Shown here: one piece after another, positions 1 through 64,000 of the stretch
How positions within the stretch are numbered: the stretch's first letter is position 1
How the letters are laid out: every line of letters starts with the position of its first letter
Origin: Caldimonas mangrovi
Lineage (GTDB): Bacteria; Pseudomonadota; Gammaproteobacteria; Burkholderiales; Burkholderiaceae_C
NCBI RefSeq assembly: GCF_023721835.1
Contig: NZ_JAMKFE010000002.1
Coordinates: forward strand, 372,001-436,000
Reading direction: 5' to 3'
Length of the DNA stretch: 64,000 nt
Translations under genes and position numbers: made by a program
Notes under the pieces: generated by a model
Told to the model about the DNA's origin: nothing
The model's input: the letters and a program-made list of their open reading frames with translations, nothing else
Database searches by the model: none

Positions 1-205
1 AGGGCGGTGGGCGCCTCAGGCAAGCACCGCAGGTCGACATGCCATCGGGCACGCGGGCTGCGCAACGCAGGCAGCGTTGCACCTTCGGCGCGAAGCGCGC
101 AATGCAGGCAGGGCACACGCGTTGCGCCTGCCAGGTGAGGCACACGGCGCAGAGGCTGGGCAGCGACTTCAGCAGTGCCGAGGGGTTCAGCAGGCTCGTG
201 AACAT
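1..205 (-). CDS. ComF-family protein, N-terminal fragment (runs off window)
   Basis: Only the first 68 codons lie in the window; the gene continues leftwards beyond base 1. Translation from the ATG at 205 gives a short N-terminus followed by paired cysteines (LCAVC, VCPAC, RCLRC and TCGAC), the double zinc-ribbon layout of ComF-type proteins, which normally continue into a phosphoribosyltransferase-like domain. ComF is linked to uptake of transforming DNA in naturally competent bacteria, but many family members have unknown roles. It is divergent from the methyltransferase gene, as seen in many betaproteobacteria. The assignment rests on the cysteine pattern only, because the PRTase part is not visible. 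Confidence 0.7.
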   Translation of the reverse strand, partial: MFTSLLNPSALLKSLPSLCAVCLTWQAQRVCPACIARFAPKVQRCLRCAARVPDGMSTCGACLRRPPP

Positions 206-287
206 AGTTCTCCGTGAAGGGAGGCCCGGGCCGTTCCTGCACCCGTCGCCCACAGGGCGGCCGTGCGCTCAATATACTGCGGGGCCC

Positions 288-1166
288 ATGCCGACTTCCT
301 CCCGCATCTTCGACCCCGTTGCCACAGCCGCATGGTGGCGCTCGGGCGCCGAGGCGCCGTGGCTGCACGGCGAAGTCGCGCGCCGCATGTCCGGGCGGCT
401 GGAGATCATGAAGGCGCGTCCACGGCATGTGCTCGACTGGTGGAGTTCGCGCTCGGCGAGTCGCGAGCTGTTGCGCGAGCACTATCCGCAGGCGGAACTC
501 ACTGCAGTCGAGCCCACCGACGCAGCGCGCGACGCGTGGATCGCCGCGCAGCGCCGACCCTGGTGGTCGCCGTCGCACTGGGCCAAGGGGCCGTCTGCGC
601 TGGCCGAGCCGCAAGCCGGTGCCGCCGCAGCCGAGCTGTTGTGGGCCAACATGGTGCTGCATTGGGCCGCCGACCCCGCGCAGATGATCGCCCGCTGGCA
701 CCAGGCGCTCGCGGTCGACGGGTTCCTGATGTTCTCGTGCTTCGGGCCGGACACCGTGCAGGAACTGCGTACGCTGCATGCACGTCACGGCCACGGTCCG
801 GCTGGCGCCGAGTTCGTCGACATGCACGACCTCGGCGACATGATGGTGCAGGCCGGCTTCGCCGACCCGGTGATGGACATGGAGCACATCACGCTGACCT
901 GGGAGACGCCGGAGCAGGCGCTGGCCGAGTTGCGCACGCTCGGGCGCAACACCCATCCCGGGCGGCACGCCGGGCTGCGCACACCGCGCTGGAAGGCAGC
1001 GCTGCTCGAGCAATTGGCGGCCGGTGCATCACGCGTCGCGATCAGCTTCGAGATCGTCTACGGCCATGCATTCAAGGGCGCTCCACGTGCGTCCGCCGGC
1101 GGCGAGACACGTGTGCCGCTGGCCGACATGCGGGCGATGGTGCGCTCATCGCAACGGCCGCGGTGA
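288..1166 (+). CDS. BioC-like SAM-dependent methyltransferase
   Basis: A 292-residue protein with the overall order of BioC-type malonyl-ACP methyltransferases: an N-terminal FDPVA-like segment, a Rossmann start at residues 48-70 (VLDWW followed by VEP), a post-motif with LLWANMVLHW, and a C-terminal half with the LAELRTLGRN stretch. BioC methylates malonyl-ACP to start pimelate synthesis for biotin. The odd point is motif I: where active enzymes have a glycine-rich VLDxGxGxG loop, this protein reads VLDWWSSRSAS, with no glycine. It may be a diverged or non-catalytic relative, so no symbol is given. The ATG at 288 was chosen because upstream in-frame codons run into the comF gene; a TATACT hexamer at 273-278 could be its -10 box. 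Confidence 0.75.
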   Translation: MPTSSRIFDPVATAAWWRSGAEAPWLHGEVARRMSGRLEIMKARPRHVLDWWSSRSASRELLREHYPQAELTAVEPTDAARDAWIAAQRRPWWSPSHWAKGPSALAEPQAGAAAAELLWANMVLHWAADPAQMIARWHQALAVDGFLMFSCFGPDTVQELRTLHARHGHGPAGAEFVDMHDLGDMMVQAGFADPVMDMEHITLTWETPEQALAELRTLGRNTHPGRHAGLRTPRWKAALLEQLAAGASRVAISFEIVYGHAFKGAPRASAGGETRVPLADMRAMVRSSQRPR

Positions 1167-1228
1167 GCGGCTGCAAGCCATTCGCCGAAGACTGCACACG
1201 AGACGCTTCTGATCTTCGTCAAGGCCGG

Positions 1229-1258
1229 TTGTGACGGGTCTTTGCGCTGCGCTAAAAT
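1229..1258 (+). promoter_or_regulatory. Putative sigma70 promoter of the cox operon
   Basis: TTGTGA (1229-1234) and TAAAAT (1253-1258) are separated by 18 bases, a good match to -35 and -10 hexamers, in the 170-base gap before the DUF2244 gene. The predicted start near 1265 would drive DUF2244 and coxBA. The rest of the gap shows no gene. Confidence 0.55.
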
Positions 1259-1337
1259 CCTTCGGTTTGGTTGGGTAGGTTCCGCAGTCGTTACAGCCTC
1301 GGACTTGTCCGGCCCAGGTGACTGGAGCAGTAGCACC

Positions 1338-1904
1338 GTGGCGACCGTCGCTTCACCCATGCCCGTGCCTGGCCCTTTGCGGTTCGGGCAGGTCGTCCGG
1401 CAGGGCGACTGCGAGTCGGGCACGCAGTGGGGCGTGGAGTGGGTCCTCAAGCGCAACTGCTCCATTTCTCCGCGGCAGTTGATGGCGGTGTACGCCTCTC
1501 TGTGCGTGGTGTCCTTCGGCATTGCCTCCTACTTCTGGGCGCACGGCGCCAGGGTGGTGATGTTCTTTGCCTGGGTCGAACTGCTCGGGGTGGCCGCGGC
1601 GATGCTGCTCTATGCGCGCCATGCTGGCGACCGCGAGCGCGTCGCTCTGCAATCGGGCCGCCTGGTGGTGGAGCGTTGCGACGGCAGCAGGACCGAGCGG
1701 GTCGAGTTCGACCCCCGCCGGGTGAGGGTCGAGTGCCCGGACCATGCGGAGGCGCTGATCGTGTTGTCGGCGCGCGGAACGAGCGTGGAGATCGGGCAGC
1801 ACGTGAGGCCCGGACTGCGCGCTCGCCTGGCCGAAGAATTGCGCACCGCGCTGCGCGACGCTGCCGTCCTTCGTGACGAAGGGTGGTCAGCGCAGCGCCG
1901 GTGA
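1338..1904 (+). CDS. DUF2244 family membrane protein
   Basis: About 188 residues. The core WVLKRNCSISPRQL, then two predicted membrane helices around residues 60-105, then a soluble domain with VRVEC and SVEIGQHVRP matches the DUF2244 family. Members lie directly upstream of coxB in many Alpha- and Betaproteobacteria, and a role in oxidase assembly is suspected but not shown. Here it ends 28 bases before coxB and shares its promoter. The start is uncertain: GTG 1338 has a GGAG ten bases upstream, while ATG 1359 has no visible ribosome site. Confidence 0.75.
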   Translation: MATVASPMPVPGPLRFGQVVRQGDCESGTQWGVEWVLKRNCSISPRQLMAVYASLCVVSFGIASYFWAHGARVVMFFAWVELLGVAAAMLLYARHAGDRERVALQSGRLVVERCDGSRTERVEFDPRRVRVECPDHAEALIVLSARGTSVEIGQHVRPGLRARLAEELRTALRDAAVLRDEGWSAQRR

Positions 1905-1932
1905 AGAGAGTTTGAAAACTGAAGTGACCACG

Positions 1933-3105
1933 ATGAAGACCATGAAAGCTCTTTGGCACAAGGTGGGGCAGGCGAGCCTCGGGTTGGGCGCGGCGCTTGC
2001 CACCACCTGTGCGATGGCCGTCAACGATCTGCCGGGCGGCCCCGCGGTGCGTCAGCTCGACATGCATCCGCCGGTCACGCGGATCGCCGAGGAGCAGCAG
2101 TACCTGCACTACATGATGCTGTGGATCTGCGGGGCGATCTTCGTCGCGGTGTTCGGCGTGATGTTCTATTCGATCATCAAGCACCGCAAGTCCAAGGGCG
2201 CCAAGCCGGCCAACTTCCACGAGAGCGTGAAGGTCGAGATCGCGTGGACGATCGTGCCCTTCCTGATCGTGATCGGCATGGCGCTGCCCGCCACCAAGGC
2301 GGTCGTCGCGATGAAGGACACCACCAACGCCGACATCACGATCAAGGCGACCGGCTACCAGTGGAAATGGGGCTACGACTACTTGAAGGGCGAGGGCGAG
2401 GGCATTTCCTTCGTCTCGACGCTCGACACCGCCCAGCGGCAAGCCTCCGATGCCGGCCAGCCGGTCGGCGACGATTACCTGCTGAAGGTCGACAATCCGG
2501 TGGTCGTGCCGGTCGATCGCAAGATCCGCGTCGTCACCACCGCCAATGACGTGATCCACGCCTGGATGGTGCCGGCGTTCGGCGTCAAGCAGGACGCGAT
2601 TCCCGGCTTCGTGCGCGACACCTGGTTCCGCGCCGAGAAGGTCGGTGACTACTACGGCCAGTGCGCCGAGCTGTGCGGCAAGGAGCACGCCTACATGCCG
2701 ATCCACGTGAAGGTGCTGTCGCAGCAGGACTATGCGGCCTGGGTCGAGACCAAGAAGAAGGAAATCGCCGCCAAGGCCGACGACCCGAGCAAGGTTTGGG
2801 AACTCGACGCTCTGGCCGCCCGCGGCGAAAAGGTCTACGCCGCCAACTGTGCGGCCTGCCACAAGCCCGACGGCACCGGCGCCGGCCCGATCAAGCCGCT
2901 GGTCGGCTCGCCGATCGTGCTCGACGCCGACAAGGCCAAGCAGCTCCGGATCGTGCTGCACGGCGCAGCCAACGGCGCGATGCCGCCGTGGAAGCAGCTG
3001 TCCGACACCGAGATCGCTGCGGTGATCACCTACACGAAGAACGCCTGGTCTAACAAGACGGGCCAGATCGTTCAACCGTCCGAAGTCGTGGCCGCCCGCC
3101 AGTGA
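1933..3105 (+). CDS. coxB: Cytochrome c oxidase subunit II with fused C-terminal cytochrome c domain
   Basis: 390 residues. An N-terminal signal/membrane segment is followed by two transmembrane helices of the subunit II hairpin (about 55-115), then the cupredoxin domain with the CuA site C244-AEL-C248-GKE-H252-AY-M255. A class I cytochrome c domain follows with C306-AA-C309-H310, as in caa3-type subunit II; typical short CoxB proteins lack it. It accepts electrons from soluble or membrane cytochrome c and passes them to heme a in CoxA at the cytoplasmic membrane. ATG 1933 is favoured; ATG 1942 is an in-frame alternative. coxA follows after 28 bases. Confidence 0.95.
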
Positions 3106-3133
3106 CGCAAGCAGTATTCGAAAGGAACCGACG

Positions 3134-4765
3134 ATGAGCGCAGTTCTCGACCCCCACGGTCACGCTGCGGGCGACCATGCCCACGATCATGCGCACGACC
3201 ATCCGCACGGGTGGCGTCGCTGGGTCTTTGCAACCAACCACAAGGACATCGGTACGCTGTACCTGCTGTTCAGCTTCACGATGCTGATGGTCGGCGGCGT
3301 CCTCGCGCTGCTGATCCGGGCCGAGCTGTTCCAGCCCGGACTGCAGATCGTCAACCCGCAGCTGTTCAACCAGTTCACCACGATGCACGGGCTGATCATG
3401 GTGTTCGGCGCGATCATGCCGGCCTTCGTCGGCTTCGCGAACTGGATGATCCCGCTGCAGATCGGCGCGTCCGACATGGCGTTCGCGCGGATGAACAACT
3501 TCAGCTTCTGGCTGCTGATCCCCGCTGCCGTCATGCTGGTGGCGTCGTTCTTCATGCCCGGCGGCGCCCCGGCGGCCGGCTGGACGCTCTATGCGCCGCT
3601 GACGCTGCAGATGGGCCCCTCGATGGACGCCGGCATCTTCGCGATGCACATCATGGGTGCCTCGTCGATCATGGGCTCGATCAACATCATCGTCACCATT
3701 CTCAACATGCGCGCCCCCGGCATGACGCTGATGAAGATGCCGATGTTCGCCTGGACCTGGCTGATCACCGCCTACCTGCTGATCGCGGTGATGCCGGTGC
3801 TCGCGGGCGCGATCACGATGACGCTGACCGACCGCCACTTCGGCACCAGCTTCTTCAACCCGGCCGGCGGCGGCGACCCGGTGATGTACCAGCACATCTT
3901 TTGGTTCTTCGGCCACCCCGAGGTCTACATCATGATCCTGCCGGCCTTCGGCATCGTCAGCCACATCGTGCCGGCGTTCGCGCGCAAGCGCCTGTTCGGC
4001 TACACGTCGATGGTGTACGCGACCGCCTCGATCGCCATCCTGTCGTTCATCGTGTGGGCGCACCACATGTTCACGACCGGCATGCCGGTGACCGGCCAGC
4101 TGTTCTTCATGTACGCAACGATGCTGATCGCGGTGCCGACCGGCGTGAAGATCTTCAACTGGATTGCCACGATGTGGCGCGGCTCGATGACCTTCGAGAC
4201 GCCGATGCTGTTCGCGGTCGGCTTCATCTTCGTGTTCACGATGGGCGGCTTCACCGGCCTGATCCTGTCGGTGGCGCCGGTTGACATCCAGCTGCAGGAC
4301 ACCTACTACGTCGTGGCGCATTTCCACTACGTGCTGGTGGCGGGCTCGCTGTACGCGCTGTTCGCCGGCTACTACTACTGGGCTCCTAAATGGACCGGCG
4401 TCATGTACAGCGAAACCCGCGGCAAGATCCATTTCTGGGGTTCGTTGATCACCTTCAACGTCACCTTCTTCCCGATGCACTTCCTCGGGCTGGCCGGCAT
4501 GCCCCGCCGCTATGCCGACTATCCGATGCAGTTCACCGACTTCAACGCGCTGGCCAGCGTCGGCGCCCTGGGCTTCGGCCTGATGCAGGTGTACTTCTTC
4601 GTCTTCATCGTGCTGCCGGCGATGCGTGGTCAGGGCCAGAAGGCGCCGCAGCAGCCCTGGGAGGGCTCGGAAGGCCTGGAGTGGGAAGTGCCGTCGCCGG
4701 CGCCCTTCCATACCTATGAAAATCCGCCCAAGCTGAACGCCAGCGCCACCAAGGTCATCGGCTGA
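3134..4765 (+). CDS. coxA: Cytochrome c oxidase subunit I
   Basis: 543 residues, twelve-helix heme-copper oxidase core. Visible ligands are H85 (heme a), the cross-linked H261-PEV-Y265 pair and H310-H311 (CuB), and H396-F-H398 (heme a3 and heme a). It reduces oxygen to water and pumps protons. AAAGGA lies just upstream of the ATG. The N-terminus before WRRW is strikingly histidine-rich (about nine His in residues 8-26, all cytoplasmic), beyond what the catalytic fold needs. Confidence 0.97.
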
Positions 4766-4787
4766 AGATCGCCGCGAAAGGCCTGCC

Positions 4788-4901
4788 ATGACGACTCCCG
4801 ACAAGAAGAAGCAGAACCTGCGGCTGGCGCTGATCCTGGCGTCGGTCGTGGCCGCGTTCTTCGTCGGGTTCATCGTGCGCATGGCCTTCTTCGGCGGTTG
4901 A
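4788..4901 (+). CDS. Cytochrome oxidase small assembly protein (37 aa)
   Basis: A 37-codon gene starting MTTPDKKKQNLRLALILASV, with a basic N-terminus and a single membrane helix ending in FFGG. It sits 22 bases after coxA and 28 bases before ctaG. Tiny single-helix proteins of this kind are annotated at the same position in Burkholderiales as cytochrome oxidase small assembly protein. Its role is inferred from position only. It is easily missed because of its length. Confidence 0.75.
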   Translation: MTTPDKKKQNLRLALILASVVAAFFVGFIVRMAFFGG

Positions 4902-4929
4902 TCGGGCCTTTGCGCAGTACGGTCACACC

Positions 4930-5550
4930 ATGAGCACACCTGCCGCACCGAGTGAACGACGCGACAACCGCCGCATGCTGGGCAAGCTGCTCGTCGTCGT
5001 CGCGATGATGTTCGGCTTCGGCTATGCGCTCGTGCCGATGTACGAGGCGATCTGCAACGCGCTCGGCATCAACGTGCTCTCGCTGAGCGAGCGCCTGATC
5101 CCGGGCATGTCGCACCGGGCCTCGCCCAACACGCAGGTCGACACCTCGCGCACCATCACGGTCGAGTTCGACGCGAATGCCCGTGGGCCGTGGGATTTCA
5201 AGCCGGCGACGCGCTCGGTGACGGTGCACCCCGGCGAGCTCGCCACCGTGATGTACGAGTTCCGCAACGTGCAGGACCGCACGATGGCCGCGCAGGCGAT
5301 TCCCAGCTATGCGCCCAAGCAGGCCACATCGCACTTCAACAAGCTGGAGTGCTTCTGTTTCAGCGAGCACACGCTCAAGCCGGGCGAATCCAAGCAATGG
5401 CCGGTGGTGTTCGTCATCGACCCAAAGCTGCCGCGCGACGTGACGACGATCACGCTGTCGTACACCTTCTTCGAGGTTGGCGGCAAGGTGCCGCCTGCAC
5501 CCGAGGGCCAGAACGCCGCAAAGGCCGGGACGCAGGAGCCACGCACATGA
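4930..5550 (+). CDS. ctaG: Cytochrome c oxidase assembly protein CtaG/Cox11
   Basis: 206 residues with one N-terminal transmembrane helix (about 17-37) and a periplasmic immunoglobulin-like domain carrying the copper-binding CFCF motif, C141 and C143. Cox11/CtaG delivers copper to the CuB centre of subunit I. Its stop overlaps the next start (ATGA at 5547-5550), so the downstream DUF2970 gene is translationally coupled to it. The last 20 or so residues after the beta-domain are a low-complexity Ala/Pro tail. Confidence 0.93.
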   Translation: MSTPAAPSERRDNRRMLGKLLVVVAMMFGFGYALVPMYEAICNALGINVLSLSERLIPGMSHRASPNTQVDTSRTITVEFDANARGPWDFKPATRSVTVHPGELATVMYEFRNVQDRTMAAQAIPSYAPKQATSHFNKLECFCFSEHTLKPGESKQWPVVFVIDPKLPRDVTTITLSYTFFEVGGKVPPAPEGQNAAKAGTQEPRT

Positions 5551-5792
5551 GCGGCCACCGTCCCGAAGCCGAGCTGAAGTCCGTGGTGGCGCGTAAGGGC
5601 TCGTTCCTGCAGACGATGAAGGCGGTGGCGTGGTCCTTCTTTGGCGTGCGCAAGTCGTCCGAGTACGAGAAGGACGTGAGTCAGTTGAATCCGGTGCACG
5701 TGATCATCGCGGGCATCCTCGGCGCAGCGGTCTTCGTCGTGGTGTTGATCCTGCTGGTGCGATGGGTGATCGGCAGCGGCGTGGCAGGTTGA
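5547..5792 (+). CDS. DUF2970 small membrane protein
   Basis: 81 residues: an amphipathic N-terminal half with KAVAWSFFGVRKSSEYEKD and one transmembrane helix near the C-terminus (about 50-75). This matches DUF2970, which is regularly found between ctaG and coxC in betaproteobacteria. No biochemical function is known to me; association with the oxidase is inferred from the conserved position. The start overlaps the ctaG stop codon by ATGA. Confidence 0.85.
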   Translation: MSGHRPEAELKSVVARKGSFLQTMKAVAWSFFGVRKSSEYEKDVSQLNPVHVIIAGILGAAVFVVVLILLVRWVIGSGVAG

Positions 5793-5870
5793 TTTGTTGA
5801 AGCGAGCGGCAGGGCGGTGTGCCCGCGAGCATCTCAAGACAGACAAGAGTCAGGTTCATTAGGAGAAAAC

Positions 5871-6761
5871 ATGTCGGCAGCGACGCATCAAGGCAGCACG
5901 CCTTACTACTTTGTGCCCGGGCCCTCGCGGCACCCGGTCATGGCCGCGATCGGCCTGTTCTTCGTGATTCTGGGCGCAGGCCAGTGGATCAACGGCCACG
6001 GCTGGGGCGCCTACTCGCTGCTGTTCGGCCTGCTGTGGTGGGCCTTCGTGCTGTACCAGTGGTTCGGTGAGGCGATCCGCGAAAGCGAGGGCGGCCTCTA
6101 CAGCGACCGCATCGACGTGTCGTTCCGCTGGAGCATGGCCTGGTTCATCTTCTCCGAAGTGATGTTCTTCGGCGCCTTCTTCGGCGCGCTGTTCTGGTCG
6201 CGCCTGTACACGCTGCCCGTGCTCGGCGACCTGGAGAACCAGCTGCTGTGGCCCGACTTCAAGGCCATCTGGCCCAGCTCCGCGCCGGGCACCGGTGCCA
6301 CCGCGTCGCCGGCCGGCATCGTCGAGCCGTTCCAGATCATGGGCCCCTGGCCGCTGCCGACGATCAACACCGCGCTGCTGCTGACGTCGGGCATCACGCT
6401 GACGATCGCCCACCACGCGCTGCGCGAGGGCCATCGCGCCAAGACCATCGCCTTCATGTGGATCACGGTGCTGCTGGGCATCACCTTCCTGTTCGTGCAG
6501 GGCTATGAGTACGCCCATGCGTACCAGGACCTCAACCTCAAGCTGAGTTCGGGCATCTACGGCTCGACCTTCTTCATGCTGACCGGCTTCCACGGTTTCC
6601 ACGTGTTCGTCGGCATGCTGATGCTGTTGTTCATCACGCTGCGCCTGATGAAGGGCCACTTCACGCCCGAGCGTCACTTCGGCTTCGAAGGTGCGGCGTG
6701 GTATTGGCACTTCGTCGACGTCGTGTGGCTGGGCTTGTACGTGCTGGTCTACTGGATGTGA
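5871..6761 (+). CDS. coxC: Cytochrome c oxidase subunit III
   Basis: 296 residues and seven hydrophobic helices; conserved features include the N-terminal YYFVPGPSRHPV, the SDRIDVSFRW segment, the FHGFHVFVG motif and the terminal HFVDVVWL stretch, all typical of CoxC. It stabilises CoxA during turnover and lies in the cytoplasmic membrane. An AGGAGA ribosome site precedes the ATG. The operon segment ends here, at the hairpin at 6805. Confidence 0.96.
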   Translation: MSAATHQGSTPYYFVPGPSRHPVMAAIGLFFVILGAGQWINGHGWGAYSLLFGLLWWAFVLYQWFGEAIRESEGGLYSDRIDVSFRWSMAWFIFSEVMFFGAFFGALFWSRLYTLPVLGDLENQLLWPDFKAIWPSSAPGTGATASPAGIVEPFQIMGPWPLPTINTALLLTSGITLTIAHHALREGHRAKTIAFMWITVLLGITFLFVQGYEYAHAYQDLNLKLSSGIYGSTFFMLTGFHGFHVFVGMLMLLFITLRLMKGHFTPERHFGFEGAAWYWHFVDVVWLGLYVLVYWM

Positions 6762-6804
6762 GCGGGGGCGGTACGCCGCCCTTTGCAGACGACACATCGA
6801 GAAC

Positions 6805-6838
6805 GACAAACGCCGCATGACGCGGCGTTTGTCTTTTA
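6805..6838 (+). terminator. Terminator after coxC (bidirectional geometry)
   Basis: A perfect 12-bp stem GACAAACGCCGC (6805-6816) with loop ATGAC and the complementary arm 6822-6833, followed by TTTT. It closes the coxBA-coxC unit and, because of the short A/T flanks on both sides, could also stop the convergent DUF2909 gene. Confidence 0.85.
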
Positions 6839-6855
6839 TCGGGAAGAGCCACGAC

Positions 6856-7077
6856 TCACCGGACGATGGGCACGCCGGTGGGCTGTATCCAGCCAAGCTT
6901 GTAGCTCAGCAGGATGCAGACGAACAGCAGGACCGACAGCCCGACGCGCAGCGCGAGCGCACGTACCATGTTGCTGGTCTTGGGCTTGCCGTTGCGGCCG
7001 TCTCGCATCATGAAGACAAGGGCTGACGCAAGGCTCGCGATGATGAGAACGAAGGCGAGGCCGACAAGGATTTTCAT
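6856..7077 (-). CDS. DUF2909 twin-transmembrane protein
   Basis: 73 residues with two membrane helices (about 3-23 and 43-63) joined by a basic loop MRDGRNGKPKT, matching the DUF2909 family found beside cox genes in Burkholderiales. The function is unknown. It reads against coxC and is divergent from surf1 with only 31 bases between their starts, so both promoters must lie inside or overlap the neighbouring genes. Confidence 0.8.
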   Translation of the reverse strand: MKILVGLAFVLIIASLASALVFMMRDGRNGKPKTSNMVRALALRVGLSVLLFVCILLSYKLGWIQPTGVPIVR

Positions 7078-7108
7078 GCGGCGATTATCCTCCGCACCCC
7101 TGACGCAC

Positions 7109-7858
7109 ATGTCCGAGTCCCACCCACATTCCTCCTGGCGGCGCTGGGTCGTGCTCGCTGCGGCCCTCGCCGGCATCGCAGTGACTGCCTCGCTCGGTCG
7201 CTGGCAGCTTGGCCGCGCGGCGCAGAAAGAAGCGTTGCAGGCGGCGATCGACAGCCGGTCGCGCTTGCCGGCGGTCATGCTGAACGAGACGAGCCGGCCC
7301 AGCGATGCCGATCCGGCCCTGTTGCACCGCCCCGTGATGTTGCATGGGCACTGGGTGGAGCAGCACACCGTCTTCCTCGACAACCGGCAGATGAACGGCC
7401 GGCCGGGTTTCTACGTCGTCACGCCGCTGCAGTTGAGCGGTCGCAGTGATGCGGTGCTGGTGCAGCGCGGCTGGGCTCCGCGCGACGTGCAGGACCGCAC
7501 CCGTCTGCCCAAGGTCCCGACGCCGGCCGGCGACGTGCGCCTGGAAGGCCGCATTGCCCCGCCGCCCGCCAAGCTATACGAGTTCGACGGCACAGCATCG
7601 GGCCCCATCCGGCAAAATCTCGACCTTGCGTCTTACGAGCAGGAGATCGGCACGTCCTTGTGGCCGGTTTCCGTCGTCCAGACCGCGGTGGCGAACGGTG
7701 GGCCCGACGACGGCCTGCTGCGCGAGTGGCCCGCGCCCGCGGTGGACGTTCACAAGCACTATGGGTATGCGTTCCAGTGGTTCGCCATGAGTGCGTTGAT
7801 GGCAGGTTTGTATGTCTGGTTCCAACTCCTCCGCCCCCGGCTCCGCGGCGCGCGCTGA
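7109..7858 (+). CDS. SURF1 family cytochrome oxidase biogenesis protein
   Basis: 249 residues with the two-helix SURF1 topology: an N-terminal helix (11-31, followed by GRWQLGRA), a periplasmic domain containing the family signature DNRQMNGRPGFYVVTPL and VQRGWAPRD, and a C-terminal helix beginning YAFQWFAMS. SURF1 proteins bind heme A and help insert it into CoxA. It opens the second gene block (surf1 to chrA). The 3' end overlaps the next gene by 47 bases. Confidence 0.9.
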   Translation: MSESHPHSSWRRWVVLAAALAGIAVTASLGRWQLGRAAQKEALQAAIDSRSRLPAVMLNETSRPSDADPALLHRPVMLHGHWVEQHTVFLDNRQMNGRPGFYVVTPLQLSGRSDAVLVQRGWAPRDVQDRTRLPKVPTPAGDVRLEGRIAPPPAKLYEFDGTASGPIRQNLDLASYEQEIGTSLWPVSVVQTAVANGGPDDGLLREWPAPAVDVHKHYGYAFQWFAMSALMAGLYVWFQLLRPRLRGAR

Positions 7859-8516
7859 TGCGGCGACGCCGGAGCCGCTGAGCTTCACGGTGCACAGCAT
7901 GCCGACGCCGGCGGTGGAAGACGATCGCCGCACCCGCGTGGGACGCTTCAAGATGCTGTTGGTGCTGCTGGTCTGCGCTGCGCCGGTGATCGCGTCGTAC
8001 TTCACCTACTACGTGATCCGGCCCGAGGGCCGCACGAACTACGGTGAACTGATCCTCCCGCCGCAGCCGATGGCCGAGCTGCCGCTGCAAGACCTGCAGG
8101 GCCGACCCGTGCCCGCTGCGTCGCTGAAGGACCAATGGCTGCTCGTCACGGTCGCCGGTGGCGCCTGCGATGCGGATTGCGAGCGCAACCTCTACCTGCA
8201 GCGTCAGTTGCGCGAAACGCTGGGCAAGGACCGCGACCGTCTCGACAAGGTCTGGTTCGTCACCGATGACGCCGCCGTGCGTGCATCAGTGCTGCAGGCC
8301 ATCACCGGCGCGCAGGTGCTGCGCGTGCCGCGACAGGCGCTGGCATCGTGGCTTGCACCTGCCGCGGGCCACCGGCTCGACGACCATCTCTACGTCGTCG
8401 ACCCGATGGGCAACTGGATGATGCGTTTTCCGGCCGACGCCGACCCGGCGAAGATCAAGCGCGACCTGTCGAAGCTGCTGCGAGCCTCGCAGCACTGGGA
8501 CCGCGCGGGGCGCTGA
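7812..8516 (+). CDS. SCO-like membrane-anchored thioredoxin-fold protein
   Basis: 234 residues: a cytoplasmic tail, one transmembrane helix (about 46-66), then a thioredoxin-like domain with LPLQDLQGRPVPAASLKDQW. The region aligned with the Sco copper motif reads GGACDADCERN, so a CxxxC pair is present, but the later parts of the Sco pattern are weak. Proteins of this type sit between surf1 and ctaA in Burkholderiales and are called cytochrome oxidase assembly or transmembrane proteins. The start at 7812 overlaps surf1; ATG 7899 is an alternative. Confidence 0.7.
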   Translation: MSGSNSSAPGSAARADAATPEPLSFTVHSMPTPAVEDDRRTRVGRFKMLLVLLVCAAPVIASYFTYYVIRPEGRTNYGELILPPQPMAELPLQDLQGRPVPAASLKDQWLLVTVAGGACDADCERNLYLQRQLRETLGKDRDRLDKVWFVTDDAAVRASVLQAITGAQVLRVPRQALASWLAPAAGHRLDDHLYVVDPMGNWMMRFPADADPAKIKRDLSKLLRASQHWDRAGR

Positions 8517-8527
8517 CGGACACCGCC

Positions 8528-9679
8528 ATGGAATCGCAGGCGCTCTACGACCTCACGCCGATCGTTCGCATGGCCCTGTTGGGCATCGTGATCGCGCTCG
8601 GCCCGCTCGCCTGGGTGTGGTTGCGCACTCGCCGCGCGGCGCCCGCGCAGCGGCTGGCCGCGTTGACCCTGCTGACGCTGTTCCTGACCTTCGATCTGGT
8701 GCTCTTCGGTGCCTTCACGCGGCTGACCGATTCGGGTCTCGGCTGCCCCGACTGGCCGGGGTGCTATGGCAGCGCCAGCCCCTTCGGTGCGCACCAGGAG
8801 ATCAGCTCGGCGCAAGCCGAGATGCCGACCGGACCGGTCACGCACAAGAAGGCCTGGATCGAGATGGTGCATCGCTATCTCGCCACCGGTGTCGGCGTGC
8901 TGATCACCGTGATGGCCGTGGCAAGCTGGCTGCTGCGCCGGCACATCGCCTTGTCGCCGTGGTGGGCGAGCGTGACGCTGGTGTGGGTCTGCGTGCAAGG
9001 TGCCTTCGGCGCACTCACCGTCACCTGGAAGCTGTACCCGGCCATCGTCACGGCGCACTTGCTGGGTGGGCTGATGCTGGTCGCACTGCTGACAGCGCAG
9101 GCGCAGGTCTTCCGCGGCCGTCGGCTGCAGTTGCCGCCCGGCGTGCACCGGCTGGCCTGGGCCGTGTTCGCACTGGTCTGGCTCCAGGTGGCGCTCGGCG
9201 GCTGGGTCAGCACGAACTACGCGGTGCTCGCCTGCCGGGGTTTTCCGGCCTGCAACGGCAGCTGGTGGCCGGCCATGGACTTCGAGCACGGCTACACGAT
9301 CGCGCGCGAGCTCGGTGCCGGCCGCGACGGTGGCTACCTGCCGTTTGCGGCGCTCACGGCGATCCACTACACGCACCGCCTCGCGGCCTATGTGGTTTTC
9401 GTCGCCATCGGCCTGCTGGCATGGCGGCTGCTGGCCATCCAGGGGCACGAGCGGCAGGCGCGGCGCTTTGCATGGGCGCTGCTGGGTTGCGCCGCCTGGC
9501 AGTTCGGTACCGGATTGAGCAACGTGGTGCTCGGCTGGCCGCTGCCCGCCGCCGTGAGCCACACGGGAGGGGCCGCAGTGCTCGTCGGCGTGCTGACCGC
9601 CCTGCTGACCCGCACCCGGCTGCGCCGCATCGCTGCGAGTCCGTCGCCCGCCACCGGCACGGCCCGGCTCGCGTCCTAG
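8528..9679 (+). CDS. ctaA: Heme A synthase, COX15/CtaA family
   Basis: 383 residues and about eight membrane helices. Family signatures are [20 protein letters not shown] (glycine-rich first loop with its cysteine pair), [12 protein letters not shown] with the heme-ligand histidine, and [12 protein letters not shown] in the second half. It oxidises the C8 methyl of heme O to the formyl of heme A. It lies directly upstream of ctaB, which supplies heme O, so two successive steps are in one transcript. Confidence 0.93.
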
Positions 9680-9707
9680 AATCGACCGCTTCCCCACCCT
9701 GTCCGCC

Positions 9708-10613
9708 ATGTCTGGATCGATCGCCAGCTCCCACACCCTGCCGTCGCGCGTCGCACAGTTCTACGCGTTGACGAAGCCGCGCGTGGTGCAGCTGATCGTG
9801 TTCTGTGCCGTGATCGGCATGTTCCTCGCGGTACCGGGCCTGCCCGACCTTGGCGTCGCTCTGGCGGCGACCGCCGGCGTCTGGCTGGTCGCGAGCGCCG
9901 CCGCCGCCTTCAACTGTCTCGTCGAGCAGCACATCGACGCGAAGATGGCGCGCACCGCCTGGCGCCCGACCGCCAAGGGCCAGCTCACCAACACGCAGAC
10001 GCTGGTTTTCTCGGGCGTGCTGTGCGGCGCCGGCATGGCGGTGCTCTATGCACTGGTCAATCCGCTGACGATGTGGCTGACCTTCGGCACCTTCGTGGGC
10101 TATGCCGTCATTTACACGGTGGTGCTCAAGCCTCTGACGCCACAGAACATCGTCATCGGCGGTGCTTCGGGCGCCATGCCGCCGGTGCTCGGCTGGGCTG
10201 CAATGCGCGGCGACGTCGGCCCCGAAGCGATGATCCTGTTCCTCATCATCTTCCTGTGGACCCCGCCGCATTTCTGGGCCCTGGCGCTCTACCGCGCCGA
10301 GGACTACCGCAAATCCGGCCTGCCGATGCTGCCCGTGACGCACGGCTCCGAGTTCACGCGGCTCAATGTGCTGCTCTACACCTTCGTGCTGTTCGCTGCC
10401 ACCTTGCTGCCTTTCATCTACGGCATGAGCGGCTGGCTCTACCTGGGCGCGGCCATCGTGCTCGGCGGCTGGTTCATTGCCTACGGCTGGCGGTTGTGGC
10501 GCAACTATTCCGACCCGCTCGCGCGCCGCACCTTCCGGTTTTCCATCCTGCATTTGTCGCTGCTGTTCGCAGCCTTGCTGATCGACCACTACACGAGGCC
10601 CTGGCTGGCATGA
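9708..10613 (+). CDS. ctaB: Protoheme IX farnesyltransferase (heme O synthase)
   Basis: 301 residues, UbiA-type polytopic prenyltransferase. It adds the farnesyl chain to heme B to give heme O. The first aspartate-rich region is [19 protein letters not shown], with the usual trailing RP; the second signature is [20 protein letters not shown]. It ends in an overlap with sco (ATGA-type, 10610-10613). cyoE is the equivalent symbol in enteric bacteria. Confidence 0.95.
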
Positions 10614-11215
10614 AACGACGTCACCTTCTTCTGCTTGCCGGTGCATCGGCGGTGTTGGCTGCCTGCGACCGTGCCGGCGCACCCGGCGCCAGCGGCGCGA
10701 AGTTCCACAGCATCGACATCACCGGCGCCGAATACGCCCGCGACTTCAAGCTGACCGATCAGCACGGGCAGGAGCGCACGCTGGCCGACTTCAAGGGCAA
10801 GCTGGTGGCCGTGTTCTTCGGCTTCACGCAATGTCCCGATGTTTGTCCGACCGCACTGGCCGAGCTGGCGCAGGTCAAGCAGGCGCTGGGACCTGACAGG
10901 GACAAGCTGCAGGGCGTGTTCATCACCGTCGACCCCGAACGCGACACGCCCGAGTTGCTGAAGGCTTACATGGGCAACTTCGATCCGGGTTTCGTCGCGT
11001 TGCGCGGCACGCCGGAGCAGACGGCTGCGGTGGCCAAGGAGTTCAAGGTGTTCTACGCGAAGGTGCCCGGCAAGACGCCCGGCAGCTACACGATGGACCA
11101 CACCGCCGGTGTCTACGTGTTCGATACGCAGGGCCGCATCCGCCTTTTCACGCGCCATGGTTCCGGTGCCCAGGCGCTCACCGAGGACATGAAGCAACTG
11201 CTGCAGGCTGCTTGA
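10610..11215 (+). CDS. SCO1/SenC copper chaperone lipoprotein
   Basis: 201 residues. A lipoprotein signal peptide ends LAAC (Cys19). The thioredoxin fold carries the copper site C75-PDV-C79 and H164 (MDHTAG). It transfers copper to, or keeps reduced, the CuA site of CoxB in the periplasm. Start and stop overlap ctaB upstream and chrA downstream, so three genes are translationally chained. Confidence 0.94.
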
Positions 11216-12558
11216 TGCCACCGCAGGAAAGGCCGGCACTTCCGAGTTTCCGGCAGGCTTTCCTGTTCTGGCTCAAACTCGGCTTCATCAGTTTCGGTGG
11301 CCCCGCAGGGCAGATCGCCGTGATGCACCAGGAATTGGTCGAGCGCCGGCGCTGGATCTCCGAGCATCGCTTCCTGCATGCGTTGAATTACTGCATGGTG
11401 CTGCCCGGCCCCGAAGCCCAGCAGCTCGCGACGTACATCGGCTGGCTGATGCACCGCACCTGGGGCGGCATCGTGGCGGGCGGTCTGTTCGTGCTGCCGT
11501 CGCTGTTCATCCTGACCGCGCTGTCGTGGGTCTACCTCGCGTATGGTCACACGTCGCTGGTCGCCGGACTGTTCTACGGGATCAAGCCGGCGGTCACCGC
11601 CATCGTGCTGCACGCGGCCTGGCGCATCGGCTCCCGGGCGCTGAAGAGCAGTGCGCTGTGGGCGATTGCAGCGGCTGCCTTCGTGGCGATCTTCGCGTTC
11701 AACGTGCCGTTTCCCTTCATCGTGCTGGCCGCGGGCCTGATCGGTGCAGCCGGCGGGCGTTGGGCGCCCGGACACTTTGCGATGGGCGGCGGCCACGGTG
11801 CCGCGAAAGACGGTTACGGGCCGGCAGCGATCGACGGCGACACGCCGACGCCGCCGCACGCCCGCCACCGCTGGGGCCGCTTCGCAGCTGTCGCGGCAAT
11901 CGCCGTGTTGCTGTGGGGGGCAGCGATGGCGGCATTGGCGGCCGGCTTCGGCGGCTGGCAGGGCACGCTCGCGCAGATGGGCTGGTTCTTCACCAAGGCT
12001 GCGCTGCTGACCTTCGGCGGCGCCTACGCCGTGTTGCCCTACGTCTACCAGGGCGCCGTCGATCACCACCAGTGGCTCACCGCGGCGCAGATGATCGACG
12101 GCCTCGCGCTCGGCGAGACCACCCCCGGCCCGCTGATCATGGTGGTGGCCTTCGTCGGCTTCGTCGGCGGCTGGACGAAGGCGGTGCTCGGCCCCGAGGC
12201 GCTGTTCCTGTCCGGCGCACTGGCGGCCACGGTGGTCACCTTCTTCACCTTCCTGCCGTCGTTCGCCTTCATCCTGCTCGGCGGCCCGCTGGTCGAGTCG
12301 ACCCACCAGAACCTCAAGTTCACCGCGCCGTTGACGGGGATCACCGCCGCGGTGGTCGGCGTGATCCTGAATCTGGCGTTGTTCTTCGCCTACCACGTGT
12401 TGTGGCCCGAAGGGCTGGGCGGGCGCATCGAGACTGCCAGCGCGTTGATCGCAGTCGCTGCAGCGTTGGCCTTGTTCCGTTTCCAGCGCGGCGTGATGGA
12501 AGTGATCGGCGGCTGCGCCTTGGCCGGCCTCGCGTTGAGGTGGGTGTTCGGTGCCTGA
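11215..12558 (+). CDS. chrA: Chromate efflux transporter, long-chain ChrA type
   Basis: 447 residues with two homologous CHR halves. The N-terminal half shows GFISFGGPAGQIAVMHQE and NYCMVLPGPEAQQLA; the C-terminal half shows the parallel ALLTFGGAYAVLPYV and LALGETTPGPLIMV. ChrA exports chromate across the inner membrane. The ATG shares its A with the sco stop (TGATG), so it is coupled to a copper-chaperone gene rather than to a chrB regulator, which is not present here. Substrate specificity is inferred from the family. Confidence 0.88.
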   Translation: MPPQERPALPSFRQAFLFWLKLGFISFGGPAGQIAVMHQELVERRRWISEHRFLHALNYCMVLPGPEAQQLATYIGWLMHRTWGGIVAGGLFVLPSLFILTALSWVYLAYGHTSLVAGLFYGIKPAVTAIVLHAAWRIGSRALKSSALWAIAAAAFVAIFAFNVPFPFIVLAAGLIGAAGGRWAPGHFAMGGGHGAAKDGYGPAAIDGDTPTPPHARHRWGRFAAVAAIAVLLWGAAMAALAAGFGGWQGTLAQMGWFFTKAALLTFGGAYAVLPYVYQGAVDHHQWLTAAQMIDGLALGETTPGPLIMVVAFVGFVGGWTKAVLGPEALFLSGALAATVVTFFTFLPSFAFILLGGPLVESTHQNLKFTAPLTGITAAVVGVILNLALFFAYHVLWPEGLGGRIETASALIAVAAALALFRFQRGVMEVIGGCALAGLALRWVFGA

Positions 12559-12621
12559 CGGCCCCTGCTTGCCGGCGCGCCCGTTGGCGCGGCGGAGTCG
12601 ACGGCCCCCGGCAAGGCCATG

Positions 12622-12645
12622 AAAAAAGCCGCCCGGAGGCGGCTT
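12622..12645 (-). terminator. rpoH terminator
   Basis: Read on the minus strand: AAGCCGCC (12645-12638), loop TCCG, GGCGGCTT (12633-12626), then a run of T. It lies 31 bases beyond the rpoH stop, in the 117-base gap between the convergent chrA and rpoH genes; nothing else is seen in that gap. Confidence 0.85.
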
Positions 12646-12675
12646 GCTCGTGGGTAGAGGCGACGACGCTCGAGC

Positions 12676-13617
12676 TCAAGCCGCGTAATCGGCCAGCGCC
12701 TTGCGCATCTTCTTCATGGCCGCCACTTCGATCTGGCGGATGCGCTCGGCACTGATGCCGTAGTCGGCCGCCAGCTCGTGCAGCGTCATGCCCCCCGAAC
12801 CGTCGTCGTTGACCTTCAGCCAGCGTTCCTCGACGATACGGCGGCTGCGGTCGTCCAGTGCCTGGAGCGCAAGGGCCACACCGTCGGTTGCCAGCACGTC
12901 GCGGCGCTGGGCTTCCATCACACGGGTCGGCTCGCTGCCTTCGTCGGCCAGATAGGTGATGGGCGCATAACTTTCCTCGCCGTCGTCGATCGTCGGCTCC
13001 AGCGCCACGTCCCCGCCCGACAGGCGGGTTTCCATCTCCATCACCTCTTCGCGCTTGACATTCAGCTCGCGCGCGACCGTATCGATCTCGCGGTCGGTCA
13101 GCGTGGTGCGATGGGTGTCGCCCTCGGCGGCTTCTTCCTTCAGGCTCTGTTTCATCGAGCGCAGGTTGAAGAACAGCTTGCGCTGGGCCTTGGTGGTCGC
13201 AACCTTGACCATGCGCCAGTTTTTCAGGATGTACTCGTGGATCTCGGCCTTGATCCAGTGCAGCGCATAGCTGACGAGACGCACGCCCTGTTCCGGGTCG
13301 AAGCGCTTGACGGCCTTCATCAGGCCGACGTTGCCTTCCTGGATCAGGTCGCCGTGGGGCAGGCCGTAGCCGAGATACTGGCGCGACACCGACACCACCA
13401 GGCGCAGGTGCGACATCACGAGCTTTCCGGCGGCTTCCAGGTCGTTGTGCTCGCGGAACTGGCGGGCGTAGCGAGTTTCCTCTTCCTGAGTCAGCATCGG
13501 GAGACGATTGACGGCCGAGATGTACGCGTCCAGGTTGCCCAGCGAAGGCACCAGGGCCCAGGGATCACGGACAGTCAGTGCAGTAGCGGGTGAGACGTTC
13601 ATAGAAGCCATAGACAT
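12676..13617 (-). CDS. rpoH: RNA polymerase heat-shock sigma factor RpoH (sigma32)
   Basis: 313 residues with sigma70 regions 2 (LVVSVSRQYLGYGLPHGDLI, then QEGNVGLMKAVKRFDPEQG), 3 and 4 (helix-turn-helix LHELAADYGISAERIRQIE). The RpoH box QRKLFFNLR identifies it as sigma32 rather than another group 2/3 sigma. It directs transcription of chaperone and protease genes. The start ATG at 13617 has an AGGAGG six bases upstream; a longer in-frame reading to 13641 has no such site. Its promoter region carries a CIRCE element. Confidence 0.96.
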   Translation of the reverse strand: MSMASMNVSPATALTVRDPWALVPSLGNLDAYISAVNRLPMLTQEEETRYARQFREHNDLEAAGKLVMSHLRLVVSVSRQYLGYGLPHGDLIQEGNVGLMKAVKRFDPEQGVRLVSYALHWIKAEIHEYILKNWRMVKVATTKAQRKLFFNLRSMKQSLKEEAAEGDTHRTTLTDREIDTVARELNVKREEVMEMETRLSGGDVALEPTIDDGEESYAPITYLADEGSEPTRVMEAQRRDVLATDGVALALQALDDRSRRIVEERWLKVNDDGSGGMTLHELAADYGISAERIRQIEVAAMKKMRKALADYAA

Positions 13618-13644
13618 CCAGAACCTCCTTTCGTTCCGCAAATA

Positions 13645-13671
13645 TTAGCACTCGATATGGGTGAGTGCTAA
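13645..13671 (-). promoter_or_regulatory. CIRCE operator (HrcA site) over the rpoH promoter
   Basis: TTAGCACTC (13645-13653), nine bases, GAGTGCTAA (13663-13671) is an exact match to the CIRCE consensus bound by the HrcA repressor. On the minus strand the -10-like TAATAT (13647-13642) overlaps one arm, so HrcA binding would block polymerase. It lies 28 bases upstream of the rpoH start codon. CIRCE identity is read from the sequence; regulation is inferred. Confidence 0.92.
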
Positions 13672-13833
13672 AAGCTTCGCTCGAAGCCTTCGATCAGCGC
13701 AAGCTATCGGAGTTTCTTGCTTCAATAGGTGAGGCTCGTTGGGTGTGGCCGGTGGGGGCGGCAGCCTTCATGCCGACCCGCTTTGCCGCGGCACCATGAA
13801 GGATTACCGCTCGACACGGCGCACCGGCTCATA

Positions 13834-13853
13834 TACTGTACGTTCATACAGTA
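13834..13853 (+). promoter_or_regulatory. LexA (SOS) box upstream of imuA
   Basis: A CTGT-N8-ACAG palindrome flanked by TA on each side, a complete match to the proteobacterial LexA consensus. It ends three bases before the imuA ATG and overlaps TATACT (13832-13837), the likely -10 box. LexA would therefore occlude the promoter, and the transcript would have a leader of roughly ten bases or fewer. The 13672-13833 stretch upstream shows no gene. Confidence 0.93.
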
Positions 13854-13856
13854 TCC

Positions 13857-14684
13857 ATGACCATGCAAGCGCCCTCCCTGCAGCCGGCCGAGCCGGCTTC
13901 TTTGTCTGTGTCGTTGCCCTCGGGCGTCGAGATGCTGGCCGAGCGTGGTTGCCTGTGGCGCGGGGACGCCCTGGGCGGGACAGCCGGGCGTGTGCTGCCC
14001 ACCGGCCACGAGATGCTGGACCGTGAACTTCCTGGCGGGGGGTGGCCGTGCGGGGCGCTGACAGAGGTGCTGCTGCCGCCGGGGGCCGGCTGTGAATGGC
14101 GCCTGCTCGGCCCGGCGCTGGGGCGGCTGGCCGAGAAGGGCGGCGCCAGTGTCCTGATCGGTGCGCCGAAGGGCACGGCGCCGCACATGCCGGGTCTGGC
14201 ATTGACCGACCTGGACCCCGCCGCGCTGGTCTGGGTGGCTGTCGATACGCCGGCCCAGGCCTTGTGGGCCGCCGAGCAGGCCCTGCACTGCCGGCAGACG
14301 GCGGCCGTGCTGCTGTGGCTGCCGCAGCCGGCGCGGCCCCAGGCTTTGCGCCGCCTGCAGGCCCATGCCCAGCAGGCGGATGCGCCGTTGTTCATGTTTC
14401 GCCCGCAAGAGGCGCAGCAGCAGTCTTCGCCGGCACCGCTGCGGCTGTGGGCGGCGCCTGCACAACCCTGGAGCCTGCAGGTGCGGCTGCTGAAGCGCCG
14501 CGGCCCGACGCACGAAGGCGTGCTGGAACTTTCCACGTTGCCGCCGCGCATGTCGGGGGTGCTGGCCAGCAGGCTGCGCGGCATGGTGGCACCGGCGTCC
14601 GTTGTTCCACCCGTCGAACCACAGGAGCACAGCAATGCCGTACTGGCTGGCCCTGATCACGCCGTCGAGCCCGTGGCCGGTTGA
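13857..14684 (+). CDS. imuA: ImuA, translesion synthesis accessory protein
   Basis: 275 residues, a RecA/SulA-like fold without a clear Walker A. Features seen are LPTGHEMLDRELPGGGWPCG near residues 43-62, ALTEVLLPP, and a C-terminal segment LLKRRGPTHEGVLELSTLPP. It is the first gene of a LexA-controlled imuA-imuB-dnaE2 cassette, which makes the mutagenic DNA-damage tolerance machine in bacteria without umuDC. ImuA is thought to aid assembly with ImuB and DnaE2. ATG 13857 is three bases from the LexA box; ATG 13863 is an alternative. It overlaps imuB by 50 bases. Confidence 0.88.
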   Translation: MTMQAPSLQPAEPASLSVSLPSGVEMLAERGCLWRGDALGGTAGRVLPTGHEMLDRELPGGGWPCGALTEVLLPPGAGCEWRLLGPALGRLAEKGGASVLIGAPKGTAPHMPGLALTDLDPAALVWVAVDTPAQALWAAEQALHCRQTAAVLLWLPQPARPQALRRLQAHAQQADAPLFMFRPQEAQQQSSPAPLRLWAAPAQPWSLQVRLLKRRGPTHEGVLELSTLPPRMSGVLASRLRGMVAPASVVPPVEPQEHSNAVLAGPDHAVEPVAG

Positions 14685-15975
14685 CGCCCGCCGGGCACCT
14701 GCCGAACCCGCGCACGACGCTGTGCAGCAGCGCGCGATCGGCTGCTGGGCACTGCAGTTCACGCCGCGCGTGGTGTTGCTCGACGAAGCCGTGCTGATGG
14801 ACGTACAACCCAGTCTGCGCCTGTTCGGTGGTGCACAGGCCCTGTGCCTGCGTGTGCAGCGCGAGGCGCGCGATCTGGGCTGCGAGGCGATGGCGCGGGC
14901 CCCGACGGCCCTGGCGGCCCTGGCTTTCGCGCGCAGCGCGCCGCCGAGCACCCGTGCCCCCTGGCGCCAGCGGCTGGACGCCATGCCGCTGGCGGCCTTG
15001 AGCGCTGCCGCCGAACACGAAGCCCTGCTGGAGCGTCTGGGCTGTCGCACCTTGGGCCAGGTGCATGCGCTGCCTCGGGCAGGCTTGAGCCGCCGTTGCG
15101 GCGCGGCGCTGGTCGAAGCGTTCGACCAGGCCTACGGCGAGCGGCCTGAGAGCTTCGACTGGCTGGCGCTGCCGGAGGTGTTCGACGCCCGGCTCGAACT
15201 TCCGGGCCGGGTCGAGGCGGCCGGCGCACTGATGTTCGGCGCCCGTCGCCTGCTGCTGCAGATGTGCGGCTGGCTCACCGCCCGCCATGCGGGGGTGCGG
15301 CACTTCGTGCTGCACTGGCGGCACGACTTCCATCGCCCCGGTGTCGACGATGCCGGCGCCCTGGAAGTGCGCGTGGCCGAATTGACGCGCGAGCCGGATC
15401 ACCTGTGCCGACTGCTGAGCGAACTGCTGGCCCATGTGCCCCTGGCCGGCCCGGTCGGCGAACTGGGCCTGCGGGCCGACGAGGTCGAGCCGCTGGTGCC
15501 CGAAAGCCGGGGCCTGGCGCTGGACGCCAGTCGCGCCGTGCGCGAAGGCGCATCCCTGGCGCAGTTGCTGGAGCGGCTGTCGGCGCGCCTGGGGCAGGAG
15601 CGGGTGCTGCGGCCGGTGCTGTACTCGGACCACCGGCCTGAGGCGATGCAGCGCTGGGTGCCGGCCGCTGAATGGCAGCCCGCGAGCCGCCCACCGGCGA
15701 TGCCGGAAGGGCTGCCGCTGCCCGGCTGGCTGCTGGCGCAGCCCTTGCCGCTGCAGACGCGCCAGAACCGCCCGCACTATCACGGCACGCTGCAGCTGCT
15801 GGCCGGGCCGCATCGCATCGAAGCCGGCTGGTGGGCGGTGCAGCCCGGTGCGCCCGGTCGCGTGGCACGCGACTACTTCGTGGCATTCAACCCGCGGGCC
15901 GGGCTGCTGTGGATCTACCGCGAGCGCATGCCCGCCGGTACGGCCGGCTGGTTCCTGCAAGGCGTGTTCGGGTGA
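14635..15975 (+). CDS. imuB: ImuB, Y-family polymerase-like translesion protein
   Basis: 446 residues. The order is a Y-family palm/fingers remnant (VVLLDEAVLMDVQPSLRLF), a thumb-like helix-hairpin segment (LERLGCRTLGQVHALPRAGL), a little-finger region, and a C-terminal domain with VARDYFVAFNPRAGLLWIY. ImuB proteins have lost the polymerase catalytic acids and act as a clamp-binding hub that recruits DnaE2. AGGAG lies seven bases before the ATG. It overlaps imuA and ends 12 bases before dnaE2. Confidence 0.9.
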   Translation: MPYWLALITPSSPWPVDARRAPAEPAHDAVQQRAIGCWALQFTPRVVLLDEAVLMDVQPSLRLFGGAQALCLRVQREARDLGCEAMARAPTALAALAFARSAPPSTRAPWRQRLDAMPLAALSAAAEHEALLERLGCRTLGQVHALPRAGLSRRCGAALVEAFDQAYGERPESFDWLALPEVFDARLELPGRVEAAGALMFGARRLLLQMCGWLTARHAGVRHFVLHWRHDFHRPGVDDAGALEVRVAELTREPDHLCRLLSELLAHVPLAGPVGELGLRADEVEPLVPESRGLALDASRAVREGASLAQLLERLSARLGQERVLRPVLYSDHRPEAMQRWVPAAEWQPASRPPAMPEGLPLPGWLLAQPLPLQTRQNRPHYHGTLQLLAGPHRIEAGWWAVQPGAPGRVARDYFVAFNPRAGLLWIYRERMPAGTAGWFLQGVFG

Positions 15976-15987
15976 GGCGAGGCAGCC

Positions 15988-18900
15988 ATGCACACCCCGC
16001 TGCCGGCCTATGCCGAGCTTCACTGCCTGACCAACTTCAGCTTCCAGCGCGGTGCGTCGCACCCGGGCGAGCTGGTGCGCAGGGCGCATGAACTGGGCTA
16101 CCGCGCGCTGGCGGTCACCGACGAATGTTCGCTCGCCGGTGTGGTGCGGGCCTACCAGGCGCTGCTGGACCTGAAGGAAGAGGCGAAGGAGCAGGGCACC
16201 GAGCCGCCGGTGCTGCATCTGGTGATCGGCAGCGAATTTCGCGTCGATGCGCCGACGCCGTTCCGGCTGGTGGTGCTGGCGCGCAACCGCAACGGCTACG
16301 AAAACCTAAGCGAATTCATCACGCGGCTGCGCCGCAACAGCCCCAAGGGCAGTTACCGGCTGACATGGCCGCAGGTGATGCCATCGCGCCTGCGCGACTG
16401 TTTCGTGCTGCTGGTGCCCGACCGCCGGGCTTCGTCGGATGCCGTGTTCGCGCAGGCAGGGTGGCTGCGCAGATCTTTCGGCGACCACGGGAGGCTGGCC
16501 GTCGAGCTGCTGCGCGACATCGACGATCACGCGTGGCTGCACACGCTGCGGGAAGCGGGCCGGCTGGCCGGCGTGGCGCTGGTGGCGTCTGGCGACGTGC
16601 ACATGCACGTGCGGTCACGCAAGCCGCTGCAGGACGTGCTGACCGCCATCCGGCTTGGTCGACCTGTGAGCGAATGCGGTACGGTGTTGCAACCCAACGC
16701 CGAACGTCACCTGCGCACGCGTCTGCGGCTCGCGCAGCTCTATCCGGCCGAGCTGCTGCAGGCCGCGGCGGACCTGGCCGCACAGTGCACGTTCAGTCTC
16801 GGCGAGCTGGCCTACGAATACCCCGAGGAAGTGGTGCCCCCGGGCGAGACGGCCGCGAGCTACCTGCGTCGCATGACCTACGAGGGCGCGCAGGATCGGT
16901 TCCCGCAAGGCGTGCCCGAGAAGGTGCGCGAACTGATCGAGAAGGAGTTGCGCATCATCGGCGAGAAGCGCTACGAGAAATACTTCCTCACGGTGTTCGA
17001 CATCGTCCGGTTCGCGCGCGGGCAGAAGATCCTGTGCCAGGGGCGCGGGTCGGCGGCCAACTCGGCCGTGTGCTATTGCCTGCACATCACCGAGATCGAC
17101 CCGGCGCGCATCAATACGCTGTTCGAGCGCTTCATCAGCAAGGAGCGCGACGAGCCACCCGACATCGATGTCGACTTCGAGCACCAGCGCCGGGAAGAGG
17201 TGATCCAGCACCTTTATCAGAAGTACGGCCGCGAGCGCACCGCACTCACCGCGACGGTGATCAGCTACCGCTCGCGCAGCGCGATCCGCGATGTGGGCAA
17301 GGCGCTGGGATTCGACGACACGCAGATCGACGCACTGGCGAAAAGCCACCACTGGTGGGACAGCCTGGAGGTGATGGCCGCGCGCCTGGCCGAGCTGGGA
17401 TTGGACCTGAACGACCCCCGCGTACAGCAATGGATCGCGCTGACGCGGCAGCTGAAGGGCTTCCCGCGCCACCTGAGCCAGCACACCGGTGGCTTCGTGA
17501 TCGCCAGGGGCAAGCTCAGCCGTATCGTGCCGATCGAGAACGCCGCGATGAAAGACCGCACCGTGATCGAGTGGGACAAGGACGATCTCGACACGTTGCG
17601 TCTGATGAAAGTCGACGTGCTGGCGCTCGGCATGCTGAGTGCGTTGCGGCGTGCGCTGGAATTCATCGCGCAGCGTCGCGGCCACCCGTTCCGGCTGCAA
17701 GACGTGCCCGACAAGGACCCGGCCACCTTCGACATGATCTGCCGCGCCGACACCATCGGCGTGTTCCAGATCGAGAGCCGTGCCCAGCAGAGCATGCTGC
17801 CGCGCCTGAAGCCGCGCACCTTCTACGACCTGGTGGTGGAGGTGGCGATCGTGCGGCCAGGGCCGATCCAGGGCGGCATGGTGCACCCCTACCTGAAGCG
17901 GCGCGAGAGGGAAGCCGAGCTCAGGTGCCAGGGGCTGCCGCCGACCGTGATCGAGGACGAGAAACTGCGCGAAGCCTTGGGCCGCACGCTGGGGGTGCCG
18001 ATCTTCCAGGAGCAGGTGATGCAGTTGTGCATGCTGTGTGCCGATTTCACCCCTGGCGACGCGGACAGGCTGCGCCGTGCGATGGCGGCCTGGAAGCGCC
18101 ATGGCAACGTGAAACCTTTCCACCAGAAGATCATTGCCGGCATGACGAAGAACGGCTATTCGGAGGAATTCGCCGAGCAGATCTTCAAGCAGGTCGAAGG
18201 TTTCGGCGAATACGGCTTCCCCGAGAGTCACGCCGCCTCCTTCGCGCTGCTGGCCTACGACAGCAGCTGGATGAAATGCCACGAGCCGGCAGCCTTCCTG
18301 GCGGCCATGCTGAATTCGCAGCCGATGGGGTTCTACTCGCCGAGCCAACTGGTGCAGGACGCGGGCCGCAACGGCATCGAGGTGCGGCCGGTGGACGTGC
18401 AGTACAGCGGTGTCGAGGCCGGCTTCGAGGATCTCGAGCCCGCGCCGCGCGACCGGCAACCGCCGGTGCGGCTGGGGCTGAAGTCGATCGGTGGCTTGCG
18501 CGAAGATGTCGCCGAGCGCATTGCCCAGGCGCGGGGCGACGGGCCGTTCGAGGACGTGCAGGACCTGGCCCGCCGGGCGCAGCTCGAGCCGGCCGACCTG
18601 AAGCGTCTGGCCGGCGCCGATGCGTTGCGCAGCCTGGCGGGGCACCGGCGCCAGCAGGTCTGGCAGGCTGCGGCATGGCAGCCGACGACTGCGCTGCTGA
18701 AAGATGCGCCGATGGCCGAGCCGCAGCTGGAACTGCTGCCCGCCGCCGAAGGCGAGGAGATCCTGTTCGACTACAGCTCGATGAAGCTGACGCTGCGCAG
18801 CCACCCGTTGCAGTTGCTGCGGCCGATGCTCGCGAAGCGGCGCCTGCTGACGTCGGAGGCGCTGCACGGCCTGCCCGACGGCCGGCTCGCGCGCGCCTGT

Positions 18901-19164
18901 GGCATCGTCACGATGCGCCAGCAGCCGGGCACGGCGAAGGGGACGATCTTCGTCTCGCTCGAAGACGAGACGGGCACCGTCAACGTGATCGTCTGGCCAC
19001 GCGTGCGCGAGCGACAGCGGCGCGCGCTGCTCGAATCGCGCCTGCTGGCGGTGTCAGGCGTGTGGCAGAAGCAGAACGGCGTGTGCCACCTGGTCGCTCA
19101 CCACCTGGAAGACCTGACACCGCTGCTCGGGCGGCTCGGCACCGCAAGCCGCGACTTCCACTGA
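15988..19164 (+). CDS. dnaE2: Error-prone DNA polymerase DnaE2 (ImuC)
   Basis: 1058 residues, shorter than replicative DnaE, which is usual for DnaE2. An N-terminal PHP domain (YAELHCLTNFSFQRGASHP) is followed by the C-family polymerase core, whose catalytic PDIDVDF motif has D392 and D394. Next come a helix-hairpin-helix region and an OB-fold (GTAKGTIFVSLEDETGTVNV). It extends DNA past lesions as part of the SOS-induced mutasome with ImuA and ImuB. It is the last gene of the cassette; the convergent VOC gene begins one base after its stop. Confidence 0.95.
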   Translation: MHTPLPAYAELHCLTNFSFQRGASHPGELVRRAHELGYRALAVTDECSLAGVVRAYQALLDLKEEAKEQGTEPPVLHLVIGSEFRVDAPTPFRLVVLARNRNGYENLSEFITRLRRNSPKGSYRLTWPQVMPSRLRDCFVLLVPDRRASSDAVFAQAGWLRRSFGDHGRLAVELLRDIDDHAWLHTLREAGRLAGVALVASGDVHMHVRSRKPLQDVLTAIRLGRPVSECGTVLQPNAERHLRTRLRLAQLYPAELLQAAADLAAQCTFSLGELAYEYPEEVVPPGETAASYLRRMTYEGAQDRFPQGVPEKVRELIEKELRIIGEKRYEKYFLTVFDIVRFARGQKILCQGRGSAANSAVCYCLHITEIDPARINTLFERFISKERDEPPDIDVDFEHQRREEVIQHLYQKYGRERTALTATVISYRSRSAIRDVGKALGFDDTQIDALAKSHHWWDSLEVMAARLAELGLDLNDPRVQQWIALTRQLKGFPRHLSQHTGGFVIARGKLSRIVPIENAAMKDRTVIEWDKDDLDTLRLMKVDVLALGMLSALRRALEFIAQRRGHPFRLQDVPDKDPATFDMICRADTIGVFQIESRAQQSMLPRLKPRTFYDLVVEVAIVRPGPIQGGMVHPYLKRREREAELRCQGLPPTVIEDEKLREALGRTLGVPIFQEQVMQLCMLCADFTPGDADRLRRAMAAWKRHGNVKPFHQKIIAGMTKNGYSEEFAEQIFKQVEGFGEYGFPESHAASFALLAYDSSWMKCHEPAAFLAAMLNSQPMGFYSPSQLVQDAGRNGIEVRPVDVQYSGVEAGFEDLEPAPRDRQPPVRLGLKSIGGLREDVAERIAQARGDGPFEDVQDLARRAQLEPADLKRLAGADALRSLAGHRRQQVWQAAAWQPTTALLKDAPMAEPQLELLPAAEGEEILFDYSSMKLTLRSHPLQLLRPMLAKRRLLTSEALHGLPDGRLARACGIVTMRQQPGTAKGTIFVSLEDETGTVNVIVWPRVRERQRRALLESRLLAVSGVWQKQNGVCHLVAHHLEDLTPLLGRLGTASRDFH

Positions 19165-19165
19165 C

Positions 19166-19600
19166 TCACTGTGCGGGCCAGGGGTCGTAGGTGCCCACGT
19201 TCCACAGCCGGCCTTCGAGGTCGCGGCAGGTGAAACCGCGGCCGCCGTAATCCTCGTCCTTGATCTCGATGATGATCTGCGCGCCGGCAGCCTTGGCCCG
19301 TTCGTAGACTGCATCCGCATCGTTGACGACGAGATAGGGGCTTTGCGTCTCGATCCCGCCCACCTGATCGGGCAGGTTGACGAGATCGCCGTACTCCGAT
19401 TCCTGGTCGGCCGACGCCACCATCACCATGCCGTTGCCGAAGCTCAACTGCGCATGCGCGACGCCGCCGCTGTCGTTCGGCACGACGAGGTGGCGCTCGA
19501 AACCGAAGACCTCGCACAGCCAGTCGATCGCGGCGGGCGCCTCGCGGTAGCGCAGGCAGGGGATCACGGTGGCGCGGGTGTTCTTGGCGATCGGGTTCAT
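19166..19600 (-). CDS. VOC (glyoxalase/bleomycin resistance) family protein
   Basis: 144 residues in a single vicinal-oxygen-chelate module: CLRYREAPAAIDWLCEVFGF at the start, YLVVNDADAVYERAKAAGAQ in the middle and FTCRDLEGRLWNVGTYDPW at the end. The fold supports metal-dependent enzymes and drug-binding proteins, so no reaction can be assigned. GGGAGAG precedes the ATG at 19600. It is convergent with dnaE2 and divergent from pyrC across 121 bases. Confidence 0.82.
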   Translation of the reverse strand: MNPIAKNTRATVIPCLRYREAPAAIDWLCEVFGFERHLVVPNDSGGVAHAQLSFGNGMVMVASADQESEYGDLVNLPDQVGGIETQSPYLVVNDADAVYERAKAAGAQIIIEIKDEDYGGRGFTCRDLEGRLWNVGTYDPWPAQ

Positions 19601-19721
19601 GGCAGTCTCTCCCAGGCGGTCGATGAGGGAAAACAGGCGAGGATAGAGCTTGCTCCCTCCTGCTGGCCGGCAATGTGTTGCCAGTGATTTCCCCCGTCCG
19701 GTGGTGGGACAATCCCTGCCC

Positions 19722-20756
19722 ATGACCTCCACGACGCTGACCTTGACCCGACCGGATGACTGGCATCTGCACGTGCGCGACGGCGCCGCGATGCAGACGG
19801 TCGTGCCCGACACGGCGCGCCAGTTCGGCCGCGCGATCATCATGCCCAACCTGCGCCCGCCGGTCACCACTGCGGCGCAGGCGCTGGCCTACCGCGAGCG
19901 CATCCTTGCCGCAGTGCCGGAAGGCGCAGCCTTCGAGCCGCTGATGACGCTGTACCTGACCGACAACCTGCCGCCGGACGAGATCATGCGAGCCCGGGCC
20001 GCGGGGGTCGTCGCCGTCAAGCTCTACCCTGCGGGCGCCACCACCAACAGCGATGCCGGCGTGACCGACCTGCGCAAGACCTACAAGACGCTGGAAGCGA
20101 TGCAGCAGCACGGCCTGTTGCTGCTGGTGCACGGCGAGGTGACCGACCCGGAGATCGACATCTTCGATCGAGAGCGGGCCTTCATCGACACGAAGCTGAT
20201 CCCGCTGCGGCGCGACTTCCCCGAACTGAAGATCGTCTTCGAGCACATCACCACCAAGGACGCGGCGCAGTACGTGAGCGAGGCCGACGCGCGGCTCGGC
20301 GCCACCATCACCGCGCACCATCTGCTCTACAACCGCAACGCGATCTTCACCGGCGGCATCCGCCCGCACTACTATTGCCTGCCGGTGCTCAAGCGCGAGG
20401 AACACCGCCGCGCACTGGTGGCGGCCGCCACGTCGGGCAGCCCGAAGTTCTTCCTCGGCACTGACAGCGCTCCGCACCCGGCGCACCTGAAGGAGCACGC
20501 GACGGGCTGCGCAGGCTGCTACACCGCGCACGCGGCGATCGAGTTGTACGCCGAGGCTTTCGAGGCCGCCGGTGCGCTCGACCGGCTCGAGGCGTTCGCC
20601 AGCTACCATGGCGCCGACTTCTACGGCCTGCCGCGCAACACCGGTACCGTCACGCTGCAGCGCGAGAGCTGGACGCCGCCGGAGAGCGTTCCGTTCGGCG
20701 ACGCGCAGCTGAAACCGCTGCGCGGCGGTGAAACGCTGGCATGGAGACTCTCATGA
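19722..20756 (+). CDS. pyrC: Dihydroorotase, class II
   Basis: 344 residues. It cyclises carbamoyl-aspartate to dihydroorotate in pyrimidine synthesis. The zinc ligands are visible in order: HLH in [10 protein letters not shown], the carbamylated Lys in [16 protein letters not shown], His in LVHGEV, His in FEHITT and Asp in GTDSAPH. The ATG at 19722 gives the normal enteric-type PyrC N-terminus; the longer upstream reading lacks family similarity. The stop overlaps the NYN gene start by ATGA. Confidence 0.95.
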
Positions 20757-21568
20757 ACAACATGTCGAACCGGCCCCGCGTGATGCTGCTCGTCGACGCC
20801 GACAACGTGTCGGTCGACGTCATCCAGCAAGCCTTCGAGCTCGTGATGCAACGTCATGGCGCGGTGCATGTGCGCCGTGCCTACTGCACGCCCGAGTCGG
20901 CGCTGAAGCACGCCAAGCTGTTCACGGGCTTGTCGCTGCGCCCCATGGTCAACCTGTCGGCCGGTAAGAACTGCACTGACATTGCACTCGCGATCGACGC
21001 GATCGATCTTGCAATGACCGAGCGGCCCGACGTGGCGGTCATCGTTTCGTCCGATTCCGATTTTGCGCCGCTGGTGGTCCGGCTGCGCGAGAAGGGTTGC
21101 CGCGTCGAAGGCATCGGTCAGACCGGCAAGACCGGCGAGGACTCGACCGCGGTGTACGACGACTTCGTCGACATCGCGCACCGGCGGTCCGCACCGCGCA
21201 CGCCGGCGAAGCGGGCGTCGGCCCGAGCCCCGGCCGTGGTCGCTGCCGCGGCACCTGCGCCTGCCCCCGCGGCTCGCAAACGCGGCACCCGCAAGGACGG
21301 CCCGTCGCGCGGGCGCGTCGTCGAGCCGGCCATTGCGGCCGCACCGCCGGTGCCCGACGGCGTGCAGCGTATCCTCGACGCGGTGCCCGAGCTGCGCGAC
21401 GGTGCGAAGGTCGAGCTGAGGGTGGCGGCCGAGCGGCTGCATGCCGCCAAGCTGCTGACGCGCAGCGGGTCCTCGACGCGGTTGTTCAGGCAGTACGCCG
21501 AGTGCTTCGAGCTGACGCCTGAGCGGCAGCCCAACAAGGTGCGTTACCACGCGCCGGGAGCGCCCTGA
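20753..21568 (+). CDS. NYN-domain (LabA/DUF88) putative RNase with C-terminal LOTUS-like domain
   Basis: 271 residues. The NYN (PIN-like) nuclease domain occupies about 5-145, with acidic residues in [20 protein letters not shown] and [10 protein letters not shown] that would form the metal site. A Pro/Ala/Lys-rich linker (about 150-200) joins it to a C-terminal winged-helix segment, about 204-265 ([20 protein letters not shown]), like an OST-HTH/LOTUS RNA-binding domain. RNA processing or decay is the likely role; the substrate is unknown. ATG 20753 overlaps the pyrC stop. Confidence 0.8.
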
Positions 21569-21571
21569 CGC

Positions 21572-22312
21572 GTGCCGGCAGCGCTGCAGACGCTGCTCGC
21601 TTGGGTCGAGCGCCCACCGCAGTGGGGGGCATCCTTGCAGGCGGCGGCCGTGATGGTCGCTGCTCACCACGAAGCGGCATGCGTGTCCGACGCATTGAAT
21701 GCGGCGCTGATGGAGCGGCCCGTCGAGCTGGCGGGCGGCGATTTGCGGTTCGTGCCTCAGTCGGCACTGCCGGACGGCGAAGCCTACGAAGCCTACATCC
21801 GTCGCACGGCCTGCGTGCCGACGCGCGACAACCTGCATGATCTCTTCAACGGCCTGCAGTGGCTGAGCCGTCCGGCCCTGAAGCGGCGGCTCAACGAGTT
21901 GCAGGCGCACGAGATCGCGCAGGCAGGCGTCGGCACGAAGCGCGGTCCGCTGCGCGATGCCCTGACCCTGTTCGACGAGAACGCGGCCTTGCTGCAGGCG
22001 CCGCAGGCGCTGGTCGAGGCCCTGCGTCTGCGGCAGTGGCATCGCCTGTTCGTGACGTTGCGACCGCTGTGGCGGGAGGCACGTCTCGAAGTCTTCGGTC
22101 ACGCGCTGCTCGAAAAGCTCGTGCAGCCCTACAAGAGCATCACGGCGCATGTTTTCGTGGTGTCTGCCGAGGCTCCAGGTGACCTCCGTCTCGAGGCCTC
22201 GTGCCTCGTGCCCAAGCCCTTCCTGCCGTTGCCTGTGCTCGGCGTGCCGGGCTGGTGGCCGCAGAACGAAGACCCCTCGTTCTACGACGACACCGAGGTG
22301 TTTCGCCCCTGA
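21572..22312 (+). CDS. DUF3025 family protein
   Basis: About 246 residues starting at GTG 21572, four bases after the NYN stop. Family landmarks are YIRRTACVPTRDNLHDLFNG and a C-terminal GWWPQNEDPSFYDDTEVFRP. DUF3025 proteins are of unknown function. The gene is probably co-transcribed with pyrC and the NYN gene. No signal peptide or membrane helix is seen. Confidence 0.82.
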   Translation: MPAALQTLLAWVERPPQWGASLQAAAVMVAAHHEAACVSDALNAALMERPVELAGGDLRFVPQSALPDGEAYEAYIRRTACVPTRDNLHDLFNGLQWLSRPALKRRLNELQAHEIAQAGVGTKRGPLRDALTLFDENAALLQAPQALVEALRLRQWHRLFVTLRPLWREARLEVFGHALLEKLVQPYKSITAHVFVVSAEAPGDLRLEASCLVPKPFLPLPVLGVPGWWPQNEDPSFYDDTEVFRP

Positions 22313-22351
22313 CCGGGCGGGAAATCCGCGCTGGCGGGATAATTGCCATGT

Positions 22352-22680
22352 GAAGCAAGCCAGACCGCCGCTGGTGCAAACGCTGAAAGGCCGCACTGGA
22401 GGAAGGTCCGGACTGCACAGGGCAGCGTAGCAGGTAACACCTGTCCGCCGTGAGGCGAGGATCAGAGCAACAGAGACGAGTCGGGCCGGGGCATCAAGCC
22501 CCGACCCGGGTGAAACGGGCAATCTCTACGCGCAGCAATACCAAGTAGGTGGACGTCGAGGCGGCTCGCTGAGTCCACGGGTAGGTAGCACCGAGCCGTT
22601 CCCGCGAGGGGCGGCCCAGAGGAATGGCGGTCACGGCGGGGCAACCCGCCGCACAGAATCCGGCCTATCGGCTTGCTTCA
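22352..22680 (+). ncRNA. rnpB: RNase P RNA, bacterial class A
   Basis: About 329 bases. The ends pair as GAAGCAAGCC (22352-22361) with GGCTTGCTTC (22670-22679), forming helix P1. The 5' conserved region GAGGAAGGTCCGG (about 22399-22412) and the 3' region with ACAGAATCCGGCC (about 22652-22665) are the universal P4-forming blocks. A GATAAT hexamer at 22338-22343 suits a start near 22351. It is the catalytic RNA that matures tRNA 5' ends. Confidence 0.97.
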
Positions 22681-22735
22681 CTCTTACTTTGTGGCGTCGC
22701 GTGCCGGCGACGACAACAACGATTCGCGAGGCGGC

Positions 22736-23968
22736 ATGAATCCCGACGCTCACAAGATCTGGCAGGCCCCGCGGTGGGCACTCGCGGTGCTGCTGGCCGC
22801 GCTGGGCATGCTCGGTCCGTTCTCGATCGACACCTACATCCCGGCCTTCTCCGGCATCGCCGACTCGCTGGGCGCCACGCCGGTGCAGATGCAGCAGACG
22901 CTGTCGGCCTACCTGTTCGGCTTCGCGTTCATGAACCTGTTCCACGGCGCGCTGGCCGACAGCTTCGGGCGGCGGCCGGTGGTACTGGTCGGCATCGCGA
23001 TGTTCACGATCGCGTCGGCCGGCTGTGCACTGTCGCAGACGATCGGGCAGCTGGTGTTCTTCCGTGCGCTGCAAGGACTGTCGACCGGTGCCGGCATCGT
23101 CGTGTCGCGCGCGGTCGTGCGCGACATGTTCCCGCCGGCTGACGCGCAGCGCGTGATGGCGCAGATCACGATCTACTTCGGTGTTGCACCGGCCATCGCG
23201 CCCATCGTCGGCGGCTACCTGTTCGTGCATGCCGACTGGCATGCGATCTTCTGGTTCCTGACCGGCGTGGGCGTCGTGTTGTGGACCGCCAACTTCAAGC
23301 TGCTGCCCGAGACGCTGCACGTCACGCACCGGCAGCCGTTCAACGCGCGCAACCTGATGCGCGGCTACTGGCAGCTCGGCGCCAACCCGCGTTTCCTGCT
23401 GCTCGCGCTCGCCAGCGGCGTGCCGTTCAACGGCATGTTCCTGTACGTGCTGTCGGCACCGGCCTTCCTGGGTGAGCATCTGCGGCTCGCACCGACCCAG
23501 TTCTTCTGGTTTTTCGTGCTGACCATCGGCGGCATCATGAGCGGCTCCTGGGCCAGCGGGCGGCTGGCCGGCAAGATCGCGCCGCGTCGGCAGATCCGGC
23601 ACGGCTTCGTCATCATGCTCGCGATCTCGCTGGTCAACCTCGGCGCCAACCTGCTGTTCGAGCCGCACACGGCATGGGCGCTGCTGCCGATCGCGGTGTT
23701 CGCGTTCGGCTGGGCGCTGATGGTGCCGGTCGTCACGCTCATGGTGCTCGACATGTTCCCCGAGCGGCGCGGCCTTGCATCGTCGCTGCAGGCGGTGATC
23801 GGCTCGGCCGCCAACGGTCTGGTCGCCGGTGTGATCGCACCCCTGGTGATGCATTCGACGGTCGGCCTGGCGGCTGCGTCGCTGCTGATGATGAGTATCG
23901 GTCTCGTCGCGTGGACCGTGCTGCGACACCGTTGGCCCGAGGTGGTGGGCGCCACGCGCCGCATTTGA
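22736..23968 (+). CDS. MFS drug efflux transporter, Bcr/CflA type
   Basis: 410 residues and twelve predicted helices. Motifs are SIDTYIPAFSGIADSLG at the start of the first helix pair, the MFS motif A GALADSFGRRP, and RALQGLSTGAGIVVSRAVVRD, the signature of the DHA1 Bcr/CflA family (bicyclomycin/chloramphenicol and other drugs). The substrate is not predictable. The ATG at 22736 is preferred because an upstream in-frame TTG lies inside rnpB. Confidence 0.88.
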   Translation: MNPDAHKIWQAPRWALAVLLAALGMLGPFSIDTYIPAFSGIADSLGATPVQMQQTLSAYLFGFAFMNLFHGALADSFGRRPVVLVGIAMFTIASAGCALSQTIGQLVFFRALQGLSTGAGIVVSRAVVRDMFPPADAQRVMAQITIYFGVAPAIAPIVGGYLFVHADWHAIFWFLTGVGVVLWTANFKLLPETLHVTHRQPFNARNLMRGYWQLGANPRFLLLALASGVPFNGMFLYVLSAPAFLGEHLRLAPTQFFWFFVLTIGGIMSGSWASGRLAGKIAPRRQIRHGFVIMLAISLVNLGANLLFEPHTAWALLPIAVFAFGWALMVPVVTLMVLDMFPERRGLASSLQAVIGSAANGLVAGVIAPLVMHSTVGLAAASLLMMSIGLVAWTVLRHRWPEVVGATRRI

Positions 23969-23969
23969 G

Positions 23970-24434
23970 TCACATCGGCTTCGCGACCATCAGGTAGAAC
24001 ACGATCACCAGCGCGAAGAAGGCCGGAATGCCGAGCGCGACCCAGGCCTTCAGGTAGCGGAAGTACTGCGGTGGCAGCTCGCTGTTTTCGCGCAGCGCCT
24101 GCTGCGCCATGTCACGCATGCGGATCTGCATCCATACCACCGGCAGCCAGCACGCGCCGGCCACGAAATACAGCACGATGGACCAGACGATCCACGCGCT
24201 GGTCCAGGGGTAGCCGGCCAGGTGGATCAGGTAGAAGCCGCTCAAGGGCTGGAAGATCACCGTCGTGGTGGTGAACAGCCAGTCGGCGCGCACCACGTGC
24301 CTGACGACCACCGCCACCGCGCGCGTGTCGCGGCTCAAGCTGGCGAACAGCATGTAGTAGGCCGAACCGATGCCGGTGCCGAACAGGAAGGTCGACGACA
24401 GGATGTGCAGCCATTTGACGATCAGGTATTCCAT
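23970..24434 (-). CDS. DUF2269 integral membrane protein
   Basis: 154 residues and about four membrane helices (KWLHILSSTFLFGTGIGSAY at the start). The pattern matches DUF2269, whose function is unknown. It follows the SDR-DoxX gene with a TGATG overlap at 24432-24436, so the two are translationally coupled. It converges on the MFS gene, with one base between the stops. Confidence 0.8.
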   Translation of the reverse strand: MEYLIVKWLHILSSTFLFGTGIGSAYYMLFASLSRDTRAVAVVVRHVVRADWLFTTTTVIFQPLSGFYLIHLAGYPWTSAWIVWSIVLYFVAGACWLPVVWMQIRMRDMAQQALRENSELPPQYFRYLKAWVALGIPAFFALVIVFYLMVAKPM

Positions 24435-25726
24435 CAGGGGTCCTTGCGCGGCGCGTCGAGCTCGACCATCAGCCACGCCACCGCCAGCATCGGCAGATTC
24501 TTCAATATCGGTCCGTAGGGATGGGCCCAGAACTCGGGCAGTTTCAGCGTGATGACGGCCATGTAGAACAGCATCAGCCCGACCTGCAGCAGCCACAGCC
24601 AGCGGCGACGTTTCAACACCAGCAGCCCGATGCCGATGACCAGGTCGAGTGCTGCGGCGCCGTAGAGCATTGCCGGCGCGACCGCGTCGGGTATGCCGGA
24701 GCGGGCCAGCAGCGACAGGCTGGCTTCGACCGGGTAGACGCCGAGCGACACGATGCCGGTGACGATCCACACCAACGCCATCGACCAGCGCAACAGCGGC
24801 ACCAGCCAGCCGAGCCGCGCAGCCGTCGCGACCGCGGGCGCTTCGTCGTGCGTCACGAACTCGATCGGCGCCCGTGGTGGCCGGCCGAGCAGCGCTTGCG
24901 TGAACCGGGCGTCGGCCGTATTGCCGCGCTGGAGCATCTGCCACGTGTCGCGGTCGAGCAGGCTGCCGGGCAGCAGCCCCGCCGCGCCGGCCCCCAGCGC
25001 GACCAGCGGCGCCGGCACCGGCAGGAAACGGGCGCGGCCGAGCCCCATCGACTGCCGCAACTGCGCGAGCAACGCGCGCAGTGCCAGCGGCTCGGGGCCG
25101 ACCAACGGAACGCGGCCGGTGATGCTGTCGTCGGCGAGCAGCGCGACGACGGCTTCGACCGCATCGTCGACATGCAACGGCTGCACCGGCTGCCGCCCGC
25201 GGCCGGGCAGCGGGATCACCGGCAGGCTTGCCAGGCGCGTGAACAGCCGTGCGCTGGTGCCGCCGGCACCGTAGACGAGAGAGGGCTGAACCACCGCGAC
25301 CGAATGCAGCGGCAGGCCGAGCAGGTAATCGTCCGCCGTTTTCTTGCTCAGGTGGTAGGCGGTGGTGGCGTCGTCGTCGGCTCCCAGCGCCGAGATCTGC
25401 ACGACGCGCGCGACGCCGGCTGCTGCGCAGGCTGCAAACAAGGCGCAGGGGCCCTGTACGTGCACGGTCTCGAAGCGCTGCTCGCCATGCTCTCGCAGGA
25501 TGCCGGCAGCGTTGATCACCGCGTCGACGCCTGCCAGCCGCGGCAGCCAGTCGCTCACCTGCAGGTCGCGCGACAGGTCGGCCGTGAAATAGCGTACCGG
25601 CGCACCGCCAGGTGCCGTCGGGGGCGGGTGGCGCATCGCGCAGATCACGTGATGCCCGGCCGCAAGCAACGCGGCCGCGAGACGCCGGCCGATGAAGCCG
25701 TTGGCGCCGGTCAACAGAACGATCAC
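24434..25726 (-). CDS. SDR/NAD(P)-binding epimerase fused to DoxX-like membrane domain
   Basis: About 430 residues. The first 300 form an atypical short-chain dehydrogenase: TGANGFIGRRL nucleotide-binding loop near residue 6, YHLSK as the YxxxK pair, and VQPSLVYG. The last 130 contain four membrane helices like the DoxX-like family. The substrate is unknown; NAD(P)H-dependent sugar- or quinone-related chemistry at the membrane is possible. The GTG at 25726 places the Rossmann motif at the N-terminus; the open frame runs further up to 25855 into the divergent gene, but that extension has no family character. Confidence 0.78.
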   Translation of the reverse strand: MIVLLTGANGFIGRRLAAALLAAGHHVICAMRHPPPTAPGGAPVRYFTADLSRDLQVSDWLPRLAGVDAVINAAGILREHGEQRFETVHVQGPCALFAACAAAGVARVVQISALGADDDATTAYHLSKKTADDYLLGLPLHSVAVVQPSLVYGAGGTSARLFTRLASLPVIPLPGRGRQPVQPLHVDDAVEAVVALLADDSITGRVPLVGPEPLALRALLAQLRQSMGLGRARFLPVPAPLVALGAGAAGLLPGSLLDRDTWQMLQRGNTADARFTQALLGRPPRAPIEFVTHDEAPAVATAARLGWLVPLLRWSMALVWIVTGIVSLGVYPVEASLSLLARSGIPDAVAPAMLYGAAALDLVIGIGLLVLKRRRWLWLLQVGLMLFYMAVITLKLPEFWAHPYGPILKNLPMLAVAWLMVELDAPRKDP

Positions 25727-25839
25727 GGGGGGCCCTTTATCGATGTCTCCTGCGGCTGGAACGACGTTTGCCTCGACGGAGCAAGCGCCGTTCCGCGGGG
25801 GGCGGCATGCATGTCCTTCGTCCAGCAAGGAGCGCCGCG

Positions 25840-26310
25840 ATGAAAAGTTTGACACAGGCCCTGCGCGCCGGGTGGATCACGGGCGGGGTCGCCAGCCTGG
25901 TCTCCACGCTCGTGCTGGCGTGGCGCGGCCATCTCGACAATCGTGGCGGCGTGGGTGCTCTCAACGCGCCGAGCCATTGGGTGTGGGGCGACGAGGCATT
26001 GCGACAGGATCGCGGCAGCCTGCGCTACACCGGCACCGGGCTGCTGGTGCACCATCTGGCGTCCGTGTTCTGGGCTCTGTTGTACGAGCGCCTGTGCCCC
26101 GGCGAGCGCCCCCGGGCCACCGTGCGCCTGGCGTGCCATGCGGCAGCGGTGGCGTCGGTGGCCGCCTGCGTCGACCTGCGAGTGGCGCCAGCGCGCTTCA
26201 CGCCGGGCTTCGAGCACCGTCTGTCGTCGCGCAGCCTGATGCTGGTCTATGTCGCTTTTGCCGCGGGGATCGTGCTCGGAGGGCGGTGGGCCGATCGCAG
26301 GGCATGCTGA
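25840..26310 (+). CDS. Hypothetical membrane protein
   Basis: 156 residues, not recognised. Four hydrophobic stretches are visible (about 10-27, 65-84, 92-112 and 127-147). AAGGAG lies a few bases before ATG 25840, supporting the start. It is divergent from the SDR-DoxX gene over 113 bases, which should hold both promoters. No function is proposed. Confidence 0.6.
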   Translation: MKSLTQALRAGWITGGVASLVSTLVLAWRGHLDNRGGVGALNAPSHWVWGDEALRQDRGSLRYTGTGLLVHHLASVFWALLYERLCPGERPRATVRLACHAAAVASVAACVDLRVAPARFTPGFEHRLSSRSLMLVYVAFAAGIVLGGRWADRRAC

Positions 26311-26401
26311 GCGTCGACACGGAAACATCTTCCGGCGGTCCGGGCGATAGACTTCCGGCTCAAGGCCGATGGCCGCCGGTGCTTTCCCTCTCAAGGAAGT
26401 C

Positions 26402-28351
26402 ATGTTCGTTTCCGATAAGCAGCAAGCCGTGCAGCGGCCGGGCGGCACTGCAAAGCGGGCGGTCGGGCGGGCGTTGATCGCTGCAGCGGCGGCTGCGCTG
26501 CCGTGGGGGGCGGCGTCGGGCAGGGCCGTGGATCTGGCCGACCTGTCGCTCGAGCAGCTGCGCGACATCGTCGTCACGTCGGTATCGCGGCGCGACGAAC
26601 CGCTGTCGCGGGCCGCGGCGAGTGTCTTCGTGATCTCCTCCGACGACATCCGGCGCAGCGGGGCGACCACGCTGCCCGAGGCCTTGCGCCTCGCGCCGAC
26701 GCTCGACATCGCTCGCGCCGACGCGAACCAGTACGCCATCAGTGCCCGCGGCTTCAACAACGTGCTGGCCAACAAGATGCTGGTGATGATCGACGGCCGC
26801 ACCCTTTACACGCCCTTGTTCTCCGGCGTGTTCTGGGAGGTGCAGGATGTGTTGCTCGAGGACGTCGAACGTATCGAGGTGATCACTGGCCCCAGTACCG
26901 CGCTGTGGGGCACCAATGCCGTGGGTGGCCTGATCCACGTGATCACGCGTCGCGCGCAGGACACGCAGGGCAGCGCTGCGCTGGTCCACGGCGGCACCGG
27001 CGAGCGCGGCGCGGCGGTGCGTCACGGTGGCCGCTGGGGCGACAACGGCCACTACCGCTTGTATTTCAAGCAGCACGATCGCCGCCACACCGAGAAAGCC
27101 GACGGCGAGGACGTACGTGACGCCTCGGACGGAGGGCAGGCGGGTTTCCGGGCCGACTGGGAACTCGCCGGCGATCGGCTCACTTTGCAGGGCGATCTCT
27201 ACCGCGTGTCGATCGAGCAGGCACCGGGTCTGCGCAAGGCGTCCGGCGGCAACCTGCTGGGACGCTGGAGGCGCCAGATCGACGCCCGTTCGCACGCGCT
27301 GGCACGGGTGTACTTCGATCGCACGCGACGAGAACAACCGGCGCTGTTCCTCGGCCGGGAAAGCCGTTTCGATGAAACGCTCGACACCGTCGACGTGGTC
27401 GTGCAATACGCCTTGCACCATGGCGGGCGACATGAACTGCTGCTCGGTGCCGGCTATCGTCGCGCACGCGACGACGTCGACAACCCCGCGGCCTTTGCCT
27501 TCGTGCTGCCCGACCGGACCCTGCAGTGGAGCCGGGTGTTCGCACAGGACGTCGTTGCACTGTCGCAGGACTTGCACCTGACGCTGTCGGCCAGCGTCGA
27601 ACGCAATCCCTACACCGGCACCGAGGTACTGCCCAGCCTGCGCCTGGCCTGGCGCAGGACGGCCGAGCAGGTGTGGTGGGCCGGCATTTCGCGGGCGGTG
27701 CGTGCGCCGTCGCGCATCGACCGCGAGTTCTACGCACCTGCCGAGCCGCCCTACCTGTATGCCGGTGGCCAGGACTTCCGCGCCGAGGTGTCCGACGTGA
27801 TCGAAGTCGGACACCGGGCTCAGCCGTACGAAGCATTGTCGTATTCGGTGACGGCCTTCCATCACCGGCACCGCCGCCTGCGCAGCCTCACCCCGACGGC
27901 CGGCGGCGCGGTGTTCGACAACGGCATCGAGGGAACGACCGGCGGTCTGCAGGGGTGGATCAGCTGGCGACCGACGCGGTCATGGCGCCTGCAGGCCGGC
28001 GGCGTCGTGCAGGACCAGCGCCTGCACCTGCGTGATGGGTATGCCGATGCCGGTGGCCTGCAGGCGCTGGGCAACGACCCGAGCCACTGGTGGTCGCTGC
28101 GTTCCGCTGTCGACGTGACGCCCGCTCTGGCATGGGACCTTGCGCTGCGCCGCGTCGGGGCACGGCCTGACCCCCGCGTGCCGGCCTATACCGCGGTCGA
28201 CACACGACTGGCCTGGCGTGCACGCAACCACCTCGAACTGGCGCTGGTCGTGCACAACCTGTTCGACCCCGGACACGTGGAGTGGGGCGCTGCGGGCAAC
28301 CGGGCCGAATTCGGCCGCGCGGCGTCGCTGCAATTGCGGTGGCGGCTGTGA
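26402..28351 (+). CDS. TonB-dependent outer membrane receptor
   Basis: 649 residues. A long signal region (to about 48) is followed by a plug domain, with SVFVISSDDIRRSGATTLPE, ARGFNNVLANKMLVMIDGRT and VEVITGPSTALWGTNAVGG, then a 22-strand-type barrel ending in a C-terminal aromatic/basic strand. It probably imports or senses a ligand that cannot be read from the sequence. AAGGAAG precedes the ATG. The stop overlaps the next start (GTGA), so it is coupled to a YfiR-like protein, unlike typical siderophore receptors; no Fur-like site is seen upstream. Confidence 0.85.
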   Translation: MFVSDKQQAVQRPGGTAKRAVGRALIAAAAAALPWGAASGRAVDLADLSLEQLRDIVVTSVSRRDEPLSRAAASVFVISSDDIRRSGATTLPEALRLAPTLDIARADANQYAISARGFNNVLANKMLVMIDGRTLYTPLFSGVFWEVQDVLLEDVERIEVITGPSTALWGTNAVGGLIHVITRRAQDTQGSAALVHGGTGERGAAVRHGGRWGDNGHYRLYFKQHDRRHTEKADGEDVRDASDGGQAGFRADWELAGDRLTLQGDLYRVSIEQAPGLRKASGGNLLGRWRRQIDARSHALARVYFDRTRREQPALFLGRESRFDETLDTVDVVVQYALHHGGRHELLLGAGYRRARDDVDNPAAFAFVLPDRTLQWSRVFAQDVVALSQDLHLTLSASVERNPYTGTEVLPSLRLAWRRTAEQVWWAGISRAVRAPSRIDREFYAPAEPPYLYAGGQDFRAEVSDVIEVGHRAQPYEALSYSVTAFHHRHRRLRSLTPTAGGAVFDNGIEGTTGGLQGWISWRPTRSWRLQAGGVVQDQRLHLRDGYADAGGLQALGNDPSHWWSLRSAVDVTPALAWDLALRRVGARPDPRVPAYTAVDTRLAWRARNHLELALVVHNLFDPGHVEWGAAGNRAEFGRAASLQLRWRL

Positions 28352-28911
28352 CGGTGCCGCGCTCCTACCGTCATGCGGAGTGGGTGGCGTGGCTGGCGCT
28401 GGCGGGCCTGCTGCTGGCCTGGGCCGCCAATGCCCGGGCCGTTGAACCGTCGCTCGAAGCGAGCGTCAAGGCGGCCTACCTCTACAAATTCCTGAGCTTC
28501 GTCGAATGGCCGGCAAGCGCATTTGCCGATGCGGACAGCCCGATCGTGATCGGCGTTGCCGGTGACGAGCAGGTGCTCGCCGAGTTGCAGCGCATGCTGC
28601 CCGAGCGCACGGTGCAGGGCCGAACGCTGCAGGCGCGCAAGGTGCAGCCCGGCGACGCGACCGGCCCGCTGCACGTCTTGCTGATCGGCAGCCGACTTAC
28701 GCGGCACCCCTGGCTCGGCCGTCTGCGCGACCAGCCGCTGCTGCTCGTCACCGACGCGCCGAGCGGGCTCGAGGCCGGCGGCGCGATCAATTTCCTGCGG
28801 GTCGACGGCCGCGTGCGCTTCGAGGTGTCGCTGGCAGCAGCCGAGCGCTCGGGCGTGCGCGTCAGTTCGCGCATGCTGAGCGTGGCCGAGCGCGTGGTGG
28901 GGGCGCGCTGA
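28348..28911 (+). CDS. YfiR-family (DUF4154) periplasmic protein
   Basis: 187 residues. A signal peptide (about 1-31) is followed by a domain with SVKAAYLYKFLSFVEWP at its start and GGAINFLRVDGRVRFEVSL near its end, the hallmark of DUF4154. The known member YfiR of Pseudomonas is a periplasmic inhibitor of the diguanylate cyclase YfiN. Here the partner is a histidine kinase. The GTG start overlaps the receptor stop and the end overlaps the kinase start (TGATG). Confidence 0.85.
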   Translation: MTVPRSYRHAEWVAWLALAGLLLAWAANARAVEPSLEASVKAAYLYKFLSFVEWPASAFADADSPIVIGVAGDEQVLAELQRMLPERTVQGRTLQARKVQPGDATGPLHVLLIGSRLTRHPWLGRLRDQPLLLVTDAPSGLEAGGAINFLRVDGRVRFEVSLAAAERSGVRVSSRMLSVAERVVGAR

Positions 28912-30830
28912 TGCGGAGCGGGCACTCGCTGCGACGCCGGATGACGCAGGTGGCGTTGGTGACCACCTGTGTCGCGCTGCTGCTGAGCGCGACGGCGCTG
29001 CTGATCTATGAGTTGCGCGCGTATCGCGACGCGTGGGTGGCCGATCTGGCGACGCAGGCTCACCTGCTGGCCGGCGCCAGCGTGCCGGCACTGTTCTTCG
29101 ACGATGCGCGTGCCGCGGGTCAGGACCTGGCGCTGTTGCGTCACCGGCCGCAGATCACCGCTGCGGCGGTCTATACGGCCAACGGAGAGCTGTTCGCGCA
29201 TTACGCTCCGGAGGGTGCCACCGCGAACCTTCCGGCGCATCCCGCGGAAGACGGATACCGCATCGCCGGCGACGAGATCGAGCTGGTGCAGGAGGTCCGG
29301 CGCGACGGCGAACGCATCGGATCGGTCTACCTGCGCGCGCGCTATGAGGTGATGGGCCGGCTGGTCGACTACCTCGCGATCCTGGCTGCCGTGATGGTTG
29401 CCAGTCTCGTCGTCGCGACCCTGGTGTTCAACCGGCTGCAGCACACGGTGACGCGACCGATTCTGGCCGTGGCCGCGGCTGCCCGCGAGGTGATGGAAAA
29501 GCGCGACTACGGCCTGCGCGTGCCCAAGACCACCGACGACGAGATCGGGGCGCTGGTCGATGCCTTCAACAACATGCTGCTCGAAGTGGGCCGGCGCACC
29601 GAGGCGCTGGAGCGCAGCAATCACGAGCTGCAGATCGAGATGGAGCAACGGCAGCGCGCGCAGGCGGCGCTGATCCTGGCCGACCGCCGCAAGGACGAAT
29701 TCCTCGCGACGCTGGCGCACGAGTTGCGCAACCCGCTCGCGCCGTTGACGAACTCGCTCGAGATCCTGAAGATCGCCGACGCCGACCCGGCCACGCGGGA
29801 GCGCACGCGCGGCATCATGGAGCGACAGGTGCGCCAGATGGTGCGCCTGATCGACGATCTGCTCGAGGTCTCTCGCATCACCACCGGCAAGCTGGTGCTC
29901 AAGCGCGAGCGCATCGACCTGCCGATCGTGCTGCGCACCGCCATCGAGATCGCCGAACCGGTGCTGCGCGAGCGGCGGCACGAGTTCGTCGCGCGCATGC
30001 CGGACGGCCCGGTGTGGGTCGACGCCGACGCGACCCGGCTGGCGCAGGTGTTCGCGAACCTGCTCAGCAATGCCGCGAAGTACACCGACGCAGGCGGACG
30101 CATCGAACTGGAAATGGACGTCCAGGCGCAGTGCGTCGCGGTGCACGTGCGCGACAACGGCATCGGCATCGACCCTCGGATGCACGGGGCGATCTTCGAA
30201 CTCTTCATGCAGGTCGACAGATCGCTCGAACGCGGGCGCGCCGGCCTGGGGGTCGGCCTGACGCTGGCGCGCCAGCTGGTCGAAATGCATGATGGGCGCA
30301 TCGAAGTGCACAGCCCGGGGCTCGGGCATGGTTCGCAATTCACGGTGGAACTGCCGCTTTGCCATGACCCCGCGGCATCGCGGCGCACCCCCGAGCGGCC
30401 CGCGTCCGGCCTCACGCCGAGCGTGCCGCTGGACCTGCTGATCGCCGACGACAACGTCGATTTCGCCACCAGCCTCGGCGAAGTGCTGGAGGCACTCGGC
30501 CACCGCGTCATGCTGGCCCACGACGGCGTGGCGGCGATGGCGGCGGCCCGCGCGCGACCGCCAGCGGTGGCATTTCTCGACATCGGCATGCCCGGTCTGA
30601 ACGGCTACGAGGTGGCGCGCCGGCTGCGCGCGGAGCCCGCCACGCGAGCCGCCTTGCTGGTCGCCGTCACCGGTTGGGGGCAAAACAGTGACCGCGAACG
30701 TGCGCGCGAGGCCGGCTTCGACCACCACCTGGTCAAGCCGGCGGATCTCGCGCAGGTGCTGCCCTTGGTGGAGTCGGTCGCGCGACGTGCCTTGCAGGAC
30801 GCTCCCGTGACCGACCGCCCGCCGGGCTGA
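28911..30830 (+). CDS. Hybrid sensor histidine kinase with receiver domain
   Basis: 639 residues. Order: transmembrane helix (about 12-32), periplasmic sensor of about 110 residues resembling CHASE8, second helix (about 150-172), HAMP (about 176-228), HisKA with H270 in TLAHELRNPL, HATPase with NLLSNAAKYTD, DNGIGID and GLGVGLTLA, then a receiver domain (about 507-625) with D513, D514 and phospho-acceptor D557. No DNA-binding output is attached, so a phosphotransfer partner must exist elsewhere. The stimulus is probably delivered through the YfiR-like protein and the receptor. Confidence 0.9.
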   Translation: MRSGHSLRRRMTQVALVTTCVALLLSATALLIYELRAYRDAWVADLATQAHLLAGASVPALFFDDARAAGQDLALLRHRPQITAAAVYTANGELFAHYAPEGATANLPAHPAEDGYRIAGDEIELVQEVRRDGERIGSVYLRARYEVMGRLVDYLAILAAVMVASLVVATLVFNRLQHTVTRPILAVAAAAREVMEKRDYGLRVPKTTDDEIGALVDAFNNMLLEVGRRTEALERSNHELQIEMEQRQRAQAALILADRRKDEFLATLAHELRNPLAPLTNSLEILKIADADPATRERTRGIMERQVRQMVRLIDDLLEVSRITTGKLVLKRERIDLPIVLRTAIEIAEPVLRERRHEFVARMPDGPVWVDADATRLAQVFANLLSNAAKYTDAGGRIELEMDVQAQCVAVHVRDNGIGIDPRMHGAIFELFMQVDRSLERGRAGLGVGLTLARQLVEMHDGRIEVHSPGLGHGSQFTVELPLCHDPAASRRTPERPASGLTPSVPLDLLIADDNVDFATSLGEVLEALGHRVMLAHDGVAAMAAARARPPAVAFLDIGMPGLNGYEVARRLRAEPATRAALLVAVTGWGQNSDRERAREAGFDHHLVKPADLAQVLPLVESVARRALQDAPVTDRPPG

Positions 30831-30966
30831 AGCCCTTCCGCAACCTCTCTTTTTTACACACATGGGCGCGCACGCCTGTCCGGCCGGCGCTGCTTCAGCC
30901 AGCGCCGGCCCCCGGCATGCCGATTGCCGACCGTCTGATGCCGAAGCAAAAGACGGAGACCTGTCG

Positions 30967-31887
30967 ATGCAGATCAACGCGCCAGCGGCGATCGTCGTTC
31001 ATGGCGGCTCGGGCAGCCCGAGCGCATGGCGCGATGGATGCGAGCGAGCCGCACAACGCGCACTCGGTCGGCTGCAGGCCGGCGGCACGGCGCTCGACGC
31101 AGCGGTCGAGGCCGTGACGGAGATGGAGGACGACGGCCGCTACAACGCGGGCAGCGGCTCCATCCTCTGCCTGGATGGGTACACCGTGGAGACCGATGCC
31201 GGCGTGATGGACAACCGCGGCCGGCTCGGCGCCGTCGCCTGCCTGCAGGGCATCAAGAATCCGGTGCTGGTTGCGCAGGCCGTGACGCAGACGCCGCACT
31301 GGCTGATCGCCGGCGATGGTGCACGCCGCTTTGCCGAGGTGTGCGGCTTCGAGGAATCTCTGGGCACCGGCGAGGCCGCCAAGCGCTACCACGCGCAGCT
31401 GCTGCGCGCCTTCGACGACCCGAGCCAGGCCGATCCCGACGACCGGGAAGGCGCCGCAAAGGCGGCGGTCTTCAAGCGTTTCTGGAACTACACGATGCCC
31501 TGGGACGAGGCCATGAAGCGGCATGGCAACGGCACCGTCGGCGCGGTCGTGCGGGCAGCCGACGGGGACTTCGCGGTGGCCACATCCACCGGCGGCTCGG
31601 CGCCTTCGCTGCTCGGGCGCGTCGGCGACACGCCCATCGTCGGCTGTGGCTACTACGCCGGCGACCACGGCGCGATCGCCGCAACCGGCGTCGGCGAATA
31701 CATCGCGCGGCAGATGCTGGCACGCACCGTCTACGACTGGGTGGCCCAGGGCATGCCCTTGCAGCAGGCGCTGAACCAAGGCGTCGCGCGGCTGCCGAAG
31801 GAGATCAGCGTCGGACTGATCGGCGTCACGCGGGACGGGGCGGGTGCCAGCAGCAACCGGGACATGGCGGCCCACGTCCTCGTCTGA
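30967..31887 (+). CDS. Isoaspartyl peptidase/L-asparaginase (Ntn-hydrolase)
   Basis: 306 residues. N-terminal VVHGGSGSPSAW, NAGSGSILC, and the autocleavage site HGNGTVGAV with T190 as the new N-terminal nucleophile place it in the plant-type asparaginase family, which hydrolyses beta-aspartyl dipeptides. Beside cphB and cphA the likely substrate is the beta-Asp-Arg released from cyanophycin. GGAGA lies upstream of the ATG. The 136-base gap before it (30831-30966) shows no gene. Confidence 0.88.
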   Translation: MQINAPAAIVVHGGSGSPSAWRDGCERAAQRALGRLQAGGTALDAAVEAVTEMEDDGRYNAGSGSILCLDGYTVETDAGVMDNRGRLGAVACLQGIKNPVLVAQAVTQTPHWLIAGDGARRFAEVCGFEESLGTGEAAKRYHAQLLRAFDDPSQADPDDREGAAKAAVFKRFWNYTMPWDEAMKRHGNGTVGAVVRAADGDFAVATSTGGSAPSLLGRVGDTPIVGCGYYAGDHGAIAATGVGEYIARQMLARTVYDWVAQGMPLQQALNQGVARLPKEISVGLIGVTRDGAGASSNRDMAAHVLV

Positions 31888-31912
31888 GCGCCCTGACATC
31901 GTTACAAGCACC

Positions 31913-32833
31913 ATGAGCGAGACCCGAGAGCGTTCCGCCGAGAAGATCGCGTGCGACCACCGTTCCGGCGCCGGTCACCTGGTGATCATCGGCGGCAACG
32001 AGGACCGCGTGCAGGAGAAGGTGATCCTGCGCCGCTTCGTCGAGCTGACCTGTGCACCCGACCCGAAGATCGTCGTATTGACGGCGGCCAGTTCCTTCCA
32101 CGAGGAGGTCGCCGAGGTCTACCAGCGCGCTTTCGAGGCTCTCGGTGTCGCGCGCTGCAGCGCATTGGCGGTCCATTCCCGCGAGGACGCCGGCCATCCC
32201 GAGGTGGTCGAGGCGATCTTGACGGCCGACGGCGTTTTCATGACCGGCGGCGACCAGCGCAAGCTGCTCGCGTTGATCGGCGGCACCGCCACCTACACCG
32301 CCATGCACCGCGCCTTCACCGAGCGAGGCACCTGCATCGCGGGGACCAGCGCTGGCGCCTCCGCGATGTCGGCGCACATGATTGCCGAGGGGCAAGGCGA
32401 CATCCACCCGGAAAAGGGCGTCGTCAGCTTCGCCGCCGGGCTCGGCTTCCTGCAGCGCGCGGTGGTGGACCAGCACTTTTCCGAGCGTCGGCGGCTCGGG
32501 CGTCTGCTCGCCGTCGTGGCGCAGAACCCCACGCTGCTGGGTATCGGCGTCGACGAAGACACTGCGCTGGTGGTCGAACGCGGCTCGGGCTTCGAGGTGG
32601 TCGGCGACGGTGCCGTCACGCTCGTCGACGGCCGGCAGATGTCGTCGAACTTCCTCGACATCGGGGAGCGCGAATTCATCGAGCTGCTCAACGTTCGCCT
32701 GCACCTGCTGCCCGCCGGTGCCAGCTATGCGCATCGCGCGGGCGCCTGCAGCGATGCGCAGGTTTGCCGCGAACTGACGCCGACGCTGCACGAGATCGTC
32801 GACATCCTCTCCAGCAACGAGACCGTTTCATGA
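31913..32833 (+). CDS. cphB: Cyanophycinase
   Basis: 306 residues, S51-family serine exopeptidase. The nucleophile S146 lies in AGTSAGASAMS, and VFMTGGDQRKLL and VVDQHFSERRRLGRL are characteristic. It removes beta-Asp-Arg dipeptides from cyanophycin. No signal peptide is visible, so it acts on the intracellular store. Its stop overlaps the cphA start (ATGA). Confidence 0.93.
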   Translation: MSETRERSAEKIACDHRSGAGHLVIIGGNEDRVQEKVILRRFVELTCAPDPKIVVLTAASSFHEEVAEVYQRAFEALGVARCSALAVHSREDAGHPEVVEAILTADGVFMTGGDQRKLLALIGGTATYTAMHRAFTERGTCIAGTSAGASAMSAHMIAEGQGDIHPEKGVVSFAAGLGFLQRAVVDQHFSERRRLGRLLAVVAQNPTLLGIGVDEDTALVVERGSGFEVVGDGAVTLVDGRQMSSNFLDIGEREFIELLNVRLHLLPAGASYAHRAGACSDAQVCRELTPTLHEIVDILSSNETVS

Positions 32834-35514
32834 AGATCATCTACCGCCGTGCGCTGCGCGGCCCGAACCGCTACGCACGCAAACCCTGCGTCGAGGCCGT
32901 GCTCGATCTGGAGGCGCTCGACGAAGTGGCTTCCAGCCAAAGTCCGGGCTTCACCGAGCGCCTGCTCGAATGGCTGCCGAGCCTGAGCACCCATGAATGC
33001 TCCCGTGGCCATGCCGGTGGTTTCGTCGAGCGCCTGCACGAGGGCACCTACATGGGTCATATCACCGAGCATGTGATGCTCGAGTTGCAGTCGCTCACCG
33101 GTGACGACGTGCGCTTCGGGCGCACGCGCATGATCGACGGCCGACCGCGCCACTACCGGCTGGTGTGCGCCTATCGCGTCGAGCAGGTCGCGCTGCGGGC
33201 ACTGGACCATGCCGTGGCGCTGGTCGAGGCGGCCGCAGCAGCGGCCCGCTTCGATGTGGCCGCCGTGCTGCGCGAACTGAAGGATCTGCATGCGCAGTGG
33301 GCGCCCGGCCCCAGCACCGGCGCGGTGCTCGATGCGGCGCGGCGGCGCGGCATTCCGGTGCTGCCGCTGGGCGACGAGCCCTGCCTGTACCAGCTCGGCT
33401 GGGGCTCGGCGCAGCGGCGCATCCAGGCCACCCTGACCGGCGAGAGCCGCCACATTGCGGTCGACATCGCGAGCGACAAGGCCTTGACGAAGCGCTTGCT
33501 GGCCGATGCCGGGCTGCCGGTGCCCACGGGCCGCACCGTACGCACCCTCGACGAGGCGCAGCAGGCCGCGCGCGAGATTGGCGGCATCGTGACGCTGAAG
33601 CCGCTGGCGGCCAACCAGGGCAAGGGCGTGTCGACACAGGTCAGCACGCCGCAGCAGGTTGCCAGCGCGTTTGCGCGTGCGCAGGCGCACGACGAGCAGG
33701 TACTCGTCGAGCGCACCGTGTCGGGCGGCGACCATCGCGTGCTGGTCGTCGGCGACCGCGTGGTGGCGGCCGCACGCCGGCGACCGCCCAGCGTCACGGG
33801 CGATGGCTGCCACACCGTGCAGCAACTGGTCGAGCGCCTGAACGCCGACCCGCGGCGCGGTGACGGCCATGCCAGTGCGCTGACCTGCGTTCGGCTCGAC
33901 GAATCGGCCTGCGAGACGCTGGCGCAACAAGGCTGGGCCCTCGACGGCGTGCCTCCCGCAGGTGTCGATGTCGTGCTGCGAGGCAATGCCAACTTGTCCA
34001 CCGGCGGCACGTCGGAAGACGAGACCGACCGCCTGCATCCGCAGACCGCGGCCTTGTGCGTGCGCGCCGCGCGCCGTATCGGCCTCGACGTGGCCGGCAT
34101 CGACCTCGTCTGCGAAGACATCTCGGTGCCGCTCGCTGCACAGGGTGGTGCCCTCATCGAGGTGAATGCAGCCCCGGGCATACGCATGCACGAATGGCCG
34201 TCGCACGGCACTGCACGCGCAGCGGGACAGGCCATTGCCGACAGCCTGTTCGCACCCGGCGAGACCGGCCGCATCCCGGTGGTTGCGGTCACCGGAACCA
34301 ACGGCAAGACCACCACCACGCTCGCGATCGACCACGTGTTGCGCAGCCTGGGACGGCGCACCGGCTGTGCGACGACCGAAGGCGTGAGCATCGGTGGGCA
34401 GACGGTGATCGAAGGTGACTGCACCGGCTATTGGTCCGCGCACACGGTGCTGAGCGACCCGGATGTCGATGTCGCGGTGCTCGAGACCGCACGTGGCGGC
34501 ATCCTGAAGCGCGGCTTGTGTTTCGACCGTTGCGACGTGGCGGTGGTGCTCAATGTCGGCGTCGATCACCTCGGGCAGGACGACATCGACTCGCTCGACG
34601 CGCTGGCGGACGTGAAGGCGGTGGTCGCCGAAGCGGCCGCCAAGGCGGTGGTGCTCAATGCCGAGGACGCGCACTGCGTCGCGATGACCGAACGGCTCGA
34701 CCCGGGCGTCGAGGTCGTGTATTTCTCCACCGATCCGCACCACCTGGCAGTGGCGCGCCATGTCAAGGCTGGCGGCCGCGCCGTGGTGCTGCGTCACGGT
34801 GCCGCGTGGCTGCTCGGCCGCGGCTGGGCGCAGCCGATCGTCGAGGTCGCCCAATTGCCGTTCACCTTCGGCGGGCGTGCGCCGCACAACGTCAGCAATG
34901 CGCTGGCGGCGATCGCAGCCCTCGCGGCGCTCGGCCTGCCGGCCGCCGACATCGCACGTCCGCTCGGCGGCTTCCGGTGTTCGGTGCAAGCGAATCCGCT
35001 GCGCATGAACGTCTTGCGGGTCCGCGGCGTGCAGGTGCTGGTCGACTATGCACACAACACGCCGGCGTACGAGGCGCTGTTCGACACGGTCGATGCCTTG
35101 CGTCCCGTACGCGTGATCGGCGTCGTTTCTGCGCCGGGCGACCGCCGGGACGCCGAACTGCGGGAGATGGCGCGCCTGTGTGCACAACGGCTCGACGAGA
35201 TCTTCGTGTTCGAGCTGGACGAGGACCGCGGTCGGGCTCCCGGCGAGACTGCCGCCGTGTTGTCGGCAGCGGCGCTCGAGGCGGCGCCGGCCAAGCCGGT
35301 GCATACCGTACCGGCCGTGCGCGAGGCGTTGCGGCGTGCCCTCGCCGGCTGCCGCCCCGGCGACCTGTTGGTGTACGGTTGTGCAGTGAACGTGCACGAC
35401 GTCGAGGCCGCGGCCGGTGAGCCGGTGGAAGAGATGCTCGATCTGCCGCTGCACGAAGGACCCCGGCGTGCCGACGATGCACCGGCACCGCCCGAGCCGG
35501 CGACCATGATGTAG
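32830..35514 (+). CDS. cphA: Cyanophycin synthetase
   Basis: 894 residues. An N-terminal domain ([25 protein letters not shown]) is followed by an ATP-grasp domain (about 218-470; [43 protein letters not shown]). A Mur-ligase-like domain follows, with the intact P-loop [10 protein letters not shown] (K493) and APGDRRD. It polymerises Asp and Arg into cyanophycin, a nitrogen reserve, using two ATP sites. The intact second site argues for a CphA1-type enzyme rather than CphA2. ATG 32830 overlaps the cphB stop. Confidence 0.93.
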
Positions 35515-35534
35515 CGGTGGCCGGGCGAACCAGC

Positions 35535-36335
35535 ATGGCCAAGCTCGATCCTCTCAGGGCGGCGTACAGGCGCCGCGAACTGATCCTCTTCGTCGGGGCT
35601 GGGGTGTCGTTGTCGCTCGGCCTGCCGCCGTGGAGTGCGTTGATCGACCACATGGCGCGCGAGCTCGACTTCGAGCCGAAGGAGTTCCGGGAGTACGGCA
35701 GCTACCTGGCGCTGGCGGAGTACTTCCGCTTGCAGCACGGCAACATCGGCCCGCTGCGAAGCTGGATGGACCGGCAGTGGCACGGCAAGGACATCCGCGT
35801 CGAGCATTCGCGTGTGCACGAGCTGATCGTGCAGGGCGACTTTCACATCATCTACACGACCAACTACGACCGTTGGCTGGAGAACGCCTTCGATCACTAC
35901 GGGCACGAATACGTGAAGATCGTCAGCGTTGCTGACCTCGCACGCATCCGCCCCGAGGTGACGCAGATCATCAAGTTCCACGGCGACTTCGAGAACGACG
36001 AGTCCATCGTGCTCGACGAGACGAGCTACTTCCGCCGGCTGGAGTTCGAGTCGCCGCTGGACATCAAGCTGCGGGCCGACGTTCTCGGCCGCTCGGTGCT
36101 GTTCGTCGGCTACAGCCTGGCCGACATCAACATCCGTTACTTGTTCTTCAAGCTTTCGCGCCTGTGGAAGGCGGCGATGCCGGGCATGCCGCAACCGCCC
36201 TCGTACATCTTTTCGCCCAAGCCCAACCCGGTGCAGGAAGCCGTGTTGTCGCAGTGGGGCATCGAGATGCTGTCGGTGGACGCGGACGATCCGTCGAAGG
36301 CGCTGGTGGAGTTTCTCGAGCTGGTCATCCGGTAG
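35535..36335 (+). CDS. SIR2-domain protein (SIR2_2-like)
   Basis: 266 residues. The NAD-binding signature FVGAGVS is near residue 20, followed by TTNYD (N110) and FHGD (H149), then a Rossmann end ([19 protein letters not shown]). These are the NAD-site residues of SIR2 folds. Stand-alone versions can be deacylases, ADP-ribosyl enzymes or NAD-consuming defence proteins; the sequence does not decide. It starts about 20 bases after cphA (GTG 35517 is an alternative) and its 3' end overlaps the convergent recQ by 11 bases. Confidence 0.75.
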
Positions 36336-38013
36336 TGCTCGCCGCTTCGATGCGTTCGACGTACTCGGCCACGAAGCTGCGCGTTCGGCCGTCGGGGAAG
36401 GCGATGGTCGCGCTGTCGGTGCTGGCCTCGACCACCTCGCCCTCGCCGTAGCGGGGCACGCGCACCGGCGTGCCGGGGCGCAGGACCGAGCCGGCCGGTT
36501 CGCGCGGCGCTTCGGGGGCCGTACGTTCGTCGCGCGTCTGGGCTTGGTGCTGCAAGAGCCGCAGGCAGTTGTCGCAGTGCCCGCAGCGCTCGGCGCGTTC
36601 GTCCTCGTCAAAGTATTCGAGCAGCATCTGCCAACGGCACAGGCCGCTGCGTGCGTAGAAGATCATGCGCTCGAGCATCTCGCGGTCGTGCGCCCGGCGG
36701 TCGCGTTCGTCTGCGACCAGCGTCTCGAGTTCGGCGTCGCCGGTCGGCTCGCGCAGCAGCCGCCACGTGCCGGTGCGGTTGCGCGCCGCGATCTTCGCGT
36801 CGCGCAGCAGCTTCAGCGTCACCTGCAGCTTGTTGCGCGGCACCGGGCCGCGCTCGTGCAACTGCTCCAACGTGGCCGGCCCTGCGCGCAGGGCGTCGAG
36901 CGCGGCGGCCAGTTCCTCGCGCCCTGGGTAGCGGCCGGCCATCAGAAACTGCTGCACCGCCTTGTCCTTGCCGTGGTAGAGCAGCACGCAGGTGGCCGGC
37001 TGCCCGTCGCGCCCGGCGCGGCCCGACTCCTGGTAGTACGCATCCAGACTGCCCGGCATCTGGTAGTGCACGACGAATCGCGTGTCGCGCTTGTCGATGC
37101 CCAGGCCGAAGGCGTTGGTGGCGACCATCACGCGTGCCTCGCGGCGCATGAAGCGGTCCTGCTCGGCGCGCCGCTCGCCGGCCGGCATGCGGCCATGGTA
37201 GCGGGCGGTCCGGGTGTCGGCCTGTCCGAGCAGGGCGTGCACGGCGTCGACCGCCTTCACGGTGGCGCAGTAGACGATGCCGCTGCCCGGCAACTCGGCC
37301 AGCAGGCGCAGCAGGGCGTCGCGCCGGGCTTCCTCGCTGGCCGGGGCCTCGACGCGGTAGTACAGGTTGGGCCGGTAGGCGCCGGCATTGAGCACTTCGG
37401 TGCCCGGCACCTTGAGCTGGCGGAGGATATCGTCCGCCACCTCGGTAGTCGCGGTGGCCGTCAGTGCCAGGAATCGCGGACGGCCCAGGGCCTGCCAGGC
37501 GGCGCCGATCTCCAGGAAGCTGGGCCGGAAGTCGTGGCCCCATTGCGAGACGCAGTGCGCCTCGTCGACGACCATCAGGTCGACCGGGTGGCGCTGCAGC
37601 TCGCGCAGGAAGCCGGCGTCGGCCAATCGCTCCGGCGTCGTGAAGTACAGCCGGCCATGGCCGGCCGAGAGCGCGGCGAGCGCTTCGCGCTCCTCGTCGG
37701 CCGCGAGGCTGCTGTGCAACTGACGGGCTTCGATGCCGCGGGCGCGCAGCTTGTCGCACTGGTCCTTCATCAACGCGATCAGCGGCGAGACCACCAGCGT
37801 GCGGCCGGGCAGCAGCAGGGCCGGCAACTGGTAGCACAGCGACTTGCCCGCGCCGGTCGGCATGATCGCCAGCGTCGGTCGGTCGGCCATCACGCGCTCG
37901 ATCACCGCCGCCTGCGCATTGCGCAGACGCGGCAGGCGGAAGGTCTGCTTCAGCAGTTGTTGCGCCTCAGCGCGCCAGCCGGCGCGCGCTCTTCTTCGGA
38001 CGGAAGCGGTCAT
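36325..38013 (-). CDS. recQ: RecQ-family ATP-dependent DNA helicase
   Basis: 562 residues. SF2 helicase core with Walker [21 protein letters not shown] box [17 protein letters not shown] and motif [17 protein letters not shown]. It is followed by the RecQ zinc-binding module ([17 protein letters not shown]) and a short C-terminal domain. There is no HRDC domain, so it is the compact form. It unwinds DNA during repair and recombination. It is divergent from the exonuclease-GIY-YIG gene. Confidence 0.9.
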
Positions 38014-38143
38014 TGCATCAAGTCGCGCCCCGCGGCACGGTGCTGGTTTTCATGCAGGAAGTCCGGTTTCCCGCGATCGGCGGGTCGCCTGCGACCTGCA
38101 GCAAGAACCGGCCCCGCGCCGGGCGGCACAATGGAGCGGCTGC

Positions 38144-39580
38144 ATGTTCCCCGCCATGTCTTTTTCGTCCGCGCTGCTGCAACGCTGCCTCTCCTTCCAC
38201 CGGCGCCTGGCCTTCGTCGACCTCGAAACCACCGGAGGCACGCCCAACGGCGACCGCATCACCGAGGTGGCCGTCATCCAGGTGGACGAGGGCGGCGTCA
38301 CCGAGTGGAGCAGCCTTGTCAACCCCGGCATGAGCATCCCGCCATTCGTGCAGGGCCTGACAGGCATCACCAACGAGATGGTGGCCGGCGCGCCGCGCTT
38401 CGACCAACTGGCCGACGAGATCGAGGCGCGACTGCGCGACCGCGTGTTCGTGGCGCACAACGCCCGTTTCGATCACGGCTTCCTGAAGCAGGAATTCTTG
38501 CGGCTGGGGCGTGCGTTCCGGCCAGCGGTGGTGTGCACCGTCAAGCTGTCGCGGCGGCTGTTTCCGCAGCACGCGCGCCACAACCTCGATGCGCTGGTCG
38601 CGCGCCACGGCTTGCAGGTGAGCGACCGCCACCGTGCGTTGGGCGATGCACGGGCGATCTGGCAGTTCTGGCAGGCGGCCTGTGGCGAGCACGACGCGGA
38701 CGCGGTGCGTGCCGCGCTGTCTCACCTGGCCGACCGGCCGACGCTGCCTTCGCATCTCGATGCCTCGCTGCTCGACGAGTTGCCGGCCAGCCACGGCGTG
38801 TATTTCTTCTATGGCGAGAACGACCTGCCGCTGTATGTCGGCAAGGCGAAAGACCTGCGCAAGCGCGTGTGGTCGCATTTCCGCGCCGATCATGGCTCGG
38901 CCAAGGGCATGCGACTGTCGCAGCAGGTGCGGCGCATCGACTGGCAGCCGGCGGCCGGCGAGCTCGGCGCGCTGCTGGCTGAAGCCGCGATGATCAAGTC
39001 GCTCGCGCCGGTGCACAACAAGCTGCTGCGCCGAAACGAGGAGGTCTGCGCTTGGTGGCTGGACCCCGCAGGGCGTGCCCAGCTGGTGGAAGCCACCGAG
39101 TTGTTCCAGCACGCCGGCGACGGCTACTACGGGGCTTTCACGAGCGAGCGCAAGGCGCGTACCGCGCTGCAGGAGATGGCCGATGCGCACGGCCTGTGCC
39201 CGGCGACGCTCGGGTTGGAGAAGCTGCCGCCCGGCCGCCCCTGTTTCGCGCGCCAGATCCGGCGCTGCCAGGGGGCCTGCACGGGCGAGGAGGATGCTGC
39301 CGTGCACCGCCAACGCACCGCACGCGCGCTGGCACCGCTGGCCCTGCAGCCGTGGCCCTTCGACGGGCCGGTGGGCCTGCGAGAAGGCCGGCAGATGCAC
39401 CTGCTGAACCGTTGGTGCTACCTCGGCACCGCCACGCGGGAGGAGGAGATCTGGCCGCTGCTCGAAATGCGCGCCGGCTTCGACCGCGACGTCTACCTGC
39501 TGCTGCAAAAGCGCCTGCCACGCTGGCCGCGCTCGGCGCTGCAGGTGTTCGACCCCGGCGCGCAGCTGTTCGCGGCCTGA
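38144..39580 (+). CDS. DEDDh 3'-5' exonuclease fused to UvrC-like GIY-YIG nuclease
   Basis: 478 residues. The DnaQ/epsilon-type exonuclease occupies about 18-185, with D26 and E28 (FVDLETTGG), HNARFDHGF, and HRALGDARA supplying the last H and D. The GIY-YIG nuclease starts at G218 (GVYFF ... LYVGKAKDLRKRVWSHF), followed by a UvrC/Cho-like tail. It may combine incision and resection at damaged DNA. GGAG lies seven bases before ATG 38144; ATG 38156 is an alternative. Confidence 0.85.
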   Translation: MFPAMSFSSALLQRCLSFHRRLAFVDLETTGGTPNGDRITEVAVIQVDEGGVTEWSSLVNPGMSIPPFVQGLTGITNEMVAGAPRFDQLADEIEARLRDRVFVAHNARFDHGFLKQEFLRLGRAFRPAVVCTVKLSRRLFPQHARHNLDALVARHGLQVSDRHRALGDARAIWQFWQAACGEHDADAVRAALSHLADRPTLPSHLDASLLDELPASHGVYFFYGENDLPLYVGKAKDLRKRVWSHFRADHGSAKGMRLSQQVRRIDWQPAAGELGALLAEAAMIKSLAPVHNKLLRRNEEVCAWWLDPAGRAQLVEATELFQHAGDGYYGAFTSERKARTALQEMADAHGLCPATLGLEKLPPGRPCFARQIRRCQGACTGEEDAAVHRQRTARALAPLALQPWPFDGPVGLREGRQMHLLNRWCYLGTATREEEIWPLLEMRAGFDRDVYLLLQKRLPRWPRSALQVFDPGAQLFAA

Positions 39581-39627
39581 GCGGACGGCCGGCGCGTCAA
39601 GCAGGGCTTACCACCGACAGGAATTAG

Positions 39628-39648
39628 AATGCAAATTAGTCGCATTTG
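39628..39648 (+). promoter_or_regulatory. Candidate Fur box
   Basis: A 21-base stretch AATG...CATTTG, imperfectly symmetric, overlapping a TAGAAT (39625-39630) 18 bases upstream of the siderophore receptor start. Its outer arms match the Fur consensus well, and the centre matches only partly. Iron regulation of the receptor is the inference. Confidence 0.5.
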
Positions 39649-39665
39649 AAATCAAGAAGTCGGTG

Positions 39666-41822
39666 ATGAAAAACTCGTGCTCTCGCGGGGTGGGGCCCGC
39701 TGCGCCCAACCCGCTCGTCGTTGCTCTTGCCATGGCCGGGCTGTGCGGCGTGCCGGCCGCCCGCGGGCAGACCGTCGAACCTGTGCAGGAACTCGAAACC
39801 CTGACCGTGCGGGCTGGCGCTACGCGCAGCTTCACGTCGAACACCGTGCAGGTCGGCACTTTCCGCGACCAGGACCCGCTCGACGTCCCGCTGACGAACA
39901 ATGTGGTAACGCGCGAGGTGCTCGATGCGCAAGGCGCGCGCACGCTGTTCGGCGCACTGCGCAACACGGCGGGCGTGACCCGCTCGCAGCTGAGCGGATC
40001 GACCTACGACAACATCTCGATCCGGGGCATCCTCGTCGAGAACCGCGGCAACTATCGCCTCAACGGCTCGCTGCCGATCATCAACCTGATCGACGTGCCG
40101 CTCGAGAACAAGGAGCGGGTCGAGGTGCTCAAGGGCGCGTCGTCGCTGTACTACGGCCTGGTGCCGCCATCGGGCATCGTCAATTTCGTCACCAAGCGCG
40201 CGGGCAGCCAGCCGGTCACGAGTGTCGCCACTTCCATCAACAGCCATGGCGCAGCGGATGTGCACGTCGACATCGGCCGACGCTTCGGAACCGATCAGTC
40301 GATGGGCCTGCGCGTGAACGCGGCCGCCGGCAAGGAAGACATCGGCATCGATAACTACAAGGGCGATCGCAGCCTGCTGTCCCTGGCGTACGACTGGCGC
40401 GTGGCGCCGGCAGTGAGCCTGAAGGTCGACCTCGAGCACTACCGCAAGGACGTCAGCGAGCAGGCGTCGATCGGGCTGTTCACACGGGAGGACACGGAGG
40501 AGAACCCCCGCACGCTGGTGGTCCCGAAAGTTCCCGGCAACACGAAGAACGTGGCCGGCGACTGGCAGCGCTACGACGCCGAAGCGACCAACCTGCTGCT
40601 GCGCACCGACATCTCCCTGTCGGACGCTTGGATCCTCACGCTGGAAACCGGGCGGGCGGTGACGAAGCGCGACCGGCACTACTCGAGCTTTCAGTTCAAC
40701 ACTGCGGAGGACGTCGCAACGGGTGAGGGCACCCTGGCGATCTCCTTCACCGACGGCCAGCGCTTCGAGAACACCAACCATCGCGTCGAAACCGTCGGCC
40801 AGTTCACCACGGGTACGCTGCAGCATGAGCTGACGCTGGGCGGCACCTACAACGAACGCGAAGGCGAACTGGGAGATTCCGGCAGCGCCACGTTCGCCCA
40901 GAACTACCATGATCCGCGCCCGATACCCGTGCTGCAGCCCGCCAGCTGGAGCTGGTCCGGCGACTCCCGCATCGTCGACAAGGGCGTGTACCTCTTCGAC
41001 CGCATCCGCCTGGGCGACCGCTGGCAGGTTCTCGCCGGCGTGCGCTACAGCGACTACAGCAACACGACCGTCCGCACCACCAGGACCGACCGCTACAGCA
41101 CGACGGACACGTCGCCCAGTCTCTCGGTGATGTTCAAGCCCACGCCGGACGTTTCCGTCTACGCAAGCTACCTGGAAGGGCTGGAGGAAACCGGGACAGC
41201 GCCGGCGAACCGGGCCAACGCCGGTGAAGTGCTGCCGCCAGCGGTGAACAAGCAGCGAGAGGTGGGCGTGAAGGCACGCGTGATGCGCAGCCTCTTCCTG
41301 CAGGCGGCGTACTTCGATATCCGCCGTCCGCAAACCACGATCGACTCCGCGAACCGGTTCGTCATCGGCGGCCGCAGCGAGTACCGCGGACTGGAGCTCT
41401 CCGCCAGCGGCGAGATCGGCCGCCGGTGGTCGATCATTGCCTCGGCCCTGCTGCTCGACGCCGAGATCAAGCGGACGAGCAACCCGAGCGAAGTCGGCAA
41501 GACGCCGGAGAACACGCCCAAGCGCACCTTCAGCCTCTTCGGCGAGTACAAGATGCCGGCGGTGCCGGGCTGGGCCGTCAACGCCGGGATGTATCACGTG
41601 GGCAAGCGCGCGGTGAACAATGCGAACGATGCCTACATCGGCAGCTACACGATCTTCTCGGCCGGCACGCGCTACCGTACCAAATGGAACGACACGCCGG
41701 TCACGCTGCAGGCCAACATCGACAACCTGACCGATCGCGAATACTGGAGCACTGCCGGCAACGGCCTGCTGGGCGGCGGGGCGCCCCGCACGCTGCGCGT
41801 TGCCGCGAAGTTCGATTTCTGA
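39666..41822 (+). CDS. TonB-dependent siderophore receptor
   Basis: 718 residues. Signal peptide ending near GVPAARGQ (about 35), then a plug with NNVVTREVLDAQGARTLFGA, IRGILVENRGNYRLNG and VEVLKGASSLYYGLVPPSG, the pattern of ferric-siderophore (FhuA/FhuE/FpvA) receptors. The barrel ends LRVAAKFDF with the terminal Phe needed for outer-membrane insertion. The ligand is probably a ferric hydroxamate or catecholate and cannot be set from the sequence. A Fur-like box lies upstream and a PepSY protein downstream, three bases after the stop. Confidence 0.9.
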   Translation: MKNSCSRGVGPAAPNPLVVALAMAGLCGVPAARGQTVEPVQELETLTVRAGATRSFTSNTVQVGTFRDQDPLDVPLTNNVVTREVLDAQGARTLFGALRNTAGVTRSQLSGSTYDNISIRGILVENRGNYRLNGSLPIINLIDVPLENKERVEVLKGASSLYYGLVPPSGIVNFVTKRAGSQPVTSVATSINSHGAADVHVDIGRRFGTDQSMGLRVNAAAGKEDIGIDNYKGDRSLLSLAYDWRVAPAVSLKVDLEHYRKDVSEQASIGLFTREDTEENPRTLVVPKVPGNTKNVAGDWQRYDAEATNLLLRTDISLSDAWILTLETGRAVTKRDRHYSSFQFNTAEDVATGEGTLAISFTDGQRFENTNHRVETVGQFTTGTLQHELTLGGTYNEREGELGDSGSATFAQNYHDPRPIPVLQPASWSWSGDSRIVDKGVYLFDRIRLGDRWQVLAGVRYSDYSNTTVRTTRTDRYSTTDTSPSLSVMFKPTPDVSVYASYLEGLEETGTAPANRANAGEVLPPAVNKQREVGVKARVMRSLFLQAAYFDIRRPQTTIDSANRFVIGGRSEYRGLELSASGEIGRRWSIIASALLLDAEIKRTSNPSEVGKTPENTPKRTFSLFGEYKMPAVPGWAVNAGMYHVGKRAVNNANDAYIGSYTIFSAGTRYRTKWNDTPVTLQANIDNLTDREYWSTAGNGLLGGGAPRTLRVAAKFDF

Positions 41823-41824
41823 TC

Positions 41825-42889
41825 GTGCCCGCACTGACGGCTCGTCGCTGCTGGCTGCTGGCCCACCGCTGGGTGGGCCTCGTCCTGGGGCTGCTGCTGG
41901 CACTGTCGGGCTTCACGGGGGCCGCACTCACGCTGGCCCGGCCGCTGGATGAATACGCGCATCCACAGCTCTACCGTGTGCCGTCGGCGGCGCAGCAAGC
42001 GTCGCTCGACGGCCTGCGTGCGCGACTGGAGGCCGAGTTCGGTCCCGGCGCCGGCTTCGTCTTCCGTCCTCCGCGACAGCCGGACGAGTCCTTGCGCGTC
42101 CTCGTGCGCGGCCCCTGGGACGGTGCCCTGTTCATCGATCCCGGCAGCGGTGTCGAACTGGGCCGTCGTGGCGAGCGGGAGGGCTGGCTTCATGTGTTGT
42201 TCGAACTGCACAGTGCACTTCTGATCGAAGCATCCGGGCGCGCCGTCCTCGCGATCGCAGCCGCGGCATACCTGCTGATGCTGTTGTCCGGCCTGGTGCT
42301 CTGGTGGCCTGCCAGGTGGCGGCATGCCTTCAGCGTGAAGACCCGTTCCGGCCTGACGCGGGCCTTGTTCGATCTGCATCGCGTCGGCGGGGCGACGCTC
42401 GGGGTGGCCGTGTTCGTCTCGGTCGCAAGCGGCCTGTACATGGCATGGCGGCCGGTGTCGGCATGGGTGAGCGCGGCGGCGGGGCAGGTGACGGTCCGTC
42501 CGCCGACGGTCGAGCGGCCGTCGGGCGCACCGGTTGCATCGCTGGATGCCATGGTCGAACGGGCACGTCGTGTGTTTCCGGAAGGAGAGGTCGGCTATGT
42601 GCAATGGCCCGGCCAACGGTCGTCGCCGGTGCGCGTGCGACTGCGCCTGCCCGACGATCCGCATCCCAATGGTCTGAGCTCGGTCTGGCTGCACCCGTCC
42701 AGCGGCGAGGTGCTCGCCGTGCACCGCTGGGCGCAACTCGACGCCGGTGCTCGGGGCTATTCCTGGATCTATCCATTGCACATCGGCGATCTCGGCGGAC
42801 CCTTGCACCTCGGCTTCAATCTCGTGAGCGGGCTTGCGCTCGCGGGGTTCGGCCTGAGCGGCCTGTGGCTGTGGTGGCGCCGCCGCTGA
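41825..42889 (+). CDS. PepSY-associated transmembrane protein (putative siderophore-iron reductase)
   Basis: About 354 residues from GTG 41825. Four hydrophobic helices frame two soluble parts: WLLAHRWVGLVLGLLLALSG at the start, a PepSY-like domain, HRVGGATLGVAVFV, and YPLHIGDLGGPLHLGFN near the end. The His-containing helices resemble the PiuB/FhuF-type iron-handling family. Neighbouring the siderophore receptor, it probably reduces or releases imported ferric siderophore at the inner membrane; that role is inferred from context. Confidence 0.8.
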   Translation: MPALTARRCWLLAHRWVGLVLGLLLALSGFTGAALTLARPLDEYAHPQLYRVPSAAQQASLDGLRARLEAEFGPGAGFVFRPPRQPDESLRVLVRGPWDGALFIDPGSGVELGRRGEREGWLHVLFELHSALLIEASGRAVLAIAAAAYLLMLLSGLVLWWPARWRHAFSVKTRSGLTRALFDLHRVGGATLGVAVFVSVASGLYMAWRPVSAWVSAAAGQVTVRPPTVERPSGAPVASLDAMVERARRVFPEGEVGYVQWPGQRSSPVRVRLRLPDDPHPNGLSSVWLHPSSGEVLAVHRWAQLDAGARGYSWIYPLHIGDLGGPLHLGFNLVSGLALAGFGLSGLWLWWRRR

Positions 42890-42920
42890 GCAGAGCAGGC
42901 GATGCCGAAGCGGGCAGGCG

Positions 42921-42943
42921 ACGGCGCTGAGGCGCCGTTTTCT
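42921..42943 (+). terminator. Terminator after the PepSY gene
   Basis: ACGGCGC (42921-42927), loop TGAG, GCGCCGT (42932-42938), then a T-rich run. It lies 31 bases past the stop and closes the receptor-PepSY unit. Confidence 0.75.
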
Positions 42944-42963
42944 CGACAGCGTCCCCTGCCGCG

Positions 42964-43695
42964 TCAGCCACCGAACAAGGCCACCCGCGTGACGTTGAGC
43001 GCCAGATGCAGCGCGACCGCTGCCCACACGCTGCCGCCGCTGGCCCGGTAGACGGCGGCGTAGGCCGACCCCGCGAGCGTGGCCAGCAGCATGAACACCG
43101 GCCCCATCGCCGCATGCGCCAGGCCGAACAGCACTGCAGTGCCTGCGACCGCCGCCACCGCGCCGAACCGCTGCAGCGGATCCTGCACCCAGCGGCGGAA
43201 GAACCACTCTTCCGCGACAGTGCCGAATGCATTGGCGACCGCGAAGCTCGCGAGCGCCGGCAGTGCAGCCGGTGCCCACTGCAAGTAGCCGATCGCCCAT
43301 CCCAGTGCCGGAACCGCGATCAGGCACAGGGCCGCGATCGCGGTGCAGCGCCTGTTCCAGTGCCATGCCGAGGGCAGCATGGCAGCGGCTGCCAGCCCGC
43401 CGATCGCCTTGCCGACATTGATCGAAACGATGCCCCACGGCAGCCGGCCGTAGCCCGGCACCATCGACAGGCCGAGTGCCAGCAGCAAGGCGCCGGCGGC
43501 GCCGAAGGCGACGGCGGCCGGCCACCCGCGCCGGCCCCGCCCGGCATGCAGCAGGGCCGCGAGCAGCACCGCAGTCGCCATCGGCCAGGGACCGTGTGCG
43601 AGCCCGCCTGCATGGGCGACGGCGCACAGGACCGGCGCTGTCAAGGCAGGCGCTGCGGCGCGCAAGGGCGAGCGGTGGGGGCAGGACGTCGGCAT
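42964..43695 (-). CDS. CPBP-family intramembrane protease
   Basis: About 243 residues and roughly seven helices. The conserved ABI/CPBP motifs are present: EEWFFRRW (the glutamate pair), FGLAHAAMG and HLALNVTR (metal-binding histidines). Substrates of most bacterial members are unknown. The start at 43695 is a choice among several; the open frame extends to 43812, with a cysteine-rich low-quality stretch. Confidence 0.75.
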   Translation of the reverse strand: MPTSCPHRSPLRAAAPALTAPVLCAVAHAGGLAHGPWPMATAVLLAALLHAGRGRRGWPAAVAFGAAGALLLALGLSMVPGYGRLPWGIVSINVGKAIGGLAAAAMLPSAWHWNRRCTAIAALCLIAVPALGWAIGYLQWAPAALPALASFAVANAFGTVAEEWFFRRWVQDPLQRFGAVAAVAGTAVLFGLAHAAMGPVFMLLATLAGSAYAAVYRASGGSVWAAVALHLALNVTRVALFGG

Positions 43696-43754
43696 GGCGC
43701 AAGCAGGGCAGGCGGGAGAGGCGGCGGAAGCCGGGGCGAGTATCTGCCGCAGGC

Positions 43755-43778
43755 AGCGCGCCTCGAGGGCGCTTTTTT
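43755..43778 (+). terminator. Candidate terminator upstream of the dcw cluster
   Basis: AGCGC-G-CC (43755-43762, one bulged G), loop TCGA, GGGCGCT (43767-43773), followed by a run of six T. It points at mraZ with no plus-strand gene immediately before it, so it may insulate the division cluster from read-through. The 43696-43933 stretch has nothing else recognisable. Confidence 0.55.
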
Positions 43779-43933
43779 GTGACTCGAAGCAACGAAGGCG
43801 CAGTGACCGCACACCTCTACCAACACTTTCAGTCCACTCCGCAAGTCCTTATTTTTGAAGTCTTTTTTACTCGGCGTTTGTGCGAAATCGTTTGTAAGTG
43901 CTTGATTTCATTGGACATTTTTAACGCCCGACC

Positions 43934-43962
43934 TTGACCACCCCTGGTCCGCGCGCTAAAGT
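43934..43962 (+). promoter_or_regulatory. mraZ (Pmra) promoter
   Basis: TTGACC (43934-43939) and TAAAGT (43957-43962) with a 17-base spacer form a good sigma70 promoter; the start would be near 43969. It is the head promoter of the whole dcw cluster and runs into the MraZ-type repeats. Confidence 0.7.
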
Positions 43963-43990
43963 GGGAGAAAGTGCAGATTAGTGGGTGATT
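43961..43990 (+). promoter_or_regulatory. MraZ-type direct repeats
   Basis: Three 10-base units beginning GTGGGA, GTGCAG and GTGGGT (43961, 43971, 43981), with a fourth degenerate unit at 43991. MraZ is known to autorepress by binding spaced GTGG-like direct repeats at its own promoter. Here the array starts in the -10 box and runs to the start codon. Confidence 0.7.
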
Positions 43991-44431
43991 GTGTCCAATT
44001 TTGTGTTCCAAGGGGCTTCGGCGTTGGCGCTGGACGCGAAGGGGCGGCTCTCCGTCCCGTCGCGCCATCGCGACGTGCTGACCGCCATGGCACAGGGGCA
44101 ACTCACGATCACCAAGCACCCCGAAGGGTGTCTGATGGTCTTTCCTCGCCCGGCGTGGGAGAGTTTTCGCGACAAGATCGCCGCGCTGCCGATGTCGGCC
44201 GCCGGCTGGAAGCGCATTTTTCTCGGCAACGCCATGGACGTGGACATCGACTCGGCCTCGCGGGTGCTGATCTCGCCCGAGTTGCGCGCGGCGGCGGGTC
44301 TGACGAAAGACGTGATGCTGCTCGGCATGGGCAGCCACTTCGAGCTGTGGGACGCCGCGCGCTACGCCGCGCACGAAGCGGAGGTCATGCAGCAGGGCAT
44401 GCCCGACGTTCTCAAGGACTTCAGCTTCTGA
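43991..44431 (+). CDS. mraZ: Transcriptional regulator MraZ
   Basis: About 146 residues with two SpoVT/AbrB-like swapped-hairpin halves: [20 protein letters not shown] at the start and [20 protein letters not shown] in the second. It represses the dcw operon by binding the repeats at 43961-43990. Three in-frame GTG codons (43985, 43991, 44003) are possible starts and none has a strong ribosome site; 43991 is a compromise. Confidence 0.9.
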
Positions 44432-44438
44432 CGCCGCC

Positions 44439-45389
44439 ATGCAAGGGGAGCACAACACATGGCAGCACCGCACCGTCTTGCTGCACGAGGCGGTGGATGC
44501 ACTCGTCACCGATCCGGACGGCGTCTACGTCGACGGCACCTTCGGGCGGGGCGGGCACAGCAGGCTGCTGCTGTCGCGGCTGTCGCCGCAGGGGCGCCTG
44601 CTGGCCTTCGACAAGGATCCCGAGGCGGTTGCCGAAAGCACGCGGGTCCAGGACCCGCGTTTTGCCATTCAGCACGACAGTTTCACGAGCATGGGCGAGG
44701 CCTGTGCGCAGCGCGGCATCGCGCAGGTCCAGGGCATCCTGCTGGACCTCGGGGTTTCTTCGCCGCAGATCGACAACCCGGAGCGCGGCTTCAGCTTTCG
44801 CTTCGAAGGCCCGCTGGACATGCGCATGGACCCGACCCGCGGCGAGAGCGCGGCGGATTTCCTGGCGCGCGCCGATGAAAAGCACATTGCGGAGGTGATA
44901 CGCAACTATGGGGAAGAACGGTTTGCTGTATCGGTTGCAAAGGCGCTTGTGGCTCGCCGGGAAGGCGGGCGTCCTGTTCGAACCACAAGCGAACTTTCCG
45001 AAGTCGTGGCTCGTGCGGTCAAAACCCGCGAACCGGGCCAGGACCCTGCAACGCGCACATTTCAGGCTCTTCGGATTTTCGTCAACGCCGAGCTTGAGGA
45101 GCTCGAACAAGGGCTGAACCACGCCCTGACGCTGCTCGCTCCCGGCGGCCGCCTGGTCGTCATCAGCTTTCATTCGCTGGAAGACCGCATCGTCAAGACC
45201 TTCATCGTTCGCCACAGCCGCCACGAGGTGGATCGCCGCGCCCCCTTTGCACCGGTGCCCGAACCGCTGCTGAAGGCCGTTGGGCGCATCAAGCCCAGCG
45301 ACGAGGAAGTGGCCGCCAATCCGCGTGCGCGTTCGGCGGTGCTGCGCGTGGCCGAGCGCACCGCGTCTGCCGACCGGAGGCGCGGATGA
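44439..45389 (+). CDS. rsmH: 16S rRNA m4C1402 methyltransferase RsmH
   Basis: 316 residues. SAM-binding [12 protein letters not shown] near residue 30, the family signature [14 protein letters not shown], and C-terminal [15 protein letters not shown]. It N4-methylates C1402 of 16S rRNA. Codons from about 44880 to 45118 (ATA, GTA, CGA, ACA, CTT, TTT) are unusual against the GC-rich codons elsewhere in the gene. It overlaps ftsL by ATGA. Confidence 0.95.
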
Positions 45390-45703
45390 CGCGGCTCAAC
45401 ATCGTGCTGTTCGCCGCGCTCGTGCTCAGCGGCCTGTACCTCGTGCGCGTGTCCTACGAGGCACGGCACCTGTTCGTCGAAGTCGAGCGTGCGCAGGTCG
45501 AGGAGCGCGCACTCGAAACGCAGTTCGAGCAGCTGCAGATCGAAAGGCGCGCCCAGGCCACCCCGTTGCGGGTCGAGAAGGTCGCGCGGGAAAAGCTTCA
45601 GATGCGCACGGCCACGCCGGCCGTCACGCACTACGCCACCTATGCGGGCGCTGCCTCGGCACCCGAAGCTGCCGCCTCCGGCGCGCAGGGGGAGCGGCCA
45701 TGA
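45386..45703 (+). CDS. ftsL: Cell division protein FtsL
   Basis: 105 residues: a short cytoplasmic tail, one membrane helix at about 3-19, then a periplasmic coiled coil ([20 protein letters not shown]) ending in an Ala/Gly-rich tail. FtsL joins FtsB and FtsQ to activate FtsWI. Position between rsmH and ftsI supports the call more than sequence identity does. Both ends overlap neighbours by ATGA. Confidence 0.88.
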
Positions 45704-47505
45704 AGTTCTGGCCCGCCAGCAAGTCCGGCAAAGGCGGGCGCGGCGAACGCGCCAAGCAGGCCCATGCCGTGCGCACCGTGATGTACGCGAGCAGCCCGCT
45801 GCTGGCGTCGAAAACCCCGCCCTGGCGTTCGAAGTTTTTGGTCGCCTGCATCGGGCTGGGCTTTTGCGTGCTGGTCGGCCGTGCGGTGTACATCCAGATC
45901 ATCGGCACCGACTTCTACCAGCGCCAGGGCGAGAGCCGCTATGCACGCACGCTCGACCTGCCGGCCAACCGCGGGCGCATCATCGATCGCAACGGGCTGA
46001 TCCTGGCCTCCAGCGTGCCGGCGCCATCGATCTGGGCGATCCCGAAGGACCTGGAGGCAAGCAAGACGCAGCGGCGCGAGCTGGCCAAGCTGCTCGGGAT
46101 GAGCCCGGCCGAGCTCGACAAGCGGCTGAAGGACAACCCCAACTTCGTCTGGCTCAAGCGACAGGTCGACGAGCAGGTCGGCGAGCAGGTGCGGCAGCTG
46201 GCCGTCAAGGGCGTGCACCAGGTCAAGGAGTACAAGCGCAAGTACCCCGAAGGGGAGGCCGTCGCGCATGTGGTCGGCTTCACCAATGTCGAGGACCGTG
46301 GGCAGGAGGGCATCGAGCTGGCCTTCCAGGACGAGCTCGCCGGCCGCAACGGCACGCGCCGCGTGATCAAGGACCGGTTGGGCCGCATCGTCGAGGACAT
46401 CGGCGAAAGCGTGAACCCGGTCGACGGGCGCGACATCGAGCTGTCGATCGACTCCAAGGTGCAGTTCTTCGCCTACCAGCGGGTGCGCGACGCAGTGGCC
46501 GAGCACAAGGCGAAGGCCGGCTCGGTGGTGGTGCTCGACGTGCAGACCGGCGAGGTGCTGGCGCTGGCCAACTACCCGAGCTTCACGCCGGGCGACCGCC
46601 GTAACCTGACCGGCGGCCAACTGCGCAACCGGGCGCTGACCGACATCTTCGAGCCGGGCTCGACGATGAAGCCCTTCGTCGCCGCGCTGGCGATGGACAC
46701 CGGCCGCGTCAACCAGAACACGGTGATCGACACGTCGCCTGGCTGGATGGTCGTGACCGGCTCCACCATCCGCGACTCGCACCGTCACGACGCGTTGACT
46801 GTCGCGGGCGTGATCCAGAAGTCGAGCAATGTCGGCACCGTCAAGATGGCGATGCAGATGCCCGCGCGCGAGATGTGGGAGATGTTCACCGAGATCGGTC
46901 TGGGCCAGCGCCCGCAACTGCGCTTTCCCGGCGTCGTGACCGGCCGGTTGCGCCCGCACAAGAGCTGGCGCCCGATCGAGCAGGCGACGATGAGCTATGG
47001 CTACGGCCTGTCGGTGTCGCTGTTCCAGCTGGCGCGCGCCTACACCGTGTTTGCGCGCGACGGCGAGCTGATCCCGGTCTCGCTGGTCAAAAACCCCGAG
47101 CCGACCGGCGGCATCCGGGTGTTCACGCCGCGCACCGCGCAGGCCGTGCGCAAGATGCTGCAGATGGCCGCCGGCCCCGGAGGCACCGCGCCCAAGGCGC
47201 AGACCATCGGCTATTCGGTGGGCGGCAAGACCGGCACCGCGCGCAAGCAGGAAGGCAACGGCTATGCCGACAAGAAGTACCGTTCCTGGTTCGTCGGCCT
47301 GGCGCCGGTCGATCAACCACGCATCGTCGTCGCGGTGATGGTCGACGAGCCCAACGACGGCAAGTTCTATGGGGGCGATGTGGCCGCGCCGGTGTTCAGC
47401 GAAGTGGTGCAGCAGACGCTGCGCATGATGGGCGTGCAACCCGACGTCGACGTGCAGCCGCAGATCATGGGGCAGCCGGTGCAGGCGGTCGAGGAGAGCT
47501 TCTGA
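45700..47505 (+). CDS. ftsI: Septal peptidoglycan transpeptidase FtsI (PBP3)
   Basis: 601 residues. One N-terminal membrane helix (about 44-67) is followed by the pedestal domain with RGRIIDRNG and the transpeptidase domain with catalytic S321 in EPGSTMKPF, SSN and KTGTARK. It crosslinks septal peptidoglycan with FtsW. A long cytoplasmic basic N-terminus precedes the helix. The stop overlaps murE (TGATG). Confidence 0.96.
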   Translation: MKFWPASKSGKGGRGERAKQAHAVRTVMYASSPLLASKTPPWRSKFLVACIGLGFCVLVGRAVYIQIIGTDFYQRQGESRYARTLDLPANRGRIIDRNGLILASSVPAPSIWAIPKDLEASKTQRRELAKLLGMSPAELDKRLKDNPNFVWLKRQVDEQVGEQVRQLAVKGVHQVKEYKRKYPEGEAVAHVVGFTNVEDRGQEGIELAFQDELAGRNGTRRVIKDRLGRIVEDIGESVNPVDGRDIELSIDSKVQFFAYQRVRDAVAEHKAKAGSVVVLDVQTGEVLALANYPSFTPGDRRNLTGGQLRNRALTDIFEPGSTMKPFVAALAMDTGRVNQNTVIDTSPGWMVVTGSTIRDSHRHDALTVAGVIQKSSNVGTVKMAMQMPAREMWEMFTEIGLGQRPQLRFPGVVTGRLRPHKSWRPIEQATMSYGYGLSVSLFQLARAYTVFARDGELIPVSLVKNPEPTGGIRVFTPRTAQAVRKMLQMAAGPGGTAPKAQTIGYSVGGKTGTARKQEGNGYADKKYRSWFVGLAPVDQPRIVVAVMVDEPNDGKFYGGDVAAPVFSEVVQQTLRMMGVQPDVDVQPQIMGQPVQAVEESF

Positions 47506-49010
47506 TGACGCTGCGCACGCTCGCCTCCCCTCTGGCCGCGGTCGAGTGGCTGCGCTCGCGGGTTCGCGGCGAACTGCGTACCGACAGCCGGCTGGTGGCG
47601 CCGGGGGATGCCTTCATCGCCTGGCCCGGCTACGCCACTGACGGCCGGCGCTTCGTCGGCAAGGCGCTCGAGGCCGGCGCCACGGCCTGCCTGGTCGAGG
47701 CCGAAGGGGTGCGTGCCTTTGCGCTGGAAGACCTGTACGAGGAGCAGGTCGCGGCACTGCTCGACCTGAAGCCGTCGACCGGCTGGATCGCCGATGCCTA
47801 TTACGGCGAGCCGTCGAAGTCGCTCGACGTCGTCGCGGTGACGGGCACCAACGGCAAGACGTCGACCGCCTGGTGGACGGCGCAGGCGCTGAGCCTGCTC
47901 GGTCGCCGCTGCGGACTGGTCGGCACGCTGGGCGTGGGCGAGCCGCCGTCGCGGTCGTCGCCGGGCAGCATCGCCGCGACCGGGCTCACGACCCCCGATC
48001 CCGTCACGCTGCACGCTACGCTTCGCCGCTTCGTCGACCGCGGCTTCCGGGCGTGCGCCCTCGAGGCCTCGTCGATCGGCATCGTCGAACACCGGCTCGA
48101 CGGAGTGCGTATCGCGGTGGCGCTGTTCACCAACTTCACCCAGGACCATCTCGACTACCACGGCGACATGGACGGCTACTGGTCGGCCAAGGCGCAGCTG
48201 TTCGCCTGGCCCGGGCTGCGCCACGCCGTGCTCAATCTCGACGATCCGAAGGGGGCGGAACTGGCGGCTCAGCTGAAAGCGAGTTCGGTGGCGGTGACCG
48301 GCTACGCGGTCGACGCCGACGCCGACCTGCGTGCGAGCGGCATCGGCTATCGCGACGGCGGTCTTGCGTTCACCCTACACCAGGGCGCTGAGCAAACGTC
48401 CGTGCGCACCGCGCTGATCGGCGACTACAACGTTCACAACCTGCTTGCCGTGCTGGGCGGCCTGCAGGCACTGGGCCTGCCGTTGGCACACGCGGCAGCG
48501 CTGTGTGCCGAACTCACGTCGGTGCCCGGCCGCATGCAGCGAGTCGGCGACGCGCACGGCCCGCTGGCTGTCGTCGACTACGCACACACGCCCGACGCCC
48601 TCGACAAGGCGCTCGCGGCGCTGCAGCCGCTGGCACGCGAGCGCGGCGGCCGGCTGTGGTGCGTGTTCGGCTGTGGCGGCAATCGCGACACGACCAAGCG
48701 CCCCTTGATGGGCGGCATCGCGCAGCGTGGTGCCGACCGTGTGGTCGTCACCAGCGACAACCCGCGCCATGAGTCGCCCGAGAGCATCCTCGAACATGTT
48801 GTCGCCGGCCTGCATGCGAGCGACGCGGTGAGCGTCGTGACCGACCGCCGCGAGGCCATTGCGGCTGCGCTGGCTCAGGCCGACACGCGCGACGTGGTAC
48901 TGATTGCCGGCAAAGGGCACGAGGACTACCAGGAGATCGCGGGCGTCAAGCACCCGTTCTCCGACGTGGCCGAAGCCGAGGCCGCATTGCAAAGGAGGGC
49001 CGCCGCATGA
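47505..49010 (+). CDS. murE: UDP-MurNAc-tripeptide synthetase MurE
   Basis: 501 residues. Mur ligase with N-terminal RTDSRLVAPGDAF, ATP-binding TGTNGKTSTAW, and C-terminal SDNPRHESP; the DNPR motif selects meso-diaminopimelate. It adds the third stem-peptide residue. GAGGAG lies upstream of the ATG. The stop overlaps murF. Confidence 0.96.
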   Translation: MTLRTLASPLAAVEWLRSRVRGELRTDSRLVAPGDAFIAWPGYATDGRRFVGKALEAGATACLVEAEGVRAFALEDLYEEQVAALLDLKPSTGWIADAYYGEPSKSLDVVAVTGTNGKTSTAWWTAQALSLLGRRCGLVGTLGVGEPPSRSSPGSIAATGLTTPDPVTLHATLRRFVDRGFRACALEASSIGIVEHRLDGVRIAVALFTNFTQDHLDYHGDMDGYWSAKAQLFAWPGLRHAVLNLDDPKGAELAAQLKASSVAVTGYAVDADADLRASGIGYRDGGLAFTLHQGAEQTSVRTALIGDYNVHNLLAVLGGLQALGLPLAHAAALCAELTSVPGRMQRVGDAHGPLAVVDYAHTPDALDKALAALQPLARERGGRLWCVFGCGGNRDTTKRPLMGGIAQRGADRVVVTSDNPRHESPESILEHVVAGLHASDAVSVVTDRREAIAAALAQADTRDVVLIAGKGHEDYQEIAGVKHPFSDVAEAEAALQRRAAA

Positions 49011-50434
49011 TGACTCTGGCCCAGGCCCATACGCTGCTGCCGTCGTCGACGCTGGTCGGCGACCCGAACGTGCAGATCCTGCGCGTGCACAGCGACACGC
49101 GCACGCTGCAGCCCGGCGATCTGTTCGTCGCGCTGAAGGGCGAGCGCTTCGATGCGCACGACTTTCTCGCGCAGGCCAAGGCGGCCGGTGCCGTGGCGGC
49201 GATGGCGCACCACGGGCTGGCCGAGGCCGGCCTGCCGGGCCTGCAGGTTGCCGACTCCAAGCTCGCACTCGGCGACCTGGCGGCCGCCTGGCGGCGGCGC
49301 TTCCACCTGCCGCTCATCGCGGTGACCGGCAGCAACGGCAAGACGACCGTCACGCAGATGATCGCGGCCATCCTGCGTGCGTGGCTCGGCGAGAGTGCCT
49401 TCAATACACAAGGCAATCTCAACAACGACATCGGGCTGCCGCTGACGCTGCTGCGGTTGCGCCAGGACGATGCGGCCTGGCACCGCGCCGGGGTCGTCGA
49501 GCTGGGAATGAACCACCCGGGCGAGATCGCCTACCTCGCGCAGATCGCTGCGCCGACGGTGGCGGTGGTCAACAACGCCCAGCGCGAGCACCAGGAATTC
49601 ATGGCGACCGTCGAGGCCGTGGCGCGCGAGAACGGCACGGTGATCGAGGCACTCGGCCCGACCGGCGTGGCGGTGTTTCCTGCAGACGAACCGTATGCGC
49701 CGCTGTGGCAGCAGCTTGCCGGCACGCGGCCGGTGCTGACCTTCGCCCGGACCGGCAGCGCCGACGTGACCGGTGAAGCCGTCTGGGCCGGCGATCACTG
49801 GGCTGTGATGCTGCACACGCCGGCCGGCAGTGCCACGACCCAGCTGCGCATCGCCGGGGCGCACAACATCAAGAACGCGTTCGCGGCCACCGCGTGCGCA
49901 CTGGCCGCCGGGGTGCCGTTGGCCAGCATCGAGCGCGGGCTCGCCGCGTTCGAGCCGGTCAAGGGGCGCTCCCAGATCAAAGGTTTCGTGCGCGCTGGCC
50001 GCCAAGTCACGCTGGTCGACGACACCTACAACGCCAACCCCGATTCGGTGCGCGCCGCGATCGACGTGCTGGCCGAGATGCCGGGCCCGCGCTGGCTGGT
50101 GCTCGGCGACATGGGCGAGGTCGGCAACCAGGGCCCGGCCTTCCACCGTGAGGTCGGCGACTACGCCCGCCAGCGCGGCATCGACGCGCTGTGGACCGCG
50201 GGCGACGCGACTCGACATGCCGCGCAGGCTTACGGCCCGGCGCGGCATTTCACGCAGGTGCCTGAACTGCTCGCTGCGCTTGGCGGGCAGCCCGATGCGG
50301 CGTGCGTGCTGGTGAAGGGATCGCGCTTCATGAAGATGGAACGAGTGGTCGACGCCCTGGTCGCGCCGCCCGCCAACGACAACAACGACAAGGGCGCGCC
50401 GGGTGCGGCCGGCGCAGGAGCATCGTCATGCTGA
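49007..50434 (+). CDS. murF: UDP-MurNAc-tripeptide-D-Ala-D-Ala ligase MurF
   Basis: 475 residues with [43 protein letters not shown] and [11 protein letters not shown]. It adds D-Ala-D-Ala to the UDP-tripeptide. A strong AAAGGAGGG site precedes the first of two adjacent ATGs. The last 20 residues form an Ala/Gly/Asn low-complexity tail, overlapping mraY by 7 bases. Confidence 0.96.
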
Positions 50435-51606
50435 TCGGCCTTGCCCAGTGGCTGCAAGGCCTGTCGCCGGATCTCGGCTTCCTGCGCGTCTTCCAGTACC
50501 TGACCTTCCGTGCGGTGATGTCCGCATTGACGGCGCTGCTGATCGGCCTGGTGTTCGGCCCCTGGGTGATCCGCAAGCTGGCCGAACTCAAGATCGGCCA
50601 GCCGATCCGCGAATACGGCGTACAGGCTCACCTGTCGAAGAGCGGCACGCCGACCATGGGCGGCGTGCTGATCCTGCTGTCGATCGCAGTGTCGACACTG
50701 CTGTGGTTCGACTGGACCAACCGCTTCGTCTGGATCGTGCTGATCGTCACGCTCGGCATGGGCGCCATCGGCTGGGTCGACGACTGGCGCAAGGTCGTGC
50801 ACAAGAACCCGGAAGGCATGCGCTCGCGCGAGAAGTACTTCTGGCAGACGGTGGTCGGCCTGGTGGCCGCGGTCTACCTGGCGTTCGCGGTCTCGGAGTC
50901 GTCGAACATGCGCGTGCTCGAGCTGTTCGTGCGCTGGGCGCAGTCGGGCTTCTCGAACCCGCTGCCGCCGAACGCCGACCTGTTCCTGCCGTTCTTCAAG
51001 ACCATCAGCTACCCGCTCGGCGTCTACGGCTTCATCATCCTGACCTACCTGGTGATCGTCGGCGCCAGCAATGCCGTGAACCTGACCGACGGTCTCGACG
51101 GGCTGGCGATCATGCCGGTCGTGATGGTCGGCTCGGCACTGGGCGTATTCGCCTACGTGGTCGGCAACGCGGTCTATTCGAAGTACCTGATCTTTCCGTA
51201 CATCCCCGGCGTCGGCGAACTGCTCATCTTCTGTGCGGCGATGGCCGGCGCGGGCCTGGCCTTCCTGTGGTTCAACACCCATCCGGCGCAGGTGTTCATG
51301 GGCGACGTCGGTGCGCTCGCGCTCGGCGGCGCGCTCGGCACCATCGCCGTCATCGTGCGCCAGGAGATCCTGCTCGCGGTGATGGGCGGCATCTTCGTCG
51401 TCGAGGCGCTGTCGGTCATGTTGCAGGTCACGTACTTCAAGTACACGAAAAAGCGCTACGGCGAAGGACGGCGCATTCTCAAGATGGCGCCGCTGCATCA
51501 CCACTTCGAGAAGTCCGGCTGGAAAGAGACCCAGGTCGTCGTGCGGTTCTGGATCATCACGATGCTGTTGTGCCTGGTCGGCCTCGCGTCGCTGAAGCTG
51601 CGGTAA
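50428..51606 (+). CDS. mraY: Phospho-MurNAc-pentapeptide transferase MraY
   Basis: 392 residues and about ten membrane helices. Signatures are [17 protein letters not shown] with catalytic Asp residues, [22 protein letters not shown] and MAPLHHHFE. It transfers the UDP-MurNAc-pentapeptide phosphosugar to undecaprenyl phosphate, giving lipid I. AGGAG lies seven bases before the ATG. Confidence 0.97.
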
Positions 51607-51613
51607 GGAAGAG

Positions 51614-53464
51614 ATGAAGCAATTGGCTGGCATCACCGTACTCGTGCTCGGGCTGGGAGACTCCGGCCTTGCAATGGCGCGCTGGTGCGCGCGATGCGGC
51701 GCGAACGTGCGCGTGTGGGACTCGCGCGAGGTGCCGCCGCAGGCCGTGTCCCTGAAGCAGCACCTGCCCGACGCACAGCTGTCGACCGGCCCGCTGAGGC
51801 CCGATCTGATCGACGGCGTGCAGCTTGTGCTGAAAAGCCCGGGTCTCGCGCCGAGCGACGAGCGCCTGGCACCGCTGCTCGCGCATGCCCGGGAGCAGGG
51901 CGTGCCGGTGCAAGGCGAGCTCGACCTGTTCTCGCAGGCGCTGGCCGACCTGAAGGCCGAGCGCGGCTACGCGCCCAAGGTGATTGCGGTCACCGGCACC
52001 AACGGCAAGACCACGACGACTTCGATGGCGGCCCTGCTGATCGAGCGCACCGGCAAGCGCGTCGGCATGGCGGGCAACATCGGTCCCACGATGCTGCAGA
52101 CGCTCGCCGAGGCGTTGGACCTGGAGCCCGCGGCCCTGCCGGGCGACGCCGGGCAGGACACTGCTGCTGCAGAGGCGCTGCCGGACGAGCCGGCCGCAGA
52201 ACCCGACGCGGGCACGCTCGCGGTCGACCCGGATGCGGTCGACGAACACGCGATCGACGACGACGCGCAGGTCGACGGCGGCGATGTGGCAGACCTGCAA
52301 GCGATCGACCCAGCGTCGGACGATGCCGGCCCGGGAGCCCCCGAGGCGAGCGCTCCGCTGGTGTTGCCCGAAGACGAGATCTCGTCGCTGAACCTGGTGC
52401 CGCCGCCCGCGCCTGCGCCGGTGTTCGAGCACCTGCCGGACGTGTGGGTGCTGGAACTGTCGAGCTTCCAGCTCGACGGCGTGCAGGGCTTCGAGCCCAG
52501 CGCGGCCACCGTGCTGAACGTCACCCAGGACCACCTCGACTGGCACGGTTCGCTGCCGGCCTATGCCGCGGCCAAGGCGCGCGTGTTCGGCGCCGACACG
52601 GTGATGGTGGTCAACCGCGACGACCCGCTCGTCGAGGCGATGGTGCCGCCCCCGCAAACGGTCAAGGTCGGCAAGGGCCGTCCGCCGCGCATCGTCGAGC
52701 GCCACGTCGTGCGGTTCGGGCTGGATGCACCGAAACGCCCCGGCGACTATGGCCTGGTCACCGAGAACGGCATGGCCTGGCTGGTGCGTGCGATGGAGGC
52801 CGACGAGACCTTGAAGTCGGGCCGCACGCGCCGTCGCGAAGAAGAGGAAGAAGAACTGCACATCCAGCGCCTGATGCCGGCCGACGCGTTGCGCGTGCGC
52901 GGTCGCCACAACGCGGCGAACGCCTTGGCCGCGCTCGCGCTCGCGACCTCGATCGGCTGCCCGCTCGCGCCGATGCTGCACGGCATGCGCGAATACGCCG
53001 GCGAGCCGCACCGCGTCGAGTATGTCGCCACCGTCAACGGCGTCGACTTCTTCGACGACAGCAAGGGCACCAACGTCGGCGCCACGGTGGCCGCGCTCAA
53101 CGGGCTGGGGCTGGACCGCGCGCCGGCCCGGCTCACGGTGATTCTCGGTGGCGATGGCAAGGGGCAGGATTTCTCGCCACTGGCCGAGCCGATCGCGCGC
53201 CATGCACGGTTCATTGCGCTGATCGGTCGCGATGCCGACGTCATCGAACAGACGCTGTCCGCCACCGGTGTGGCTTTGCAGCGATTCGACACGCTGCCTG
53301 CCGCGGTGCGCGGCTGCGCGGAACGCGCCCATGCCGGTGATGCGGTGCTGATGAGCCCGGCCTGCGCCAGCCTGGACATGTTCCGCAATTACGGTCACCG
53401 CGCCGAAGTGTTCGTCGCCGAGGTGCACGCGATGGCGGCCCAGCAGGGGGAGATCGCCTCGTGA
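51614..53464 (+). CDS. murD: UDP-MurNAc-L-Ala-D-Glu ligase MurD, with large acidic insertion
   Basis: 616 residues, far longer than usual (about 440-510). The normal order is visible: [31 protein letters not shown], then [26 protein letters not shown] and the C-terminal domain. About 100 residues (roughly 170-269), rich in Asp, Glu, Ala and Pro, are inserted between GNIG and LELSSFQ. A second, smaller charged insertion (RRREEEEEE) lies near residue 406. Both are in frame, and the catalytic parts are intact. It adds D-Glu to UDP-MurNAc-L-Ala. Confidence 0.94.
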
Positions 53465-54732
53465 GCGACACCACCGCAGCCTCGGGCTGGGACGCCTTCA
53501 AGACGCGCCTCGCGGGCATGGCCGGCAGGTGGTTCAGCCGCGGCGGCAACCAGGACCTGCCGGTGCGCGACTGGGTCTCCACCGGCCAGCCGGCGCGTGC
53601 GCAAGGCTTCGACCAGACCATGGTCTGGGTCATCGTCGCGCTGCTGGCGCTCGGCATGGTGATGGTCTATTCGGCCTCGATCGCGTTGCCCGACAACCCT
53701 CGCTTCGCACGTTATTCGCCGAGCTACTTCCTGAGCCGGCACGTCCTGTTCATCGCGATGGGGTTCGTTGCGGCGCTGGTGGTGGTGCAGGTGCCGATGC
53801 AGGTATGGGAGAAGTACGCGCCGTGGCTGTTCGTCGCGTCGCTGCTGCTGCTGATCGTCGTGCTGTTGCCCTTCGTCAGCAAGCCCGTCAACGGCGCGCG
53901 CCGCTGGATCCCGCTGGGCTTCATCGGCTTCCAGCCGTCCGAGCTCGCCAAGCTGGCGATCGCGCTGTACGCCGCGAACTACATGGTGCGCAAGATGGAG
54001 GTCAAGGAGCGCTTCTTCCGCGCCGTGATGCCGATGGCGTTCGCGGTCGGTGTGGTCGGTCTGCTGCTGCTGGCCGAACCCGACATGGGCGCCTTCCTCG
54101 TGATCGCGATGATCGCGATGGGCATCCTGTTCCTCGGCGGCGTCAACGGCCGCATGTTCTTCCTGATCACCGCGGTGCTGGTCGGCGCCTTCGTGGTCAT
54201 GATCGCCCTCAGCGACTGGCGGCGCGAGCGCATCTTCGCGTACCTGAACCCGTGGGACGAGAAGTACACGCTGGGCAAGGCCTACCAGCTGTCGCACTCG
54301 CTGATCGCGTTCGGGCGCGGCGAGATCTTCGGGCAGGGCCTGGGCTCCAGCGTCGAGAAGCTGCACTACCTGCCGGAGGCGCACACCGACTTCCTGCTCG
54401 CGGTGATCGGCGAGGAGCTCGGCTTCATCGGCGTCGCGGCGGTGATCTTCGCGTTCTTCTGGCTGACCCGGCGCATCTTTCACATCGGGCGCCAGGCGAT
54501 CGCGCTGGACCGGGTGTTCTCGGGGCTGGTGGCGCAGGGCATCGGCATCTGGATGGGCGGTCAGGCGTTCATCAACATGGGCGTGAACCTGGGCGTGCTG
54601 CCGACCAAGGGGTTGACGCTGCCGCTGATGAGCTATGGCGGCTCGGCCATCTTGCTGAACTGCATCGCGATGGCGGTGGTGTTCAGGGTGGATTTAGAAA
54701 ACAGGCAGTTGATGCGAGGAGGCCGAGCATGA
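53461..54732 (+). CDS. ftsW: Septal peptidoglycan polymerase FtsW
   Basis: 423 residues, SEDS family, about ten helices. Signatures are [20 protein letters not shown] and [20 protein letters not shown] with the catalytic Asp region, ending in the usual [11 protein letters not shown] tail. It polymerises lipid II at the septum with FtsI. The GTG start overlaps the murD stop. Its stop lies in the first repeat unit of the ftsW-murG duplication. Confidence 0.95.
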
Positions 54733-54905
54733 ACTGCCTGCTTCGCCAAAACCGGCAAGGCACCGCGCAGCGGGGGCCAGGATGCGCAGCATCCGGTGAT
54801 GCGAGGAGGCCGAGCATGAACTGCCTGCTTTGCCAAAACCGGCAAGGCACCGCGCAGCGGGGCCAGGATGCGCAGCATCCGGTGATGCGAGGAGGCCGAG
54901 CATGA
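54710..54905 (+). repeat. Tandem repeat of the murG start region (87 bp, 86 bp, partial third copy)
   Basis: Unit 1 is 54710-54796 and unit 2 is 54797-54882; a third partial copy begins at 54883 and contains the true murG ribosome site and ATG. Each unit carries TGATGCGAGGAGGCCGAGC followed by ATG, plus about 65 bases containing the hairpin GGATGC-GCA-GCATCC. The copies differ at a T/C and in a G run: five G (unit 1) against four G (unit 2). They look recent. Confidence 0.95.
54729..54905 (+). CDS. Putative 58-residue ORF created by the repeat
   Basis: Starts on an ATG overlapping the ftsW stop (ATGA), with GAGGAGG a few bases upstream identical to the murG site, and stops on a TGA overlapping the murG ATG. 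It is made of two 29-residue halves starting [16 protein letters not shown] and [16 protein letters not shown], and ends MRGGRA like FtsW. It has the spacing of a coupled gene but resembles no family known to me. It may be translated by accident of the duplication. Confidence 0.4.
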
Positions 54906-56008
54906 ACCGCCACCTCGTCATCATGGCCGCCGGCACCGGCGGCCACATCATCCCCGGGCTGGCCGTCGCCCACGAGATGCAACGCCGCGGCTGGACCGTG
55001 AGCTGGCTGGGCACGACACAAGGCATGGAGAACCGCCTGGTGCCGTCCGCCGGCATTCCGCTGGACACCATCGGCTTCACCGGCCTGCGCGGCAAGGGCC
55101 TGCTGCACACGCTCACGGGCGGTATCCGCATGCTGGCCGCCTTCGTCGCATGCTGGCGCATCTTCGGCCAGCGCCAGGCCAGCGCGGTGCTGGGCATGGG
55201 CGGCTACGTCTGCTTCCCCGGCGGCGTGATGGCGGCTGCGCGCTTCCTGCCGCTGGTGCTGGTCAACGCCGACGCTGCCTTGCTGATGAGCAATCGCGCG
55301 CTGTTGCCGGTCGCCGACATGACGGCCTTCGGTTTCGACGGTGCAGCAGCCACCGTCAACAAGCGCGCGGTCGTCACCGGCAACCCGGTGCGCGAGGAGA
55401 TCGAGGAGATCCCCGTGCCGGCCGAGCGCTTCGCCGGCCGTCAAGGCCCGCTGAAGGTGCTCGTCGTCGGCGGCAGCCTGGGTGCGAAGGTGCTGAACGA
55501 AACACTGCCCAAGGCGCTGGCGTTGATTCCGAAGGAACAGCGCCCGCTGGTCATCCACCAGACCGGGCAGCTCAACCGCGACGCGGTGAAGGCGCTCTAT
55601 GCGGCCGAGGGCATCGACCCGGACAACGGCGAAGTCGAGGTGCTGCCCTTCATCGACGACATGGCACGTCGCCTGTCCGAATGCGACCTGATTGTCTGCC
55701 GCGCAGGTGCAGTCACGGTGAGCGAGCTGTGCGCAGCGGGCGTGCCCAGCGTGCTGGTGCCGTTGATCGTCAGCACCACGTCGCACCAGCGCGACAACGC
55801 GCTGTACATGGCGCAGCACGGTGCGGCCGTGCATCTGCCGCAGGCCGAGCTGACGCCCGAGCGGCTGGCCGAGACGCTGCAGGGTTGCGATCGCCCCGCG
55901 CTGCTGGCGATGGCGGAAAAAGCCCGCACGCTGGCCCGGCCGCGTGCCGCGGCGAAGGTGGCCGACGAGATCGAGAAGCTCGCCAACAAGAAGGGGGGCG
56001 CGCCATGA
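54902..56008 (+). CDS. murG: Lipid II-forming GlcNAc transferase MurG
   Basis: 368 residues, GT28. N-terminal [15 protein letters not shown], then [32 protein letters not shown] and [11 protein letters not shown] with [10 protein letters not shown] in the UDP-GlcNAc-binding half. It adds GlcNAc to lipid I. The start is the third copy of the duplicated ribosome site; the frame stays open upstream through unit 2, but the normal MurG N-terminus begins here. It overlaps murC by ATGA. Confidence 0.95.
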
Positions 56009-57414
56009 AGCACGCCGTCAAGCACATACATTTCGTCGGCATCGGAGGTGCCGGCATGAGCGGCATCGCCGAGGTGTTGTTCAACCTGGGCTACACCGTC
56101 TCGGGCTCCGACCAGAGCGACAGCGCGACGCTGCGTCGCCTGGGGGCGCTCGGCATCCAGGTGATGACCGGGCACGACGCCTCGCACATCGAAGGCGCCG
56201 ATGCCATCGTTACCTCGACCGCAGTGCGGGGCGACAACGCCGAAGTGATCGCCGCCAGGGCCCGGCGCGTGCCGGTGGTGCCGCGGGCGGTGATGCTGGC
56301 CGAGCTGATGCGGCTCAAGCAAGGCATTGCGATCGCCGGCACGCACGGCAAGACCACGACCACCAGCCTGGTCGCCAGCGCCCTGGGCGAAGCGGGTGTC
56401 GACCCCACCTTCGTGATCGGCGGCAGGCTCAACAGCGCCGGTGCGAACTCGCGGCTCGGCACCGGCGAATACATCGTCGTCGAGGCCGACGAGTCGGATG
56501 CATCCTTCCTGAACCTGATGCCCATCGTCTCGGTCGTCACCAACATCGACGCCGACCACATGGAAACCTACGGGCACGACTTCGCGAAGCTGAAAGCCGC
56601 CTTCGTCGAGTTCCTGCACCGCATGCCGTTCTACGGCGCGGCCATCCTGTGTGCCGAGGACGCCGGCGTGCGCTCGATCATTCCGATGATCTCGCGCCCG
56701 GTCGTCACCTACGGCTTCGGCGAAGACGTGCAGGTCCGGGCGCTCGACATCGAGGCGTGGGATGGGCAGATGCACTTCACCTGCCGCCGCCGCAACGGCG
56801 TTGCGATGCCTGACGTGCGCGTGACGCTCAACCTGCCCGGCGAGCACAACGTGCTGAACGCACTGGCGGTGATCGCGGTGGCGACCGAGCTGGAACTGCC
56901 CGACGCACCGGTGCTGAAGGCCCTGGCCGAGTTCAAGGGGGTGGGCCGGCGCTTCCAGCGCTACGGCGAGCTGCCGTCGACCGACGGCGGGCACTTCACG
57001 CTGATCGACGATTATGGGCACCACCCGGTCGAGATGGCCGCCACGCTCGCGGCGGCGCGCGGGGCTTTTCCGGGGCGGCGTCTGGTGCTGGCCTTCCAAC
57101 CGCATCGCTACACCCGCACGCGCGATTGCTTCGAAGACTTCGTGAAGGTCATCGGCAGCGCCGACTCGGTACTGCTGGCCGACGTGTACGCGGCAGGAGA
57201 GTCGTCCATCGTCGCCGCCGACGGCCGCTCGCTGGCGCGCGCACTGCGTGTGGCCGGCAAGGTGGATCCGGTGTTCGTCGACGACATCGCGGCCATGCCG
57301 CAGGCCATCGGCGACCATGCGCGCAGCGGCGACGTCGTCATCACGATGGGTGCCGGCTCGATCGGCGCCGTGCCCGGACAGGTCGTGGACCTGTTGAAAG
57401 GAAACGAGCCATGA
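56005..57414 (+). CDS. murC: UDP-MurNAc-L-alanine ligase MurC
   Basis: 469 residues with [17 protein letters not shown], the P-loop [25 protein letters not shown] and DDYGHHPVE. It adds L-Ala to UDP-MurNAc. Start and stop overlap murG and ddlB by ATGA, continuing the coupled chain. Confidence 0.96.
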
Positions 57415-58367
57415 AACTCGATCTCGCTTCGATCGACCCGAAGGCACTGGGCAAGGTGGCCGTGCTGATGGGCGGCCATTCTGCAGAGCGCGAGGTGTCG
57501 ATCATGTCCGGCACCGGCGTGCTGAATGCGCTCAAGTCGCAGGGCGTCGATGCGCACAGGTTCGATCCGTCCGAGCGCGATCTGGGCGAGCTCGTGCGCG
57601 ACGGCTACGCCCGCTGCTTCATCGCACTGCACGGGCGCTACGGCGAAGACGGCACGGTGCAGGGCGCGCTCGAACTGCTGCGCATGCCTTACACCGGCTC
57701 CGGCGTGATGGCGTCCAGCATCGCCATGGACAAGATCATGACCAAGCGCATCTGGCGCTTCGAGGGGCTGCCGACGCCGGATTGGCGCATGGTCTCCAGC
57801 GCTGAGGAAACACGCTCGGCGCTCGCGGCACTCGGCGCACCGATGATCGTCAAGCCGGCACGCGAAGGCTCCACCATCGGCCTGACCAAGGTGACCAGCG
57901 TCGAGCAGTGCGACGCCGCGTTTGCGCTGGCCGCGCAATGCGACCCCGAGGTGCTGTGCGAGGAGTTCGTCGCAGGCGACGAGACCACCTGCCCGGTGCT
58001 GGGTGAAGGCGCCGGTGCCGAAGCCTTGCCGGTGATCCGCATCGTCGCGCCGGAAGGCAACTACGACTACCGGAACAAGTACTTCACCGACGTCACGCAA
58101 TACCACTGCCCGAGCGGGCTGCCCGAGGCCGAGGAGCGCGAGATCCGGCGCATCGTCGTGCAGGCCTTCCGCACGCTGGGGTGCAGCGGCTGGGGCCGGG
58201 CCGACGTGATGGTCCGCAAGACGGACCGCAAGCCCTTCCTGCTCGAAATCAACACCTCGCCGGGCATGACCGGCCATTCGCTGGTGCCGATGTCGGCCCA
58301 GGCGGCGGGGATCAGCTACGAACAGCTGTGCCTGTGGCTGGTCGCCCAGGCCGCGCTGAAGCTCTGA
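57411..58367 (+). CDS. ddlB: D-alanine-D-alanine ligase
   Basis: 318 residues, ATP-grasp. Features are [43 protein letters not shown] and [16 protein letters not shown]. It makes the D-Ala-D-Ala used by MurF. GAAAGGAA lies upstream of the ATG. ftsQ follows after 25 bases. Confidence 0.95.
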
Positions 58368-58392
58368 CGCGAGGGGCGCGAAAGCCGACCGC

Positions 58393-59160
58393 ATGCAAGC
58401 CACCGCCACGCCGCTGGACATCCGCCTGATGAACGTCACCGCGGCCGTGCTCTTCACGGTCGCGGCGCTCGCGTTCGTCTGGTTCGCGGTGTCGTGGGTG
58501 ACGCGCTGGCCGGTGTTCGCCATCCGGGCCGTGCGGGTCGACGGCGACGTCGCGCGCAGCAGCGTGACGACGATCCGCGCGAACGCGGCGCCGAAGCTGG
58601 CGGGAAACTTCTTCACGATCGACCTCGAGCGCACGCGGCAGGCCTTCCAGTCGGTGCCCTGGGTGCGGCACGCGTCGGTGCAGCGCGTGTGGCCGGACCG
58701 GCTGGCGGTGCACCTGGAAGAACATCGCGTGGCCGCGTACTGGGGCGACCACAAGCTCGTCAACAGCTTCGGCGAGGTGTTCGAAGCCAACCTCGGCGAC
58801 GTGGAGGACGAAGACCTGCCCACGCTGCGCGGCCCGGACGGCAGCGCGGCACAGGTGCTGCAGCTCTACGGCCCGTTGAACGACCTCGTCGCGCGGCTGG
58901 ACACACGCATCGACCAGCTCACGCTGTCGGCGCGCGGCTCGTGGCGGGCCCAGCTGGACAGCGGCGCGCAACTGGAGCTGGGGCGTGGCGAGCCCGGTGA
59001 AGTGCTGGCACGCGCCGAGCGCTTCATCGCGACCTGGAACCAGGTCGTCGCGCGCTACCCCGGCCCGCTCGAATACGCCGACCTGAGGCACCACGACGGC
59101 TATGCGGTGCGCATCAAGGGCATCACCACCAGCGTGCCGGAGTCAAGAAAGATCAACTGA
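58393..59160 (+). CDS. ftsQ: Cell division protein FtsQ
   Basis: 255 residues. One membrane helix (about 15-38), then a POTRA domain (FAIRAVRVDGDVARSSV) and a beta domain with PWVRHASVQRVWPDRLAVHL and YADLRHHDGYAVRI. It links FtsL/FtsB and the later divisome proteins in the periplasm. ftsA starts seven bases after its stop. Confidence 0.93.
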   Translation: MQATATPLDIRLMNVTAAVLFTVAALAFVWFAVSWVTRWPVFAIRAVRVDGDVARSSVTTIRANAAPKLAGNFFTIDLERTRQAFQSVPWVRHASVQRVWPDRLAVHLEEHRVAAYWGDHKLVNSFGEVFEANLGDVEDEDLPTLRGPDGSAAQVLQLYGPLNDLVARLDTRIDQLTLSARGSWRAQLDSGAQLELGRGEPGEVLARAERFIATWNQVVARYPGPLEYADLRHHDGYAVRIKGITTSVPESRKIN

Positions 59161-59167
59161 GGGCAAC

Positions 59168-60397
59168 ATGGCCAAGGAATACAAGGATCTCGTCGTCGGC
59201 CTCGACATCGGCACCGCCAAGGTGATGGCGGTGGTGGCCGAGGTGCTGCCCACCGGCGAGCTGAGGGTCGCAGGCCTCGGCGTCGCGCCGTCGCATGGGC
59301 TGAAGCGCGGCGTCGTGGTCAACATCGACGCGACCGTGCAGTCGATCCAGCAGGCACTGAAAGAGGCCGAGATGATGGCCGACTGCAAGATCACGCGCGT
59401 CTATACCGGCATCACCGGCAGCCACATCCGCGGGCAGAACTCCACCGGCATGGTGATCGTGCGCGACAAGGAAGTGACGCCGATCGACGTCGCACGCGTG
59501 GTCGAGACCGCCAAGGCGATCAACATCCCGAACGACCAGAAGCTGCTGCTGGTGGAGCCGCAGGAGTTCGTGATCGACGGCCACGAAGTGAAGGAGCCGA
59601 TCGGCATGAGCGGCGGCCGCCTCGAGGTGAAGGTGCACATCGTGACCGGCGCGCAGAGCGCGGCCGAGAACATCGTGAAGTGCGTGCGCCGCTGCGGCCT
59701 CGAAGTGGAACAGCTGGTGCTGAACCCGAGCGCGTCGGCCGCTGCCGTGCTGACCGAAGACGAGAAGGACCTCGGCGTTGCACTGGTCGACATCGGCGCG
59801 GGCACGACCGACGTGTCGATCTTCACCGATGGCGCGATCCGCCACACCGCGGTGATCCCCATCGCCGGCGACCTGATCACGAGCGACATCGCGATGGCGT
59901 TGCGCACACCGACCAAGGACGCCGAGGAAATCAAGGTCGACTACGGCGTCGCCAAGCAGCTGCTGGCCGACCCGGAAGAGCAGGTCGAAGTGCCGGGCCT
60001 GGGCGACCGCGCGCCGCGCATGCTGAGCCGCCAGGCCCTGGCCGGCGTGATCGAGCCGCGCGTCGAAGAGATCTTCTCGCTGGTGCACCAGGTCATCCGC
60101 GAAAGCGGCTACGAGGAGCTGCTGTCGTCCGGCATCGTGCTGGCCGGCGGCTCCGCGGTGATGCCCGGCATGGTCGAGCTGGGCGAGGATATTTTTTTGA
60201 AACCCGTACGCAAGGGCATCCCGACCTATCCAGGGGCCCTGTACGACATGGTGGCCAATCCGCGTTCGGCCACCGTGATGGGACTGCTGGAGGAGGCGCG
60301 CCTGGCGCGTGTACGCGGGCACCGGGCGGCTCAGCAGGCCGGTTCGGTGACAACGCTCTTTGGCCGAGTCAAGGATTGGTTCATCGGGAATTTCTGA
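59168..60397 (+). CDS. ftsA: Cell division protein FtsA
   Basis: 409 residues, actin fold. Features are VVGLDIGTAKVMAVVAEV (phosphate 1), VDIGAGTTDVSIFTDG (phosphate 2), IPIAGDLITSDIA and VLAGGSAVMPGMVEL, with an amphipathic basic C-terminus VKDWFIGNF for membrane attachment. It tethers FtsZ polymers to the membrane. GAGGG precedes the ATG. An inverted-repeat-rich spacer separates it from ftsZ. Confidence 0.95.
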   Translation: MAKEYKDLVVGLDIGTAKVMAVVAEVLPTGELRVAGLGVAPSHGLKRGVVVNIDATVQSIQQALKEAEMMADCKITRVYTGITGSHIRGQNSTGMVIVRDKEVTPIDVARVVETAKAINIPNDQKLLLVEPQEFVIDGHEVKEPIGMSGGRLEVKVHIVTGAQSAAENIVKCVRRCGLEVEQLVLNPSASAAAVLTEDEKDLGVALVDIGAGTTDVSIFTDGAIRHTAVIPIAGDLITSDIAMALRTPTKDAEEIKVDYGVAKQLLADPEEQVEVPGLGDRAPRMLSRQALAGVIEPRVEEIFSLVHQVIRESGYEELLSSGIVLAGGSAVMPGMVELGEDIFLKPVRKGIPTYPGALYDMVANPRSATVMGLLEEARLARVRGHRAAQQAGSVTTLFGRVKDWFIGNF

Positions 60398-60480
60398 CCC
60401 CAAGGGTTGGGCTTTGCCCAACCCGCCCCCCCGAGGGGAGCAAAGAACTTGGGGCGGCCCGGCGTTCTTTTTTTGAGCCC
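60398..60480 (+). repeat. Nested inverted repeat between ftsA and ftsZ
   Basis: Immediately after the ftsA stop: CCCCAAG (60398-60404) pairs with CTTGGGG (60448-60454), enclosing a perfect 9-bp hairpin GGGTTGGGC-TTT-GCCCAACCC (60404-60424) and a CCCC/GGGG step. The direct repeat CCCGGCG brackets a run of seven T (60468-60474). It could act as an attenuator or belong to a dispersed repeat family. The rest of the 159-base spacer leads to the ftsZ ribosome site. Confidence 0.75.
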
Positions 60481-60556
60481 GGCGGGCGAAGCACCCGTTC
60501 GGTTCTTTTGATTTTTGTGTGTGCAAGGCAACTGCAAGTGACGAAGGAGGTCCACC

Positions 60557-61768
60557 ATGCCTATTGAGATGATCGAGGAATTCAATCTGGGCACCCAGAT
60601 CAAGGTGATCGGGGTCGGAGGCGGTGGCGGCAACGCCGTCGAGCACATGATGGCGCACGGCGTTCAGGGCGTCGAGTTCATCTGTGCCAACACCGATGCC
60701 CAGGCGCTCAACCGCGCGGCTTCGCACAAGCTGATCCAGCTCGGCACCACCGGCCTCGGCGCCGGCGCCAAGCCGGAAGCCGGCAAGGCCGCCGCCGAGG
60801 AGGCCGTGGACCGCATCCGTGAAGCCATCGACGGCGCGCACATGTTGTTCATCACCGCCGGCATGGGCGGCGGCACCGGCACCGGCGCGGCGCCGGTGAT
60901 CGCACGTGTCGCCAAGGACATGGGCATCCTGACCGTCGGTGTCGTGACCAAGCCGTTCGAGTTCGAGGGCGCACGTCGCATGAAGCAGGCCGACACGGGG
61001 CTGAACGAGCTGGAAGCCAACGTCGACTCGCTGATCGTGGTGCTGAACGAGAAGCTGCTCGAAGTGCTGGGCGACGACGTGACGCAGGACGAGGCCTTCG
61101 CGCAGGCCAACGACGTGCTGCGCAATGCGGTCGGCGGCATCAGCGACATCATCCACATCCCGGGCCTCGTCAACGTCGACTTCGAGGACGTGAAGACGGT
61201 GATGAGCGAGCCCGGCAAGGCGATGATGGGCACGGCGACGGCGTCCGGCCCGGACCGCGCACTGAAGGCGGCCGAAGCGGCCGTGGCCTGCCCGCTGCTG
61301 GAAGGCATCGACCTGTCCGGCGCGCGTGGCGTGCTGGTGCTGATCGCCGCCGCCCGCAGCACCTTCAAGCTGGCCGAAAGCCGCAATGCGATGAACACCA
61401 TCCGTCGCTATGCCGCCGACGACGCGCACGTGATCTACGGCACCGCGTACGACGACAGCCTGGGTGACCAGCTGCGCGTCACCGTGATCGCGACCGGCCT
61501 GTCGGCCCAGGCGCGCCGCCAGCAGGCGCCGATCAGCGTGGTGCATTCGCAGCCGGCGCTGCGCACCGGGACCGACAACATCCCGGTGCTCAACAGCGCC
61601 GTCAACGGCCCCGGCCACGGCCACAACCCGCACGACTACAGCGGCCTGAACACGCCCAGCGTGTGGCGCTCGGGTCGCACGCAGGCCGCGGCCAAGGTGG
61701 ATGCGCTGGCGAGCAACGGGATGGACGAGATCGAGATCCCGGCCTTCCTGCGCAAACAAGCCGATTGA
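60557..61768 (+). CDS. ftsZ: Cell division protein FtsZ
   Basis: 403 residues. The tubulin signature GGGTGTGAAPVIARVAKD, N-terminal VIGVGGGGGNAV, the T7 loop region VNVDFEDVKTVM, and a variable linker ending in the conserved tail EIEIPAFLRKQAD, which binds FtsA and other partners. It forms the Z ring. GAAGGAGG before the ATG is the strongest ribosome site in the cluster, fitting high FtsZ demand. Confidence 0.98.
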   Translation: MPIEMIEEFNLGTQIKVIGVGGGGGNAVEHMMAHGVQGVEFICANTDAQALNRAASHKLIQLGTTGLGAGAKPEAGKAAAEEAVDRIREAIDGAHMLFITAGMGGGTGTGAAPVIARVAKDMGILTVGVVTKPFEFEGARRMKQADTGLNELEANVDSLIVVLNEKLLEVLGDDVTQDEAFAQANDVLRNAVGGISDIIHIPGLVNVDFEDVKTVMSEPGKAMMGTATASGPDRALKAAEAAVACPLLEGIDLSGARGVLVLIAAARSTFKLAESRNAMNTIRRYAADDAHVIYGTAYDDSLGDQLRVTVIATGLSAQARRQQAPISVVHSQPALRTGTDNIPVLNSAVNGPGHGHNPHDYSGLNTPSVWRSGRTQAAAKVDALASNGMDEIEIPAFLRKQAD

Positions 61769-61911
61769 GCCGGTGCTGAGCTACTGCGCGGACGGAGCTG
61801 CCGCCTGTGGTCCTCGCCGTACGGGTGTACGGCTGCGGTCCTCGGCAGCATCTCCGACCGCTCGCGACGCTCATCATCCGGCCCCATACGCCTGAGTTGC
61901 GCCACTTGAGC

Positions 61912-61928
61912 GCAGGGTCTCACCCTGC
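61912..61928 (+). other. Small inverted repeat before lpxC
   Basis: GCAGGG, five bases, CCCTGC, 18 bases before the lpxC ATG, followed by TAGAAT (61933-61938), which could serve as a -10 box. It may be a weak ftsZ terminator or part of lpxC control. The rest of the 177-base ftsZ-lpxC gap shows nothing recognisable. Confidence 0.4.
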
Positions 61929-61945
61929 TCAATAGAATCGCGGAC

Positions 61946-62881
61946 ATGCTTCAACAACGCACCCTCAAGTCGCTGACGCGCGCCGTCGGCGTCGGGCTGC
62001 ACAGCGGGCAGCGCGTGGAACTCACGCTGCGGCCCGCCGCACCCGACACCGGCGTCGTGTTCCGGCGCGTCGACCTGCCCGTGCCGGTCGAGATCCCCGT
62101 CTCGGCGGCGGCGGTCTCCGACACGCGGATGGCGTCGACGCTGTCGGCTGGCGGCGACCCGGGTTCGCCCAAGGTGCACACCGTGGAGCACCTGATGTCC
62201 GCCTGCGCAGGCTTGGGGCTCGACAACCTGTATGTCGACATCACCGCCGAAGAAGTCCCGATCCTCGACGGCTCTGCAGCCTCCTTCGTCTACCTCTTGC
62301 AGAGCGCCGGGATCGAACTTCAAGGCGCACCCAAGCGTTTCCTGCGCATCAAGAAGCCGGTGGAAGTGCGTGAAGGGGAGGGCCCGGCCCTGAAATGGGC
62401 CCGCCTCGATCCCTTCCACGGCTACAAGCTTTCCTTCGAGATCGACTTCGACCACCCGGCCGTCGACCAGACCGGCCAGCGGGTGGTGTTCGATTTCGCG
62501 TCCGGCCGCTACACGCGCGACATCGCGCGTGCCCGCACCTTCGGCTTCACCAAGGACCTCGAGCTGATGCGCTCGCGCGGCCTGGCGATGGGCGGCAGCA
62601 TGGACAACGCGATCGTTGTCGACGACTACCGCGTCCTGAACGCCGAAGGCCTGCGCTATGACGACGAATTCGTCAAGCACAAGATCCTCGACGCCATCGG
62701 CGACCTCTACATCGTCGGCAAGCCGTTGCTGGCCGCGTACAGCGCGTTCAAGTCGGGGCATGCGCTGAACAACAAGCTGCTGCGCGCGGTGCTGGCGGAC
62801 GCGTCGGCGTACGAGGTGGTCACCTTCGAGAACGAGCGCGAAGCCCCCGGCGGTTTCACGCAGCCGGCACCCGCCTGGTAA
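61946..62881 (+). CDS. lpxC: UDP-3-O-acyl-GlcNAc deacetylase LpxC
   Basis: 311 residues. The zinc site is visible as [10 protein letters not shown] and HKILDAIGD, with [12 protein letters not shown] between. It commits UDP-acyl-GlcNAc to lipid A synthesis, so the organism makes a lipopolysaccharide-type outer membrane. It closes the dcw cluster as in other Gram-negative bacteria. Confidence 0.97.
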
Positions 62882-62894
62882 GGGGTTACGCACG

Positions 62895-63080
62895 ATGTTC
62901 GCCGTCGTGCGAGTGCTGATCTTGCTGCTGCTGCTGGCATCGATCGGCTGTTTCGGCGCCTACGCGGTGACGCGGCAGCGGCGCTACTTCCATATCGGCA
63001 TCGTCATCGTCAAGTGGACGGTGATCGCCGGGCTGGTGTTCTTCGGCGTGCTGATCGTCGAGCGGCTGCTCGAGGCTTAA
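62895..63080 (+). CDS. Small two-helix membrane protein
   Basis: 61 residues with two hydrophobic helices (about 3-25 and 36-57) separated by TRQRRYFH. It lies 13 bases after lpxC and is likely co-transcribed. It is not assigned to a named family with confidence; no function is proposed. Its stop overlaps the end of the convergent dioxygenase gene. Confidence 0.65.
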   Translation: MFAVVRVLILLLLLASIGCFGAYAVTRQRRYFHIGIVIVKWTVIAGLVFFGVLIVERLLEA

Positions 63081-63925
63081 CGCACGTCCTCCAGCACCCG
63101 GGTCAGCCGCCCCGCCTGCGCGCCGAAGCCGTAGGCATCCATGCCCAGCACCCCGAACGTCACGCCGTCGTACAGGCGAACCGGCGCATGCGAGCGCCCG
63201 CCTGCGCCGGCCGGTGCATAGAACGGCAACCAGTGCTCGTCGGTCGGGTGCATCAGCACGGCATGCGGCGCCTGCCGGCGGTAGTCGAACAGCGCGTCCC
63301 AGTCTTGCGCCGAGGCGCGCTCGTGCACCCAGCGGCGGAATTCGGCGGATTCGGTGCGCTCCGGCACCCCTTCGACGCGGCCCGACAACGCCACCAGCCG
63401 CAGGTTGTGCGTGATGCTGCCGGTGCCAAGCACCAGCACGCCGTCGTCGGCCAGCGGGCCCAACGCTTCGCCGACCGAGAACTGCGCCGCCGGCGGCGCA
63501 AACGGCACCAGCGACAGGGGCACCACGGGGATGGTGGGCTCGGGCCACAGGTGCATCAGTGCCGTCCAGATGCCGTGGTCCAGCCCGCCTTGGTCGAGCA
63601 CCGCGCTCGCGATGCCGGCCGCGCCCAGCCGCGAAGCCACCTGGCGGGCCAGTGCAGGCTCGCCCGGGGCGTCGTAGCGCAGGTCGAACAGCGCCTGCGG
63701 AAAACCGCCGAAGTCGTGCACCGTCTCGTGCCGGGATGCGCCCAGCACGACCGGCTGGCGCGTTGCGGTGTGCGCCGAGATCGCGACGATGGCGCGCGGG
63801 CGGCCGAAGTGCGTGTCGATCGCGCGGCCCAGCCGGCCGAAGAAGGCGCCGGCGGCGCCGGGTTCCAGCGCGATCATCGGCGAACCGTGCGAGACGAACA
63901 GCGGGGGTATCGTGCGGGTGTCCAT
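63077..63925 (-). CDS. DODA-type extradiol dioxygenase (LigB superfamily, YgiD-like)
   Basis: 282 residues. Metal ligands of the family are visible: PPLFVSHGSPM with His near residue 13, ISAHTATRQP, GGLDHGIWTAL and GTGSITHNL. It opens aromatic rings such as 4,5-DOPA or related catechols; the physiological substrate is unknown. ATG 63925 is preferred to GTG 63931. A perfect 17-base palindrome lies 45 bases upstream. Confidence 0.85.
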   Translation of the reverse strand: MDTRTIPPLFVSHGSPMIALEPGAAGAFFGRLGRAIDTHFGRPRAIVAISAHTATRQPVVLGASRHETVHDFGGFPQALFDLRYDAPGEPALARQVASRLGAAGIASAVLDQGGLDHGIWTALMHLWPEPTIPVVPLSLVPFAPPAAQFSVGEALGPLADDGVLVLGTGSITHNLRLVALSGRVEGVPERTESAEFRRWVHERASAQDWDALFDYRRQAPHAVLMHPTDEHWLPFYAPAGAGGRSHAPVRLYDGVTFGVLGMDAYGFGAQAGRLTRVLEDVR

Positions 63926-63969
63926 GCCCACATTGCAGCACCGGTGCCACCGGCCCGCATTGAGGCGGC

Positions 63970-63986
63970 TTGAACGCAGCGTTCAA
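63970..63986. promoter_or_regulatory. Perfect palindrome upstream of the dioxygenase gene
   Basis: TTGAACGCAGCGTTCAA: 7-base arms around CAG. It fits the size and symmetry of a regulator site, for example a LysR-type operator. The regulator gene, if adjacent, lies beyond the window. Confidence 0.5.
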
Positions 63987-64000
63987 TGCCGGGGCATGGA

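Follow-up and report, generated by a model that had tools for sequence, protein, structure and literature searches.

Mycobacterial interspersed repetitive units (MIRUs), for which Supply et al. 1997 is reportedly the original paper, and leader-peptide attenuators, which place a short ORF and alternative hairpins 5′ of a gene, are two described systems with which a repeat at a gene start can be compared. In the passages of one source that treat it (PMC12548453), the MIRU is a short repeat found inserted at start codons; its internal ORF is coupled, at −4 nt (NTGA), to the gene that follows. The beta-proteobacterial repeat element (BRE) of Bordetella and Comamonadaceae, as portrayed in sections of another source, is 75–91 bp when full-length, GC-rich and tandem in variable number; it is mostly intergenic, with some copies within coding sequences, and occurs in 1 to 29 copies per genome, single-copy genomes included, and those sections mention no coupled ORF (PMC3110155). 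REP elements in 3′-UTRs of Bradyrhizobium appear in an excerpt of a third source (PMC5082802). In the open-licence PMC literature we found no description of a translational-coupling repeat at ftsW–murG in the dcw cluster, nor of coupling combined with repeats in Burkholderiales. An earlier sequence-only reading of the DNA studied here, which knew of no described example, agrees with this for the dcw cluster, but the general kind has been described, as the MIRUs, in the passages cited above (PMC12548453).

The ftsW–murG junction

The DNA analysed here (the window) is a stretch of 64,000 nt from Caldimonas mangrovi, whose draft genome comprises 53 contigs and 5.5 Mb. The junction between ftsW and murG in the window is probably a two-unit translational relay cassette, MIRU-like in layout. 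We refer to this ftsW–murG cassette as type A, of which the window has two tandem copies (Table 1). The interval between the genes consists of one unit of 87 nt and one of 86 nt, and copies of the segment TGATGCGAGGAGGCCGAGCATGAAC stand at 54710, 54797 and 54883, spaced by 87 and then 86; the third copy, after unit 2, has one mismatch near the 3′ end of the segment. Tandem Repeats Finder reports eight arrays in the window and gives this one the top score, 383 against 69 for the runner-up. The two units differ twice, in a run of five or four G and in one substitution (C/T at 54744/54831). The 58-aa ORF that spans them has an ATG overlapping the ftsW TGA (54730–54732) and a TGA (54903–54905) overlapping the murG ATG. 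In all of this, the three segment copies, the unit lengths, the G runs and the ORF, the positions agree with the sequence-only reading, which had also calculated that a fifth G in unit 2 would place 54729 in the murG frame, 58 codons upstream, and give MurG a 58-residue in-frame extension; the arithmetic is correct.

Table 1 Features at the ftsW–murG junction, in positions of the window
Feature	Position	Strand	Basis or remark
ftsW	53461..54732	+	
Hairpin P1	54697..54744	+	Covariation over 35 sequences and fold
P1, 5′ arm	54697–54719		ftsW tail, 'A'
P1, loop	54720–54722		AGG
P1, 3′ arm	54723–54744		Inverted copy, A prime
58-aa micro-ORF	54729..54905	+	Two fused units, ATGA overlap at both ends
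Unit 1	54729..54815	+	87 nt, 0 mod 3, has the extra G
Unit 2	54816..54901	+	86 nt, 2 mod 3 like every last unit counted
G5 run of unit 1	54772..54776	+	GGGGG
G4 counterpart, unit 2	54859–54862		GGGG
A2 of unit 1	54747..54758	+	Direct ftsW-tail copy, CAAAACCGGCAA (QNRQ) against GAAAACAGGCAG (ENRQ)
Predicted hairpin hp1, unit 1	54759..54778	+	C-GCA-G loop
hp1 counterpart, unit 2	54846–54864		
Predicted hairpin hp2, unit 1	54780..54794	+	GGATGC-GCA-GCATCC
hp2 counterpart, unit 2	54866–54880		
H2	54883..54905	+	Third Shine-Dalgarno/ATGA segment copy, murG initiation site
murG	54902..56008	+	

A search of the genome for further copies of the unit, as the sequence-only reading had proposed, yielded none beyond the array. 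With blastn no second array was found elsewhere in the genome, the best place outside being a stretch of 26 bases (E 0.005), and a model of type A gave only a partial match outside the array (E 0.005). No relative of the array was matched among the plasmids searched. No Rfam 15 family was assigned to it, the two matches in 54000–55600 being both under the gathering score and outside the array. The MurD encoded in the window (51614–53464) has 616 aa, which exceeds the usual MurD length, and contains a long acidic stretch rich in Ala, Pro and Asp at about residues 168–275.

Unit anatomy and predicted RNA structure

Type-A elements share an order of parts: the ftsW tail copied in inverted and then in direct orientation, a pair of hairpins, and a re-made Shine-Dalgarno sequence and start. 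In the window the first ATG is followed by AACTGCCTGCTT, a near-inverted copy of the ftsW tail AAACAGGCAGTT, and by a short loop; 3′ of this loop stands CAAAACCGGCAA, which copies the ftsW-tail stretch GAAAACAGGCAG directly; two predicted hairpins, each with a C-GCA-G loop, lead from there to the re-made Shine-Dalgarno/ATGA. The sequence-only reading had described the array as a duplication of the murG start, a description that misses the unit body of about 62 nt, which begins with the inverted and then the direct ftsW-tail copy and is structured. As the body is derived from the ftsW tail, a simple duplication of the murG start is ruled out.

In the predicted fold a single hairpin, P1, takes in the ftsW tail with its palindromic ATGA segment as well as the inverted copy; it carries GGAGG (54718–54722) at the tip and the ATG in the stem, on the 3′ arm. 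Over 35 type-A sequences the P1 partners are paired in 94.7% of 769 cells, compared with 34–47% when partners are slid by 1–3 columns, and there are 89 both-side changes against 27.5 ± 4.9 in shuffles (0/500). Because the P1 stretch is nearly palindromic DNA, this covariation could stem from template switching in replication and not from selection on the RNA. The two-hairpin body is present in 34 of 41 distinct bodies, and 52 of 75 body loops are C-GNA-G or C-GNNA-G on stems that differ; the fold energy of the bodies is moderately better than that of shuffles (median z −1.59; z < −1 in 28/41). The H stem, formed by ftsW-tail codons, has 9.33 of 10 pairs at junctions with type A inserts and also at those with inserts of a second class, type B (n = 12 and n = 12), against 6.87 in empty junctions (n = 85), a difference with p = 1.6e-9, uncorrected for relatedness; 12 of 141 junctions, those without an M.GG tail, were left out of this comparison.

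Occurrence in related genomes

Within the genus (nine genomes), type A is found in the window only. Five of the eight other members have an empty NTGA junction at ftsW–murG, and the others carry two units of a different element (G002), a 440-nt insert (G005) and an insert with about 35 nt of ftsW tail repeated at its flanks (G006). This absence, together with the patchy spread of type A, indicates that the element is dispensable. A model of the unit built from sequence (R1) has matches in 55 of 399 family genomes at E ≤ 0.001, 30 of them at E ≤ 1e-5, and a model that includes the P1 structure (R2) has matches in 51 of 399; both totals include weaker matches, and the loci inspected are those of the 30 R1 genomes with E ≤ 1e-5. 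When 274 genomes drawn from across the class were searched under strict filters, R2 recovered the window's own genome only. Both genes are visible in 28 of the 30 inspected R1 loci, and in 28/28 of these the element lies between ftsW and murG with the start/stop chain unbroken. Interspersion of type A was not seen, either in the window's own genome, which has a single array, or in the 28 two-gene loci, where ftsW–murG is the only placement. The encoded peptide is mostly M..LF.QN[RK]x...M[RH]GGR[AV]*, with a QN[RK]x and a tail that tend to resemble the FtsW tail of the same locus. Unit number ranges from 1 to 3 across 36 type-A junctions, and single units are present in the single-contig assemblies G080, G262, G268 and G338. 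On a tree built quickly from pieces of FtsW and MurG, type A occupies 12 tips with at least 10 changes and type B occupies 12 tips with at least 11. One gain of type A and vertical descent with many losses through direct-repeat recombination would also yield this scatter.

An unselected survey of the family matched MurG in 146 of 150 genomes and provided 144 junctions, of which 141 were parsed; the omissions were G025 and G112 (MurG match without N-terminus), L216 and L225 (ftsW out of view) and L279 (mis-parsed, gap −131). At an insert cut-off of at least 70 nt, 41 of the 141 junctions have inserts: 12 of type A (window included), 12 of type B, which has a different body and a similar ftsW-tail ending, 10 other micro-ORFs and seven in-frame open stretches. 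Four junctions with gaps of 59–68 nt to the GTGGH motif were taken as neither insert nor empty, and the tree labels 45 junctions as having any insert, these four sub-threshold ones included. Empty junctions are plain NTGA overlaps in 95 of 96 cases. The frame or chain is retained in 41/41 inserts, 34 as micro-ORF relays through NTG start/stop links and seven as possible MurG extensions. With shuffled bodies and random length change, 22.3 ± 3.1 of 41 would retain it by chance; under this null 54% of inserts already stay in frame, which makes for a moderate excess per insert. Kinship inflates the survey counts, and the members of type A, like those of type B, belong to one family and do not count as independent events. 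Cassettes appear to occupy the same spot in many relatives, independently varied, with the hand-over frame nearly always kept. The comparison of relatives suggested by the sequence-only reading thus brought out varied in-frame inserts at ftsW–murG, with type A in 12 of the 141 parsed family junctions, and its idea that the repeat bears on translational coupling gains from the position of the repeat in the ftsW-to-murG hand-over and from a frame kept across relatives.

Reading frame of the units

The last unit has 83 or 86 nt and is 2 mod 3 in 36/36 type-A junctions, and so it ends on the murG NTGA; this count omits L067 (type A then type B) and L147, L150, G148 and G362 (contig ends). In six arrays from six genus groups (g1, g87, g107, g62, g86, g141), each inner unit exceeds the last unit by one base: 87/86 (window), 84/84/83 (L137), 87/87/86 (L248), 84/83 (L335), 84/83 (L146) and 84/84/83 (G148). 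Equal-length arrays are 83/83 (L034, L036) and 86/86 (L079). L146 was counted as one 167-nt unit and split by hand into 84+83, and G148, whose array has its 5′ end at a contig end, was added by hand; with both counted, nine inner units are 0 mod 3 and three are 2 mod 3. Two lengths were not seen among type-A junctions: 1 mod 3 in an inner unit, at which the chain would be broken, and 0 mod 3 in a last unit, at which the array would be fused to MurG. The extra base lies at differing sites in the four arrays that align cleanly. Since the 86-nt unit matches the frame of the relatives, unit 1 most likely bears the derived +1.

The one-base difference between units that the sequence-only reading had pointed out gains support which that reading could not see: arrays of five other genera show it too, between inner and last units. 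Its proposal of a G-run switch that fuses the ORF to MurG finds no support in the type-A junctions, where the last units are all 2 mod 3 and the extra base lies in inner units and fuses these units together; as a caveat, 7 of the 41 survey inserts, of other types, are open in the MurG frame and could extend MurG. As read from the arrays compared, the G5/G4 difference in the window is one case of a recurrent pattern in which units are fused together and the MurG start is untouched.

Other junctions and other elements

Junctions were compared in 80 named relatives and the window (81 loci), not every junction being available in each. Gaps of at least 50 nt, with the chained fraction in brackets, occur at ftsW–murG in 26/81 (24/26), murG–murC in 17/81 (17/17), mraY–murD in 5/73 (3/5), murD–ftsW in 4/80 (4/4, two of which are merely longer FtsW N-termini), murC–ddl in 5/72 (5/5), ftsQ–ftsA in 3/65 (0/3), ddl–ftsQ in 26/70 (0/26) and murF–mraY in 0/70. 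The four normally coupled junctions (murD–ftsW, ftsW–murG, murG–murC and murC–ddl) are chained in 50 of 52 cases. Unchained at ftsW–murG are L048, in which a 440-nt insert breaks the chain, and L127, with a TAGTG overlap that is not NTGA. Because the ddl–ftsQ gaps are mostly ordinary spacers (median 43), ddl–ftsQ and ftsQ–ftsA form a weak control.

At murG–murC, 11 of the 17 loci have a micro-ORF that starts like the MurC N-terminus and ends with NTGA at murC (L059, L061 (loosely), L063, L070, L074, L084, L103, L112, L117, L120 and L125), doubled in tandem in L063, L117 and L120. Several murG–murC micro-ORFs carry CTTCGTCG...CGACGAAG inverted repeats. L120 also has a further repeat (GGGGCCCCGCGCAGCGGGGATCGAAGCGAGCG, peptide RGAPRSGDRSER) that is found twice at murD–ftsW (8248–8470) and once at ftsW–murG, in coupled micro-ORFs.

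Another element, type C (peptide MSAARPPEGA...), is tandem and in frame with NTGA overlaps and occurs at ftsW–murG in the window's genus (L010); by eye it is akin to the CGGGCCGCCCCAAG...CCCCTCGGGG inserts and unlike type A. In G002, of the same genus, an element of about 63 nt (MSAARPPEGARTAVRSTE...) is interspersed at six places, often in tandem (L337, L344/L345, L347, L348/L349, L350 and L351). There, 11 of 13 matches of a 15-nt type-C pattern belong to elements, and a control pattern has three matches. Units in G002 start at an NTGA, where either a long open frame or an upstream unit ends, or follow another unit in tandem, and those at L350 and L351 are open into the next gene; these elements resemble an interspersed family of the MIRU kind. 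The type-C pattern has one match in the window's own genome, which is not an element. In L224, L236 and L148, type C is open in the MurG frame (e.g. MTHMSAARPPEGAK...), and MurG may there gain an N-terminal extension or start internally. The ftsW–murG inserts of about 440 and 490 nt in L013/L048 (two handles for one place) and L054 contain a palindrome of the CTTTCTTTG...CAAAGAAAG type.

Relay reading and alternative explanations

The geometry of the junction, in which the ftsW stop ATGA is the start of the micro-ORF and the micro-ORF stop ATGA is the start of murG, with such chains kept in the inserts of relatives, is that of a relay. P1 may discourage free initiation, so that mainly ribosomes exiting ftsW would enter the micro-ORF, and murG would then be initiated by the ribosome leaving it. 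Every unit closed by its own ATGA would bring a further stop-restart and should reduce the MurG yield compared with that of FtsW; with the +1 base, inner units would be fused into one ORF, so that an array of any length could cost just one extra step. The direct Shine-Dalgarno/ATGA repeats would permit gain and loss of units. As to whether the cassette is a useful throttle on MurG or a tolerated repeat, we lean to the latter, with tuning possible.

A serious alternative, though we favour it less, is that the array is a mutational scar without function, produced by hairpin-driven template switching and tandem slippage at a palindrome-prone ATGA, with selection removing only frame-breakers. Such an origin would account for the patchy spread over the 12 type-A tips, for inverted and direct copies of local sequence, which fit template switching, for the presence of types B, C and unlike inserts at the same point, and for the varying unit number; moreover, the ftsW tail is itself palindromic, and more so at type A and B inserts. 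It sits less easily with the constant last-unit length and the recurrent hairpin order across genera, which ask for common descent or constraint, and with the A2 copy, where synonymous differences are in excess (27 of the 48 codons that differ, against 13.4 ± 2.9 when the gene copy alone is constrained).

A wider version of the relay reading seems to us doubtful at present, namely that a locus-specific RNA and micro-ORF relay sets the MurG:FtsW ratio, with unit copy number and single-base frame changes as a heritable dial, convergent in several genera, and that the relays copying MurC act likewise for murC. If it were true, each coupled unit would divide the ribosome flow, and a one-base insertion in an inner unit would reset the number of steps.

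The differing A2 codons bear on a further proposal, that the micro-ORF encodes a functional peptide resembling the FtsW tail. The 27 synonymous differences also exceed the 8.3 ± 2.5 of a null that constrains neither copy, and at residues 9–10 the fraction of codons that agree is 0.70 for the local FtsW tail and 0.27 for tails taken from other genomes. Among 40 codons at which the murG–murC micro-ORFs differ from the MurC N-terminus they copy, 20 are synonymous, against 6.0 ± 2.2 in a null constraining neither copy (13 units at 11 loci, the second unit of L120 omitted and L059 and L061 loosely aligned). We nevertheless consider such a peptide unlikely: the codon nulls have no transition or GC-bias term, the mid-section looks unrelated between lineages by eye, and most family genomes are without it.

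Still less probable is an attenuator-like switch in which A prime has two alternative partners, the ftsW tail (P1) and the downstream copy A2 (P2), and so senses ribosome passage. P2 does covary, with 81.9% of cells paired and 51 both-side changes against 23.6 ± 4.3, but P1 is far more stable (mean −31.9 vs −5.8 kcal/mol). At positions in which A2 departs from A, pairing with A prime is retained in 12 of 60 cells against 15.7 expected randomly, and the differences favour third codon positions (20, 9 and 32 at positions 1, 2 and 3), which together make P2 pairing a likely side effect of the homology between A2 and A.

A wrong unit number or G-run length from assembly is very improbable, in spite of the draft state of the 53-contig genome and the split of the G148 array across two contig ends, given that the 173-nt array lies inside a 526-kb contig, that single units occur in single-contig assemblies and that the +1 pattern recurs in other genomes.

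These loci offer a natural replicated experiment on stop-restart translation, at a junction of essential genes that across dozens of species holds 0, 1, 2 or 3 relay units, which are either fused or separate. The differing unit numbers should make the cost of a stop-restart step and the reading-frame constraint directly measurable.

Comparison with described elements

Type A and BRE, compared by description only, are similar in length and tandem, but type A has a coupled ORF, a feature absent from the BRE sections referred to above (PMC3110155). The one array of type A in the window's own genome speaks neither for nor against BRE, as single-copy BRE genomes are listed too (PMC3110155). Type A differs from attenuators in that its alternative hairpin, P2, is unsupported beyond copy homology. 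The nearest described kind is the mycobacterial MIRU, insofar as the source passages portray it (PMC12548453). Type A resembles it in having an internal ORF with NTGA overlaps at both ends, tandem copies and a unit number that varies between genomes, a likeness that rests on the layout described in those passages and not on sequence (PMC12548453). It differs in its placement, seen at ftsW–murG alone and not interspersed, whereas type C in G002 is interspersed, in containing pieces of its own upstream gene, one inverted and one direct, together with P1, hp1 and hp2, and in its host, the Burkholderiales. If the relay reading is right, the MIRU principle would reach beyond mycobacteria, in the form of a cassette bound to one locus and made from its own upstream gene.
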